From: Pohlia nutans
Taxonomy: Eukaryota > Streptophyta > Bryopsida > Bryales > Mniaceae
Direction of reading: 5' to 3'
NCBI GenBank assembly: GCA_022496805.1
Contig: CM040092.1
Span: 379,555-443,554 of the forward strand
Length of the DNA: 64,000 bases
Shown: piece after piece, positions 1 through 64,000 of the stretch
Layout: each line of letters opens with the position of its first letter
Position numbering within the stretch: position 1 is the first letter of the stretch
Position numbers and translations under genes: made by a program
The notes under the pieces: generated by a model
Seen by the model: the letters and a program-made list of their open reading frames with translations, nothing else
Database searches by the model: none
What the model was told of the DNA's origin: nothing

Positions 1-280
1 TAAAAAGATTGTGGATGTAAAAAAATGAATGTAAAAAAGAGATATAATAAGATTACAAATGTAAAAAAGAAATCTATGTGGATGTAAAAGACAATGGATG
101 TAAAATACAAAAAATGTATAAAGGTGGATATGAAAATGCGAATGTAAAAAGATTGCAAATTTAAAAAGACTGCGGATGTAGAATGGCGGATGTAGAAAGA
201 ATTTGAATGTAGAAAGACTGCGGATATAGAAAGACTGTGGATTTAGAAAGACAACAATTGAAAAATGACTGCGGATGAAA
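1..280. repeat. Degenerate minisatellite
   Basis: The stretch repeats a loose 17-22 nt unit of the form GCGGATGTAGAAAGACT / GGATGTAAAAAGATTG about a dozen times with many substitutions. No ORF crosses it. It looks like an old, decayed tandem repeat and is cut by the window edge. Confidence 0.6.
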
Positions 281-1384
281 AACGATTGAGTGAACCGTTC
301 AAACAGTTTACGAACCACAGTAAGGCATTTACTGTGGTATTTAATGATTTTTCATTTGTAGATTCATCAAGTGTCTGGGAGGATTGCAGTTGTCCATGGA
401 AAAATTTGCAAACTTAAAGAGTGGACAAAACTATTTACAACCTATGAATGTTATTCTATATTTGTAGATGAGGCAAGGTGCATACAACCGCATCATCAAG
501 TACGACGGAAGAGTAATAACTAGGTATTGGCATTAGAGATGTTGTCAATAAATACAACAGAAGTGGACTTGTTCAATTACGTGAACGAGAAAATGAAGCG
601 GATACATGATGGAGAACCGTTGTTGATAAGTTTGTTCGGAAAACTATGGAGGGTGCAGTTTCTGCATGTGCAAATTCCATTGTTTTCAAGGTTTTCAAAG
701 TGCTTTCATTGTTGGAAGTATAAGTGTGGGATGGAAGCAATGAACAACACGTTGACCAAGGTGCAGATTAAGAACTTGTTTCTCATCGACATCTACCAAC
801 AAAAGTATGTGATTACTGGTTATTCAAAAGGTCAGCTGTAATAAGCCCTGACCTCTCTATGTGCCTAACAGTCGATGGGATGGAGTAAAACACAATCGTG
901 ATACCAAAGATGAGGCAAATGGAGAAGAACATTGAGTCGCGGATTGTCCAGATTCACTTATGCAGAGTTCTCGTACATCGAATTGGATTGTATGTTGCTG
1001 TATAGATAGACTTGCACTTTAAGCATGATAGCAATCAAGTCATTACAAATGTGATGCATATGGTAGATGACGTGAAACGAAAGAAGGGTGTATTGCCTCC
1101 TACATTGTGAATCTAAGCGTACAACACAACTTGATAAAACAAGAACATCTACATGTTTGGCCTATGTGCTACCTTTATTGAGATTGGCTACTTTCAAGAA
1201 ATAGAACTATGTTTTTTTATAGTATAACATATTCATGAGGACAACAATCAGAAGTTTAGCATTATGTCTCATACATTGAAGTGGTCAAACATTGATTCTT
1301 TAAAGCAACTATTGTAGTTGGTGGAAAAAGGAACGTTGTATAGAAAGTCATTTCTGAGCTCTCGACATTTGGAAAACGTGACAT
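281..1384. other. No recognisable gene; eroded sequence
   Basis: Only short open frames occur here, the longest being 527-841 on the plus strand (104 codons, unrecognised and starting without ATG). Base composition is more balanced than the AT-rich intergenic DNA further right, so this may be decayed coding sequence of a transposon. I see no domain. Confidence 0.3.
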
Positions 1385-1786
1385 TTGGAAAACGTGAGGG
1401 ATTGGAAGGCATTCATTATGCCGAATGTGCTGACGAAAAGTGATACATTGACAAACTTAACATTTCTACATCAAATGAGATTTCACACAGAGAATGGTGC
1501 AACCCAAGTGCAGTTCAAGCATTACATCAAAGATGTATGGGGTCTTATGAAGGGACACTTGTGTTTGCCATCTCTACCTACAAGAGAGGAAAAGACAAAT
1601 CTTGCAAAGTTGTTTGGTACAGACAACAAGGACTTGAAAGCCTTGAGGAAATTCATTGCATACAAGGAGAAGTGTGTACAAAGAATACATCATGTGACGG
1701 AGAACTTAGAGGCAATCGAGGAAGCGCAATGGCTGATAAAATATTTGAAAGATTTTCCTCTCCAGATAGAAGTGATTATACAATAA
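1385..1786 (+). pseudogene. Unidentified eroded ORF fragment
   Basis: The open frame has about 133 codons and a protein-like composition, with charged helical stretches such as REEKTNLAKLF and a lysine/glutamate-rich C-terminus. The frames before and after it are broken, there are no obvious splice sites, and an overlapping frame is open too. It is most likely a remnant of a transposon or duplicated gene. No family was recognised. Confidence 0.25.
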
Positions 1787-2208
1787 CGCTACTATTTTAA
1801 CCTTACGAAGCACATGTGAACAAAGTAGGAGACAATGCAACGATGGAAACAACAACATATGACCAATACGACTAGTAATACAAATGCAGTTGCGTACTTG
1901 ATCATGACAACAATGTCAAACCTAAAGCCTTAATGGTACTTTGAGCCTTGAGGGGCATATGAGCACTTTGATTGTGCGACCGGTCAACGTGTCATAATAT
2001 TGGGCCGAGAGGTGGGGTGACGAATAGACTAAGCAATGGATGCCTAAGGGTATAGGAATGAAATGCACTAATTAGTCAGGACATTGAAATAATAAATGCA
2101 ATGCGGAAATTGGTCAAATCGACTTGCGCAAAAGAAGGGCACCACACAACTTAGTACTAAAATTAGTCTAAAAGTACAAAATACCATGCAATTGCACCAC
2201 ATCGTCCT
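1787..2208. other. Intergenic, nothing recognised
   Basis: No open frame, repeat or conserved motif could be supported here. Confidence 0.4.
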
Positions 2209-2211
2209 ATG

Positions 2212-2513
2212 TACTCAAGATACTCCAAATGGGATCTAAATTGGCAAAAAATGAGCATATGAAGTGAATTTGCAACGTCAATTGAGAATGACAGCACAAA
2301 ACACCACCCCAAATGAGTCTATAAAATGCCGCAATTGCTATGGATCCACACCAAATAACCATGAGTACTCAAAGTACTCAAAATGGAGCCTAAATGGGTG
2401 AAATATTAGCATATGAGGTGAATTTGCAACCTCAATGTGAAATGGCAGCACAATATCTAACCCTAATTGACTCTATAAAATGCCAAGAATGCTCATAAAC
2501 TCCCCACAAACCA
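2212..2513. repeat. Two-copy tandem repeat of about 150 bp
   Basis: A unit beginning around GTACTCAAGATACTCCAAATGG and containing GCATATGARGTGAATTTGCA and GACTCTATAAAATGCC occurs at about 2212-2362 and again at 2363-2513, roughly 80% alike by eye. A third partial start (GGTACTAAGAGTACTTC) follows at 2518. Confidence 0.6.
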
Positions 2514-3018
2514 CTCTGGGTACTAAGAGTACTTCAATATTGAAATTGGTTGATTAAAGTTGAGCAAACAAAGAGAAATCTCAACTCTACTCAACTACCC
2601 ATTCATCTAATTTTTCCACCAATTAGAACTTAGTCCGGTGCAAATTCAGTAGCGCTTCCGCGTCATGCCGCACACCGGGTCTAAAATTTCACAATACTAT
2701 TCAAATCTCCAAAGAAAGGCAATCCTCAAGCAATTTGCAACATAAAACACTTGGAGGAGTCTTCAAAACAAATGCATCAAAAAGCAGTCAAAATTGCTAG
2801 TTCAACACTAGAGTCCTAGAAACTCTCTTACACTTTAATAATTCAAATTTCAATCAAAATAATGCAAATTGGGAAAAACAAAGGTGGTGAGATCCTCCCT
2901 CCTTAATATCACATTGTTGAATTTCGTAATATCATGTTGTGAAGGTAGGGGTGGTCCAATGCGGCAAATTCCTCTTCACCTATGCAAGTATTTTAAGCCG
3001 TTGTGATCGGGATGTGTC
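2514..3018. other. Intergenic, nothing recognised
   Basis: AT-rich unique-looking sequence with no ORF above background and no clear repeat. Confidence 0.4.
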
Positions 3019-3697
3019 CACTATTAGAGAAATGGGGTTCCTAACCCGCACAAAATCAACAGAAATTTTGTTGGTTCTGTGCGGGTTAGGAACAGTTGAT
3101 TCCGGAAAATCAACAGGAACTTCTTGGTTCCAAGAGGAAAATCAACAGGAACTTGTTGATTCCAAGAGAAAACTTGTTGGTTTTGTGCAGATGACTAAAT
3201 GTTTGCTACGTTAAACCCATTCTCTGTTGGTTCCAACAGATGTGTCTTGGTTTTGTCTTGGTTTTTACGCACTCTCTAGTAGTGGTCCTTTTCGATCATC
3301 TATGAGTGCACACCTTCCTGATTCATTCTAGAGCTCTCCACTTGGTTTTGCAATAAAACTCCGGTCCTTGAACTGCATTGTCTTCCATGAGCACTCCCTC
3401 GTCATCGCTAGCTCTCCTAGACACATTAAATTCTTCAATCACGTCGTCCTCAATTGCTTAGACCACTACTAGAGAGTGCGTAAAAACCAAGACAAAACCA
3501 AGACACATCTGTTGGAACCAACAGAGAATGGGTTTAACGTAGCAAACATTTAGTCATCTGCACAGAACCAACAAGTTTTCTCTTGGAACCAACAAGTTCC
3601 TGTTGATTTTCCGGAATCAACTGTTCCTAACCCGCACAGAACCAACAGAATTTCTGTTGATTTTGTGCGGGTTAGGAACCCCATTTCTCTAGTAGTG
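3019..3697. mobile_element. Fold-back CACTA-like element
   Basis: The two halves are near-perfect inverted copies. 3019-3285 begins CACTATTAGAGAAATGGGG, and 3463-3697 ends CCCCATTTCTCTAGTAGTG. The arms of about 235-265 bp carry the same internal words in reverse (CCTAACCCGCACA, CCAAGACACATCTGTTGG). The short centre (3286-3462) is unique. Termini of the form CACTA...TAGTG fit the CACTA (EnSpm) superfamily, but I cannot show a matching target-site duplication, so the class is inferred from termini only. The element has no coding capacity. Confidence 0.75.
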
Positions 3698-3879
3698 TAA
3701 ATACAACCACATCAAAGATTACCCAAATACACCAATTGCTCTTATTTGCTAAAATATTGTAGATAAAGGTAAAAATAGGAGAAAAGAATACCAAACTCCA
3801 CGTTAATGGTTTGCGGTGGCTTGTGAACCGGTTCGATGGACGATAGAATAAATGATCTATTACATCAAAAACCATAATG

Positions 3880-4020
3880 CACTAGTAGGATTTTGGTCCT
3901 TTATAACTGGTCTTTTGTGGCTTAAATGGTCCACAACGATTTCTTTTCTAAAGAATTGAATCACAAAGGACCATGTAAGTCACAAAGGACTAGTTATAAA
4001 GGACCAAAATCCTACTAGTG
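3880..4020. mobile_element. CACTA-type MITE, 141 bp
   Basis: It begins CACTAGTAGGATTTTGGTCC and ends with the inverse, GGACCAAAATCCTACTAGTG, and the inverted repeat continues for about 30 bp per arm. It is flanked by ATG on both sides (3877-3879 and 4021-4023), matching the 3-bp target duplication typical of CACTA elements. There is no coding capacity. Confidence 0.8.
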
Positions 4021-4180
4021 ATGCCTAGAGGAACATGGACTGAAGTCGTGGACTAAACATCATTTATATGGAGGCAACATACGATCTTTTTCCAGTTTTC
4101 AATCTAGATAGGGGCTTTGAGATGGGATAGTTTGTCTTTAACAGTAAAGCAAGAAGAAGTAAGGGTCGGAGTACCATTCT

Positions 4181-6280
4181 ATGTGGAGAAGGTGATGGAA
4201 TTTGGACAAGGCAAATGGGCAATGAAAATGAAGGTGATATGGGATTAGTCTATTATGATGTGAGGTGTGACAGATGAAGTAGGTTATAAACCACAACGAT
4301 ACAGGAACTGCATGGAAGCATTTTGGGAGCCATCTGGTGGAAGACATGGCTGGGTGAACAGAGAGGATTCTATATTTTGTAGAAAGATTATAGATGTACC
4401 AACAATAACAAGAAGTGAACACTTAAAGGTGAAGTTCATTTCTATACAAGAAGTACAAATTGAGAATCAAGTAACTATTCTCAATGAAGCAAAGCCACAC
4501 ATACTTGAATAGATTGCGTTGTAAGCAAAAGGCATGGATGATGAGTGGATGCATAGCTAGTTAGATCTTTACGAGAATAGAATTGTATATGTTATACAAT
4601 ATATGGTTTTCTATATAAGGTGTTGTGGTATTAAAGGAAAAAATGTGTACTACTATTATAAAATGTAAACAAATACACGATTTTTATGTAACACAAGGAA
4701 TAATTGAATCTTCTTTGTATGTTTGTAGCTCATATCTAAATTCATACAATGTGCTTGTATGATCATTTAAAATTCATGCACAAATAAAGGATTAAGACTT
4801 TGGATGTTTTTAACGATGTCAAAAAAACTTTGTTTTTCAACATTTTTGCAGAACATCATGCAAATTATTTTCTATACCTAATTTTTTTTTAATTTTTAAT
4901 TTTTTTTTTGTGCTCAAATTGGGAAGGTCTGAAAATTGAGTTTGAAGAAAGTCTGATTTAAAACTCAATTCAACCCATAATGCTTTGAGAGATCATTTCT
5001 TGGTTGATGCCCCCTTTTATGAGGTGCCTTAGACTAAAACTTTAAAGATTTGTTTAGATTTTAATTATTTTCTAAAAAAAATCAATTATGCTTTTGAATC
5101 TAATTTGAATCAAATCAATCCAAGTTAAACTCCACTTAGGGGAATTTACAAAAAACAAAACCGCTACACAGTCTTGTCTTACAAGTTTTACTATTTTGAA
5201 AAAGTAATGTTGTTCTTTTGAGTACGTCTATTTTGTTTTACAATTATAACCAATAATACCAAATTTTGAATTCTAAAAATATAAAATGTAATTTTATTGA
5301 TTTTCTAATGTTAAATACTTCTAAATTTTATTAGTGAAGATCTAAAAATATTTTGGGAATTTAGACCGTAAGGAATATTTTTAAAGATTTAAGAATAATA
5401 TAAACTATTTAAAAAGATTCCAAAAGATTCCAAAAGATTCCAAAAGATTCCAAAAATTTCAATTTTACAATATTAAAATATTTTTCATATTTTCCCTATT
5501 TAATATATTACGTCGTTAAATTGATTGTTTTACAACATTAGAATTTTTTTCGTTCTAAACTATGACACTTGTAGTACAAAAACACCCCTGAGAATAAGTA
5601 GTATAATATTATAATATTTTTTAATACTTTCTGTTCTTTATATATATAATATTAACCCTTTGACGCGCCAGCGTCCATATTCTGGACGCTGGATGATTTC
5701 TGACGCGTCCTTTCACCACATATAGTGATGTTTTTCATCCATCCAATTTTTTTAATTCTTGTGCTAGTTGACTACCATTTGTACGATACGGATCTTCAAA
5801 ATAAGATATCGAGAATTTATGAAAAATAGCAATAGTGGTTTATGTCAAGTTTCATTCTTAGTTCAAACATGATTTTTCAAAATAATTAAAATAAAATAAT
5901 GAAAACCATACCATCTTGTAGTGCATGTTATTCCAATTTCATTACAATATTTTTAAAAAATTTAATGTTAACTTTGGATTTTTAATTGAATTTCAAGAGA
6001 AAAATTTGCAAAATCAATTAAAAAATATTAACAATAAATATGATGAATCCAACCGTACAGGTGTTATCTTCCCGCTAACATTTATATCTTTGTTTTGTAC
6101 ATCAACTCCATTTTAATTTTTTATCAAACATTTTATAACGAATATTTGAAAACAGTGTTGAATTGGGACGTTAAAGGGTTAACTACATTATTATATACAA
6201 TAAACTTGTTGACTCTATTTTAAAAGAATTAATCTAAATTTTATATTTTTAAATATATATTTTAATTTTTTTGGTGAAAT
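4181..6280. repeat. 2.1-kb repeat unit, copy 1
   Basis: This unit is repeated with a constant offset of 16,074 at 20255-22354. Reading both copies I found one substitution (G versus A near 4241) and no indel. It contains a TTAA-flanked MITE (5653-6182), four tandem copies of AAAAGATTCC (about 5415-5458) and a short open frame (4267-4512) of unknown meaning. The first 15 bases of the unit recur immediately after it (6281-6295). This implies that copy 2 originally followed directly in tandem and that the LINE later inserted 15 bp into it. The part around 5250-5460 also has a diverged inverted relative near 56620-56850. Confidence 0.9.
5653..6182. mobile_element. TTAA-flanked MITE, piggyBac-like
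   Basis: It starts TTAACCCTTTGACGC and ends GGGACGTTAAAGGGTTAA. The termini are therefore inverted repeats of CCCTTTRACGYCC bounded by TTAA on both sides, the target preference of piggyBac transposons. Just inside the left end is a hairpin: CCAGCGTCC (5668-5676), loop ATATTCT, GGACGCTGG (5684-5692). It has no transposase ORF. Related copies lie at 44456-45008 and 45864 onward, sharing the internal words GTGCTAGTTGACTACCATTT and CTTCAAAATAAGATAT. Confidence 0.8.
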
Positions 6281-6295
6281 ATGTGGAGAAGGTGA
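6281..6295. repeat. LINE target-site duplication, left copy
   Basis: ATGTGGAGAAGGTGA occurs here and again at 20255-20269, flanking the LINE. The right copy is the first 15 bases of the second 2.1-kb unit. Confidence 0.85.
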
Positions 6296-8164
6296 ACGAT
6301 GGAAGGCTGAAACGCTCCGCGTTTAGTGGTGGGAGGAGTGAACGATCTGGGAGTTAGCCGCAGTAGCTCTGCGGACGCTCTTCAACGAAGATGTTGTCTG
6401 TGATTTATATCTGGGTGTCAAGCTCAAGCAATGTGTGTCTAGAGGCGTGCTGGGGCGTCGTTTGTAATGTGAGAGGTGGCATAGACAAGCTGGGGTCTGA
6501 TTTCACAGATCTGGACAGATAGTGAGATTTAACTAAGAAGAGTTGGCTTCTTAGAGTGATAATGTTGGATCACAATAGATGAGTGTTGCATCGGGAAGGA
6601 ATAGTAGGCTGGGCTACTTTTACACCTCTTCTCATTACAACTAGAACAACACATTGCTTGACTTACAACAGATCCGTGATCTACTGACAACATCTTAGTC
6701 CAGATCTGAAACTCCTCGAGCTGCACCAACGCTACCGAAATGATCCAAAAACATTGATCCAGACTTGCATTTCTTCTCACAATTTTGTACATGTTCACTC
6801 TAGATCTACTACTACTCTTGTCGATGTTTATCTACATACTAACTACTCTTGTGAAGTATACACAGACACAACGCACCAAGGCAAAGCGCTGCAGTACCAC
6901 ATATGGACACAAAGCTGTTTAGTGACCGAACCGTGCAACAAATACCCTGCTAGAAGCTCGTCGCAGCATTAGAACCAGGAACAACAACCTCTCCAACCAC
7001 CACCAACAAAAGCCGCTTCAACACTACCGCTCCAACTCTGCAACCGTCAATCACAACATCCCATAATCAACAAATTTCATTGCTACTGTAAGTTCACCTC
7101 TCCCCAACACTCATTGTTTCCCAAACATGACTGGATCCTATATACCAGTAGCAATTGTGTTTGCAAAACACAAAATGCAGAGCCGGAATCTCTGCATCAC
7201 AGCAGGCTTCTGCTATTGAAATCTAACTATTTCTCTTACGACCGAACCCACATCATCATAGTCATCGACAACCGCATGAATCACAATGAGAAATTCCAAG
7301 ATTGCTTAGCGCAAAGCTCGAAGATGAATGACACAGAGACAAGCAACAGGAGATCCAAAGGAGAAGCAAGGATTACCGAACAAATCCAGCACGGGATGCA
7401 AAGTGCCGGAGCTGCAGCAGTCAGGTCCAGCATTACACCAAGGAGACCGGACACAGCAAACGGGATCTGCAGCCTGCGACAACAACCATACCAATCATCG
7501 TGTGCACCATCTGTGAGCAGCGCAGGCCAAGATGACGACACCACCGACACAGCAGGGCGCAAGGTAATGTGCTTCGAAACCCTAATTCTAACAAAAACAG
7601 GGGAAGTGCATTTCGGCACTTACAGTAACGCAGCCCCAACCAAAGACGCCACCGAATCTGCAAAGGTCGACTCCAACGTGCTTGCTCGCCCAGCAATCGC
7701 AACAATCAGATTTGTGCGTGCAAGCCCAGCAATCGTGCGTACTCACCCAGGGCAACTCAAACGTACGTGCGTGCTCACCCAGGGCAACTCAAACGTACGT
7801 GCGTGCTCACCCAGGACGTGCAACAATCGCGGCAATCGTGCGTGCTCACCAAGGACGACTCCAAAGTGCTCTGCTTGTCCAGCAATCGCCCAGCTATCCC
7901 AACAATCGCAGCAATCGGCAGCAACAGCCCGCCGTCACATGCCCGAGACAAGAAAAAGGAGCTAACAGATCCATGTACTACTGAGTGGGAAATTCAGTGG
8001 AATAATTTGCTGGCCGTGGAGGAAGCGAGCGGGCAGCCTTCAAAAGAGGTCCTCCTTCACCTCCGAAACTCCTCAAAACAGTTTACTCACGTTGTATCAT
8101 GCAACCCTCCAAATGGTTCTGAGACCCCTCAAGCCACCGAAATCTACCGGGCCGTTGAGCAACA
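6296..8164 (+). other. LINE 5' untranslated region
   Basis: The 5' region has mixed composition and short overlapping open frames in several phases but no recognisable domain. The open frame at 7114-7965 spans a 32-bp tandem repeat and is probably open by composition only. I see no clear internal promoter motif by eye. Confidence 0.5.
7735..7818. repeat. 32-bp tandem repeat inside the LINE 5' region
   Basis: The unit GTGCGTRCTCACCCAGGGCA plus CTCAAACGTAC occurs at 7735-7766 and 7767-7798, and partially at 7799-7818. The two full units differ by one base. In one frame it encodes a repeated RAHPGQLKRTCVLTQ-like peptide, but neighbouring frames are open too. Confidence 0.75.
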
Positions 8165-8500
8165 ATGGCGGGCAATTTGTCCAAGTCCGGAAGTTCCACA
8201 GGCCAAGAAACCCCGGAGGTTTCGAAGGAGTCCCAAGTCAAGACCAGTACATGATAATGGAAAGAATGGCAGGAGCAGCCAAGCCGATTCTAGCCGATCG
8301 CTTGCTGAAGATGCTGATACTTCAGGATCTTCCGGACGACAATGGGAAGTACAGGGAGCTCCACCAATTGCAGGGGACGACGGATTTCGGCTGGAAACTT
8401 CTTTAGGCACACAAATCTGGAGCTGTACACCGCTTTTGATCAGCGCACCAAAGAGATTGCAGAGGAGACAAACACCAGAAAACGGGAGAAGGAGCGATAA
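8165..8500 (+). pseudogene. Frameshifted accessory ORF in the LINE 5' region
   Basis: A plausible start ATG at 8165 (MAGNLSKSGSSTGQETPEV) leads into a second frame encoding MERMAGAAKPILADRLLKM and TDFGWKLL, then into a third frame encoding RHTNLELYTAFDQRTKEIA, ending at a TAA (8498-8500). Each segment looks like real protein (helical, charged C-terminus). Two frameshifts, near 8250 and 8406, would join them. No known LINE protein was recognised. It may be an extra ORF of this family or a captured host exon. The longer open frame over the same DNA (7767-9467) has poor protein-like character and is not called. Confidence 0.4.
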
Positions 8501-9504
8501 CTTACAACTGCTTTCGCGCAAGACAGACAGGGGTCGCTCGAGGGCTGGGGTCACCACAGGCAAACGGAACCTGCGTACCAGCCGTAAATGGTCTGCGCCG
8601 GACACCACCAACACGGCAAAAATCAAGATTATACTTCCAAACCCTAGGCTTCAATCGAAGAAAACGTGGAGCAATCAACGGAAAGGCCAGCCAAAAAACA
8701 AGAAGCCGAAAGTTGGAAAAGAACCTTCCAAGACGCCGATACTCCGCCAAGCCCTGCCCACTGCCGAAACTGTCCAAACCACTATAGCATACTTGCCATG
8801 CATGGTCAGATGCTCCTGTCCAAGCTCCACTACAAGCCAAACGCACAGCACAACAACCTTGAATAGGAAAACGTGGCCACACATGGCGCGCGTGTACTGT
8901 TGCATCGGCTCCTTTACAGCCAAGAACGACAAAGATTATCGACTGAAGCCCGACTCCTGCAGCATAGAACGTGGGCACTCAATTATTGCTCTGACGCACT
9001 CTTCAAACGAATTCCAAACTTGGGAAGGCCCAGCTCCGCCCCGCGCTACGTGCCACCACAAAATGCGTACCACCTTGGAAAACAACGCGTCAACATCATC
9101 CAATGCGGCACCAACATCCACACGAACAACCTGCGACTGCTGCAACCAACCCTACATGAAAGCTTATAAGCAGACCAGGCCTCTTCAAACTACTCATCTT
9201 TCTCTTGCCTCACGGAAGCCCTTCACTTTCTATCTTGTAATCTCTATTAGCTTCTCTCAATCTCTCACCACCTTTCAGTTTCAAATAGTTCATTTTGATA
9301 GTCACCATGTCTCTCGCTTGCTCTCTCATTTCCTGCTCAACTGGAGCCTTTCTTTCTGGCTGAATCCGACTCCCATCCCTTACTCATTAGAACTGCAGCA
9401 ACGTAGAAATAAAGATAGGCAGAATTCTTCAACCAGCGCAGCAGACAAGAAGGCGGAGGAGACCTGATGCTGCATCTGTGGTGCCCAAACGAAGAAAGAA
9501 GTGC

Positions 9505-9612
9505 GCCCAAAGAACGAAGCTGATGCTGCAGAGTGCAATGAGGCTGAGGCTGCAGAGAGCAACGAAGCTGCTGCCGCAGAGAACGACGAAGCTGCTGTTG
9601 TAGAGAACAACG
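9505..9612 (+). repeat. Imperfect 30-nt repeats encoding Ala/Glu/Asn
   Basis: Repeats of AACGAAGCTGCTGCYGCAGAG and variants encode a (NEAxAAE)n acidic peptide in the frame of a 237-codon open stretch (9501-10214). They may belong to a disordered part of an ORF0-like protein, or just be a minisatellite. Confidence 0.45.
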
Positions 9613-9687
9613 GACATCGCCAGAGTTGTAGTAACTACAGCAAGCTCTACTTGAAGTGCGAAGGGCTATCAACCCTCATCGAACAAG

Positions 9688-10237
9688 GTACTGTACTCAG
9701 AGTTAACTACTACTTTACTATCTTTTGCATAAACATTAGCATTCCTAAAGCTTATTATGCAAGCTTCATGTTATGCGGCCAAAATACTCTGAATAGGGAG
9801 AAGGCCCTGGTATGGATGTGTAGTGATGGTACAAATATTATTGTTTTAAATATTTTATTAGATGTATGCAATAATTTCTTACATTCAGATGATGCTTGTA
9901 ACCATATTAGTTTGCGTTGCATGGCGTATATAGTTCATGTTAAAATCCATAATAATCGCTCCATTATGTATAAGTATTTCTATAGCATGTATGCCAATTC
10001 GAACACCCTCTTCGTTATAGTAGACACCACCCACATCAATGCCCATTCTTGTATGCTTTGTAAGTTAAAAAATCACCAAACCCCTCGCTGTAAAAACACA
10101 CTTAACATCTTCTCTAAAATCATACTTCGTGCGGCCCCTCAAATTAAGTTGGGGGGAGGAGCAGATTTTGAGGTAAAAGAAGAAATCTTTCAAATCAAAA
10201 CTATAATTTTTTGACAAATTACTCTTGTATTTTCAGA
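9688..10237 (+). other. Intron-like AT-rich stretch ahead of ORF1
   Basis: A donor-like CGAACAAG|GTACTG (junction at 9687/9688) and a strong acceptor-like CTCTTGTATTTTCAG (ending at 10236) bracket sequence that is clearly T-richer than both neighbours. The first ORF1 ATG begins one base after the acceptor. A retained intron in a retrotransposon would be unexpected, so this is a composition and motif observation, not a proven intron. Confidence 0.3.
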
Positions 10238-11875
10238 ATGTCTCAAAGGCACTCTTCCGCCACGTCCGCTTATAAGTACAAAGAGAAACTCTTAGCTTTA
10301 ACGGATGTAGAAAATACGGATATGGAAATGGCTCTCACTCAAAAACGTGCGTCTAATGTCTCACAAGGAACAACAAGCCAAAAGAAGGCTAAGGGCAAGT
10401 CAAACGCGGAAGCTTTGAAACGCCCTCCCTTTTGATTTGGATTCCAAGCAATGAATTGGACTAATAGAGGGAAAGGTTACCCCATGGATACGAAAGAACC
10501 AGTAGCAGTCCTAATTAAGAATGGTATGACCAAAGAAGAGGCTTATCAATGCCAACATTGTGACTCTTGCTTCCCTTTTGTGGTACAAGAGGAATGGCCT
10601 AACAGTAGAGAGGATCTAAAAGATGGGCAACATTTCAATCTAACACAAATCCCCTCTGATGTCAAAGTGGACAAATTTGGTTTTGCCCTTGACTACCAAA
10701 TTGCCATCCACTTTGAGATGGGAGCGGTTTTGTGGGAGAAAGAAACCATCATGACTTTAGCAACTCGTAGGCTCAAAGACATGAACATTCACCTTGGGAA
10801 TGAACTTGGAGAGCCCATGGCTCTAATGTGCTTTCATAAAAGCACAAATTGGAACGGAGTTATCAAACTCCACTTGGAAAAACCCGAAATTGACGGGGTT
10901 GGGCTCCTCCAAGGGCTGCGGCCTTTCATCTTCAAACTTGATGAAGGAAAACTAAAAAGAGGTAAAGTTTGCAAAACGTACGATGCTTTGGCCCTCAACA
11001 ACTTGCTTTCAGTCAAAATCGCTAATGAAGCATTAGAGTTCAAGGAATGGCACGAAATGTATGAAACAATTGTGGTAGAAGGTTTCAAAAGGGGTCTAGA
11101 ATATGAAATCACAAATATTCAAAAGAAGAAGGAAAACACATTTGCTTGGGTAGTTGCTTCTTCACCGGAACAAGCAAAGAAGATGAAAGAACACAAGATA
11201 ACTTATAACAACGAAGTCTTGGAGGGTAAACTAGCGGATCGAACACGTGCAAGTGCGGACGACATTGCAAAGAAGAATGCGGTCATCCTCATTGCCAAGA
11301 ACCTCAACAACGTGAAGAGCATTAAAGAATTAAAGGAGAGCATCGGAGAATACATGGGGCCCAAGAACGTGGTGAACTACTTCTTCAAGTTGGATGACAA
11401 ATACGGGAAGCATCTTGGATCTTGCAACATCCAATGCTTGAATGCAACAGTGTATAAGCAGCATGTTAAGAAGTCGGCCAAGATCCTAGGAAAGTATGTA
11501 GAATTTACACCGCACCCTAGAAGTCTTGATGGTGCAAATGCTCCAAGTGCATTAGAGCTTACTAGACTAGGGTTCAGTGATGTTAACACTGCCCTAGCAA
11601 ACAGTATAGAAGCACTCACAAACATCCCACTACAAGAGAAGCCACAAAAAGACTTCTCAAAAGAACTTGCAGTGATAAGAGAAGAGATGTCAACCCTAAA
11701 AGAAGACCTAAGGAGCGAGCAAAAGCAAGTCGCCGAAAGGGTGGTGGAGAAATCTTCATCTAGCTTGAGGTCACAAATGACCATTCTCAAAAGACAACTA
11801 GCCACAACAATGGCATGTTTGGAGAATGCTACCTCCTCCACAACCAACAATGAAGAAATGGACACGTCAAACTAG
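10238..11875 (+). pseudogene. LINE ORF1 protein (one nonsense codon)
   Basis: ORF1 probably starts at ATG 10238 (MSQRHSSATSAYKYKEK), is broken by a TGA at 10433-10435, and continues in the same frame from ATG 10451 to TAG 11875, about 545 codons in all. The N-terminus is basic and Lys/Ser-rich. A small cysteine cluster (CQHCDSC) follows near residue 35 of the 474-residue second part. A central stretch (ILIAKNLNNVKSIKELKESI to GKYVEFTPHP) has the beta-alpha spacing expected of an RRM-like fold, as in many LINE ORF1 proteins. The C-terminus (KELAVIREEMSTLKEDL onward) is a predicted coiled coil. By family knowledge ORF1 would bind element RNA and oligomerise. The RRM call is inference. Codon composition is less A/C-skewed than ORF2. 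Confidence 0.65.
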
Positions 11876-12606
11876 TTTTGACACCCAACGCAGCGGCAAT
11901 AGCTCCTTTACAATTAGTATACATATATACTAAAAAAAGAGAAAAAAAATAAAAATAAAAATAAAAATAAACAAAAAACAAACCTAAATAATAAACAAAA
12001 AAATACAAAAAAACAAAAACAAAAACAATCCCTATATATAATATTCATAAATATAAATAGCACATCATCAAAAGTATACATATATACTATAAAAACTAGA
12101 AAAAAACAAAAAAAATCTACAAACATATACCTAAAATCCAAACAACTTCTAAAAATAATAAAATTATTAAATACAAAAATAAATAATTACAACTCTATCT
12201 CCCTAAAAACCAACAAAAAATATAATATATATATAGTATATATCTATACTATCTTAAAAATTCAAAAAAAGAGAAGTAAAAAACCCACACTCAAAATATC
12301 TAACAAAAAACAACATGCAAAAACCGCTAATCTAAACTACAAAATTCCAAAAAAAACTAAAAACCATCCTAAAAAATTACCAACATGAAACATTTACTAC
12401 CATAATAAAACCTAAGTGGCCTCGGCCTAGCGGCCTCGGCCAAATAAAACATAAAATAATACTAATGTACGCAACTAACAAAATGTCATACAAAAACACT
12501 CCACCCAAAAAACACCTAAACAATACTTGTAAATACAATAGATATCAACACCAAAAATATAAAATTTACGCTACTAACAAAAAAACTATTATAGCAATAA
12601 TAATAA
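11876..12606 (+). other. A-rich spacer between ORF1 and ORF2
   Basis: This spacer is strongly A-rich with many stops in all plus frames. At 12418-12446 a short repeat (TGGCCTCGGCC / GCGGCCTCGGCC) stands out as the only GC-rich patch. Stops at 12592, 12598, 12601 and 12604 end the frame just before the ORF2 open region. Confidence 0.5.
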
Positions 12607-12711
12607 AAAAATAAATCTTTAAATCCTTGCAAGAAAAAGAACAAAAAACACCTCCCTAACAAAATCAAAATTACCACCATTCCAATCTATGAAATTAACC
12701 ATAGCTTAAAA

Positions 12712-12756
12712 TTTTTACTACTCCTTTGTGGTGACGTCGAAACAAACCCGGGACCA
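12712..12756 (+). other. 2A ribosome-skipping motif
   Basis: In frame with ORF2 the sequence reads LLLLCGDVETNPGP, then MP. It matches the 2A consensus D(V/I)ExNPGP exactly, with the usual hydrophobic run just before it. By family knowledge the ribosome skips the Gly-Pro bond, here between codons 12751-12753 and 12754-12756. No ATG lies in this frame between the stop at 12604-12606 and the motif, so how the upstream peptide starts is unclear in this copy. Confidence 0.85.
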
Positions 12757-13387
12757 ATGCCAAACATACTTAAAACACACCCACCATCACATAAAAACAG
12801 AAGCAAAACATATTTCATTCCATGCACAATAAAATTGCACCCAGAATACCAACATTTAGCAAAAAAGTTTGCTCCTTGTTTAAAAACAACACACCCAAAT
12901 CACCCTGAAACATCTACAGACTATCCACACCTCTCCAGATTCATACATATAAACCAACACCATCCACCCGCTCGTATGTTATACGCACTCATTACTACAA
13001 TAAGTCCATTATTAGAAACATGTGATCATCAATTAATACGAACACCCGATCTAGACTGGACAACAATACTCCTTGAAAGAATGGCACTACTTCAAAACCC
13101 CCCCGAACGACACATTTCAAACCCACACCCTTACATTGAATTCAAAAACTCTAACCAAAACCTAATTAACCCCCCTAATACCATCCATAAACAATTATAT
13201 GATTTTATCAATCAAAACAATAATTCACTAAATATACAAATACTAACAAACAAATTCCCATTCCTACCCGAAAGTTTACTAATAGAATCTCTTAAATGCA
13301 ATATACCTATAAATGAATATTCACACCCACCTCCACTACCCAACATACCATTACCGCAAACCCAAGAGACTCAAACAACAAAACACA

Positions 13388-14160
13388 ATACACACATCAT
13401 TACATGGAACGCCTCATCTTTAAACACAGCCCTACCAAACCTACAAAACTTAATCTCAAACACCACAACAAACCCAGCAATTATCACAATACAAGAAACT
13501 AAACTAACCGCAACAAAATCAACAAAATATATACAAAATCTATTCCCAAAATACAAACTAATCTTCAACAACACCCACGCCTTAACAAGATGCATGCAAC
13601 AAAGAATGCCGTATATCCCTGCAAGAGGCGGACTTCTCACTCTAATAAATAACAAATATGCATACCCAGGAAATATCACCAAAATACCTACTCCAGCCGA
13701 AATCTCACCATATTTACAAATTATACAAATACATAATGTACCATTACAACCTTGGCTAATTCTACACATGTACATGCCTTCCCACTTAGAAGATATTCAA
13801 TATATTACAACAATACAACAAAAAATAACACAACAAATCATAGCACACCCAAACCACACATACATATTATGTGGTGATTTTAATAGAGACATAGCCCTTA
13901 TTGGAAGACAAAACGAATCCAACATAACACCTCCGCAAACAGAAGACATAGAATGGCGTGCATTCATAGACACTCTAAATCTAACTTACATACCAACAAA
14001 TAGCACATTCACCAGACAACGAGGTCAAAACTACACTCAAACAAGTTTAATTGATGGATACTACATCAAAACCCCCAATAATACATTGTATACTTCAACC
14101 ACAAACCACGATTACAACCTAAACTCAGACCATTCACCAGTCACCCTACAAATACCACCA
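13388..14160 (+). other. APE-type endonuclease domain of ORF2
   Basis: Motifs in order: HIITWNASSL, IQETKLT, LHMYMPSH, LCGDFNRD, SLIDGYY and NSDHSPV. These carry the Asn, Glu, Asp-x-Asn and Ser-Asp-His catalytic positions of exonuclease III-like LINE endonucleases. The domain itself has no stop. The nonsense codon at 14374 lies after it. Confidence 0.85.
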
Positions 14161-16999
14161 AACACACTATTAGCCCGCTCCACACAACCAAAAACAAATA
14201 AACCACCAAGGATTCTAAATCCCATCCCACAAGATAACATAGAAAAATTCAAAACACAATTTTTCGAAGAAAATTCACTCCAAATCAATGAACTCACTAC
14301 AATATTGATGAACGAACAATTAACAAACAACCAATGGCAAACATCTTGTACAAAATTAGACCACTTAATACAATAAATATCAGAAAAAATCCAAGAAACC
14401 TGTAGTGCTCCACCCCTACCCTCACTAACACGCCGCACAGCTCAACAAGGAGGTTTTTTGCCAAGAAAACTCCAAAAACAATGGAAAAAACACCTATCTA
14501 CCTACCACTTAATCAGAAAAGCAATATACATAACAAAAACCATACCAGCTTGGCAAAATCACCCAATAATAGAAGAATTAAAAAACTATAACCACATTAC
14601 CATCCCTCCACCCCCTAGCCCAGAATTAAATCCACAAGAATGGATTAAAACTCTAGCAGAACTAGCTAAAACCGCAAACAAACAAGCACGGAAAATTACC
14701 ACTAAATACACCCAAGACTATGTTAAAAAAGCAATCACAAAATATAGACAACTATATGAAAAAAGCCCCAAGAAAATAAATAAAAAAGTTTTTAAGAACC
14801 AAGTAACACCACCGTTAGATTGCATTATGGATAGAAACAACAACATACTAACTAGCCCAGAAGACATAGCAAATGAAATTTATATTCAACAATCAATTAG
14901 TAATAGACCTACAGTCCCAACATGTTATTACCAACCAGAACATCCAACCAATTGCACATGTGGAGTTAAACAATACCCATGGCATGATCTAGAAGGATTT
15001 ATAATAGATACAAGAGGAGTCCCTCAAACACCACTACATGAATACTTCGACCAAGAAACATATGATTTATGTTTAAAACACCTATCCAATAACAAAACAC
15101 CAGGCCCAGATAAAATTCCAAACTCAATTTTAAAAAATATGCCTGAAAGCTTTCATAAACTACTATTCCTATTTTTCACCCACTGCTACAAACAGAAAAA
15201 AATCCCAGCATCATGGAAAATAAGTCTAACCATACTTTTGTACAAAAAAGGGGACCCATCACTATTACCAAACCACAGACCTATAGCACTTGCAAACACA
15301 ATCTATAAATTATATACTAGCACACTAACACTAATACTATCATCGTATGGTGAAAAATATCAAATACTACACGACAGTCAAGAAGGATTTAGAGCAGAAA
15401 GAAGTACATCCAGACAACTACAACTACTCATAGCAGCCCTAGAAGACGCTAGATTTACCAACCAAAACATATACCTTCTATACATAGACTTTAAAAATGC
15501 ATTTGGTTCCCTTGACCACGCTAGACTACTAGCTATAATGAAAGACCTTGGATATCCATTAGATGCAGTAACACTAATTGGAAATATTTACTCACACTCT
15601 GCCACCATATTTACCGGTGAACACTTCGGCAAAACAAAACCAATACCCATTCAAAGAGGCACCATCCAAGGAGATACACTAAGCCCATATTTATTTCTGA
15701 TATTTCTTGAACCACTACTTAGATGGTTACAAAGAGGTAAAAACGGGTACACATTTGGTACATCGAAATTAACCATCAGCTCTGCAGCATACGCAGATGA
15801 CCTAGCAGCTATAACAAATAATCTCCAATCACTACAAAAGCAATTAAACAAACTAGATAAATTCTGTGAATGGGCTGGAATGGACTTGGGTGTACAAAAA
15901 TGTGCCATCACTGGATGCCCCAACAAATCCAAACTAAAACCTGAAAAATTTAAGACCCAAATACAAAACCATAACATATCTTACAGAAATCAACCAATAC
16001 CCGTTCTACATCAAAATGAACCTTATGTATACTTAGGCATTCAGCTAGTACCATCACTAAAATGGAAACTCCAAACACACATCACTACAAACAAAATAAT
16101 AGACCAATGCAAACAACTAGCCAAATGCCCCGCCACAATTAAACAAAAAATTAGCATGGTTGACACCGTCATTAGAGCAGGCATTGCATATAGTTTTTAT
16201 GCAGTCCCATACTCACTACCGACAATCAAAAAACTAGATAAAAAAATTATAGGAATCCAAAAAACAATATGTGGACTACCAAAATGCACAGCAAATGTAA
16301 TAACCCAATTACCGCACGAACTCTTTGGTCTTGAAGCCTTCTTACTAAAAAACGCATATCTACGATGCATCGGTGAACAACTTAGAAATGCACTTAACGA
16401 CCAAAGGAGACTAGGTATAATATATAAGGGACTTATACACCACATATTAGCCAAATATGGAGGCGCGGAAGAAATCCCAAGAATCACACAATATAATTGC
16501 ACTAATTCACCAACCATCCGTACATTATTTCTACTAAAAAATGCTGGAGGAATTCACCTCAAAAGTACAAATGAAAATTTCCTACTACATATGACAGAAT
16601 TGGAACGAGAATGGCGAGCACAATCAACAAATGAACTTCCACTTCTCGACCCCGAACTTTCACTCAAACTTTTACACAAATTATTAATCAATAACATATA
16701 CGAAATAAAACACATCACCCTTCCCAACGGAACAACCCTTATGACGCCAGAAAACTTTAAAACATACTACAAAACACCAACCAAACTAGAAAAAAGCGCA
16801 CTTCAAATAGCTCAACAATTGTTCTGCTACCCAAGTTGCACACCAGATTGCCCAAACCCATGTGCAAGACACCCACCCGCCCGTACGCTTAAACCAAGAT
16901 TCATCTCAAATAACCAAAACATATTACCAAGAGCACCAGCTAACCCACCTCAAACCCCAGCCCCACAACAACATCTTCACCCAAACCCACCCCCTAAAA

Positions 17000-17155
17000 T
17001 TTCCCATTGACATAATATTAAACCACAAAACAAATACCTCAAAAGATAAATATAAAATAACAAAAAAATATAACACATACCTATGTCAATGGACTCTTCA
17101 AAACAACGATACATACAACAAATGGATGCCACAAAGAGAACTCTTTCCTTTTAAC
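17000..17155 (+). other. Chromodomain-like segment of ORF2
   Basis: In the frame shared with the downstream RNase H part, the sequence runs FPIDIILNHK, then YNTYLCQWTLQ, then YNKWMPQRELF. This follows the chromodomain layout (I-L-x-H-x-x ... Y-L-V-x-W ... x-x-W-x-P-x-x-x-L), with aromatic residues at the expected methyl-lysine cage positions. Chromodomains are known at integrase C-termini of plant chromoviruses, not usually in LINEs. The assignment rests on this pattern only. Confidence 0.5.
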
Positions 17156-19081
17156 CACCCAACAACCATTGCACACAACATCAAACTACTAACAGAATAG
17201 TACACAAAACTACAACACAATCACTATAAAAAAATTATTAACACACACTTCACTCTTGAACAGAGCAGAGATACAAGATTCATCCCTCCTCCCACATCCA
17301 CCCCGCTTACACACATACACATACAAGAATGTAACCCGGAAAAAGACATTATTTCCAATTACGATACCATACAAATCAATAATGAACAAACCCACCTATT
17401 CGAAGATACCGGTAGACACCTTATCACTATACCAACCACGAGACTAAAATGGCTATGGCAACAATATAACAAAGCAATTTATAGCTCACACGGCCTAGTA
17501 CCACAAACACAATCATTTGAAAAAGAAGTAATATGGCTCTATCAAAGATACAACCATAAAATCCCCAGAAAAGACCCACTAAAAGCAGCACAACATACTC
17601 TACCAACAAGTATTTTGGACTCCATTACTACCTCCTTTAATATCTCCCACTCATACTTCTCTTCACCAATAACATGTTCCACACAAATTTCAGAATTTTA
17701 CTCTCCCTTTGCAAGAGATAAAGTCTTTGGATCACTCGGTACCGCCTTCCAATACAAATGGAAAGGCATAGGCTACGCCCACCCACATAATGAAGAAACA
17801 ACCCAACAAGCAATTCACTGGGCAAGATTGGCAGCCAAAACCGACCCAAATACCATTACTATACTGGTAATACCAGATACAAATTGGTACCAAAATTCCT
17901 CCCCACATATGGGGCCTTTTTCAGACACCCATACAATTGCCCACTTCGCCGCAGACTCCATCACATACGAAGAACCAACAATCCCACAAGAACTCCATAA
18001 ACCAAAGACAGAACCCCTCGTAATCCGCGTCCTATGCATTCACCACCAAGATCACAACATTGGTACACCATACCAAATAAATACAATTAAAGCAGCAATT
18101 GAAAACCTACAAATCCCACAATATCACATACAAAATGCTCCACGTACCCACCACAACACACCGGTCAATAAAAATAAAAAATGGAACAAACTCACATACC
18201 CGCCTTCCACCAACCCAACCACTTTAAACACGCCACCCCTACCAAACTTTGTGACAAACACTACCCCTAAATTCCAACCACAACATAGCTACTATACCGA
18301 TGGATCCTTCATACCTCCTGAACAAGCCCTCGACGGACACTGGAAAAAAGAAAAAGCCGGATACGGAATATACAACTCCACAAAGGCTGACATGCAAATA
18401 TCAGAAAGATTACCAGGCCTACAAACATGTTTTCGAGCAGAAATAATGGCTATACATCAAACACTTATTTTAATCACTACTAAATACCCAGACGAACCGG
18501 CAAATATATTTACAGATTGCCTCAACTGCCTATACAATCTAAACACACACATTAAAAATCCAACCACACACAACAATCACGCGGATAAAACCATACTAAC
18601 AGACTTGGTAGAAATGTTAAAAGCTCGTACTCAACCCACCACATTCCACAAAGTTAAAGCACATACCAACATTGAAAGCAACGAACAAGCGGATAAACTT
18701 GCAAAACTGGGGGCCAGAAAAGAATACTTCAGAGCCACAAGTTCATATGAATTTGCACATACAACACCATTCTATTTTCAAAAAGATATTAGGTCAGGAC
18801 CTATAAAACGACCAGATAAAGGCCCCGTCAGATGTCTCCAAACATATCTAACCAAATATGACCAAGAAAATAACCTTGAAGAAATGGCAATCAAATTTCC
18901 CAACATTTGCAAATGGACCATGAACCCAAACATCGATAAAGAACTATCAAATACATTTTGGTCCAATCCTACAATCACCGACTCACAAAAAACAATTATA
19001 TTAAAACTTCGTACTGGCCAATATATGGGTAATGCTAGAAAACAACTATTTTTTGGTAGAGAAAGATTCCCCTCAATAACA

Positions 19082-19743
19082 TGTTCTATCTGTAACTCTG
19101 CAGATGCAGACACATGGCTACACGTACTCCTAAAATGCAATCACCACCATATTCACGCCATTAGAGTCAAAAGACACAACAAAGCAGTTTGGGAAATAAG
19201 GAAATTAATCCTTTCATCACAAAAATCTAGATGTTACACCCTCATGAACGCAGGAACATTCAACAACCCCCAAGAAAACACAGTACCCCCATGGCTACTA
19301 CCATGCTCATGTGAACAACAAAGATGCCATTGCAACGCTAGATTCAAACCAGACATCCTTTGCGTAAAAGGACTCCCATACAATAATGACCCACCATCTC
19401 ATCCATCAAACAACCTCACAATTCAATTTATTGAATTTACATAGTGTAATGACAGATTCCCACAAACAACAATAGATATCAAAAATCAGAAATACAACCA
19501 CTTATTAACAACATTATTAATTTAGGATGGAAAGTTGACCCACTCATAGTCATCACGGCAGGAGCTAGAGGCACAACACATATCCCCTCGATGAAACTCC
19601 TTGAAACAAAATTTAAATTACCAGAAACTACCATTAAACACACATTCAAAGAAATAAACACCATTGCTATACATCATGCCAGATCAATTATTCTACATAA
19701 AAGAAAAATAGAAAATAACCAACCACTACCAACAGATTACTAA
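19082..19743 (+). other. CCHC plus restriction-like endonuclease domain of ORF2
   Basis: CSIC, then TWLHVLLKC (C-x2-C-x9-H-x4-C) and VKRHNKAVWEI, match the zinc-knuckle and RHN block that precede the R2-type restriction-like endonuclease. KPDILC (19345-19362) and IEFT (19430-19441) supply the PD...E core, and KY plus GWKVDPLIVITAGARGTTH follow in the next frame up to TAA 19743. A TAG at 19442 and a frameshift near 19490 break it in this copy. Confidence 0.7.
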
Positions 19744-20238
19744 ATAAAACAAAACTACCAAACAAAAGGGGAGTAATCGTGAAGACCACTTCTTATTTCC
19801 TTTTTGTTTGATTAGCTCATAGTACACACTTGTCTCAGGTAGATGGGACGGGGCCGGTTGGCTGGAACAAACTTTCCTGCCTATGAATAATTCACTAGCA
19901 GCACCAAGTCATGTATATTACAACAAACGCTCAGACGGACTCCACGGGAATCGAACCCGGACCGTACAATTGTAACATAAACGCCCTTCTCCAACCAACC
20001 TTGGAAACATGACTTGGCAATCTCCAGCAAAACAAACTCCAATTTATACCCGGGCTAGTTCTAAATATAACATATTCTACTAGTGTTACTAGTATTTATC
20101 TCTGGTCACTAAAGTGTCTATTCTCGAAAGAGGTGAGTAGTCTTGTACCAATGGACCTTTGTCTGGTGGGCATTGGCTCATTGTCAAGACGAACAGACAC
20201 TTTATTCACGCCGGCCTCGAAAGTGGACCGGTGTTCAT
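19744..20238 (+). other. LINE 3' untranslated region with tRNA-like module
   Basis: An 11-bp inverted repeat, CCAAGTCATGT (19904-19914) and ACATGACTTGG (20007-20017), encloses a minus-strand tRNA-like T-arm (GGGTTCGATTCCC, the complement of 19953-19965) and an A-box-like TGGTTGGAGAAGG further up the same strand. Further pairs follow: AAGTGTCT (about 20110) with AGACACTT (about 20197), and CCGG...CCGG around 20211-20231. Structured 3' ends commonly serve as the template recognised by the LINE reverse transcriptase. Confidence 0.45.
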
Positions 20239-20254
20239 ATCTATCTATCTATCT
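20239..20254. repeat. (ATCT)4 tail of the LINE
   Basis: Four ATCT units end exactly at the right target-site duplication. Short simple-repeat tails in place of poly(A) are typical of several LINE clades. Confidence 0.8.
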
Positions 20255-22354
20255 ATGTGGAGAAGGTGATGGAATTTGGACAAGGCAAATGGGCAATGAA
20301 AATGAAGGTGATATAGGATTAGTCTATTATGATGTGAGGTGTGACAGATGAAGTAGGTTATAAACCACAACGATACAGGAACTGCATGGAAGCATTTTGG
20401 GAGCCATCTGGTGGAAGACATGGCTGGGTGAACAGAGAGGATTCTATATTTTGTAGAAAGATTATAGATGTACCAACAATAACAAGAAGTGAACACTTAA
20501 AGGTGAAGTTCATTTCTATACAAGAAGTACAAATTGAGAATCAAGTAACTATTCTCAATGAAGCAAAGCCACACATACTTGAATAGATTGCGTTGTAAGC
20601 AAAAGGCATGGATGATGAGTGGATGCATAGCTAGTTAGATCTTTACGAGAATAGAATTGTATATGTTATACAATATATGGTTTTCTATATAAGGTGTTGT
20701 GGTATTAAAGGAAAAAATGTGTACTACTATTATAAAATGTAAACAAATACACGATTTTTATGTAACACAAGGAATAATTGAATCTTCTTTGTATGTTTGT
20801 AGCTCATATCTAAATTCATACAATGTGCTTGTATGATCATTTAAAATTCATGCACAAATAAAGGATTAAGACTTTGGATGTTTTTAACGATGTCAAAAAA
20901 ACTTTGTTTTTCAACATTTTTGCAGAACATCATGCAAATTATTTTCTATACCTAATTTTTTTTTAATTTTTAATTTTTTTTTTGTGCTCAAATTGGGAAG
21001 GTCTGAAAATTGAGTTTGAAGAAAGTCTGATTTAAAACTCAATTCAACCCATAATGCTTTGAGAGATCATTTCTTGGTTGATGCCCCCTTTTATGAGGTG
21101 CCTTAGACTAAAACTTTAAAGATTTGTTTAGATTTTAATTATTTTCTAAAAAAAATCAATTATGCTTTTGAATCTAATTTGAATCAAATCAATCCAAGTT
21201 AAACTCCACTTAGGGGAATTTACAAAAAACAAAACCGCTACACAGTCTTGTCTTACAAGTTTTACTATTTTGAAAAAGTAATGTTGTTCTTTTGAGTACG
21301 TCTATTTTGTTTTACAATTATAACCAATAATACCAAATTTTGAATTCTAAAAATATAAAATGTAATTTTATTGATTTTCTAATGTTAAATACTTCTAAAT
21401 TTTATTAGTGAAGATCTAAAAATATTTTGGGAATTTAGACCGTAAGGAATATTTTTAAAGATTTAAGAATAATATAAACTATTTAAAAAGATTCCAAAAG
21501 ATTCCAAAAGATTCCAAAAGATTCCAAAAATTTCAATTTTACAATATTAAAATATTTTTCATATTTTCCCTATTTAATATATTACGTCGTTAAATTGATT
21601 GTTTTACAACATTAGAATTTTTTTCGTTCTAAACTATGACACTTGTAGTACAAAAACACCCCTGAGAATAAGTAGTATAATATTATAATATTTTTTAATA
21701 CTTTCTGTTCTTTATATATATAATATTAACCCTTTGACGCGCCAGCGTCCATATTCTGGACGCTGGATGATTTCTGACGCGTCCTTTCACCACATATAGT
21801 GATGTTTTTCATCCATCCAATTTTTTTAATTCTTGTGCTAGTTGACTACCATTTGTACGATACGGATCTTCAAAATAAGATATCGAGAATTTATGAAAAA
21901 TAGCAATAGTGGTTTATGTCAAGTTTCATTCTTAGTTCAAACATGATTTTTCAAAATAATTAAAATAAAATAATGAAAACCATACCATCTTGTAGTGCAT
22001 GTTATTCCAATTTCATTACAATATTTTTAAAAAATTTAATGTTAACTTTGGATTTTTAATTGAATTTCAAGAGAAAAATTTGCAAAATCAATTAAAAAAT
22101 ATTAACAATAAATATGATGAATCCAACCGTACAGGTGTTATCTTCCCGCTAACATTTATATCTTTGTTTTGTACATCAACTCCATTTTAATTTTTTATCA
22201 AACATTTTATAACGAATATTTGAAAACAGTGTTGAATTGGGACGTTAAAGGGTTAACTACATTATTATATACAATAAACTTGTTGACTCTATTTTAAAAG
22301 AATTAATCTAAATTTTATATTTTTAAATATATATTTTAATTTTTTTGGTGAAAT
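20255..22354. repeat. 2.1-kb repeat unit, copy 2
   Basis: Second copy of the unit at 4181-6280, with one base different by eye. Its first 15 bases are the right LINE target-site duplication. It includes the second copy of the TTAA-flanked MITE (21727-22256). Confidence 0.9.
21727..22256. mobile_element. TTAA-flanked MITE, copy in repeat unit 2
   Basis: Same element as 5653-6182 (TTAACCCTTTGACGC ... GACGTTAAAGGGTTAA), carried along in the duplication of the 2.1-kb unit rather than inserted separately. Confidence 0.8.
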
Positions 22355-24788
22355 TGACGTTTAATAATGCACTTTTCAATATTTTAGAAATTGGTGAGTT
22401 ATGAAATTTGTTGGATTTCTGTTGATTTGGTCACAATTTTTCCTACACTGCCTAAAACCAACAGAAATCAGACAAATTTTTTTGATGCCTAATAGAAAGT
22501 TTGAAAATTAGAGAAAATGGTCATTCCAATGCACGAAACAACAAAATGTTGTTGATTTTTTGTTGATTTGGTTGCCATTGTCTAGTAGTGCTCCTAGAAC
22601 AACCGGCTTTGCTTTGTTATATTGGCTACACAGTGTGTAGTGTTTTCTTTCGCTGACTTTTTTTCTTGAAACTTTCATAATTATTTAAATAAAAATGAAT
22701 AAATTAATTTTGTTCTATCCAAAAACGGTTTTTCACTTCACACAAGGGAGACACTAGCAACGAGAACAAGAGGATGAAAGTCTTTCCGTCAACCATCATC
22801 CATCTACGATGGCCATCTATCCCGACACTTGTCAGAAACTGACATAAAGTTGACATAAATACTAAATTGCATCCAAACCTACATAAAATATATTAAAAAA
22901 AAAAATTGTCAATTCGGACTAGAACTTGTCAATTCACACAAGGGAGACACTAGCAAGGGAATATCCCAATGTGATAATTGTGAGATTATATTTCAAGCAC
23001 AATAATCGTCTATCATCTTTAAGCAATTGTTTAGTAAAATGTGTCTCACACTTGTGCAAGTTGATGATATGTTTTGAAATTTAGTTGAAAACAACTACAT
23101 AAAAAATCCCTTGCGTTAACATATTTCTTTGGATTTAATTCATGGTACTGTAGAGATCAACATGAAAGTACAAAAGCCTAACAAAATTTGCAATTTTTTA
23201 AGCAATGTTAGCATTAAATATTATGGTTTGGATTAGAATTATGTAGTTGATTAATCAAAGAAATGATGTTTGTAAGTACATATTACAATTAGGGTTTCTT
23301 TTTAGTTGAAGAATTTCAAGTGCAATTGGTTCATGCCTTCACATGACTTAGATTGTCATGTCTTTTATGTAGTTCATGAGCAAACATTGAAGGACAACAA
23401 TGTCTTACAATCCTTATGTTCCAAGTTAATCAATTCTAATTTTAAACTCTTTATTTATTAATTTTACTTCTATTAGAGCCTTAGAGGATTGTTTCTAATT
23501 GAAAATATATTGTAAAGTTGTATTGAATTAAATTTTTGTTGAATGATTTGTAAGGCACATGACTATGTTCCACCAATAAAGCTTTCTATGTATTTTAGGG
23601 TTTATCTAGTTGTTTGCAACTATGTGTCAATCAACTGTTATTGTGAAATTTTATAATATTGATATTCTTCTAATTTTTTTGAAATATTGCAGATGTTTTG
23701 TACTATGTGAATGATATTTATTTGGTTGATGAATAACATTTGAACACTATCCAACAATATATATTTGAAAAACTATAATTTATAAATGTGATGTTGAAGA
23801 TTGTCAATTTGAATCAATATCATATTTACTATTAGATCATTGAAGTGTATTTAGTTAGAATTGATTTTAAATCTATAATTTGAAAAACTAATTATAATTT
23901 ATTAAAAATAATAATAGATGAATGGATAATTTAATATATGAATTAGGAGAAATACTATTGCATCAATTTGGAATGATTGAATGTTTCAAGATTACTTCAA
24001 AAGTATTCATATTGCATTATGTTATGTAAATCAATTAAATGTACATTCCAACAATCAATTTTATAGTTATTCAATTCGTCCAAGCTTCATTATATTATGT
24101 TTATTAAATATATTTGGAAAAAATCTCACAGTTATACTATTATTGTTCTAAAAATGACTATTGAGGTAGTTCTTAGTTAGCATGTAGTTGGGCATGGGGT
24201 TCAAGTAAATTATGCATAGGGTTCAAAGTCTATTGTAGTAGCTAGTGTTTGAATTGGTTATGAAGGACTAAAAAATCATTTAATGGGTTGCTACAATTCA
24301 TGATTATTATAAGACCTAGCTATATAAATTAAATTTAAAGGAGTTGAATCAACATAATTGTGGATCAACATAGTTGTGGAGTCTCAATGCAAGCAAGTGA
24401 ACGAGCGGCAATGATCACCAACAATACATCGACATGTTTGCATGAACACAATCAATGGCAGATAATAGTTTTGTATATGAACTCCAAGAACTGCAAGTGT
24501 AGAGATTGAAGTTAAAGTGCGTGCAAGTATTATTAAGATAATACAACTTATGAATTAGTAAGAAAAGTGGTATTAAACTAGCTTTTGTTAGGTCAAACAT
24601 ATTTTGGTGGAATGTAGAGCAACTCATGCCACTTTTGTATTATTGCCTGAGATTTTTGCGGACATGTAACTATTGACAATTAAAGGAACATTGGAAGTTG
24701 AAATCCATACGCTCTAAAGGAAAGAGGTGGTGTGGAGTGGAGTGGAGTGGAGTCAAAGAAAATATATTCATCAAACGCTACAAAGAGC
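22355..24788. other. Intergenic DNA upstream of the GLR gene
   Basis: AT-rich. 22420-22590 contains inverted words (GATTTCTGTTGATTTGG / CCAACAGAAATC) and ends CTAGTAGTG, the terminus of the CACTA-like family seen at 3697. A 24-bp word, TCACACAAGGGAGACACTAGCA and neighbours, occurs at about 22737 and 22931. A short (GGAGT)4 repeat sits at 24732-24752, within 60 bp of the GLR start. No gene was seen. Confidence 0.5.
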
Positions 24789-27700
24789 ATGTGGAAGCCA
24801 TGGTTGATCACATTATTGTCATTGCTCTTAGTGGTAAATTTTTGTAGTTGGCTTAGTGGCCTCGAGGCTATAGACATTACTATTGCCCCAATTCAACCAG
24901 TAGTGCAATCCCAAAAGACAAAATCGATCGGCGTTGGGGGATTGATCGCCTTCAATTCTACTATTGGACGAGCGGCTAAAGCAGCTTTGGAACTTGCTAT
25001 CCGAGACGTCAACAATGCCTTACTCTTAGGTCAATCTACGCAATTGGTGTTGCATTTAGGCAACACAAATTGCAGTGCTTTTCAAGGAGCGGCTGCTGGT
25101 AAGTTCGTTGTCCCTCTTATCTAGTACTTACTTTTAATTTTGTGTATCTCCAATGCCAAACATTTATGTTTATATGAAGATCTTCATTGACATATGAGAA
25201 TGATTATTATGTTTAGCATTTATATACTACTTCAAATTAGCCAACTCATGTCAAATTCTAAAAGGATTATATTATGTGTGTACAAAACTGGAACTAGTAT
25301 AACAAGATCATTGATACTCTCTTTGTGCTTTTCTCCTTATACCTCCCTCATGTACTTGATCTTTATCACAAAATTCAACTTTATGCTACTGAGTTGTGCA
25401 CATATGGACTCATTCAACCACTACAATATTGTACTATTTTGTAGGTTATGGTTCTAATGGAGGTTGGCATGTATGTATGTAGCAATGAACTTATTGAAGG
25501 AGGAAGTGGTCGCCATAGTGGGACCCCAGACATCAGTAGTATCGCATTTTGTATCCCATATGGGCACTGCTACACATGTGCCATTGGTGTCCTTCTCAGC
25601 GACAGACCCTTCACTATCTGAAGACCAATATCCTTATTTTGTTCGTCTCACCCATAGTGATACAGTGCAAATGGCTGCCATTGCAGGCATCTTCTTAATC
25701 ATTACTTCCCTTTGATTTGATTAATCAGACTCTTTTTATTCTATTTTATATAAAGTATTTGCAATGGTATTTTCTTTCCAAACGCACATCCATTAGAGTT
25801 CTAATATTGAACAAATTTATATTATTGAATGAATCGACGTGATGGTCTTTTTGCCCTATTAGGGTTGAACACTTTAGAGTATTGATAGGAATGTTTTGCG
25901 AATATGTACAAATATTATGAAAAACATGCTCAAATATACTCAAATAATTTGATATCAGGCGGGCAAGAGGCTAATCCGATGAAAGTGTGCAAACAAACAA
26001 CGTGACAACCATAATGTCCATGAGTAGAATTAGTAATAGTAATAGTAGTATCAATTGGAAGAATATAAATAATCTATGTGTGGGCAATGTAGGAATTATC
26101 CAGTATTATGGGTGGAGGGAGGTGACGGTGTTGTATACGGACGATGATTTTGGCAACAACGGCATTGATGCCTTAGGCGATGCTCTAAAGGCAATAGGCT
26201 CCAATATAGTTTATAAAGCCGGTTTAGATCCAAAAATTTCTAGTGATGGCATTGGCCGAGTATTGACTAAGCTATCGCAAATGGAGTCGCGTGTATTTGT
26301 GGTGCATATGGAACCCAACATTGGTCGAGAACTCATTGTCATGGCACAATGGTTGCAAATGACTACACTTGGCTACGTATGGATCTTCACTGAGGCTATG
26401 TCCAGTGTCATGGACTATGTGGAGCATGATGTAGACTTTGTACAAGCACTACAGGGTGTTCTTTCTACTCGGAGCTACATTCTATCTTCGTCATTGTTGA
26501 CAGCCTACAAATCTCGATGGACCGAGTTCTATGTTGCTAATCGCACACTTGGTCTCGCACAGATGAACAATGTGTATGCATGGTATGCATATGATGCGGT
26601 GTGGATGATTGCGTATGCCATTCGAAACTTCTTAGCGCAAGGCGGAGATACTACGTTTGTGGATCCTATAGGCTATTCTAGTGATGCAGGCGGCGGCACG
26701 GAACTAGCCAATCTGAAGGTTTTTCGTGATGGCTTGTTGTTCATGCAAAATCTTGTGCAGTTTACATTCCAGGGCATTACCGGGCCTGTGCAAGTGGATG
26801 AGCGTGGCGATTTAATTGGTTCTTCTTTTGAAGTTCTCAACATGGTGGATAAGAGGTTGCGAGTGGTAGGCTTTTGGTCCAACTCCACAGGCTGTTTGCC
26901 ATTTGCCCCCAATGTTCATAATTTGTCTTCCATACTCGGTGTCAACCATGTTTTAGGCCACGACTCAAAATTTGGGGTTTGTTTTTCCTAATTCTCCTTG
27001 TTTGATAGTTTTATTATTTTATATCACTTTGAGCTTTTAGCCATTCCATGTGTTTATTGAATAGTCATATATTTTAGCTTTGTCAATATATTTGCATTTT
27101 GAAAGATTCTTCTTTCTAAATCGTAATTGATTTGGCATTCATTCTTGTTGTGTATATGATGACTTGGTGCACCTACATTCCTGCGCACAGTTGCAACCTG
27201 TTATTTGGCCTGGTTTTGTAACAGAGGTGCCTCGAGGCTGGGTAGTTCCTAAAAATGGACGACCTTTAATTATTGGAGTGCCAAACAAGATTGGATACAA
27301 AGAGTTTGTAACGTCGACTTTAGATTACGAAAATCGAACTTCCTTTCATGGATTTTGTGTTGATGTGTTTCTCCAGGCATTGACCAATCTACCCTATCCT
27401 CTTGCCTACAGCTTCTCTAAATATGGCAATGGTAGTTCAACTCCCAATTATGATGCTCTCGTCAACAAGATAGTTGATAAGGTACCTTCGTATTCTATGT
27501 CTTGGTCTACCTCCACATTACATCATGTAGATTTGAATTATATCTACATACATATCTGCTAGCCTTTTATTGCATGTTGATATATTAATTGAGTTGTCAA
27601 TTGGCCAATAGTGGTTGTCCATGTATCAAGGTATCACATTGAGGTGAATTTCAACATTTATTTGTTACATCATTTTTTAGCGCTTCACTCAAAAGAATGT

Positions 27701-30079
27701 ATTATGTATGACAATTTCTTTTAGTTCTTGCATATATGTAGCACTTACCAATGTATTTATTTGGCCCAAGTGTTGTTTTGGATATCCCTATGTGAAATAA
27801 GTACTATATTTGTATAGATGGGTTGAGCAGGATTTTGATGCAGTTGTAGGAGATGTCACCATTACAACAAAGCGTTCCATGACAGTTGATTTCACTCAAC
27901 CATACACAACCTCTGGATTGGCTGTTGTTGTGCCTATTAAACAAGGTGACGACAACCATGCTTGGGCATTCATGCGTCCTTTCACGCCTCTTATGTGGGT
28001 CACCACTGGTGTCTTTTTTTTCTTCACCGGTCTTGTCTTGTGGTTTTTGGAGCACAAAAAGAATCGTGATTTTCGTGGCCGTCCTAAAAAGCAGATTGTC
28101 ACCACCCTTTGGTTTGTCCTCTCTTGCTTTGACAATAAAAAAGTAATTAAGTGTTAATAAAAGACTATTACAAATGATATTCATTGTACATTCTATATCA
28201 TGCATGTTAAGGATTTAATCTCAGTATATAGATCCATTAGATGTCTAATTTTTTGTATTTTTTACAATTTTATATACTATCTTCTTCATTAGCCATGTAT
28301 ATATCAACGTACTCACACTATTTGCATTGCAATTGATGATTCATCTTGCAGGTTCATCTTTTCGACTCTTTTTTTTTCTCAAAGTAAGACCACTGTATCA
28401 ATCTTTGCCTATTTAGACTTGCTTCCTCTTGTATGCACTATTGTAACAGTCAATTGTGCCCATTTTTAAGAGACAACTTAATTGTAGTTTAAGCATGATG
28501 CTAGGTACTAGAAAAGTATTGATAGGTGTGTAGTTTTGTTGTGATGTTGTTTTTGGCTAATGCCAATAGGTAACAATTGTAATTGAATGGGTTGGACTGG
28601 CAGGAGAAAGAATAAATAGCATGTTGGGGAGAGCAGTTCTCATTATATGGTTGTTTGTGGTGCTCATTATCATCAGCTCATACACAGCCAGTTTGACTTC
28701 ACTCCTTACTGTACAACAACTCTTGCCTACAATTCAAGGCATTTCAAGCTTGCTCACTAGTAACGTCCCTATAGGGTATCAAACTGGATCTTTTGTGCGT
28801 GATTACCTCCTTCAGCTCAACGTTGCTGAAGAACGACTCGTACCTTTGGATACTCTTGCAGCATACGCAACCGCATTGACTAAGGGTCCCAACCATGGAG
28901 GTGTTGGGGCCATTGTAGATGAGCTACCCTATGTTCAATTGTTTTTGTCCTCTGAGTGTGCATTTACTATTGCGGGTCAAGAATTTACTAAAAGTGGTTG
29001 GGGTTTTGTATGTAGTTTTCCACCCTTATTATTGTGTTCACTTTATAAGTTTTTTTGGGGATCTCTATACTATATTATAATGTTTCTAATATTAGTAGCT
29101 ACAACATCATACTAATATTGACTTTATACACATTCTAGGATAATTAGGATAATGATTTTCACTAATTTGATAATGATTCTTACTAACTTAACAATGGTTG
29201 GGTGTTTTTAGGCATTTCCAAAGGGATCACAATTGGCTATTGATTTCTCAACCGCAGTTCTTAAACTTGCAGAGAATGGAGAATTGCAACGCATTCATGA
29301 CTTATGGTTGGACAATGAAAGTTGTACAAAGCGTAATGTAGCACGTGATGCCACTGAGTTGGGTTTAAACACATTCTGGGGGCTCTTCCTCATTACGGGT
29401 TGTGCCTCTATTTTTTGTTGCTGTGTTTATTGCACTCGTATGATAATTCGGTACCACAAGATGTCTCACGGACATATGGTGGATGTTGAGGTAGATCTTG
29501 AATCTTTGGCTAAACATCATTTACTTAATTTTTGTCAATTATCATCTTACCCCCGCATCTTATCTATATGCCTTTGGTCGAACTCATTTTGTATGCCGAT
29601 GACAATATGCACTGCAGACAAAAATGTCTCGTTTAGAAGCCAGCAAGAGCTTTTTGAAGTCACTAGTGTCTTTTATGGAGGAAAAAGAGGTCCCCATACC
29701 AAGAAATTCGAGACGTCGAAGAAACTCTAAACAAGAGTGGTCGACTTCGGATCCAATGAGGACTTCTTTAAATATGCCCAAACTATCCAAAGGCATATCA
29801 AGGTCTCCAGAGTCCATCAAAGATTTTTCTCCCCAAGAATTAGCAATACTTAGTTGGACATTAGAATCTAAACCAACCTCAACAGCTACTCCTGCTTCTG
29901 AAACAGAAACAATAATATCTACGACAACACTTCCAGAAGAACATCCATCTCTTGTTACCAATACAACAAGAGAGGGAAAGGAACAAGATGCATTTTTATA
30001 CTCCAAAGAAAGTGCAAATAGTTGTACACTTGAAATCCAAAACTTCAAATTTCATGATCTTGGTCTACCGTCCATATAA
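24789..30079 (+). CDS. GLR: Glutamate-receptor-like cation channel
   Basis: A ligand-gated non-selective cation (Ca2+) channel of plant membranes, complete in nine exons: 24789-25098, 25483-25686, 26093-26976, 27191-27481, 27831-28111, 28352-28383, 28604-29007, 29212-29490 and 29618-30079. Phases agree throughout and give 1,048 residues. ATG 24789 opens a signal peptide ([12 protein letters not shown]). An amino-terminal LIVBP-like domain follows (residues about 45-440). Then come LBD S1 ([24 protein letters not shown]), M1 ([15 protein letters not shown]), the pore ([10 protein letters not shown], on its own 32-nt exon), M3 ([10 protein letters not shown]), S2 (GWGFAFPKGS) and M4 ([17 protein letters not shown]). 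The tail is basic and Ser/Thr-rich. The exon 2 donor appears to be GC. Exon 5 could begin 3 bp earlier. No internal stops. Confidence 0.93.
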
Positions 30080-32406
30080 CAACTCTTTTTGTGTATAACT
30101 CTTTCAAATTTGCAACCACTTCCACTTTGAATAAACCATCAACATATAAATTGCAATATTGAATAAGTGTATAACCTAGGAGAGCATAATGGAGGAGATT
30201 GTGTTTACTTTTATATATGTTTGTGACCATGATTGCTATGGAGGTGGGGTAGATATTTCAATATGAATATAATTTAGTTTCCCAACAACAAACCAAACTA
30301 GCTTATGCTAATGCTTGCTCCTAAAATTTGGTTAAAAAACACCCATGCTTGTTCAAGACTACACTCTTCATTTTACTCAATGTTGTTTATGATTTAATAT
30401 AACAATAATTTAGCATAGACTAAATTATTTTTACTAAATTGCGTACGTTGGAACTAATAAAATTTCAATGAATATTGAATAATCACTCAAGTAAACGGGC
30501 AATCAATAAGTGCTAATATAGAAAATTTAATAAATTGTGTTATAAATAGATATACTAAATTACGGGGCATTTTCATAGTATGAGTTACTAAAAAGCCTCA
30601 AAATCAAGTAACTACTTTTTGAAGTAGTGCATGTAGTGAATGTAGTGGTAAAAATGGCTTTAATTAGAAAACCTGTTCAACTACAACTTTCTTCTTATCT
30701 AATTATGATGTTCATCAAATTTATTTTCAAAATTATTCATCTTTGATGCATTAAATTTGATTTGTAACAACAATGTAAAAAACTGGTTTGCTGCAAAAAA
30801 ATGATATTTTAATTATTTTTACCCTTTCCACACTATTTTTGGGATAAAGATTTTTATGTTTCACTAAATCACCATATGTACATGTGTTTTAAGAAACAAA
30901 TCCTTCATATGAGTTTCATAATTGTGCGCATTTTTTTATTCTTAGAACTTAGAAAATAAATTTGTAACTATTCAACATCTAATCACATTAGATCACCTGA
31001 AAATTTGAATAATGAAGTTCAAATTATACGCAATTCATTTTACACTACATTTGGTTGAAACACTACATCGTATTTTTTACTAATATGGTTGTAGCGGTGC
31101 ACTAACTCAAAAATAAACCCAGCCAAAAATATCATTGTATAGATGTCTTTCATATCTCTAAACCTTCAAAATCTCGTACATCCATCATTTACAAAAAAAA
31201 TTAATTAGAATTTTTCAAAATCCATTTTCTCAAAAAATCCATCACTTTGGACTAGTTTTTTCACTCACCCATACCATTAAAATGCCCTATGGTGTTCCTA
31301 CTATTTTATGGAACTATAATTTATAAGACAAAAATATTGTATTGTACAATTAGTGAAATAAAGAATGTAGTATTTTCAAAATTATGGCAAATAATTGAAT
31401 TCTTCCATCTATTATGACCCTATTTATGAGGTTGGACCTTAGAACATGATTAATTTAGAGTGTAGAGTAGAATAAAGGATCATGAATGAAGCTAATCAAA
31501 TACCTATTATTGAATGCATGATTTAAGTTTGAATGTGATGCAATTTTAAGATTTTCAATTTAGGGGAAGTAATAACATCTAAAATTGAACTCATAGTAGT
31601 GTAGACTCCACACATTTCTTGAGATTTTCTAAAATAAAAATGTGCATAGTGGTATTTTCTTCATATCTAGGATTCACAAAAAATCTATTGCCAATTTATT
31701 TGATAAAATATTCTCTGACACAATGAAAAAATGAAAAAATTTACTAGAATAATTACAGGTTTTTTTTAAAAAAAGTGAAATTTGATATGGATGATGTTGA
31801 TGGGCAAGAAATAATTCATCGTAAGAAATTCCAATTCCTTTTCATTCCTAGGCAAATTATAAGAAAAAATTTACAAAGGCAAATTATAAAATCATGTGTA
31901 ATTTAGTCCTTTGATTATACATCATGCAATAAATAATTAATGTTGGAAAAAAAAAACAGATTAATATCCATCTACGTTCTCATAACAACCTACAATCCTT
32001 GAGTTTAGGGTCGGACCCATTGGACTCAATTGTTCGCTTGAATCCAATTGACAAGTGATTGGGTTAATGATTGCACGAATGGTAGTAGAGATGTCCAAGA
32101 TTCAACAGTGAGGCTGCATTTGAAGTGTTTGAGTCCAAGTTGTGAAACTAGGATTAAGAAAAACTTTGATTCAATTTTCTTAAGCCGGCCCAAAGTTTTG
32201 GCACCAAACTTGTGCCACGTAAACTGCCACATAGGAAGATGAGAAAAAATTTGAATCGAGTCTCAAAGTAATCTTGATTTGCCGAATTCAAGCAATCTTG
32301 TTAATTGAAATTTGTGAAGTTTGGGTCGGACCAACACAAGGGCTAGCAGTTGTACCCTAATGTAAAGTGGTCCTTATATTCAATGAGCCCGTTGTTGTCA
32401 AATAAC
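30080..32406. other. Intergenic, AT-rich
   Basis: GLR 3' flank, then about 2 kb of AT-rich DNA with no ORF above background and no clear repeat. No tRNA or conserved motif was seen. Confidence 0.5.
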
Positions 32407-32620
32407 TTAACTCCTAAGACCAAGAATCCCAAATTGAATCTCATTTTTTTAAGCACTTTTGAGTAAGTCTTTCCTCTTGTTTAAATTCCTTTGTTTTTCT
32501 ACAAACACATAAAACATTCTTCGCTAATTCTGATGATATAAAATTTAGTTTCATATAAAATTGGTGATCAATAGAAATTTTCATTTTAAAACCATGAATC
32601 CTTGGTCCTTGAGGGGTTAA
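32407..32620. mobile_element. TTAA-flanked MITE, 214 bp (GACCAAG family)
   Basis: It starts TTAACTCCTAAGACCAAGAA and ends TTGGTCCTTGAGGGGTTAA, giving inverted termini CYCCTNAAGACCAAG bounded by TTAA. It shares internal words (AACCATGAATCCTTGGTCCTT, GATATAAAATTT) with 54413-54656 and 54722-54947. It sits in the promoter region of the RsmD-like gene. Confidence 0.75.
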
Positions 32621-33011
32621 CTTCCAACACCCACGTCCAGTGATCAAATTGTGTTCCATTCAAGAACTAGGGTTTCGTTGTGGCTGCCTTCCTTCGTTGT
32701 CTGCGTAGAATTCTGATACGTTCTTTGTGCATTCTCCCGCAATCTCGCATCGCGTCAAGCCAGCACTTCGGCCCTTCAGGTTTCGTTCGAAATTCACGTT
32801 CATTCTGTTCTTGTGCCTCTATTGATTGCATGGTTGAATCAGAGTGCTGCAGTTGTTACAGTTAAATTTTACAGGTATCATCTTGTAGTTGCGGCGTTCA
32901 AACTTACTCGCTCGAAATGTATGCGTTCTGTTTGTGTGGTAATTGATGCGACGAGTGTGAGTTATGGTTGTTGTAATGGTGAGATGTTGACATCATACGG
33001 TGTTGTGGTAC

Positions 33012-36006
33012 ATGGCAGCTGCGCGGAGTGTGTGCTTTGCTCCGTTCTCTTCTCTCGTGCAGCTTGTCTACCTCCCTCCGCACGCCGCAGCAGCAGCAGC
33101 AGCAGCAGCCGGGTCTTTTGTTTCTTGCTGGACACCTTCAGTGGAGAGGATATCTCATGTGAATTCAGCCGCTGCAAGCCGCCCCATCATGTCGTCAACC
33201 AACTTACTCTCTCCATCAGCGCCACTCAAACTGACGATGCTGCTGCCTCCGTGCAGCTTCTCCCCCAATCAATGCCGCTTCTTTCTTCCCCCCTCTCGCC
33301 CCCTTCTCATGAACTCTGCCGCCTCTCGCCGCCATTCGCCTAATCATTCTTGTACGCAACGCAGGCAGACCCCGTTTCCTTGTGCCTTTCTTTACTTCAG
33401 TCCCTTTCCACGTCTTCGTTTCTCTTAATTCGAATTTCTCCTGACTCTTGTATTCTTCTTCTAAATCTTTTGCGATTTCTGGGAATGGCTTCTTTTAGCT
33501 GACAGGAGCTCCAGCAAAGGAAGGAGGGAGCGGATTGGTACCGTGGTGGAAGACGAGGTGTATAATGTTGACGACGGCTGGAAAATTGAGCTGGATTCCA
33601 CAGAGAAGGCAAGGTGCTTGATCGTTGTCGCCCTTTCATAAATAGACCAATTTAGGGTTTCAGACAGTAAGATTTTTGTGCGCAGTGGTAATTGAAGGCA
33701 TATCATGACAGAACGCTTGTCGTGGCTCGATAAAGCAAATTGTTATTGAAATTTTGTTTGAACCATGGGCCTTGCGGACATCGATGATTTCTGTTATGCT
33801 GTAAAGAGTAGAAAGTATTTTTGGTTCTTCATCACGCATGGCCGTCAAAGAAACTTGTCCAGAGGTTTTTCGGGTTTTGGAAGTTGCATGCTGAGAAATC
33901 CTGACATGTAGCTGGTATTTATTTGTTGTGGATTATCGTATCTCAAGGGACGCTTCATCCTAAAGTTTGAATGTGATGGGAAACAGATGCTGGAAGTAGC
34001 TGGTGTACAGGTTCCTGTGCGTTTGAGGCAGCAACTAGAACACGAGAGACAAGCTGTTGAAGAAAGAGCGCATCGAAGTCCGATTGCAAGTAAAGTGGAG
34101 GATGCTCCCAGGCTCACTCACAAGTTGTTAAGGGTACTCCCTATTCACATTTGGTTTTTTGTACATGCCAGTCAGTCATTGAATTAATCATGGCTCTACC
34201 TTGTAGTATTCTGTCGCAGCGAACCTTCTGCATCAAACCACATAGAACGCTTAGCTTGAGTCTTTCTAGATGTTGTCTTTTGAGCATGGCAAAATATAAT
34301 TGTATCTTGAATTACTAAGCCCTTCAGACTTTAGTACGCTAAGACCAGGACTGTGCTTTATCTTGTGACCTGGGGCGTTGGGTCAAGTGATAATGTGATC
34401 TGTTTTAAAATTCCTAGGAGTCGTTTGTCAGGTAATGGCAGGAAAAGCAGGTGGTAGAAAATTGGCATCACCGGCAGACTTGAATGTACGGCCAATGATG
34501 GAAGTTGTTCGTGGAGCAGTTTTCAACATCTTACAGGTAGGCTTCTTGCGGCCGTGTTACTGGCATGCATGGGTTCTTTGCCCTTATCTATCAAGTATTG
34601 CTTTTGTAAAATCTAACTTGTCATGCGGGATGTTTTCTGGTTTAGGCACTAGGTGGATGTTCAGCACACCTGCCACCTGGTCGGTGGTTGGACCTTTACA
34701 GCGGTACAGGATCTGTTGGGATCGAGGCACTAAGCAGGGGCTGTGAAGCGGTACGTACTTTCTCTTACTGCGGTTTGGCAACTGCCGCTGCACTTGTACC
34801 TGACATTTAGGTGTTTTACTAGAGTAATTTTCGTTTCCGACTTCACTTGAGCTTGTGCAGAAGTCTCCGGACGTCGCTGAAGAATAGATGTCTCTTCGAG
34901 TTTAAGTGAAGTGTCTACTTCAAATTTCTCCTTGTTTAGTGACGGAGTTTATGACCTGATGCCAACTAAAGGCCCTTCTTGGTTTCGTTCTTGTGTAGGC
35001 ACATTTTGTGGAAATGGATCCTTGGGTTGTAGCTGAAGTTCTGGATCCCAATTTAGCAGTGACTGGCTTTCAAAGCCAAGCAGTTGTACACATCTCGCCT
35101 GTGGAAACCTTGCTGAAGCAGGCAGCTGAGCATGGTGGTATGTTAATCATCCCTGATAACCTCTTCATTCACCTTGCCTGCATTGTTACTATTACCCTGA
35201 TAATTATCAGATACCTTTATAATTATTCCGTGTAGCTTAGATTGGCGCCCTTTGGATTGACATTGTGGAATTTGTGTCTTTGGAAGCTGGCATACTTGGG
35301 GGCGAATTTGATTACATAAGTGTAACACCTCCTTATGAAGCAGTTGTTTTCTCAACACTCATGCATCAACTTTCTAGGTCTCCACTTCTCAAGGATGATA
35401 CATGTATTGTAAGTACCACAAACACCTGAGACCACTTCCACGTGGTTTCACGTCTTTGCGACACACAATACCTTGTTTTCTGCCTTTTAGCAAGTAGCTA
35501 TAACATTGAGCAAATGTGCTAGTTTGTATAGCAATGCCGATTTCTCAGTTACCAGATGTTTGGGTCCTGCACCGTGAATCTACCTTTCTGAACAGCCAGA
35601 ATTGCAATCTTAATTTTAAGTAATGTGTTCTTTAGGTGGTTGAGTATCCAATAAAGTCCAAGCGAGAGATGCCCGAAACATGTGGGCCGCTGGTGAAGGT
35701 ATTGAATTCTTTATCTTTTGTTATTAGTTCATGAAACTGCTTTTCATATTGAAGATACCTTTGATTCATTATGTTTTAAATGCCCAAATGTCCCTATTGT
35801 AATCTGAATTGGGTAGGAACAGAAAGAGCTTGATTCTGACGTTTTGGATGGGTTTTTAACCTGTCAGATAGAATTGCATGGCTATCTCGTCTTGTTGTTG
35901 TCCCTAGTATAATTGGCTAATACTCGGTTCAACGCAGATAAGGGATAGGCGATATGGTCGAACTTACGTGGCCATATATGGTCCTTTATGGGCCAAAGAT
36001 GATTGA
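33012..36006 (+). CDS. RsmD-like rRNA (guanine-N2) methyltransferase
   Basis: SAM-dependent methyltransferase of the RsmD family, expected to modify organellar small-subunit rRNA. Secure exons: 33987-34133, 34432-34536, 34646-34750, 34999-35137, 35287-35408, 35636-35698 and 35938-36006 (TGA). A probable earlier exon is 33506-33608, ending in a GC donor (AAG|GCAAGG). Key blocks: LNVRPMMEVVRGAVFNILQ, the SAM loop DLYSGTGSVGIEAL, acidic VEMDPW, motif IV SVTPPY, and the C-terminal RDRRYGRTYVAIYGP. The start is unresolved. ATG 33012 (MAAARSVCFAPFSSLVQL, then polyalanine from a GCA repeat) resembles a transit peptide, but no donor joins it convincingly. An alternative leader at 32680-32779 lacks ATG. 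Confidence 0.82.
33085..33108. repeat. (GCA)8 trinucleotide repeat
   Basis: Eight GCA/CAG units lie in the likely first exon or 5' UTR of the RsmD-like gene and read as polyalanine or polyserine depending on frame. Such tracts are length-polymorphic. Confidence 0.8.
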
Positions 36007-37090
36007 AGCGCTGCAGCTTCGATACTTCCGATTCCCGATCCCATGAAGAACGGTGTGTGTTTGTCAATTTGAGGTCAAGCTTGATGCTGGGACCATCTAG
36101 ACATTTTGCATAGACGTTCCATGTTCCTGCTGTGAGGCAGACCTGGGTTGTAGTTTTACAGACACATGGCCTTTGGATAAAACGTATGAAAGTTCTTCAG
36201 AGTTCAGCGTTTCAGCCATTTCAAACTCCGAAGCTCATTCATTTGAAAGGGTTTAATATGTATGCGAAATTTGCAGTGAATCGCAGTTTTACTTGTCTAT
36301 TTTGCATCTTTTTGTCTAACAGTAGCATAGGACATACTAACGAATGAAATTTTCAGAAAGTTATCACTACAGTAGTCTCGAGACTTGCAGGCAAGTCAAA
36401 CAGAACTTTGATTAGGCAATATGGGCTGACACACTGTACCACTGAATTGCGACTACAATGATTGGCTTTTAACCCTTTAACGCTTTTGTACTGTAGCTGG
36501 GTTCACTGGATTTCACTTACAGTTGAAACTCAAAAAAGCTTACAGTAAGCCGCATCTTATAATTCATGTAAGTTATGTCCTAAAACCCTAAGTATATAAA
36601 GGACATGTGAGGAAAAGATGGTTGGAATTAACTCCATAGAAATAATTCCAACCATCTTTTCCTCACTCATCCATGTTTTCCCATTTTAATGGACATATTT
36701 GCCACAGAGCCAAAGCTGTAATTCTGAAAATATGAGAACAGTATGCTAAGAATCGGAGTCCAACTGGGTTACTGAGGTTTCGGAATTTTCCAACTTGGTG
36801 CTCGACTGACCCAGATAACAGAAAAGCGAGCTGAAGCTCGTATTCACATAAAAGCGAGCTGAAGCTCATATCCAAATAAAAAGCGAGCCGAAGTAGTATC
36901 CACATAATATCACTACATAATGGGAAGAGCAGAGGACCCACGCAATTTCCTCTCAACAAGAACCACTTCCTACTCTACATGCATTAATTATTTCAACCGA
37001 CCTTTCCAAGACTGCTACAACTAATTCTCATCACCTCGACTGCCTAAACCGCTCATTGAGTGAGTTAAATGTCGTTAGATTCCATTCCAA
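36007..37090. other. Convergent intergenic region, RsmD-like / DEK
   Basis: 3' flanks of both genes. A single TTAACCCTTTAACGC terminus occurs at 36469-36483 without a visible partner. A 24-bp perfect inverted repeat is listed separately. Three copies of AAAGCGAGCTGAAGCT-like sequence lie at about 36822-36890. Confidence 0.5.
36607..36666. repeat. Perfect 24-bp inverted repeat, 12-nt loop
   Basis: Left arm 36607-36630 (GTGAGGAAAAGATGGTTGGA, then ATTA) and right arm 36643-36666 are exactly complementary, enclosing a 12-nt loop. It lies between two convergent genes. It could be a small MITE, a terminator-like hairpin or a small-RNA precursor. The arms match no other element in the window. Confidence 0.7.
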
Positions 37091-40000
37091 TCAAGACGTG
37101 ACCATGTCCTCATTGGGTTTCTCATCTTTATTTGCCTCACCGGCTGCCACCTCTTCAGGTTCATCATCTGCCATTGTAAGTTTACTGATTTCATCTCTGA
37201 TGAGTCCTTTTACATGCCCCTTCCGCTCAGTGAGACTCACTCCAAAAATTGTCTCTGCCATGACACAGACCACAAATCAATCCTCACCTCCAAGTAGAAA
37301 AGAGGAGTCACCAGTATTTGTATAGAAGTGATAAAAGCCAAGCATTCACAATATATTTCAAGTGAATAAAAACTTGCTGAAATGACGAGAAAACTTAAAT
37401 TCACTTCTTACCAAGTTGAGACACAACATCTGTGAACGTAACCTGAATGATCAACAAAAAACAGATGTCAACTCGAGTGATTTATCACTTGCCCCTAGAA
37501 TACCTGTACAGAATACTTCATAATGTTTCCATAAAGAAATAGATAGAATAAACAATAAACCACATACACTGTCACATTGAAGACATGCACTACTACAACA
37601 AATACCAAAAGCGCACACATCGGCAACAAAACCTCATCACATCCTTAACCTTGTTATTGTATCGCTTTACATCACAGCATCCATTTGATGAGGAACATAA
37701 GCGAACAATATGTGCTACCCGGTGACAGATTAATTCCCATCAATGTGACAGCATGATAAAACGCAGTTATTCCCATTGATTTGACCATAACAGGGCGATT
37801 ATCAGCATTAAACACATAATGATTCTTCCATCACTAACCTTACTGAAGTCGGCCTCTACAAGAAGCTCCCCAATCTGTGCCTGCAATTCTTCGTCTGTAG
37901 GGATCCCTTTTCTTTCCTTTGTTTTGCTTTTCTTTGCTTTTACAGAAGATTTCTTCCCCGCCTCTGCAACAATTTTGACAAACAATGAATTAACCAAATC
38001 TTACCTCAGTATGGACCAGTTGCACACACACAAACGGCTAAAATAAATAATGCCAAGGGGCAAAACTGCACATTTCCTCTAGACCCTCCTTTATTAAGAG
38101 ATATATAGATCTATAATTAGTATTAAGAGTGAAAGATTCAAGTCAGAAAAATACTAACCCTTGTCTTTGGGTGTCTTCTTTGCTGAATTTTCGAGTGACT
38201 TCTTTGGTCTTCCGGGTCCCTTTCTGGCAGGTGTAACGGAGGTCTCCTTTATAGGGGTGTCTTCGCTTGACTTCTTCTTTGAATAGAATCTATCAGTAGA
38301 CTTTGATGGCGTCTTCAGAGTGGCATCAGGAGCCTCAACCTTGGCTTTCTTCCTTGGAGGCGTAGATTCTTCCTTATCTTCGTGGTCTTCCTCCTCCTCA
38401 ACCTCATTCTCCTCTGTATCTTGCTGAATTTTTTTTTAAAAAGAAAAAGAAAAAAGGAAAATCATAAGTTGACTTCAAATTATAAAATATAGCAAGATAT
38501 AGCAAGAAATAACTTCAAATTCATCATAGAAAGATATGATTAAAATTGCCCCAAGCCCAACATGCTTGAAAACGAATTGCCAACCTGTTTGCAAGCACGT
38601 GATCTAGCGATTTCAATTGAAAATTATGTATCGTCAAAGTAGAACATTAATCATTAACGTAAACGACATAGAAAATAACCTTCATGGCTGTGCTAGAATT
38701 ACTTGCTTGCTTCTTCTCCTCTACCATAGACTCTTCTTCATGGTCGGACTCATCCTTGAAAGTCAGACGCTTCTGCTCGATCTCTTCCACTGGAGATTCG
38801 CTGTCACTGACCTTCTCTGACCCCTCACTGCCATCATCTTCAGTAGCATTCTTCCTTGCCCTCTTTTTAGAAGAAGTTTTCTCTTCACCTTTTCGAATCT
38901 AAATTTGATGAACCAAAATTCCATCCCAAAAAACTGGTAAGACTTCCACAGTTCCAGCATTAAAAACAATGAATAAAGACTATGTCATAAGCTACCTCGG
39001 ATCTTCATGAGCTTCCACCCATGCATATCGTCCTTCATATCAACCTTAAAAGCAAAAGCATCGGCCTGTATTATGAGCTAGGGAAATAAAACTAACCTTG
39101 GGTCTACCTGGTCCTTTTGCGGATGATGATCTCTTCCCTGCACTTTTCTTCTCCTATTTCAAGATCCCTTGTCAAGGTTAGTAGCAATATAAGAAACTGA
39201 AAAACTTACGAATCTTATACACACACCAGTGACGAATCTTGTCAATATAGTAAATCAAGTCTGCAATTAAATACTTCATTACAATGTATTATCCAGGCAT
39301 CATCAGTCAGGAAAACGTTCACTGATGCGAGTGGAATTTCTCCTGTTCAAAAAGCAACAATACACTGCCATAGATAATCTAGTACAAATATCATATTTGA
39401 AATGGTTCCATTGTTTAAGAGAGTCAACTGTTAAAACATGCAATTGCAAGTACTCTTACCTGCTCCTTTACTTCTAACAATCTATCGGTGGTTTTATGAG
39501 GTTTCTCAAGAAACTCCAGCACTTTCGCAACAAGATCCTCCTGCATTTAAAATATTTTGAGACCAGGATTAGACATCAGGAACCTCTGACTTACAAGAAT
39601 AGTGAGCACAGAAGAAACTTAAAATTTGCCACAGATTATTTGTCCCAAATTTGTGTCCTCCCATGAAATTCCCTTAATTTCTTGTTTGGAACTTTCTAAG
39701 CATGCAGCTGGACAAAAAAATTGGACAGAATTCACATCTCAGATTTTCGTTGTGTGATCATTATACCCAAAACTACGCTGAAAAGCCTCTGAGAATCGAG
39801 AAGCATGTAACTCTACATTCAAAGAAGACATGATACCTTCTTGAGAGTTCGGGATACATGCACATCCAATAAATCCAAAAATTGCAGCAAACTCTCCTTG
39901 GTATATCGCTCCAGCTTCTCTTGAACTTTTACTCTCTCTTTTTCCTGCTCCATACATGTAACGATGCATTAACAAGGGAGCCAAAAGCCAGAAATATTGC

Positions 40001-42353
40001 TGATAATGCACAACACTATCTAGAGCTGATAATGAAAGCGCTACATTATCATAAGTGCAATTATGTGAGGCTTCTGACTACTGGTACAAGAATACCTCAT
40101 TTTCAACCCAGACATATCCAGAAAACTGCAGAATGTTCTGCTTCAAAACCATAGCCTGCAAAAACACATTTCGCTTCTGTAAAAAGATGGCAGTATTGGA
40201 AGAGTTGTCGAACAGGCTAGAAAAGGTCATGCACCAAAAGTGACCCTGGCTAGATATGGTTTGGCAGACACAAGACAAACATAAATTACCTCCACACTAC
40301 AAGATAATATAATCATTTCAATGTAAATGACTTCATATGCTATGTAGAGAAGAATTCCAAAAAGACCTCGCACAGAGTATGTAATTGTGCTAAATACAAA
40401 TACAAGTAGCTGAAGGAAGACTTAGGTGCCTTAATTCTCATATTGCAAGGACTCCAGCAATACAAACTGAAACACCTAAAAGTAACAAAAACAAAGCAAC
40501 GCAACTTAATATCCTCCACTTCTTGGGTACTTCAAATAGGCACACATACGTAATAAAATATGCCAAAGATACAGAAAAAACATCCCCAGGCCACTTCTCA
40601 CAAAATTCCTACCCGCACCTTTCCTCGCTTGTTGAACAGAACTGAATGCAGTTGACTCAATGTCTCGTCATGCCTGGATCTCTTGCTGAGCTTGTACACA
40701 ACTGCAAAGGCCACATAAAAAAGGTTTTAATCATAACAAAACTTAACCAAAAAAAAACTCATTTTGCATTTTCAAATTATTTTTGAGATTACATTCTAGT
40801 AGGATTATCTTCCATAAATCTGTGAAAGCAATGTTCGATTCGACCATATAGATGTGACATTTGTATTTAAAAGCTACAACTCTATTTGTATGTCAACGGA
40901 AAATTATTGTTCTACCGTACATTTCTTCATAAATACTCTGCTCTCCTAGACACTCCTAAAAATAATACAATCTTAAAAATCCCAACCCAAAACAACACTC
41001 AAGACAGTGAAGAATGAATTCTGTGCAAACAGAAGAAAAATCCAACTTACTATTTGGTATATCCTTGAATGGCGTTCCATCACCCTGAAAAAGAAGGTGA
41101 CAAAAGACAGCAGTGAGAATCATCACAAGTTCTAGCCTTGAAAGTAAGAACCAAACATATTGATGAATCAAAAATGCAACCCGACATTCAAAACCCCAAC
41201 AGGTAGGTGCCACAAAGCAGGGCCGCGTGAAGATATTCAATAGTAGAAGAACCAAGGATACCAAGAACACAGAACACCAACTTCTCTCCTATTAGCATTA
41301 CAAAAAGAAGGATTTTCGCTAGTATTTGCATCAATAGTAGAACAACAAAACACAGGATTAATAACAGGTTTCCAACTCATCTGAACAGCACCTTCAGAAA
41401 CCATAGCACCACCCAAAAACTTCAATGAAGGGACTGCCAATAATGCTCCAACCAAACAAGTAGCAAGACATGCAAAATCTCGTTCTGTGATGCATCAGCA
41501 GGAATATAAAGATGACTTCGTTACAACATACTAACAAGGCCTGCACCTAAAACGGAAAGAAATGCAGAAACAGTCCAACATCGCCACTACCGACATACCT
41601 GTTTTATCTGCAATTCTTTGGATTTGTCCTTCTCGGCTGATGCGGTAAACCGGTCAATGGACTTGCGTTCGCGCGTGGGCCTGTCAGCTACAAAAGCCGC
41701 AGCCACTTCCTTCTTTTCGCCTCTCTTTCGAGCACGTTTAACTGCCTTAGGCTCCTCCTCTACATCACCTTGGTCTGTGGACTTCTTCTTCTTCGGATTT
41801 CCAGGTCGCTCTACATCAACTGGAAGTTCAATTAATTGAAACTTGCAGTACAATAACTTTGGAGTACAATAACTTTGGCTTCTTGAGATATACAAGAAAC
41901 TTGTTGCTCTCTAAACAATACATCTCAAACTTGGAAGGTCACAAAAAGTAATCATTTTTCACATGTATTACATGAATAGAAGGGCTCACCGTCTGTGGAC
42001 TTGTTCTTCTTCGGTCTTCCAGGTCGCTTTTTCTCCTCTTGTTCTCCTTCTTCTTCTTTACCATCAACTTCTTCTTCACCATCAACCTCTCCCTCTCCCT
42101 CTTCCACGTCATTGGCAGTAGCATCATCATCCTGCTTTTCAGCGGCATCTTCAGCCTTTTCACTTTCCTCAATAACTTCCCCCGCCTCCTCCTTACTATC
42201 ACTACCTGTCTTCTCGTCCACCTTCGCCACTACTTCCTCGTCTACACCGCCGGTATCCTCCTCGTCGTTGTCAATATGCTCGTTTCCCGGGGGGTCCGTG
42301 GCGTCGACCACCGCGGTGGTCGCAACAGGCTCGTGCATTTCGACGTCGGACAT
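37091..42353 (-). CDS. DEK: DEK domain-containing chromatin protein
   Basis: A nuclear DNA- and histone-binding architectural protein. Thirteen exons in transcript order: 42353-41990, 41819-41599, 41084-41051, 40701-40619, 40155-40096, 39944-39837, 39540-39460, 39153-39097, 38898-38680, 38423-38159, 37963-37839, 37442-37412 and 37254-37091. All phases agree, giving 603 residues. The N-terminus is acidic, with AT-hook-like RPGRPKKNK (about residue 110). Then come RERKSIDRF, the DEK/SAP core (IVYKLSKRSRHDETLSQLHS, FNKRGK, LLQFLDLLDVHV, DLVAKVLEFLEKP), two more AT hooks (KGPGRPK), acidic/lysine-rich spacers and the C-terminal DEK_C domain (PTDEELQAQIGELLVEADF; FTDVVSQL; SLTERKGHVKGLI). Exons of 34 and 31 nt are present. 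The gene is intact. Confidence 0.93.
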
Positions 42354-44455
42354 TATTCACAAAAAACCGAAACAAAATAAAAACCTCCAAAACCCTTGCC
42401 GCTTGTAGTTACTCGAGGAGTTATTACTCGAGACTCCCCATGCCAAACTCTGATTGTAACAATAATAATAAAAACTCCGACTACTGCAACAACAACAACC
42501 AGCATTCCACGCACTTAGGGTTTTCCAATCACTAGAAAAACCCTGGCATCCAGAAACTAGTGAGCACACTCCACTTTCTATTTAGGAAAAAATAAAAACA
42601 CTCACTCATGCAGCCAATGTGATTTAGAACTAGGCGCCAAAAACTAATGAATACTACCACACGTCGGTTGCATGCCAAAGTAACGTCGGAGAGGGGAAAG
42701 AGCGCGAAAATAAAAATAAAAGTAACAACATTGCTTATTTGCTTATCAAAAAAATTCTAAAGAGCTACAAACAGTGGAAGTTACATTGCCGTCGTCGCCT
42801 TACCTTGTTTGATGATGCGGAAACCAAACAATGAACGAAACATCCAAATTCAAAATGCACGAATGAAGAAAACCTAGGAGAAACTAATGCATCCGTTTGT
42901 GAAGTGAATAATAAGTACCAGAAAGGCAAAGCAAAGCAAGGGCACCTGAGATGCTGCGATTGATACCGTCGGTGGTGTGCCGCAAATAAGAATTTTCCTG
43001 CGCTTGAACGAAAATTGAAATGCGCGAGAAAACGGACGCGGCCTGAAGCTCTCTTCCTCTGACAGAGTACTCTGGAGCTCCGGCCTTGTTCCTTTGGGCG
43101 GGCAGCGGGCACCACCGCCCTTCGCGCATCGGGATCCGGGCAGTGGGCAGGACATGGGTGGGGCTCTGAATCAGTATCGTAACTTACTGGTAAGTTTTGG
43201 GGTCATAGTCAATACCGTACCCGGCCGTCAGGGTAATTCGGTACTGTGACTCGGTAAAAAAGAAGCCCAAATTTTAAAGTAAGTTACGGTAAAATATTAA
43301 TCGGTAAATTCATCGGTAATTTTTTTTAATATTCCAGCGCAATAACAAAGTAAGTTTCCAGTTAAAGAGAAGCTCAAATTTTTAAGAAATGTATTTATTA
43401 TGGTGAAAAAGAGAATTTTATGGAATATTTGTATCATTCGACAAAATAAATTTCGCTTGCCAACTTTAACGACTGGGTACAGTGATCACAATGTTTACAT
43501 GGCATAATAGAGTAGTTGAGGAAGACACCCTTTTGGAACTGGATCTAACAAGCATCTTCTAGCATTGGTAGCTGGTGATGGGGAGCTATGAGGTGATGGT
43601 GAGCTATGGGGCCATAGCCTAACACATGGCGACATTGAGCATCGTTGGAAAGAAGAAAGGCTAGACAATGACCTTAAATATATGTAACCTTCCAATTATG
43701 GAAAAGGGTGAAAACATAGAGTGCTCTATTATGCTATGTAAGAGTGGGAAGATTATAAGCAAACCTCCATTATGTCAATTTAGGAAAAACCTTTTACATC
43801 TATCCATTCAAATACTCATATTATCCAAAATATCACCAAAGTATCAATCTTTATAAGTAGAAGGAGTTCTTGTTATTTATGTATCTAGTTAAAAGTGTGC
43901 TATGACACTAATAATCAAAATGGGACAATTTTTCTTTTATTTCTTATGTTTGTCACCTCATAGTCCTTTTATTAACTCTTTGTGTGTCTATTAGATGACA
44001 TGTATTCCCCTTGCCCTATGAGGGACCCAAAATTGATTGTTACGGATTGGGAATTTCATCTTGTAAAGATGTAGTTTTGGTACTACAATGCGCCTTATTT
44101 GTGACATAATTTCTGATGTGATGCATTTGAAAGAAGATGGGACTTTTAAAAACAATAATCACGTGTCATGCATTAAAACACAAAATCATAGCAAGTGGAA
44201 TCATAATTTTTAGGACAATGTATGTAAGTTTTATAAATTTTGGAAAGATGTTGCAAGAAATTCCAAAAGCGACATTAGGACCCACAATATTAGACAAAAA
44301 GGCAATGCAAGGTTATCATTCCCTTTATTAATAAGTATCATAAGTACACATAATTAAAGGACATGCCAAGTCCCTCGGGCTAGTAATGAATAATTGGTTT
44401 TATGATTTTTTCATGCATCATTTGTGACAAGGATAGTATGTACCTACAAATACAC
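42354..44455. other. DEK 5' flank and intergenic region
   Basis: 42354-42570 is the probable DEK 5' UTR and promoter. 42760-43160 is GC-richer with overlapping short minus-strand frames, possibly an upstream non-coding exon, not called. 43160-43360 has repeated GGTAAGTT / AAGTTACGGTAAA words. Beyond that it is AT-rich with no gene. Confidence 0.4.
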
Positions 44456-45008
44456 TTAACCGTTTAACACGCATGCGTTCATTTAATGAACGATGAACAA
44501 ATTGTAAACCTTCTTTTGACTACATCCTGTATAGTTTTTCATTCATCCAAAATTTCCTTGGTTTTTGTGCTAGTTAACTACCATTTTTACAACATGGATC
44601 TTCAAAATAAGATATTGTGATTTTTTTTAAATAACAAAAGTGGTTTATGTCAAGTTCATTCTTAGTTCAAAAAGTGAGACCTTAACAATGATTTTCCAAA
44701 ATAAGTAGAATCAAATAATGGAAATTATACCATCTCAATATCTCATAGTGCATATTATTCCAAATTTGTTATAATTTTTTTAATAAAAAATTGTTAATTT
44801 GGGATTTTTAAAGAGAATTTCAAAAGAAAACCTTGCAATGTTAATTTAAAACTATTAATAAAATGTATGATATTTCCAACCATAAAAATGTGATATACAC
44901 ATCGAGCTTTAGAACATTTCTTTAGATATCAGCTCCATTTTTGTGATTCATTAAGCATTCATAACACATCTTTGAAATTGGTGGTGGATTTGGACGTTAA
45001 AGGGTTAA
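44456..45008. mobile_element. TTAA-flanked MITE
   Basis: TTAACCGTTTAACACG at the left and TTTGGACGTTAAAGGGTTAA at the right. Internal sequence (GTGCTAGTTAACTACCATTT, CTTCAAAATAAGATAT) places it in the family of the 5653-6182 element, more diverged. Confidence 0.7.
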
Positions 45009-45063
45009 AATCCCAATCTAAACTTGAATTCATGCATCAGCACTTGAATTACCAAATCAATAC

Positions 45064-45614
45064 TTAACCCTTAAGCGTCCACACTATAGTTGCCCTGTCA
45101 AACCTCATTAATTCCTCATATTTTAAAAAATATTATCTTTTCTAACATTTTTTCATATAATTTATTTTAAAACCAATTTACCCTGATATTTTCATAATCA
45201 TGTAAATAAAGATGAATTTTATAAGATTTTTCAAAGTTTTTTTCTTGTAAAAATCATAGTAATTACCAAAATGCTTAAAATAGTATGATTTTTTAGGAAA
45301 AGTGTAAATAATAGTGATGAACAACAAGATATATGTGGGCTACTTCTTGAGCTCACCTAAAAAGAAATTCGATAGAAAAACGTTTTCTACAGTGTATATT
45401 GGAATTTGAGGGTTTTGAGCTTTAAAGTGTTGTAAAAGACGCAATTTTAACAATTTTGGAGAATGGTAAATTGGACTAGAAAGTAGAAGATAGCCCCTAC
45501 ACTTTCTTAGTTTGAACCATTTTCATTTGAAATTAAAAACTAAATGAAAATCAATGTTTGACTAAAAAATGACCAAAGATGGCCCACGGGGCTCCTTGCA
45601 CACTTAAGGGTTAA
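45064..45614. mobile_element. TTAA-flanked MITE
   Basis: TTAACCCTTAAGCGTCC at the left and GCACACTTAAGGGTTAA at the right. It is the same size class as its left neighbour but different inside. No ORF. Confidence 0.65.
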
Positions 45615-45863
45615 ATTCCTCAATCAATGCTTGAATTCCCACACTGATTATTCACACTTGCAATTTCCAAGTTCATAGTTATTCCATGTCTTTTAGCAAT
45701 GCTGAATGACAACCTCCAGTTACAAGAGCTGTAAAATGAGAGGGCATGGATGTACATTGAAATCGAATGATTCATTCAAATATTTAACATTATTGATAGT
45801 AGATTTCAGAAATGTACAGGAATTAGTAGATTTAAACACTGAAAGATCTATGAAGGAGATTGG

Positions 45864-46065
45864 TTAACCCTTTAGCTCGCCTGGACAGATTGTGAACGAT
45901 TTTCTGAACGATGATCCGTCACATTTTTCATCCATCCAAATTCCTCTTGGTTCTTGTGCTAGTTGACTACCATTTGTAAAGTACGGTTCATCTTCAAAAT
46001 AAGATATTGTAATATTTTCTAAAACAACAGAACTGGATTATGTCAAGTTTCATTCTTAGTTCATA
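45864..46065. mobile_element. Truncated TTAA MITE, left end only
   Basis: It begins TTAACCCTTTAGCTCGCC and continues with the family words GTGCTAGTTGACTACCATTT and CTTCAAAATAAGATATTG, then is lost at about 46065, where a different repeat begins. No right terminus was found. Confidence 0.6.
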
Positions 46066-46069
46066 GTCG

Positions 46070-46425
46070 CACATGCATGCACACTCCCCGCTACGATTCC
46101 GCTACCAAAATGGTCGTATCAGAGTTATTCCAACACATACTATTTTATGATGCATGGTGGTGCACGTATGCTCCCCACGACGGTTTCGTCCCTTGAACGG
46201 TCTTGTCGAAGTGATCATGCACCAGGCCTGCCTAGTTTATTGTATAAGTACAGTGACACAAATATATACACACATTTTGCATGACGGTTTCCCCAATAGA
46301 ATAGTCGTGTTGAATGCCAATCTGGTCTAAGTATTATATAACGTACAATGGTGCACGCACATTCACCATGACAATTTTGTTGCCAAAACAATCACGTTTT
46401 GTTGGACACCAACATATGCCAACGG
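46070..46425. repeat. Degenerate array with about 90-nt period
   Basis: The words GTGCACGYAYRTTCCCCACGA, GGTTTYGTC and GGTCGTGTTG recur about four times (near 46075, 46162, 46268 and 46352) with strong divergence. This is an old tandem array that cuts off the MITE to its left. Confidence 0.5.
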
Positions 46426-47207
46426 CTATTATTGATTATAGCACACTTGTTTTACACTCAAATTATTGTAGTAGACTATTAAATTGAATAATTATTTCAT
46501 TTTCGAAATTTAAATTTGACACTTGCTATTTTGGAGAGATTTCTTTACCATTTTTCACAAAAATTCATAAAAAGTATTCCTAAAAAACTTAGGCAATTCA
46601 AATGGTAATTCAAATTTTGCTCAATTTGGAAAAACAACTACACCCATTATAGTATTTAGTTTGAGCCACACTAACTATTTACTTAAGGCTATAATTTTTT
46701 ATGCTATGCAATTTTTTTACTACGATTAGAGATTTTGGTACAACACATGTAGGAGAACATCCATAAACATACTTGGTAAAAGTATTCATTTTACGTAAAT
46801 AAAAATATAGTAATTATAAAACAATTAGTGCATCTCGGACTAAAAACTATAATGGGTGTACCGGTATAGATATAAAGAGGGAAAGTCAATAAGCTCAAGT
46901 ACAGGTGTTCTTTTCCACATTGATTTGGAGGTTCCTTTGTGCGAAGCCTAAAAATAAGCATTTTAGGTTGAAAATTAGGTGTGCAGTGTAGGAAAATAGA
47001 GTAGGGTAATCTTGTCAGCCAGAGGGTTTTGAAATGATCCAAAATCATTCATAAACATTGAATATAGAGCATAATGGAAAATGATAAACAACATTAGATA
47101 GCGATGAAAAATGTGCAAGAATTGGCATTGGACTACATTTGTTTATATAATTAGTTTTATGTATTAAAATATAATGATGTACATAAATATTTTATATAAT
47201 CAAGTAT
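46426..47207. other. Intergenic, AT-rich
   Basis: No gene, repeat or motif could be supported. Confidence 0.4.
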
Positions 47208-47785
47208 ATAACCCTGAAACGTCCTCACCCCTCTCCATATTCGGCGGTTTTGCAAAGATGCATTATAAATGCAATTAAGAGGGATATTTTGAACTTGACG
47301 TATGAACAAAAGTTGTACACATAATGAATTTAGATTCTATCCATACGATTAGAATTGCGATTGATATCACCAATATTTTCCTATAAAAATTTTAATTTTG
47401 AATTGTAATTTCTTTTGAAATTTGATTTTGTACAAGACATTAACAATCTGTGAATGAATTTTGTTGTGATGGTTTGCAATGTAATACTCTACATGTAATG
47501 ATTTTTGCAGAGTTTTTGGTTGCTTAATTTAATGAGATAAATTTTTCAAGAGCACTTCTAGACTAAAATCTTCAAATTTTTTGGCAAATCACTACAACAT
47601 GAAATGAGTCATAAAAATTTCACAAATCAACCCCTTTCTAATCGGATCACATATGCATGAAGCTAACTTCCCATAAACTCTATAGTAAAAAATCTACATT
47701 GCAAAAAGTCCATGACGGATGTGAAAACATAGATGAAATCTGCACATCGTCCAAAAGATGGACGCTTTAGTAGTTAGGGGGTTAG
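47208..47785. mobile_element. TTAA-type MITE, old copy
   Basis: Left end AACCCTGAAACGTCCTCACCC, right end GGACGCTTTAGTAGTTAGGGGGTTAG. Both TTAA sites are mutated. It is an inverted relative of 58747-59329, sharing CCTCACCCCTCTCCA and AATTAAGAGGGATATTT. Confidence 0.6.
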
Positions 47786-49622
47786 ATGTGTTGATGTAGT
47801 GAAATACAATAGCAATGGCTTACTTCTACACAAAAATACATGGCCGCAATAAGACTTTATATTGTTTAAAGGTTATAAATTTGATTATTTAGATTTGTCA
47901 CTATAATAGAGAATTATTTTACAATTGGCATAGAATATTATATGAAGTAACTTTTCAACAATATTAACTTATGTCAGGAGAGTCACACATGGGGTTGCGT
48001 TGAAATTTTTAAGTGTTATTGGGTTGAAAATAGTTTCAACTTGGGGTCGTACAAAAAGAGTTATTTCAACCATAGAAAACAAATTCAATTGCCTATGATC
48101 TCGCTTTGAAAAAATTCTCAAGTGTGATCTTCCTTCTTGATTGGATATTTATACTATTGGTCACACATGAGGAGTTATTTTAACCGTAGAAAAAGTTACG
48201 ATCGTAATCATTCTTTGAGAAAAATTCGCACCTATAATCTAGCTTCTTGATTAGAAATGTATACAATTACATTCAATGGTACCTTCTTCAGCTGTTCAAC
48301 TCAATCTAATTCCAACCCAACCAACCCGACTCCTATATAACTTGTGTTTGAGTTTGGTTGAAAACACTTAATCAAATTGAAAAACTCAACCTAAACTCAT
48401 ACTCCCTCTGTCCCACTAAAAAGTTGTGATTCCATGAAAACTTTGGGATGAAGCCCCCACGTTGCGTGAGAGGACAATTGGCGCAACAAAATGAAAGCTC
48501 TTCGCACCATGAAACTACCCTTGAAATTTCTAGGGTTATTGTTGCCTGCAACCCTTAAATACTTTGCGCTGAAGATTGTCATTTCATAGTCATCTTAGAT
48601 TGCCACAAGTAGCATTCAAAAAAATGATTCAAATGTATTTGGGTTTGAGTATGATAGGAGACTTGGTTTTAGTACCTAGTCACAAATTTGTGATGCATGA
48701 TTGAGAGTATATGAGATGGTGCATGAAATCAAAGATTGTCAATTATGTAGGTTGAAATAAGTTTGTAAATCTGCGATTCCATGCTTTTGTTTTTATTTCA
48801 TTCTTAAAATATCTTATCCATAATTTATTCAATTTATAGCGACAAAATTAAATTCAAAATCCATTACTTCCACGCGGTAGGTCCAAAAGCTACAAAATGA
48901 ACCCTTCTGGTCAAGAACTTTCTGACAATACAAAAAATGGCAAATGACCTCACCATTTAGGAGATCTCAACGTAACATAGAAACAAAAAAATAAACAACC
49001 TTCCTCAACGCCTAAACGTCTGAAAATGCCTTTGTGACAAGTAGAATACGGTGTATTTTTTTGTATTTGGAATGGATCCACACCTTTAATGGATTTGAGT
49101 TCAAGAGAGAAGTTGGAATTTAAATCAACGCGGTTCTAGTGAGTTACCGGTATTGAGATTCCAATTTAGAGCTTCTTGAATGTTGGTAGCAAATGCCAAT
49201 TATACGGCAACGTATCTACTATTCCCATAGGATGTTTAGGGATTAATCCTAAAAGGACCAACCAAGCCCCATGGGCTTGGTTTCTAGTTTTCAAACCACT
49301 TTGACCATAAATTGCTAATAATGAAAAATTGTTTTTTATGAATTTCTTTTTCAAACATCATTCATGAAAAAAACAGTATGTACCTACATTTTTAGAATGT
49401 AAATTATACTACTTATATATTTTGAGGTTAAAATTCAAAACACTCATTTCTTTCTAAATTAGGAAATGTACTTTAAGGGCTAACCTCTAAAGGACTGGGA
49501 CTGTTTTGCTCAAAAAACACTTCAATGTTGTTGTTTCTTATTCCTTCCTCACAATATTTATTAAACTGATTAATTAATTAGCTTATTTATTTATTCAAAA
49601 CCCAACCATAGAAACTTGTCCA
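47786..49622. other. Intergenic with small repeats
   Basis: 48052-48265 holds two diverged copies of a unit of about 115 bp (GAGTTATTTYAACCRTAGAAAA ... CTTCTTGATTRGA). A Stowaway-like terminus (TACTCCCTCTGTCCCACTAA) starts at 48399 with no partner found. Single ends of TTAA-type elements occur near 49234 (AATCCTAAAAGGACCAACC) and 49471. No gene. Confidence 0.45.
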
Positions 49623-50425
49623 TTAACCTCTAAAAACCCAAGGGGTATTGGACAAAACATAAATGTGTTATAATGTGTGCCTTCCATATGTTTGATGAAG
49701 TTTGGTTCAATCAACAAAATGTAGGGGATCATCTCTACAAATTATCCATATGATCAAACTTCCGAAAAAAACTTAAGATATTTTTTGAATGAATTTAAAA
49801 GCATTAACCTTTGAAAAATTGTATAAATTATAACTTTCACTTTTAGAGTATAAAATTTTATTAGTATGATTAGTTAAATTTGGTTTATCTATTGTAAACT
49901 TAAAAAAAAATAAAAAAAATGGTAGAAGAAACATCATTAATTTGAATTCTTTAAATAGAAAAATTTATAACACTAAGACGATGTTGAGGTGATCGGGTAC
50001 ATTCACAGTAACACGACCCACAAAACTGTAACCAATGATTATTTTTATGAATTATTGAGCAATAGTTTTATCATTTGGATTGATAATGCAATATAAATTA
50101 TTAATTACATATATTATATGTTATTCTACCATATACTAAATATTGACAATTTTTGAAAAATTACTGGTACTCCAAAATGACTAAAATATGGCCGCAACCA
50201 ATTGTTAGTAAGGACTAAAATTCTCCCCTTTGGTGAATCTCTACTTTGAAAATTTCTCCCGCTAGAGTTTAACTTGGATTGACATAATTCAAATTGTGTT
50301 GGAAGGTAGACTTGTTGTAATATTTAAGAATATTTTTCATTTTTCAAAAACATGTTTTTTTGTTCCAAGAAATCCGTTAAAAACGGGAGCGACCAAAAGT
50401 GGTATCTCGGGAGTATAGGGGTTGA
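49623..50425. mobile_element. TTAA-type MITE, about 0.8 kb
   Basis: TTAACCTCTAAAAACCCAAGGGG at the left, TATAGGGGTTGA at the right. It shares long stretches (GATGAAGTTTGGTTCAA, ATTATCCATAYGRTCAAACTT) with 51243-51793, so the two are one family. Confidence 0.6.
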
Positions 50426-50470
50426 TACCAAAGGAATGTACACAAAAAGATTCACCATCTTTGACTGTAT

Positions 50471-50478
50471 AGATTAGA

Positions 50479-50535
<57 letters not shown>
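50471..50535. repeat. (TA)n microsatellite
   Basis: About 30 uninterrupted TA units immediately right of the preceding MITE. Confidence 0.9.
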
Positions 50536-50536
<1 letters not shown>

Positions 50537-51242
50537 GCTTGAAGTGAGAATTTGTGAGAAAAATAAAACTCGCCCAAAATTTTCACCTGTGTATTTTTCT
50601 TCCTATTTTAAAAATGTTCCACTATGGAGACTTGTCGCTCTTCACTTTCACAATCTATACAATGTTAATTACTTGTATACCAATCTTGAGAAGTAGGAGA
50701 ATGGTTTAACATATTGAAAACAATACTGCAAGTGGAAGAGGTGCAAACCATTGCCAAACACATTTTATTTTATTATGAACTTGGTTTGTTTAATATCTCA
50801 ATCCAAATGGTAAAAACAATGATTCTTGTCTCTTTCTAAAGTAGAAAAATAAATTACATAAAAATAAAAAATCTCTAATTTTACTTTCTAAAAGAAATTA
50901 TTTTTTTCCCACCCTTCCCGACCAAGCTAGAAATTTTTGACTCCTCTTGGAATGAAATTTTTGAACTACAAAGAGTTTTTTTTAACCATCCCAAATAATA
51001 GCATGTCACTTGCTTCCGTATCAAATTTTAGAGCTATTGGAGTAGTGTAGCATTTTTCTCGAGTTGCTCAATCTCGCGAAAAAACAGCTTCGAACAACAT
51101 AACTTTTTTTACCGATGAACGGTGGGAAAAAATATTATATTTCCACGAAGCTCTTGAAATTCCTCATATTTGCTAAAAATCTGAGAATATTAAACTCAAA
51201 ATTGACATCGTGTGAACCTACCCAGTTTTATGAATGTCCTAG
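50536..51242. other. Intergenic, AT-rich
   Basis: No gene or repeat could be supported. Confidence 0.4.
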
Positions 51243-51793
51243 TTAACCCCTAAATGACAAAGGGGGTAAGGGCCAAACCTAAATGTGCTATAAAATGTTG
51301 CTTCTACAACTTCGATGAAGTTTGGTTCAAAAGAGAAAATGAGAAGCACGATGTTTAGTAATTATCCATACGGTCAAACTTTCAAAAAATGTTTTCGATA
51401 CTCATTAAACAAATTTAGAAGCATTTATCGTTGAATATTCACCAAAATTACAAATTTTATTTTTAGATTTTCAAATTTGGTATGATTGGTTGAAACTAGA
51501 CATTCTATTCTAAAGTTCAAAAAAGCAAAAAATTTCAAAGAGGGAACATCATTACTTTCCCGAAATAGTAAGTTTTGTAACGGTAGGACAATGTTGAGGT
51601 GTTTGTCTTTGAAAATTTCTCCTTGATGGAGTTTAACTCGGATTGACATAATTCAAATTGGGTTGGAAAGTAGACTTGATTTCCTATTTGAATTTTTTTT
51701 TTTTTTTTTTCAAAAAAGTTTTTTTCTCATCTCGGGCAGCCCGTAAAAAAGGGCAGCGACCATAAAATGGTCGTTCGGTCACTTAGGGGTTAA
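51243..51793. mobile_element. TTAA-flanked MITE, 551 bp
   Basis: TTAACCCCTAAATGACAAAGGGG at the left and GGTCACTTAGGGGTTAA at the right, both with intact TTAA. A subterminal hairpin CGACCA (51757-51762), loop TAAAA, TGGTCG (51768-51773) sits inside the right end. Confidence 0.7.
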
Positions 51794-52239
51794 GACACTT
51801 GGTTCTTTAGTTAAAACACTTGGTACTTTAGATGGGTTAATGTAGAGAACTGATTGTTTCGAAGCGGGGACGGAAGGAAAATACTTTTGGCAGGAGGGGG
51901 GAAATCAATTTACCCCGGGGGGCAGAGGGCAGGAGATGGAAAAAAAAACAATTCACCGTCGGGTGCAGAATCGGGCAGCGGGATTCGGACAGTGCGCTTT
52001 CGCCTCGGAGGCAGCTCCAGCCAGTACCAGAGGAACGCAGGCAGGCAAGCAAGCATCGTCTCCCAGGCACGCTTTACCTGGATTGCTGCAATTCATTCCT
52101 CTTCGCCGCTGCTTGCGATTCCCGTCCCAGAACTCTCACTCCGGCAACATCAAAATCCTCGTTTCCGGTGTTTCTGTTGCCGAGAACTCACGATTCGTGT
52201 GGTTTTTGGAGTATTTTTGGGGTTGGGAGGGTTGTTGCA

Positions 52240-55182
52240 ATGACGAAGGCGCAGGTGAAGACGAAGTACGACGCGGGGTCGAATGCGGCCACCGCGACGT
52301 TGTCGCTGCCGCTGGGCGACATGAAGCTCAAGGCCACGTGCGCGGACAACACGTTCGTGCCCGGCGAAGCGGCCAGTTGGCGCGGCGTTTCGTTTGGCTT
52401 GGAGAAGCCGGGCACCTTCATGATCGACTACGACATGCCATCACAGGTTTCTATTCTCAATTGATTTCTTCAACCAATGTAGTAGGTCGCAATGGCGCAC
52501 GCAATTGATTTTTCGCGTCCCGCGAATTTGAAACCGCATTGAGGGTTTTCGACACCTTTATAGGGTTTTGTTGTTATTGTCATATTTGAGAGTGAACAAT
52601 CCCGCTATCTGTACAGAATCGGTATTAAATTTTAGAGAGCTATGGCCCCGGGGTTGTACGTATTGTTATCTGTGAGCAATGTGAAGCTTGAGTGCTCTCT
52701 GGATTCGAAGTTAAGAGGTGAAGTCTCGTTAATGTTGGTGTGCATTTTCTTTCCGAATAGTAAATCCGAGGGAAAACAAGGCCTGTCAGCAGTGCACACG
52801 AAGTGTGAATGCCCGTAGGCGAGCTTAATCAAGATCGCAAGCACAATCAGTAATACAAATCAATTAGATTATTCTTTGTTCAATTGAAAATATTTCCCAC
52901 ATGCAGTTGCTACTCTGAACCCTCTCTGTAATTTCACACTCCCGGTAAATCCTGAGAATCTTTGACGTTGTGTGAGCATCTGTGAGGACAGCTTCCACAT
53001 GTCAAGTTCTGAACGCATGTAATCTTACTCTGGTAACTGAGATCACTTGTGCACTGCCGGAGAAGCTGATTATAACTGTGTAGTGATCCTCACTTCGTTC
53101 CATCTTTAATTCTAATTGAACAGTAGGTCTACCTTGTGCTTGTGCTGTAATGCTTGCTCGGTTTGATGAGAGTGCCCATTTGTTCACCTGAGTGTACCTG
53201 CCATGTCATTGGAGAGGCAGTGTCATTAGAGAGGCTTGAGATTACCTGCAATGTTCAGATACTAAACCCCTTGGGCTTTCAATTGCGCTGTCACATGTTT
53301 AGGTCACAGCTTTAGACTTGTGTTTTTTCTGAAACCAGTTTGCTCGTTTGTATTATTTAGGGTTTAATTATTTTTTTACGAAAAAGGGGTTCCCTAGTGT
53401 TGATCTCACTGACCTTTGTTCTTATGAATACACTAGGGTCCATTTTAAACAGAACTATGGACACATGCAATCCTCTTCATTGATTCTGCCAGTGACATAA
53501 ACTTGACATTGAACAAGTATTTGATTGATTATCTAACTCCGAGCAATATAAGTTATTGGTGGAGTTTCTTAGATATCAAATAATGTAGACAGGTTGAAGG
53601 ATGAGTGTCCCTCAATCGTGCTTTTTTCACTATATGATCAATGAAATTGGTGTTAAACGTTTCAAACGGGACAGAGGGAGTACCGGGAACTTACAATAGT
53701 GTGAAATTGAAGTGCAGGCTCCCAGGTTTCAGTTCATGGTGGGGGCAAGTGTTGCAAAGAAGCCGTTGAGGTTGACCTATATCCATGCGCAGAAGCGCAA
53801 CGCCACAGTGTTGGAGGCGAACCTGGCTGTGGATCCACGCAACAAGGTGGTGGGAAAGTACAGCTTCAACACAAACAAAGGCTCCTTGAAGTACACGTAC
53901 GTGCATGGCAGTGGGGCCACATTTGAGCCTTCCTATGACTTCCAAACGGAGGCCTGGCACTTTGCTGCGTCACGCAAGGTCGGCTCCCACGACAGCGCGC
54001 GTGTCTGTTATGATGCGCATGCCAGCACTGTTGGTCTGGAGTGGACCAGAGACTCCAGGGAGTTTGGCCAATTCAAGGTAACTACGCAGCACTGATCTCA
54101 GTCAGTTCCTTCTTTTACAATGTACTCCCTCTGTTCCGAAATAAAATGCATCTCTGAGATTACAAATACATGAATAAATTGATGGGGCGAGCCATGGCGT
54201 CATTGGTTACTGAATGCGATGTATAGAGCGCTCAACGACGTAAGCTCGGGCACAGTAGGTGAGCGGAATAAGCAAACGGTCGTTTTGTTACGGAACATAA
54301 AATATGTTCCCGAGTGCTTTTTATTTCGGAACAGACTGGGGGAGTACTCTTCTATTGCAGTATTCGATTCCAAACTTCACTGAAGTCGGATTTCGGTGTA
54401 TATACATTGCATTTACCCCTGAAAGACCAAGACATTAACAGTCTTGGGGATTACTGTTTCTTCGTTATAGTCTTGGGGATTACTGTTTCTTCGTCTTGAG
54501 TTCGTCATATGGGGATTACTGTTTCTTCGTTACTTTTTGACCTACATGTTCAATGTTCTTCATTGATATAAACTTTGGCCCAAGTTCTGAATCACATTTT
54601 TCTCAATCGAATCAGTCATTTTCAAACCATGAATCCTTGGTCCTTCAGGGGGTTAACATCTTGGTTATATCTTGGATCTGATTCGGAACATAACATCAGG
54701 TGCTTCAGATTATGGTGTACATTCACCTCTAAAGGACCAAGACACCCAAATTGGGCCTCATGTTTTTATTTTTATTTATTTTTAGCAATTTTGAGTAGGT
54801 CATTTTGTTTCATTCAATTTATTTATCTTTTCACTGATTTTATTGATATAAAATTTGGCTCCATTTTTCACAACGTTGAATTGAAAATTGAAAATCAATT
54901 GAAAATTGAATTGGTCATTTTCAAACCTTGGCTCTTTATGGGGTTGTATCTTGGCTATTGTAGTGGTCTTGAAATGATGGAGAAGAGAGTTCTTTAGACA
55001 TAAATTTTTATTACATGACCTGCCTTTCAACATGGAAACTGTATTTCAATAATTTTTCATCAGTAACTGTATGTATTGATTGTTTTGTGGAATGAGTGTT
55101 GCAGATTATAGCCACAGTACCTACTGATACCTCAAAGACACCAAAGCTTATAGCTGAGAAGACATGGAGTGTGGATTTCTGA
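52240..55182 (+). CDS. OEP24: Outer envelope pore protein 24
   Basis: A beta-barrel solute channel of the chloroplast outer envelope, for phosphorylated metabolites. Three exons, 52240-52446, 53718-54077 and 55105-55182 (TGA), all phase 0, encode 214 residues, the normal family length. Matching blocks include the N-terminal VKTKYDAG, GVSFGLEKPGTFMIDYD, FQFMVGASVAKKPLRLTYIH, LKYTYVHGSGATFEPSYDF, GLEWTRDSREFGQFK and the C-terminal PKLIAEKTWSVDF. As usual for this family there is no cleavable transit peptide. An upstream in-frame stretch (from 52168) has no ATG, so ATG 52240 is the start. Introns are 1.27 and 1.03 kb, and the second carries three MITEs. The first exon is much more GC-rich than its surroundings. 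Confidence 0.93.
53670..53686. mobile_element. Solo Stowaway-like terminus in OEP24 intron 1
   Basis: GGGACAGAGGGAGTA matches the inverse of the CTCCCTCTGTCCC terminus seen at 48399. No left end was found within the intron. Confidence 0.4.
54123..54346. mobile_element. Stowaway-type MITE in OEP24 intron 2
   Basis: It starts TACTCCCTCTGTTCCGAAAT and ends ATTTCGGAACAGACTGGGGG then AGTA. The inverted termini of about 25 bp are flanked by TA, as in Tc1/mariner-derived Stowaway elements of plants. Length is about 224 bp with no ORF. Confidence 0.8.
54413..54656. mobile_element. TTAA-type MITE (GACCAAG family) in OEP24 intron 2
   Basis: Left end ACCCCTGAAAGACCAAGAC, right end TTGGTCCTTCAGGGGGTTAA. 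It belongs with 32407-32620. Three tandem copies of GGGGATTACTGTTTCTTCGT (about 54447-54530) lie inside. Confidence 0.7.
54722..54947. mobile_element. Decayed GACCAAG-family MITE in OEP24 intron 2
   Basis: CCTCTAAAGGACCAAGACACC at the left and TTGGCTCTTTATGGGGTTGT at the right. Internal words match 32407-32620. Both TTAA sites are mutated. Confidence 0.6.
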
Positions 55183-56231
55183 GATTGGGAGCTGCAGATG
55201 AGATGTGGGTCGCATTGCAACCATTGGACTCAAAAAGCATTCTACGTTCCAAGTAGATGAGAGTTTGCTTTTCCAACGCGCGAGTGGCAGAAATTGCTGT
55301 CAGAGCCATCTTTTGGTTTTTCCAAACTTTCCATTCATTGTCCCTGTCTGCGAGTTGGCGTAGTCTTCCTTAGTGTTCATTAGCTTTTCATGATCTTCAC
55401 CATCCTTTTGCTAGCTTCTCTAGCGTACAATACATAACATTCAGTAGCTCTTGCTGGGACTGCCTTGGGGTTTCATCCAGTTTCATCCTTGGAGTTCTGC
55501 ATGATGCCCCCTTAGCTGACGAGACGATGAGGTATATTCTTCATCATTTCATTGGGGAGAGGGCAATCCCTACTTTTACTTCTGAATGTTATGTAGGCTT
55601 TGAATGTGGTGTTGTTGAAGATTGGCAACTCGAGTAGTAAGGGACCACAAGCAAGCAGGCATTGGTGCTTTTTTTTTTTTCCTGTTTATTATGTGCACAT
55701 GTGCGCCAGCTCATGTCTGGTAGTTTCAGAGAATTGGCCATGATTGAGGTCTTTGAGGACATTTCTCGGCTTGGAAAACAGAGACCAACCCAGGTTCCAA
55801 TAATTAGCGTTTCTGTATTCGACTGCGAATATTATGGTAACTTTACTAAGCATTCTAACTGGATCATGAATACTATTAAGGTCACTTCACTAAGCATTCT
55901 TACATATTCATGATCCAGTGTGATTTTGGGGAGATTATCTGCATAGTTTTTTTTCACATACAAGAGCCAAAAATTTTGAGGTCACATTTTTATCACAGAC
56001 CATGTGAGTCTCTTGTGCCATAGATATTTATGAGCCTCATCATGCTTACACCATCATTGATGACTTGTTGGTAACAAGGATTACAGGATTGTTTTTGACA
56101 GTGTACTGTCAAAAAAGAGGTACAAAAATCAATGTCAAAAGAGTGTTGAAAACAACTCCTTTTTTTGGTAGGTTGGAATGGTTCATAACTACCCACCCTC
56201 CATTCTAATCTTTTAGGTGGCCTGAGCAATT
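55183..56231. other. OEP24 3' flank and intergenic region
   Basis: Probable OEP24 3' UTR to about 55.6 kb, then AT-rich DNA without a gene. A short direct repeat, CACTAAGCATTCTNAC, flanks ATCATGAATACT near 55845-55910. Confidence 0.45.
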
Positions 56232-56875
56232 CATCAAGAATTTCCGACCCCACTGATTCTGCACTGATTCAGTGCGGTTATCGTTAAACACTGATTCCGC
56301 ACGTCATACGTGCATTTAGAAGTGTCGTTACGGTACGGAAGTGACATGCATTACTAGAGTGTCGATGTAGTGTCTTTTCAATGATTATCAAAAAAGTGTT
56401 GTTTCCGCGCGAAAGTTGTGCTAGACGGAATCCGTGCGTTAATCGTGTATCTACATTACATGGCTAATAAGACACGGATAACATGCGGTTTTAGTTAATG
56501 CGGATTCAATATCGTATACGTATCATATTAATGCCATTTACTATATTCGTGCGATTTCAGTATCTATTATAATGCAAATTATTTTCGTACGACATCCGTG
56601 TACAATATTTTAATATATTTTTGAAATCTTTTGGAATCTTTTGGAATCTTTTGGAATCTTTTGGAATATTTCAAAATATTTTGGAATATGTTGGAATATT
56701 CCAAGAATCTTCTTTAAATTATACTTACGGTTTAATTTCCCAAAACATTTTTAGATCTACATTTATAGAGTTTAGAAGCAATACACATTAAAATTTCAAA
56801 GAAATAACATTTTATATTTTTAGAATTCAAATTTGGTATTATTGGTTATCATTGTACTTTTCATCATAGGAGCAA

Positions 56876-57190
56876 AAAAAAAATAGCTCACAACCACCAC
56901 GATTTTGGCAAAAAATAAAAAAATTCAAAATATTATGAAAAAAATCCTAGATATAGAAAACGTCCTGCATAATCTAGTGCAAAAAAAAAATTTGGAAAAA
57001 AAGTTTTTTTCACATAGTTAAAAACATTCAAAGTCCGCTGAAAAAAAAAACAGCTCACAGCCATGATCTGCCATCACAATTTTGGCAAAAAAAAAAAACA
57101 AACTCAAAATATTCTGAAAAAATTTGTAGATGTAGGAAAAGCCCTACATGTTGTAGTGAAAAAAAAAATTTGAAAAAAGAATTATATACA
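56876..57190. repeat. Two tandem copies of a unit of about 155 bp
   Basis: AGCTCACARCCA ... ATTTTGGCAAAAAA ... TCAAAATATT(A/C)TGAAAAAA ... occurs at about 56880-57030 and 57050-57190 with A-tract length changes. Confidence 0.6.
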
Positions 57191-57262
57191 CATGGCAAAA
57201 AATAGCCAATGGTTTTATTCTTTTATAATTACCAAAAGAGTTCCTTTCTATGCATAAAGAGT

Positions 57263-57410
57263 TTGAGGTGGTTTGGTGGTTTGGAGCTTCATTGGCAACC
57301 GGGAGGTCGTGAGTTCAAATCCCACCGTTGGCGATAGAGCTTGGGAAGCTATGGTGGGCCCCACCGTGCGTTCGGGTAATTTCCGTGTAGTTGAAGTGGG
57401 TAGTGAGGAA
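57263..57410 (+). mobile_element. tRNA-derived SINE-like relic
   Basis: TTTGGTGGTTTGGAGC resembles a pol III A box. GAGTTCAAATCCCACC matches a B box, set in GGGAGGTCGTGAGTTCAAAT like a tRNA T-arm. An unrelated body of about 60 bp and AT-rich sequence follow. It is not a functional tRNA, because the acceptor stem does not close. Confidence 0.5.
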
Positions 57411-57792
57411 AATAATTATTTTATATTATTATTTTATTATATATTTTTTAATAATATTAATTTGATCAAATTTAGATATAGAAAGAAAATAAAATCTAGA
57501 TATGGAAAAGATGATGTCGCACGAAAAACGCACTGAATCAGTGTAGTTTTAAAGACGATTAAAACACAACATTTGACGAGTATAAAGAGTGCTGAATTCA
57601 TACGTTTTCAATGGATGTATCAATCGTGTCGAATCAGTACTATATCCGCTTGTACGAACATCGTGTCATATCAGTGTAGTTGCGATGAATGACGCAACGA
57701 TGCGGAATCAGTGCGAAAATTGTACGAACCCTTGAAATATCGGAAATCGCACTGAATCAGTGTAGAATCAGTGGGGTCCGAAATTCCTGATG

Positions 57793-58746
57793 TTGTCACT
57801 CAAGAAACCTAATTCCGACCACTTGTAATCACTGAGGAACTTAAAACTGACCACTTGTAAACCCTGAGTTAAAACTAACCACTTGTTATCCAATATGAGG
57901 CTTCTATGAGTGAAATTGTGGTATCTAGAATGCAATTCATGATACTTTTTGTGTTGAATAAAACACCACCTCTATTTCACAAGTGGGGTATGATCAACAT
58001 TTCATTTTCAAATAAGTCGCATTTTAATTTAGGTTTTTATTTTTTTTATAAATTTTATTCTTGAATCTGATATATCTGTTAGCGAAAAAATCTAGGCACT
58101 ATAGTCATTCTAGAACGTAAAGCTAGGTAGATCATAGATAGTTTATCATTTTGGTCAACATACGATAAGAGCTCTATGATGTGTTTAGATTAGTGTTCTA
58201 AAATGATTGCATGGTTTAGATTTTGTCGCAATTAGGTACATTGTTGGTTTTCCAGTACAATAGATTAAATGGGATGTCTAGCCTACTAAGCAACGGGGAA
58301 ACCAGTGCAAGAATGGAAGAGCGTAAAAGAAATCATTTGTTGTGCCAGTGACATACATTCCAAACCAAAAATGTTTATTGTCTGTACATGAGGGTGAAAT
58401 TGGAAACATGGTGGTAATAGGATGGTGTAATCCTAGATGTTGTTGGCAAGTTGAGAGCATGGCAACAAGACAAAGATTCCGCATTGTTTTAGATGCTAGT
58501 ATCTTGCATTCATGATTGGCCTCGTCAATCTCCTATTGCCACTAACATGGTCCACAACCTCCTACTTTGAAATTACATAAGAAATGCATAAAAGTTTGAT
58601 CAAAAGCTAAATTGATACTTGTAACCAGAGTGATCTCACAATTTTACACTGATCTACCAAAAATCACTCCATAAAGGTAAAAATACTTTTAAGTGACAAT
58701 GCCTACATATTGGTTAAAATGACAACACAAATAGTATCCTCATATC
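57793..58746. other. Intergenic, AT-rich
   Basis: 57815-57890 repeats ACTRACCACTTGTAA three times at roughly 30-nt spacing. No gene was seen beyond that. Confidence 0.4.
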
Positions 58747-59329
58747 TTAACCCCTAAACGTCCAACCATCCAAAAAGTGGACAATGTACATAATCAAACA
58801 TAGTTTCCTCACCCATCATTGGCTTTATGCAGTGTGGATTTTTAACTATATATTTTATGGTATATATTTTATGGGAAGTTAGATTCATGCATGTGTAATC
58901 CAATTAGAAAGGGGATGATTTGTGAATTTTTTATGTGTCATTTCATGTTGTAGTGATTCACCCAAAATTTTGAAGATTTCAATGCAAAAGTGCTCTTAAA
59001 AAAGTCAACTCATAAAATTAAGCAAACAAAAATTCTCCAAAAATCACTACACTTAGAGTATTACGTATCAACCAATCACAATAAATTTCATGTACAAATT
59101 GTCAATATCTTATTCATAATCAAATTACAAAAGAATTTTGAATTTTAAGTTCCAAAATATACACAAAAATATTGGTGACAACAATCATACCGTATGAATA
59201 GAATCAAAAATTCATAATGTACAATCTTTTATTCATACATCAAGTTCAAATATCCCTCTTAATTACATTTTATAAGACATCTTTGAAATTCTCCAAATCT
59301 GGAGAGGGGTGAGGATGTTTAGTGGTTAA
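58747..59329. mobile_element. TTAA-flanked MITE, 583 bp
   Basis: TTAACCCCTAAACGTCCAACC at the left and GAGGATGTTTAGTGGTTAA at the right, with intact TTAA. A hairpin GTCCA...TGGAC lies just inside the left end. It is an inverted relative of 47208-47785. Confidence 0.7.
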
Positions 59330-59715
59330 ACACAACATAGGGTCTACAAAGTCTGAAACTCCCAGAAGTAGGCAGCGTCTCTGATATCCATCCAGCTCGC
59401 TCATAAAAAGCAAAGACGCAGTCGAACAAGTCATCAACAGGTCATTCTAATTCATGTGAGTAGATTGAGACTATTATGCATGTCTCGTTCAAATACTAGC
59501 TGTAGCAAGGTCCTCGAGGGATATTGCTGTTCTGCTCAATTCAATCAAAGAATTTGGGAATAATAATAATAATAATAATAATAATAGCTATGGAATTGCA
59601 TCATTATTTTCCTGCAAAGGAGACGCAATCGAGTAGTACCTTTAGTAGCACACAATCTCTGGCATTTTACACCGGATGTCAGTCGTATGGAGCTTGCTTT
59701 AGGGAGCCCTAAGAA
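59330..59715. other. DUF220 gene 3' flank
   Basis: Contains an (AAT)n microsatellite of about nine units at 59560-59586. Otherwise unremarkable. Confidence 0.5.
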
Positions 59716-61565
59716 TTAAACTGTGTTGGCTTGTGACAAACGCAAGCATTCACGCTGCAGATCGGCAAGCATTTCCCGAATGATCCGTTCCGTGACGCCC
59801 CGGACGTAGCCGTTGAGCGGCCAGGGAGGAATAATGGCCGGCTCCAGAACTTGTTGGAAATTGACCCATGATCCCGGTGTTGCGTGGCTCTCCCGTGACC
59901 CAATCGACATCTCGCTAGCCAGCATGGGCTCAATCTTCCAGGAGCCTGAGAATTTCTTCATCATCCCTTGTTGCGACAGATCAAACAGCATCTGCAGTAA
60001 ACACCACGGGGAGAAAACACAATGTCAAGAAAAAAAATTATAATAACAATACACAGCATTCTAGAGAACCCCGCCTTATTGAGCTGGCATGGGAAGGAGT
60101 TCATGACACCTTGTAATGCACTCTCTGAATCAATGTCCAGGAAGATCCTACTGCTAGTTTAAGCGCAGCCCAAATTACAGATTCAAACGAGGAAAAATCA
60201 GTCAACTTTTGAGGAAATTATTCCATCTCCAAGTAGAAACAGATGGGATACCGAGATAAATCAACGGGTGACCAGTTGGCTGTAAGTATGCATAATAACT
60301 TTGACTCAATTGATTTCCATGACACGACTCTACATTGGCATGAAAAGTAATCCCTAACACAAAAAGGAATCCGAAATTGAGAAACAAGGTTGAGCTCAAT
60401 TTGGGAACAACTGAGAACTCCTCAAGCCATTGTCTTCAAATGCATGTGAACTTTAATTTTGCTTATTTGGCATGACTTTGCTCTATATGAATTAGTTGGC
60501 ACTGTTCTCAAAAGTCAGAATGCAACTACTACTCAAGAATATTACGTATGTCTTCCGGAAGCAAGAATGACATTCACGCAGCAAGCAAGAATTGAAGTGA
60601 GTACCGATTTCTCGTTGCGGTTTTGCTCCACAATCACTCGTGACGAGAACGTTCCCGAAAGCATGAGAAAGCGCCACCGACCGAGCTGCTCCACCTCCAC
60701 CAGCTGCCGGTTGCCATCATCCTCCAACACTTTCCGAAAGACCACCTCCTGCCACAGCCATACCCGATTGATTACCCCTTAGTCCCTGACAAATCACTCT
60801 ACTGTTGCAATCTAGGTTACAGGAAACAGAACATTCTTGTTCTCCGGTTCAACAATTTGACCGTTTTTTAATCTTTGTACGTGAACTTCTGGCTTAAGAA
60901 CAGAGTCTAGAGTCTCTACAAACAGAATCGAAAATAACGCGATGAAAGGAAATCAAGAACGGGAATACTTCGTTTTCCAGTGACACAGCTTGCAATTCAT
61001 TGCAAATTCCAGTGAAAATTGTTAGCGAGGCTCGATAATGATGTTCTTCAAATCTACGTTACGGGAAAACGGAATATTCGCGTTCTCCAGTTTCTAATTC
61101 GGCAACAATTTGAACGAATTTCAACGTTTTAAAATCTTTGAATGTGTAGTTAGAGCTTAAGAACAGAGTCTTTACAAACAGAATCGAGGAAAACGCAGTG
61201 TAAGCCAATAAAAAAATAAAAAAAGCAATCGAAGAACGGGAATATTATTCCGTCTGTCCAGGAACTAAGCTCTACTTAAATTACAATTGAAAATGGATTG
61301 TTCGATGATATACCTTGATGTTCTTGAACACACGGCGATTGTTAGGGTCCGTGATGATGTTGTAGACGCCATCGGGATGCAATGCGACGGAGAAGCGCGC
61401 GTCGATCTGGCAGAAGCTGCCCTTCGGCTGCGTCACTTCCAACACGGGCGGCTCGTGCACGAACTCCGCCGTCGGCTGCCACGCTTCGTCTTCCAGCTCC
61501 GTCTTCCCGCCTCCGTCCACTCCATCCAACACATTGTTCGCTACTATTTCACCTCGAGATTCCAT
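59716..61565 (-). CDS. DUF220 / START-like (polyketide cyclase-lipid transport) protein
   Basis: Plant protein of the SRPBCC/START-like fold (DUF220 group). The ligand and exact role are unknown. Three exons in transcript order: 61565-61314, 60748-60605 and 59991-59716, all phase 0, giving 223 residues. Exon 1 starts [14 protein letters not shown] and holds [20 protein letters not shown]. Exon 2 holds [15 protein letters not shown] and [20 protein letters not shown]. Exon 3 holds [12 protein letters not shown], then [20 protein letters not shown]. These are the conserved blocks of the family. No signal peptide or membrane segment is visible, so a soluble protein is likely. The lesser-known alternative is a COQ10-like lipid-binding role. 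No lesions. Confidence 0.87.
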
Positions 61566-61935
61566 GGCGTCAGTCCTCCCGTTTGTTTCTCTAACCTCAC
61601 CTCATCACAATTTTATTCTTTCAAATCGATTGACTCCAAAGCAAGCATATGAAAAAAATCGCGATCGAGATCGGTGTGACGGAGTGCTTCCTCCGAGCTC
61701 GACAACTGTGCGGCAGATCTTCAATGCACGATCCAAAAAGCTCGTGAAAGAAAAAAAATCAAAGCTGCTTAATAACCTAAAGGCCACTTGACAGAAAGAA
61801 ATTGTTGCAACAAGTGGAGGTGATGATTGATCATCGCTATGGTCACAGATTTTCGGGATAGGGTTGCAAATTCATGTGCAAATTGGCTTGAACTTTCATG
61901 AGAAAACATCAGCTTGACACACTTTCAGTGGCTCT
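61566..61935. other. DUF220 gene 5' flank
   Basis: Probable promoter and 5' UTR, GC-richer near the gene. No distinct element was identified. Confidence 0.45.
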
Positions 61936-62213
61936 TTAAACCCTAAATGCCTGGGCCTATGACCATGGAATCATGCTTTACATGTCACACTCAATTCTGC
62001 CACTCTAAATAAAATAAGAATTTAATTCTAAATTTTGAGTAGAAGAAGCCATGTGTTTACTATGAATCATGAAATTTTCAAAAAATTTGGTGAAAATCTG
62101 AAATTAATATGATTTTTGGAAGTGATTTAAAAGAAAATTAATATCAATTACAAAATGTACTCAAATTTTTCTTTTTTTAACCAAAGGTGTAAATTACAAT
62201 GCAGAACATTATA

Positions 62214-63502
62214 TTAACCCCTAAAATTCTGAGCGACCATATTCTGGTCGTTCCACTTTTTGGGCAGCCTCCAAGGACCTCATATTTTTTAAAATTTCAA
62301 TGAAAATTTTAGTGTAGCTTCCAAAAACTACACTCTACATGTCGCACTTCGTTTCATGTCATTCCGATAAGTATTGCAAAAGTTATAAGCATTTGAAGTT
62401 TTTGAAGCGAGATCCGGCAACAAGAATTTTTTAATTTTTTACTCTTTTTCAAAATTTCTTTTTTGATTCATGATTGGTTGATCTTTATCTACAAATGAAG
62501 CTTTAAATCTACCCATTTTGAGCAATGGGATAAAAGTTATGAGGAGATCTGTTTTTTGGGCAGTTTGGACAAAAAAACTTTAAAGCTCATTTCTAAACTC
62601 AATTTTCAATATTTTTTAATAAAATAAAAGGCACTAGGTGAAGATTTCCAAGTACAACATTCTCACCGTTAAGATTGACATTTTACAATTCCATGTCAAA
62701 GTTATTAATGATTTTCTTTTTCCTTTCACTTTGTACCCACTTCTAGTAATTGTTTTATGAAAAAATTAATATGAGCTTTTTTCTTACAAGATTTTATATT
62801 TGAAGACTTAACCCTTAAACGTCAACCCCGGCCCCAGGGGCTTGGTTTTAAGGAATAATTAAGACAGAAGTTTCATTTCTCAACCAAATCAAGCGAGACT
62901 TGTTGCGTTGGAAAGCTACTGAAAAAGCGATCTAGATTCCAAATTTTCGCCTCATTTGAGAGATTGTGGAATCGTTGGTAAGCAATCAAAGTTATCAAAT
63001 TGAACAAGTTTTGAGGTTGGGGCAGCTGAAGTTCAGCAGTGCTGCAGTGCTACAGTGCTACAGTGCTAGCTAGCAGTGCACTGCAGAGCCGTTTTTGGAA
63101 AAAAAAAATTCAAAAAAAATTCAAAAAAAATTAGATTCTTTCCGGGCTGCCCACTCAGGACCCAAATTGTCGTTTAAAGGTTAACTCAATTGTTAACATG
63201 GCCTTGCCATTCAATGAATTTCTAACCCATTCAAAAAAAAGATATTAATTTCTAAAGTTCAAGTTTGTCACCGGATTGAACCCCAAAAAATCTTCTTTTG
63301 CAACTTTGATCCTTATAATCTAAGAATCTAATGGTCATTTTGCTCTCAAATTTTGTGCTCACATGAAAATTCAAGTTGGGTATTAGATCTTACAGTTAAA
63401 TGATGAAAAAACTAAAAAACATATGATTTCTTCTGCAACTTCCAAATGCTGCGTTTTTCATGGTTTTTTGTGAGAATACGGTCAAGGAATTTTAGGGGTT
63501 AA
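62214..63502. mobile_element. Middle TTAA-flanked element of the nested set
   Basis: TTAACCCCTAAAATTCTGAGC at the left, AAGGAATTTTAGGGGTTAA at the right. A subterminal hairpin CGACCA (62234-62239), loop TATTC, TGGTCG (62245-62250) is present. It contains the inner element 62808-63184. Confidence 0.7.
62808..63184. mobile_element. Inner TTAA-flanked element of the nested set
   Basis: TTAACCCTTAAACGTCAACCC at the left and TTGTCGTTTAAAGGTTAA at the right. Internal motif GGCCCCAGGGGCTTGG. A run of GTGCTGCAGTGCTACAGTGC lies near 63040-63075. Confidence 0.7.
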
Positions 63503-64000
63503 ATGAAAATCATCTGTGTCTGTAAATTTAGATTTTTTTCCTACACCATGGTAATACATGTCGAACTTGTAATTCCAATAAAACACTCAATTTTTAGAGT
63601 TTTCCGAAAATTCAAAGTGGAGTGAAAACTAGAATTGGTAAGCTTCAATTTGTTAGTTAAGCTCAAATGCAATAGAACTCATTTTCATGGCCTAAATTAG
63701 TTTAACTAGAGAAAACAGAAAAATCCAAGATACACTACACAGTGAACTGTTTTTACAACTCTTTATGTAGTTAGGACCCCATATAAAATCCAATAATAGC
63801 TTGAATGATCTGAATTTAACTTAAGGAGGTGGCATGACTAACGAAAATCCTTTACATAAAGAGTTGGAAGAAAATCGTTGATGTAGCAGTCGGAATTGAA
63901 TAGGGAGTTACATTTCATAAGCCAGATTTTAGTCTGGTGGCATTTAGGGGTTAACGCTTAAAGCCGTGGCCCTATAACCGTGTCAGTTTCTGTACAGCTT

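Follow-up and report, generated by a model that had tools for sequence, protein, structure and literature searches.

The 2A, or StopGo, signal is a short ribosome-skipping peptide known chiefly from animal viruses. Ingi and L1Tc elements have the order APE-RT-RNase H and are not known to carry a restriction-like endonuclease (RLE), nor are plant L1 elements. Heras in 2006 and Odon in 2013 are said to have described 2A sequences in the L1Tc/Ingi elements of trypanosomes and in animal LINEs of the CR1, L2, Rex1, and Crack groups, and Odon reportedly tied the 2A to loss of ORF1.

Dualen-type elements are placed in green algae in the available excerpts of PMC4640811, PMC3636483, PMC8226300, and PMC3747384, which hold no mention of a 2A for Dualen. 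In the plant field, an excerpt of a 2025 review (PMC12371167) presents StopGo as a viral sequence and a borrowed biotechnology tool. A 2026 survey (PMC12846837, PNAS 2026) found no natural use of StopGo by plant viruses. It also defines an LLLLSG-like upstream class that ends in (A/S/C)G before D, and reports that sequences with His at p14 are more than 95% active, with 56% or 26% for earlier E14Q mutants. Among the matches listed from the CC-licensed PMC literature, there was no report of a 2A in plant LINEs or Dualen elements.

The element and its motif in the window

The window is a stretch of 64,000 nucleotides from the genome of Pohlia nutans. Its element has the following features.

10238..11875, +, ORF1, with one in-frame stop near the N-terminus here; 542 codons in copy L043
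11876..12606, +, A-rich spacer between ORF1 and the 2A; open in the ORF2 frame in fuller copies (the leader), interrupted by stops in the window copy
12417..12442, +, GC-rich hairpin TGGCCTCGGCCTAGCGGCCTCGGCCA within AT-rich leader sequence; MFE ~-17 kcal/mol, little synonymous divergence
12607..12711, +, open in-frame leader adjoining the 2A, 35 codons, no ATG
12712..12729, +, hydrophobic lead-in FLLLLC, of the 'LLLLSG-like' StopGo class
12730..12756, +, 2A/StopGo core GDVETNPGP, with the skip predicted to fall between G (12751-12753) and P (12754-12756)
12757..12759, +, ATG straight after the 2A; candidate alternative AUG start, unconserved among divergent subfamilies
12760..13389, +, helical N-terminal domain of ORF2; the confident AF2 fold starts directly after the 2A
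13390..14373, +, APE endonuclease region (Pfam PF03372/PF14529), ended here by TAA at 14374
14458..17010, +, reverse transcriptase region (Pfam PF00078, E 2e-28), with YADD at 15781-15813
17615..19444, +, weak PCIF1-like stretch, RNase H (~18290-18720), CCHC (19082-19138), and first half of the RLE (PD at 19337-19372)
19525..19743, +, second half of the RLE, GWKVDPLIVITAGARG...PLPTDY stop, in a different frame in the window copy

Positions 12712-12759 (+) translate to FLLLLCGDVETNPGPM, in frame with the APE/RT ORF, and the next codon (12760-12762) is Pro. A sequence-only reading of this DNA had described a 2A motif in frame with ORF2 and followed by Met-Pro, and the translation of 12712-12762 agrees. 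The window copy matches the StopGo core (D/G/C/N)(V/I)ExNPGP exactly, and the upstream residues expected of a StopGo sequence are present in frame as LLLLCG. The ORF2 frame stays open from 12607 to the TAA at 14374, across the motif and the APE domain, and the RT continues in the same frame beyond. From the stop at 12604-12606 up to the motif, this frame contains no ATG. Its first one is the Met codon straight after NPGP (12757-12759).

The likelihood of a chance occurrence was estimated with a strict DNA pattern, GGNGAYGTNGARNCNAAYCCNGGNCC, and its reversal as control. Within the 697.8-Mb genome, the pattern has four exact matches and the control none. Each of the four is found at the start of ORF2, in the window element or a relative. 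The 2A motif of the window copy is taken to be real, neither a chance match nor a relic. The copy that carries it is broken by the in-frame stop in ORF1, the TAA at 14374, and frame breaks after ~17 kb, and is itself dead.

The APE domain is N-terminal to the RT (Pfam PF14529/PF03372 and PF00078), and RNase H is present (PF00075, E 2.4e-14). A C-terminal restriction-like endonuclease follows (CCHC, PD...E), and the RLE domain fold from copy L047 matches the RLE of R2. By this domain content, the element is assigned the Dualen/RandI architecture, i.e., APE, RT, RNase H, and a second, C-terminal R2-like endonuclease. The reading as the ORF2 of a plant APE-type LINE holds for the host and the APE-RT core, but the element is not a generic one, as it has the second endonuclease. 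The RLE sets the element apart from Ingi/L1Tc and plant L1.

ORF1 matches no Pfam family above cut-off, and its best E against 173 retrieved proteins is 0.48. Rfam gives nothing at gathering in the window, and no match with E ≤ 1 in 11800-12800. The N-terminus of the RNase H ORF (17615-17885) has a weak PCIF1_WW match (E 3e-6, below cut-off), also seen in 9 of 53 long relatives. From this weak match, the LINE group may carry a PCIF1-like domain near its RT and RNase H.

Two other coding regions are found in the window. Positions 24702-29727 (+) hold a multi-exon plant glutamate-receptor-like (GLR-like) gene. A piece of it (25987-26991) has as its best PDB match 'Glutamate receptor 3.4' (E 2.6e-52), which we take to be the Arabidopsis protein, followed by NMDA receptors at ~2.3e-8. 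The plant setting previously proposed for a 2A at the head of ORF2 is in keeping with this gene. An exon-like ORF at 53700-54092 (+) presumably resembles a chloroplast outer envelope protein (OEP24-like).

The motif in sibling copies and relatives

The genome was searched with the leader-2A-APE piece, which contains the motif. From 1913 first-look candidates, 74 scored matches were obtained, and in 72 of these the alignment begins at or before query residue 16 and so spans the 2A (residues 42-50). Inspection covered 35 distinct places, namely the 30 best (L008-L037) and L039-L043, which were chosen for long open frames; L038 is the same place as L016. The exact in-frame 2A core is present in 29 of the 35 across the 698-Mb genome, a count over copies that share ancestry, are not independent, and were found with a motif-bearing query. 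Sibling copies lacking the motif, or having it out of frame, had been named as what would refute the reading, and this check did not refute it. The exceptions are L015 (NLGP), L027 (NPGA), L028 (NPRP), L035 (a stop codon in place of E), L039 (E replaced by K), and L024. Five of the six look like single-residue decay; in L024, the upstream sequence is unrelated. Nearest-neighbour divergence over 1.5 kb downstream ranges from 0 to 9% in 30 aligned copies, so the motif is kept by young and older copies alike. L042 has two successive 2As, the first degenerate, and the motif region of L040, L041, and L043 is LLLLLLSGDIETNPGP. In L006, a Tc1/mariner-like transposase ORF identified by eye (5103-5843, -) lies between the 2A and the APE domain as a nested insertion.

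In the 30 aligned copies, pN/pS is 0.098 for LLLLC and 0.176 for GDVETNPGP, as low as that of the enzyme (0.16-0.23 in ORF2 stretches downstream of the motif). With a high pS of 0.32 within the motif, the constraint acts on protein and not on DNA. In the leader, pN/pS is 0.53-0.60 over codons -70 to -14, and upstream of these it is 0.75-0.80. In 16 copies chosen for open leaders, pN/pS is 0.44-0.81 per 20-codon step and 0.25 at the 2A, and reaches 1.3 in the low-pS step that contains the GC element. Selection has preserved the 2A signal among the many related elements of a large family.

The leader-2A-APE query has 176 protein matches. Of the best 120, 49 cover the 2A site and 71 stop short of it. 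Among the 49, the motif is exact in 37, one step off in 10, and missing in two, P0011 (a near miss) and P0053. A 16-row alignment, its rows picked for carrying the motif, reaches down to 37-39% identity to the window and has invariant G, D, N, P, G, and P. Fifty distinct homolog segments were collected with a search pattern that fixed NPGP and limited p14 to E, H, or Q. Residue p14 is E in 42, H in six, and Q in two, and p15 is any of eight different residues. These E-to-H and E-to-Q variants agree with fully and partly working ones in the excerpts of PMC12846837. At least three of the five residues at p5-p9 are hydrophobic in 46 of the 50. Tandem 2As occur in P0012, P0016, and P0052.

Among 53 long relatives, many of them partial or perhaps late-starting, six have a 2A. 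Two are proteins of the green alga Haematococcus lacustris, with LLLAAGDVEANPGP and AGDIEPNPGP; P0122, P0123, P0127, and P0129 also carry one, two of them with G at p12. Two other long relatives also have NPGP, but solely inside RNase H. P0142 has no 2A, though its RT is nearly identical to that of P0141, and P0144, beside P0123, is also without one. Absence or loss of the 2A in some lineages is likely from these comparisons. In an RT tree of 48 rows, the window family falls in a 33-row clade (98/93) with the algal P0140, P0141, P0142, and P0144. The RT groups with Haematococcus, Pleodorina, and Parachlorella proteins, in a tree that had no reference labelled Dualen. The 2A is found in several separate branches, and would be either old with losses or repeatedly gained. 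Phage records gave no match to the RT, and IMG/VR gave 42 pattern matches with no relative among them by tblastn.

Some of P0129, P0132, P0140, P0141, P0153, and P0154 have the accessory Pfam domains PF02338, PF02099, PF02902, or PF00145, which we take to be OTU, Josephin, Ulp1, and DNA methyltransferase, respectively. As read from precomputed Pfam domains, accessory enzymes may have been gained recurrently among the relatives.

The leader and its translation

In fuller copies, the leader is an open, weakly constrained, usually AUG-less stretch of ~100-235 codons. The short leader of the earlier suggestion does not cover this length. The GC element is present in 26 of 30 copies, and the 600 nt (200 codons) before their motif contain 85 stops in the 2A frame vs 436 and 388 in the others. 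Eleven of the 26 have zero stops in the 2A frame over this distance. Eight of the 26 were compared one by one with dinucleotide shuffles, for which 11-17 stops are expected; 0 of 500 shuffles are open as far. The four copies without the GC element (L017, L018, L019, L033) lack this bias, with 57 stops in the 2A frame vs 46 and 36, and their upstream DNA may be unrelated. Some 18-30 translated residues are expected ahead of a StopGo site. Across the 30 copies, zero stops were counted in aligned columns -40 to -14; direct reading places stops 24, 24, and 31 codons before the motif in L018, L019, and L033.

No in-frame AUG precedes the motif within its open stretch in 23 of 31 places that have a motif row, the stretch being short in some. 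Depletion of AUG is suggestive only, as some copies have 0-1 upstream AUG per 750 nt, where ~4 are expected from base composition, and others have at least five.

The GC element folds as a hairpin with an MFE of -16.8 to -18.8 and z of -2.2 to -3.9 in five of six copies; the remaining copy, L013, has an altered arm and a z of -0.35. The hairpin lies ~290-310 nt before the 2A in the window (12417-12442) and also in L020, L026, L039, and L043, and is conserved at the nucleotide level. It could be an initiation or RNA-packaging element.

A search of 30 copies located the C-terminus of ORF1 ahead of the 2A in 19, where ORF1 ends 656-857 nt before the 2A. A fixed frameshift from ORF1 into the leader is ruled out, since all three phases of the ORF1 stop relative to the 2A frame occur in these 19. 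Of the 11 copies without an ORF1 match, six (L021, L023, L025, L028, L035, L039) have copies of a 5' segment joined to the leader, and no ORF1 in their available upstream DNA. The segment is tandem in L025, L028, and L039 with a period of 249 bp, or 83 codons, so that the repeats keep the frame. In-frame AUGs are found in three of the six, and the frame of L039 is open for 1144 codons ahead of the 2A.

AF2 models of the leader-2A-N-terminus-APE piece have mean pLDDT of 51.9-72.4 (five models; best 72.4, pTM 0.48). The block of residues 1-50 is unfolded (pLDDT 28-37, which for the leader may partly stem from poor alignment in that region), and residues 51-160, directly after the motif, reach 78-92.

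With a probability of about 0.8, this is a genuine StopGo/2A in the ORF2 of a land-plant Dualen/RandI-type retrotransposon, in which the leader is translated and released at NPG|P and the enzyme gains a uniform start. The reading builds on the motif, its frame, purifying selection, the open low-constraint leader frame, and the structured protein right after the motif, all visible in the sequence. From these we infer skipping in the plant, the route of initiation in the leader, and the purpose, a clean N-terminus for ORF2p. Ribosomes would translate the leader in frame with ORF2, usually without an AUG. At NPG|P the leader would be released and translation would continue. The enzyme (helical domain, APE, RT, RNase H, and RLE) would then start Pro-Met-Pro... 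regardless of the leader, which would be translated but disposable, its sequence hardly mattering. Entry would be by a non-AUG route; candidates are a non-AUG start, reinitiation after ORF1, and internal entry, and splicing is also possible. The AUG after NPGP may be a second entry point. Weighing against this account are the mostly AUG-less leaders, an AUG after NPGP that might start ORF2 with no help from the 2A, the shared ancestry of the copies and the choice of the long loci for open frames, the unbiased frames of L017, L018, L019, and L033 and the nearby stops in the last three, and the 2A in 6 of 53 long relatives.

A wider version is put forward tentatively. ORF2 might be expressed without a dedicated AUG, by ribosomes that begin at several non-AUG points in the A-rich leader or come in once ORF1 has terminated, with help from the GC hairpin. 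The 2A would make one uniform ORF2p from the heterogeneous leader fusions, and the AUG after NPGP would be a backup that gives nearly the same N-terminus. StopGo would then be a 'start-site eraser' of green-lineage retrotransposons, natural to plants.

Other readings give the motif a different role or none. ORF2 could start at the AUG after NPGP, with the motif a relic or chance sequence in an untranslated leader. In 22 of 31 places, no in-frame AUG comes before this one in the open stretch (L026 has ATA there), and it is the sole AUG in 750 nt in L020 and L027. Against such a start are the motif's pN/pS of 0.176 with pS 0.32 and the open frame upstream, and Met does not follow the 2A in 19 of the 50 distinct segments, some being first copies of tandem 2As. 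Because of these 19, the AUG is unlikely to be a general start of ORF2, and the reading as a whole is very improbable. Even less credible is conservation of the motif as a piece of the folded ORF2 N-terminus and not for skipping. The motif adjoins a conserved domain, but is left unfolded by AF2, and its free position and E/H/Q variation fit the tolerance of StopGo.

A role in dosage is unlikely, though less so. The 2A might chiefly stall or drop ribosomes and keep ORF2p low, as 2As can terminate translation for some ribosomes in the excerpts of PMC4981915 and PMC5009743, and tandem 2As recur. Such a throttle does not by itself account for a 200-codon open leader. Improbable, too, is dual targeting, in which the unskipped leader-2A is a signal sequence that sends part of ORF2p elsewhere, as in the sea urchin NLR 2As. 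The N-terminal position and leucine run are in its favor, and the sea urchin precedent functions in plant cells (PMC4981915, in excerpt). However, the hydrophobic run is short and lies within a basic leader that is open for 24 to >200 residues and poorly constrained, and a signal sequence is expected at the very N-terminus. The change of ORF2 location once proposed for this element is disfavored if it were to come from a signal-peptide-like leader, for the same internal position of the run.

Comparison with known systems

A conserved native example would supply plant-adapted 2A sequences and place StopGo in green-lineage biology. It raises the testable question of how a LINE with an AUG-poor open leader produces its enzyme, and widens the range of Dualen-type elements from green algae to a land plant.

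As in L1Tc/Ingi, CR1, L2, Rex1, and Crack elements, the 2A core is near the start of the APE-RT ORF and StopGo is expected. The trypanosome and animal elements reportedly have a single endonuclease, whereas the window element has a land-plant host and an extra RLE. An ORF1 is upstream in 19 of 30 copies here. Odon reportedly linked the 2A to loss of ORF1; here, six places have 5' repeats in place of an ORF1 in their available upstream DNA.

The sea urchin NLR 2As (PMC4981915, in excerpt) are likewise N-terminal on a protein of a cellular genome; the sea urchin 2A is active in plant cells. Their leader is a signal sequence, whereas that of the plant element is long, basic, and poorly constrained. 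The viral 'LLLLSG-like' StopGo class (PMC12846837, in excerpt) shares the L-rich run, (A/S/C)G, and D at p12, but comes from virus ORFs, unlike the 2A of the plant element. The Dualen/RandI group, in the excerpts of the four papers cited at the outset, shares APE, RT, RNase H, and an R2-like endonuclease; the window element differs in its land-plant host, its separate ORF1, and its 2A. A 2A in LINEs is already known, and the land-plant, Dualen-type setting appears to be new.
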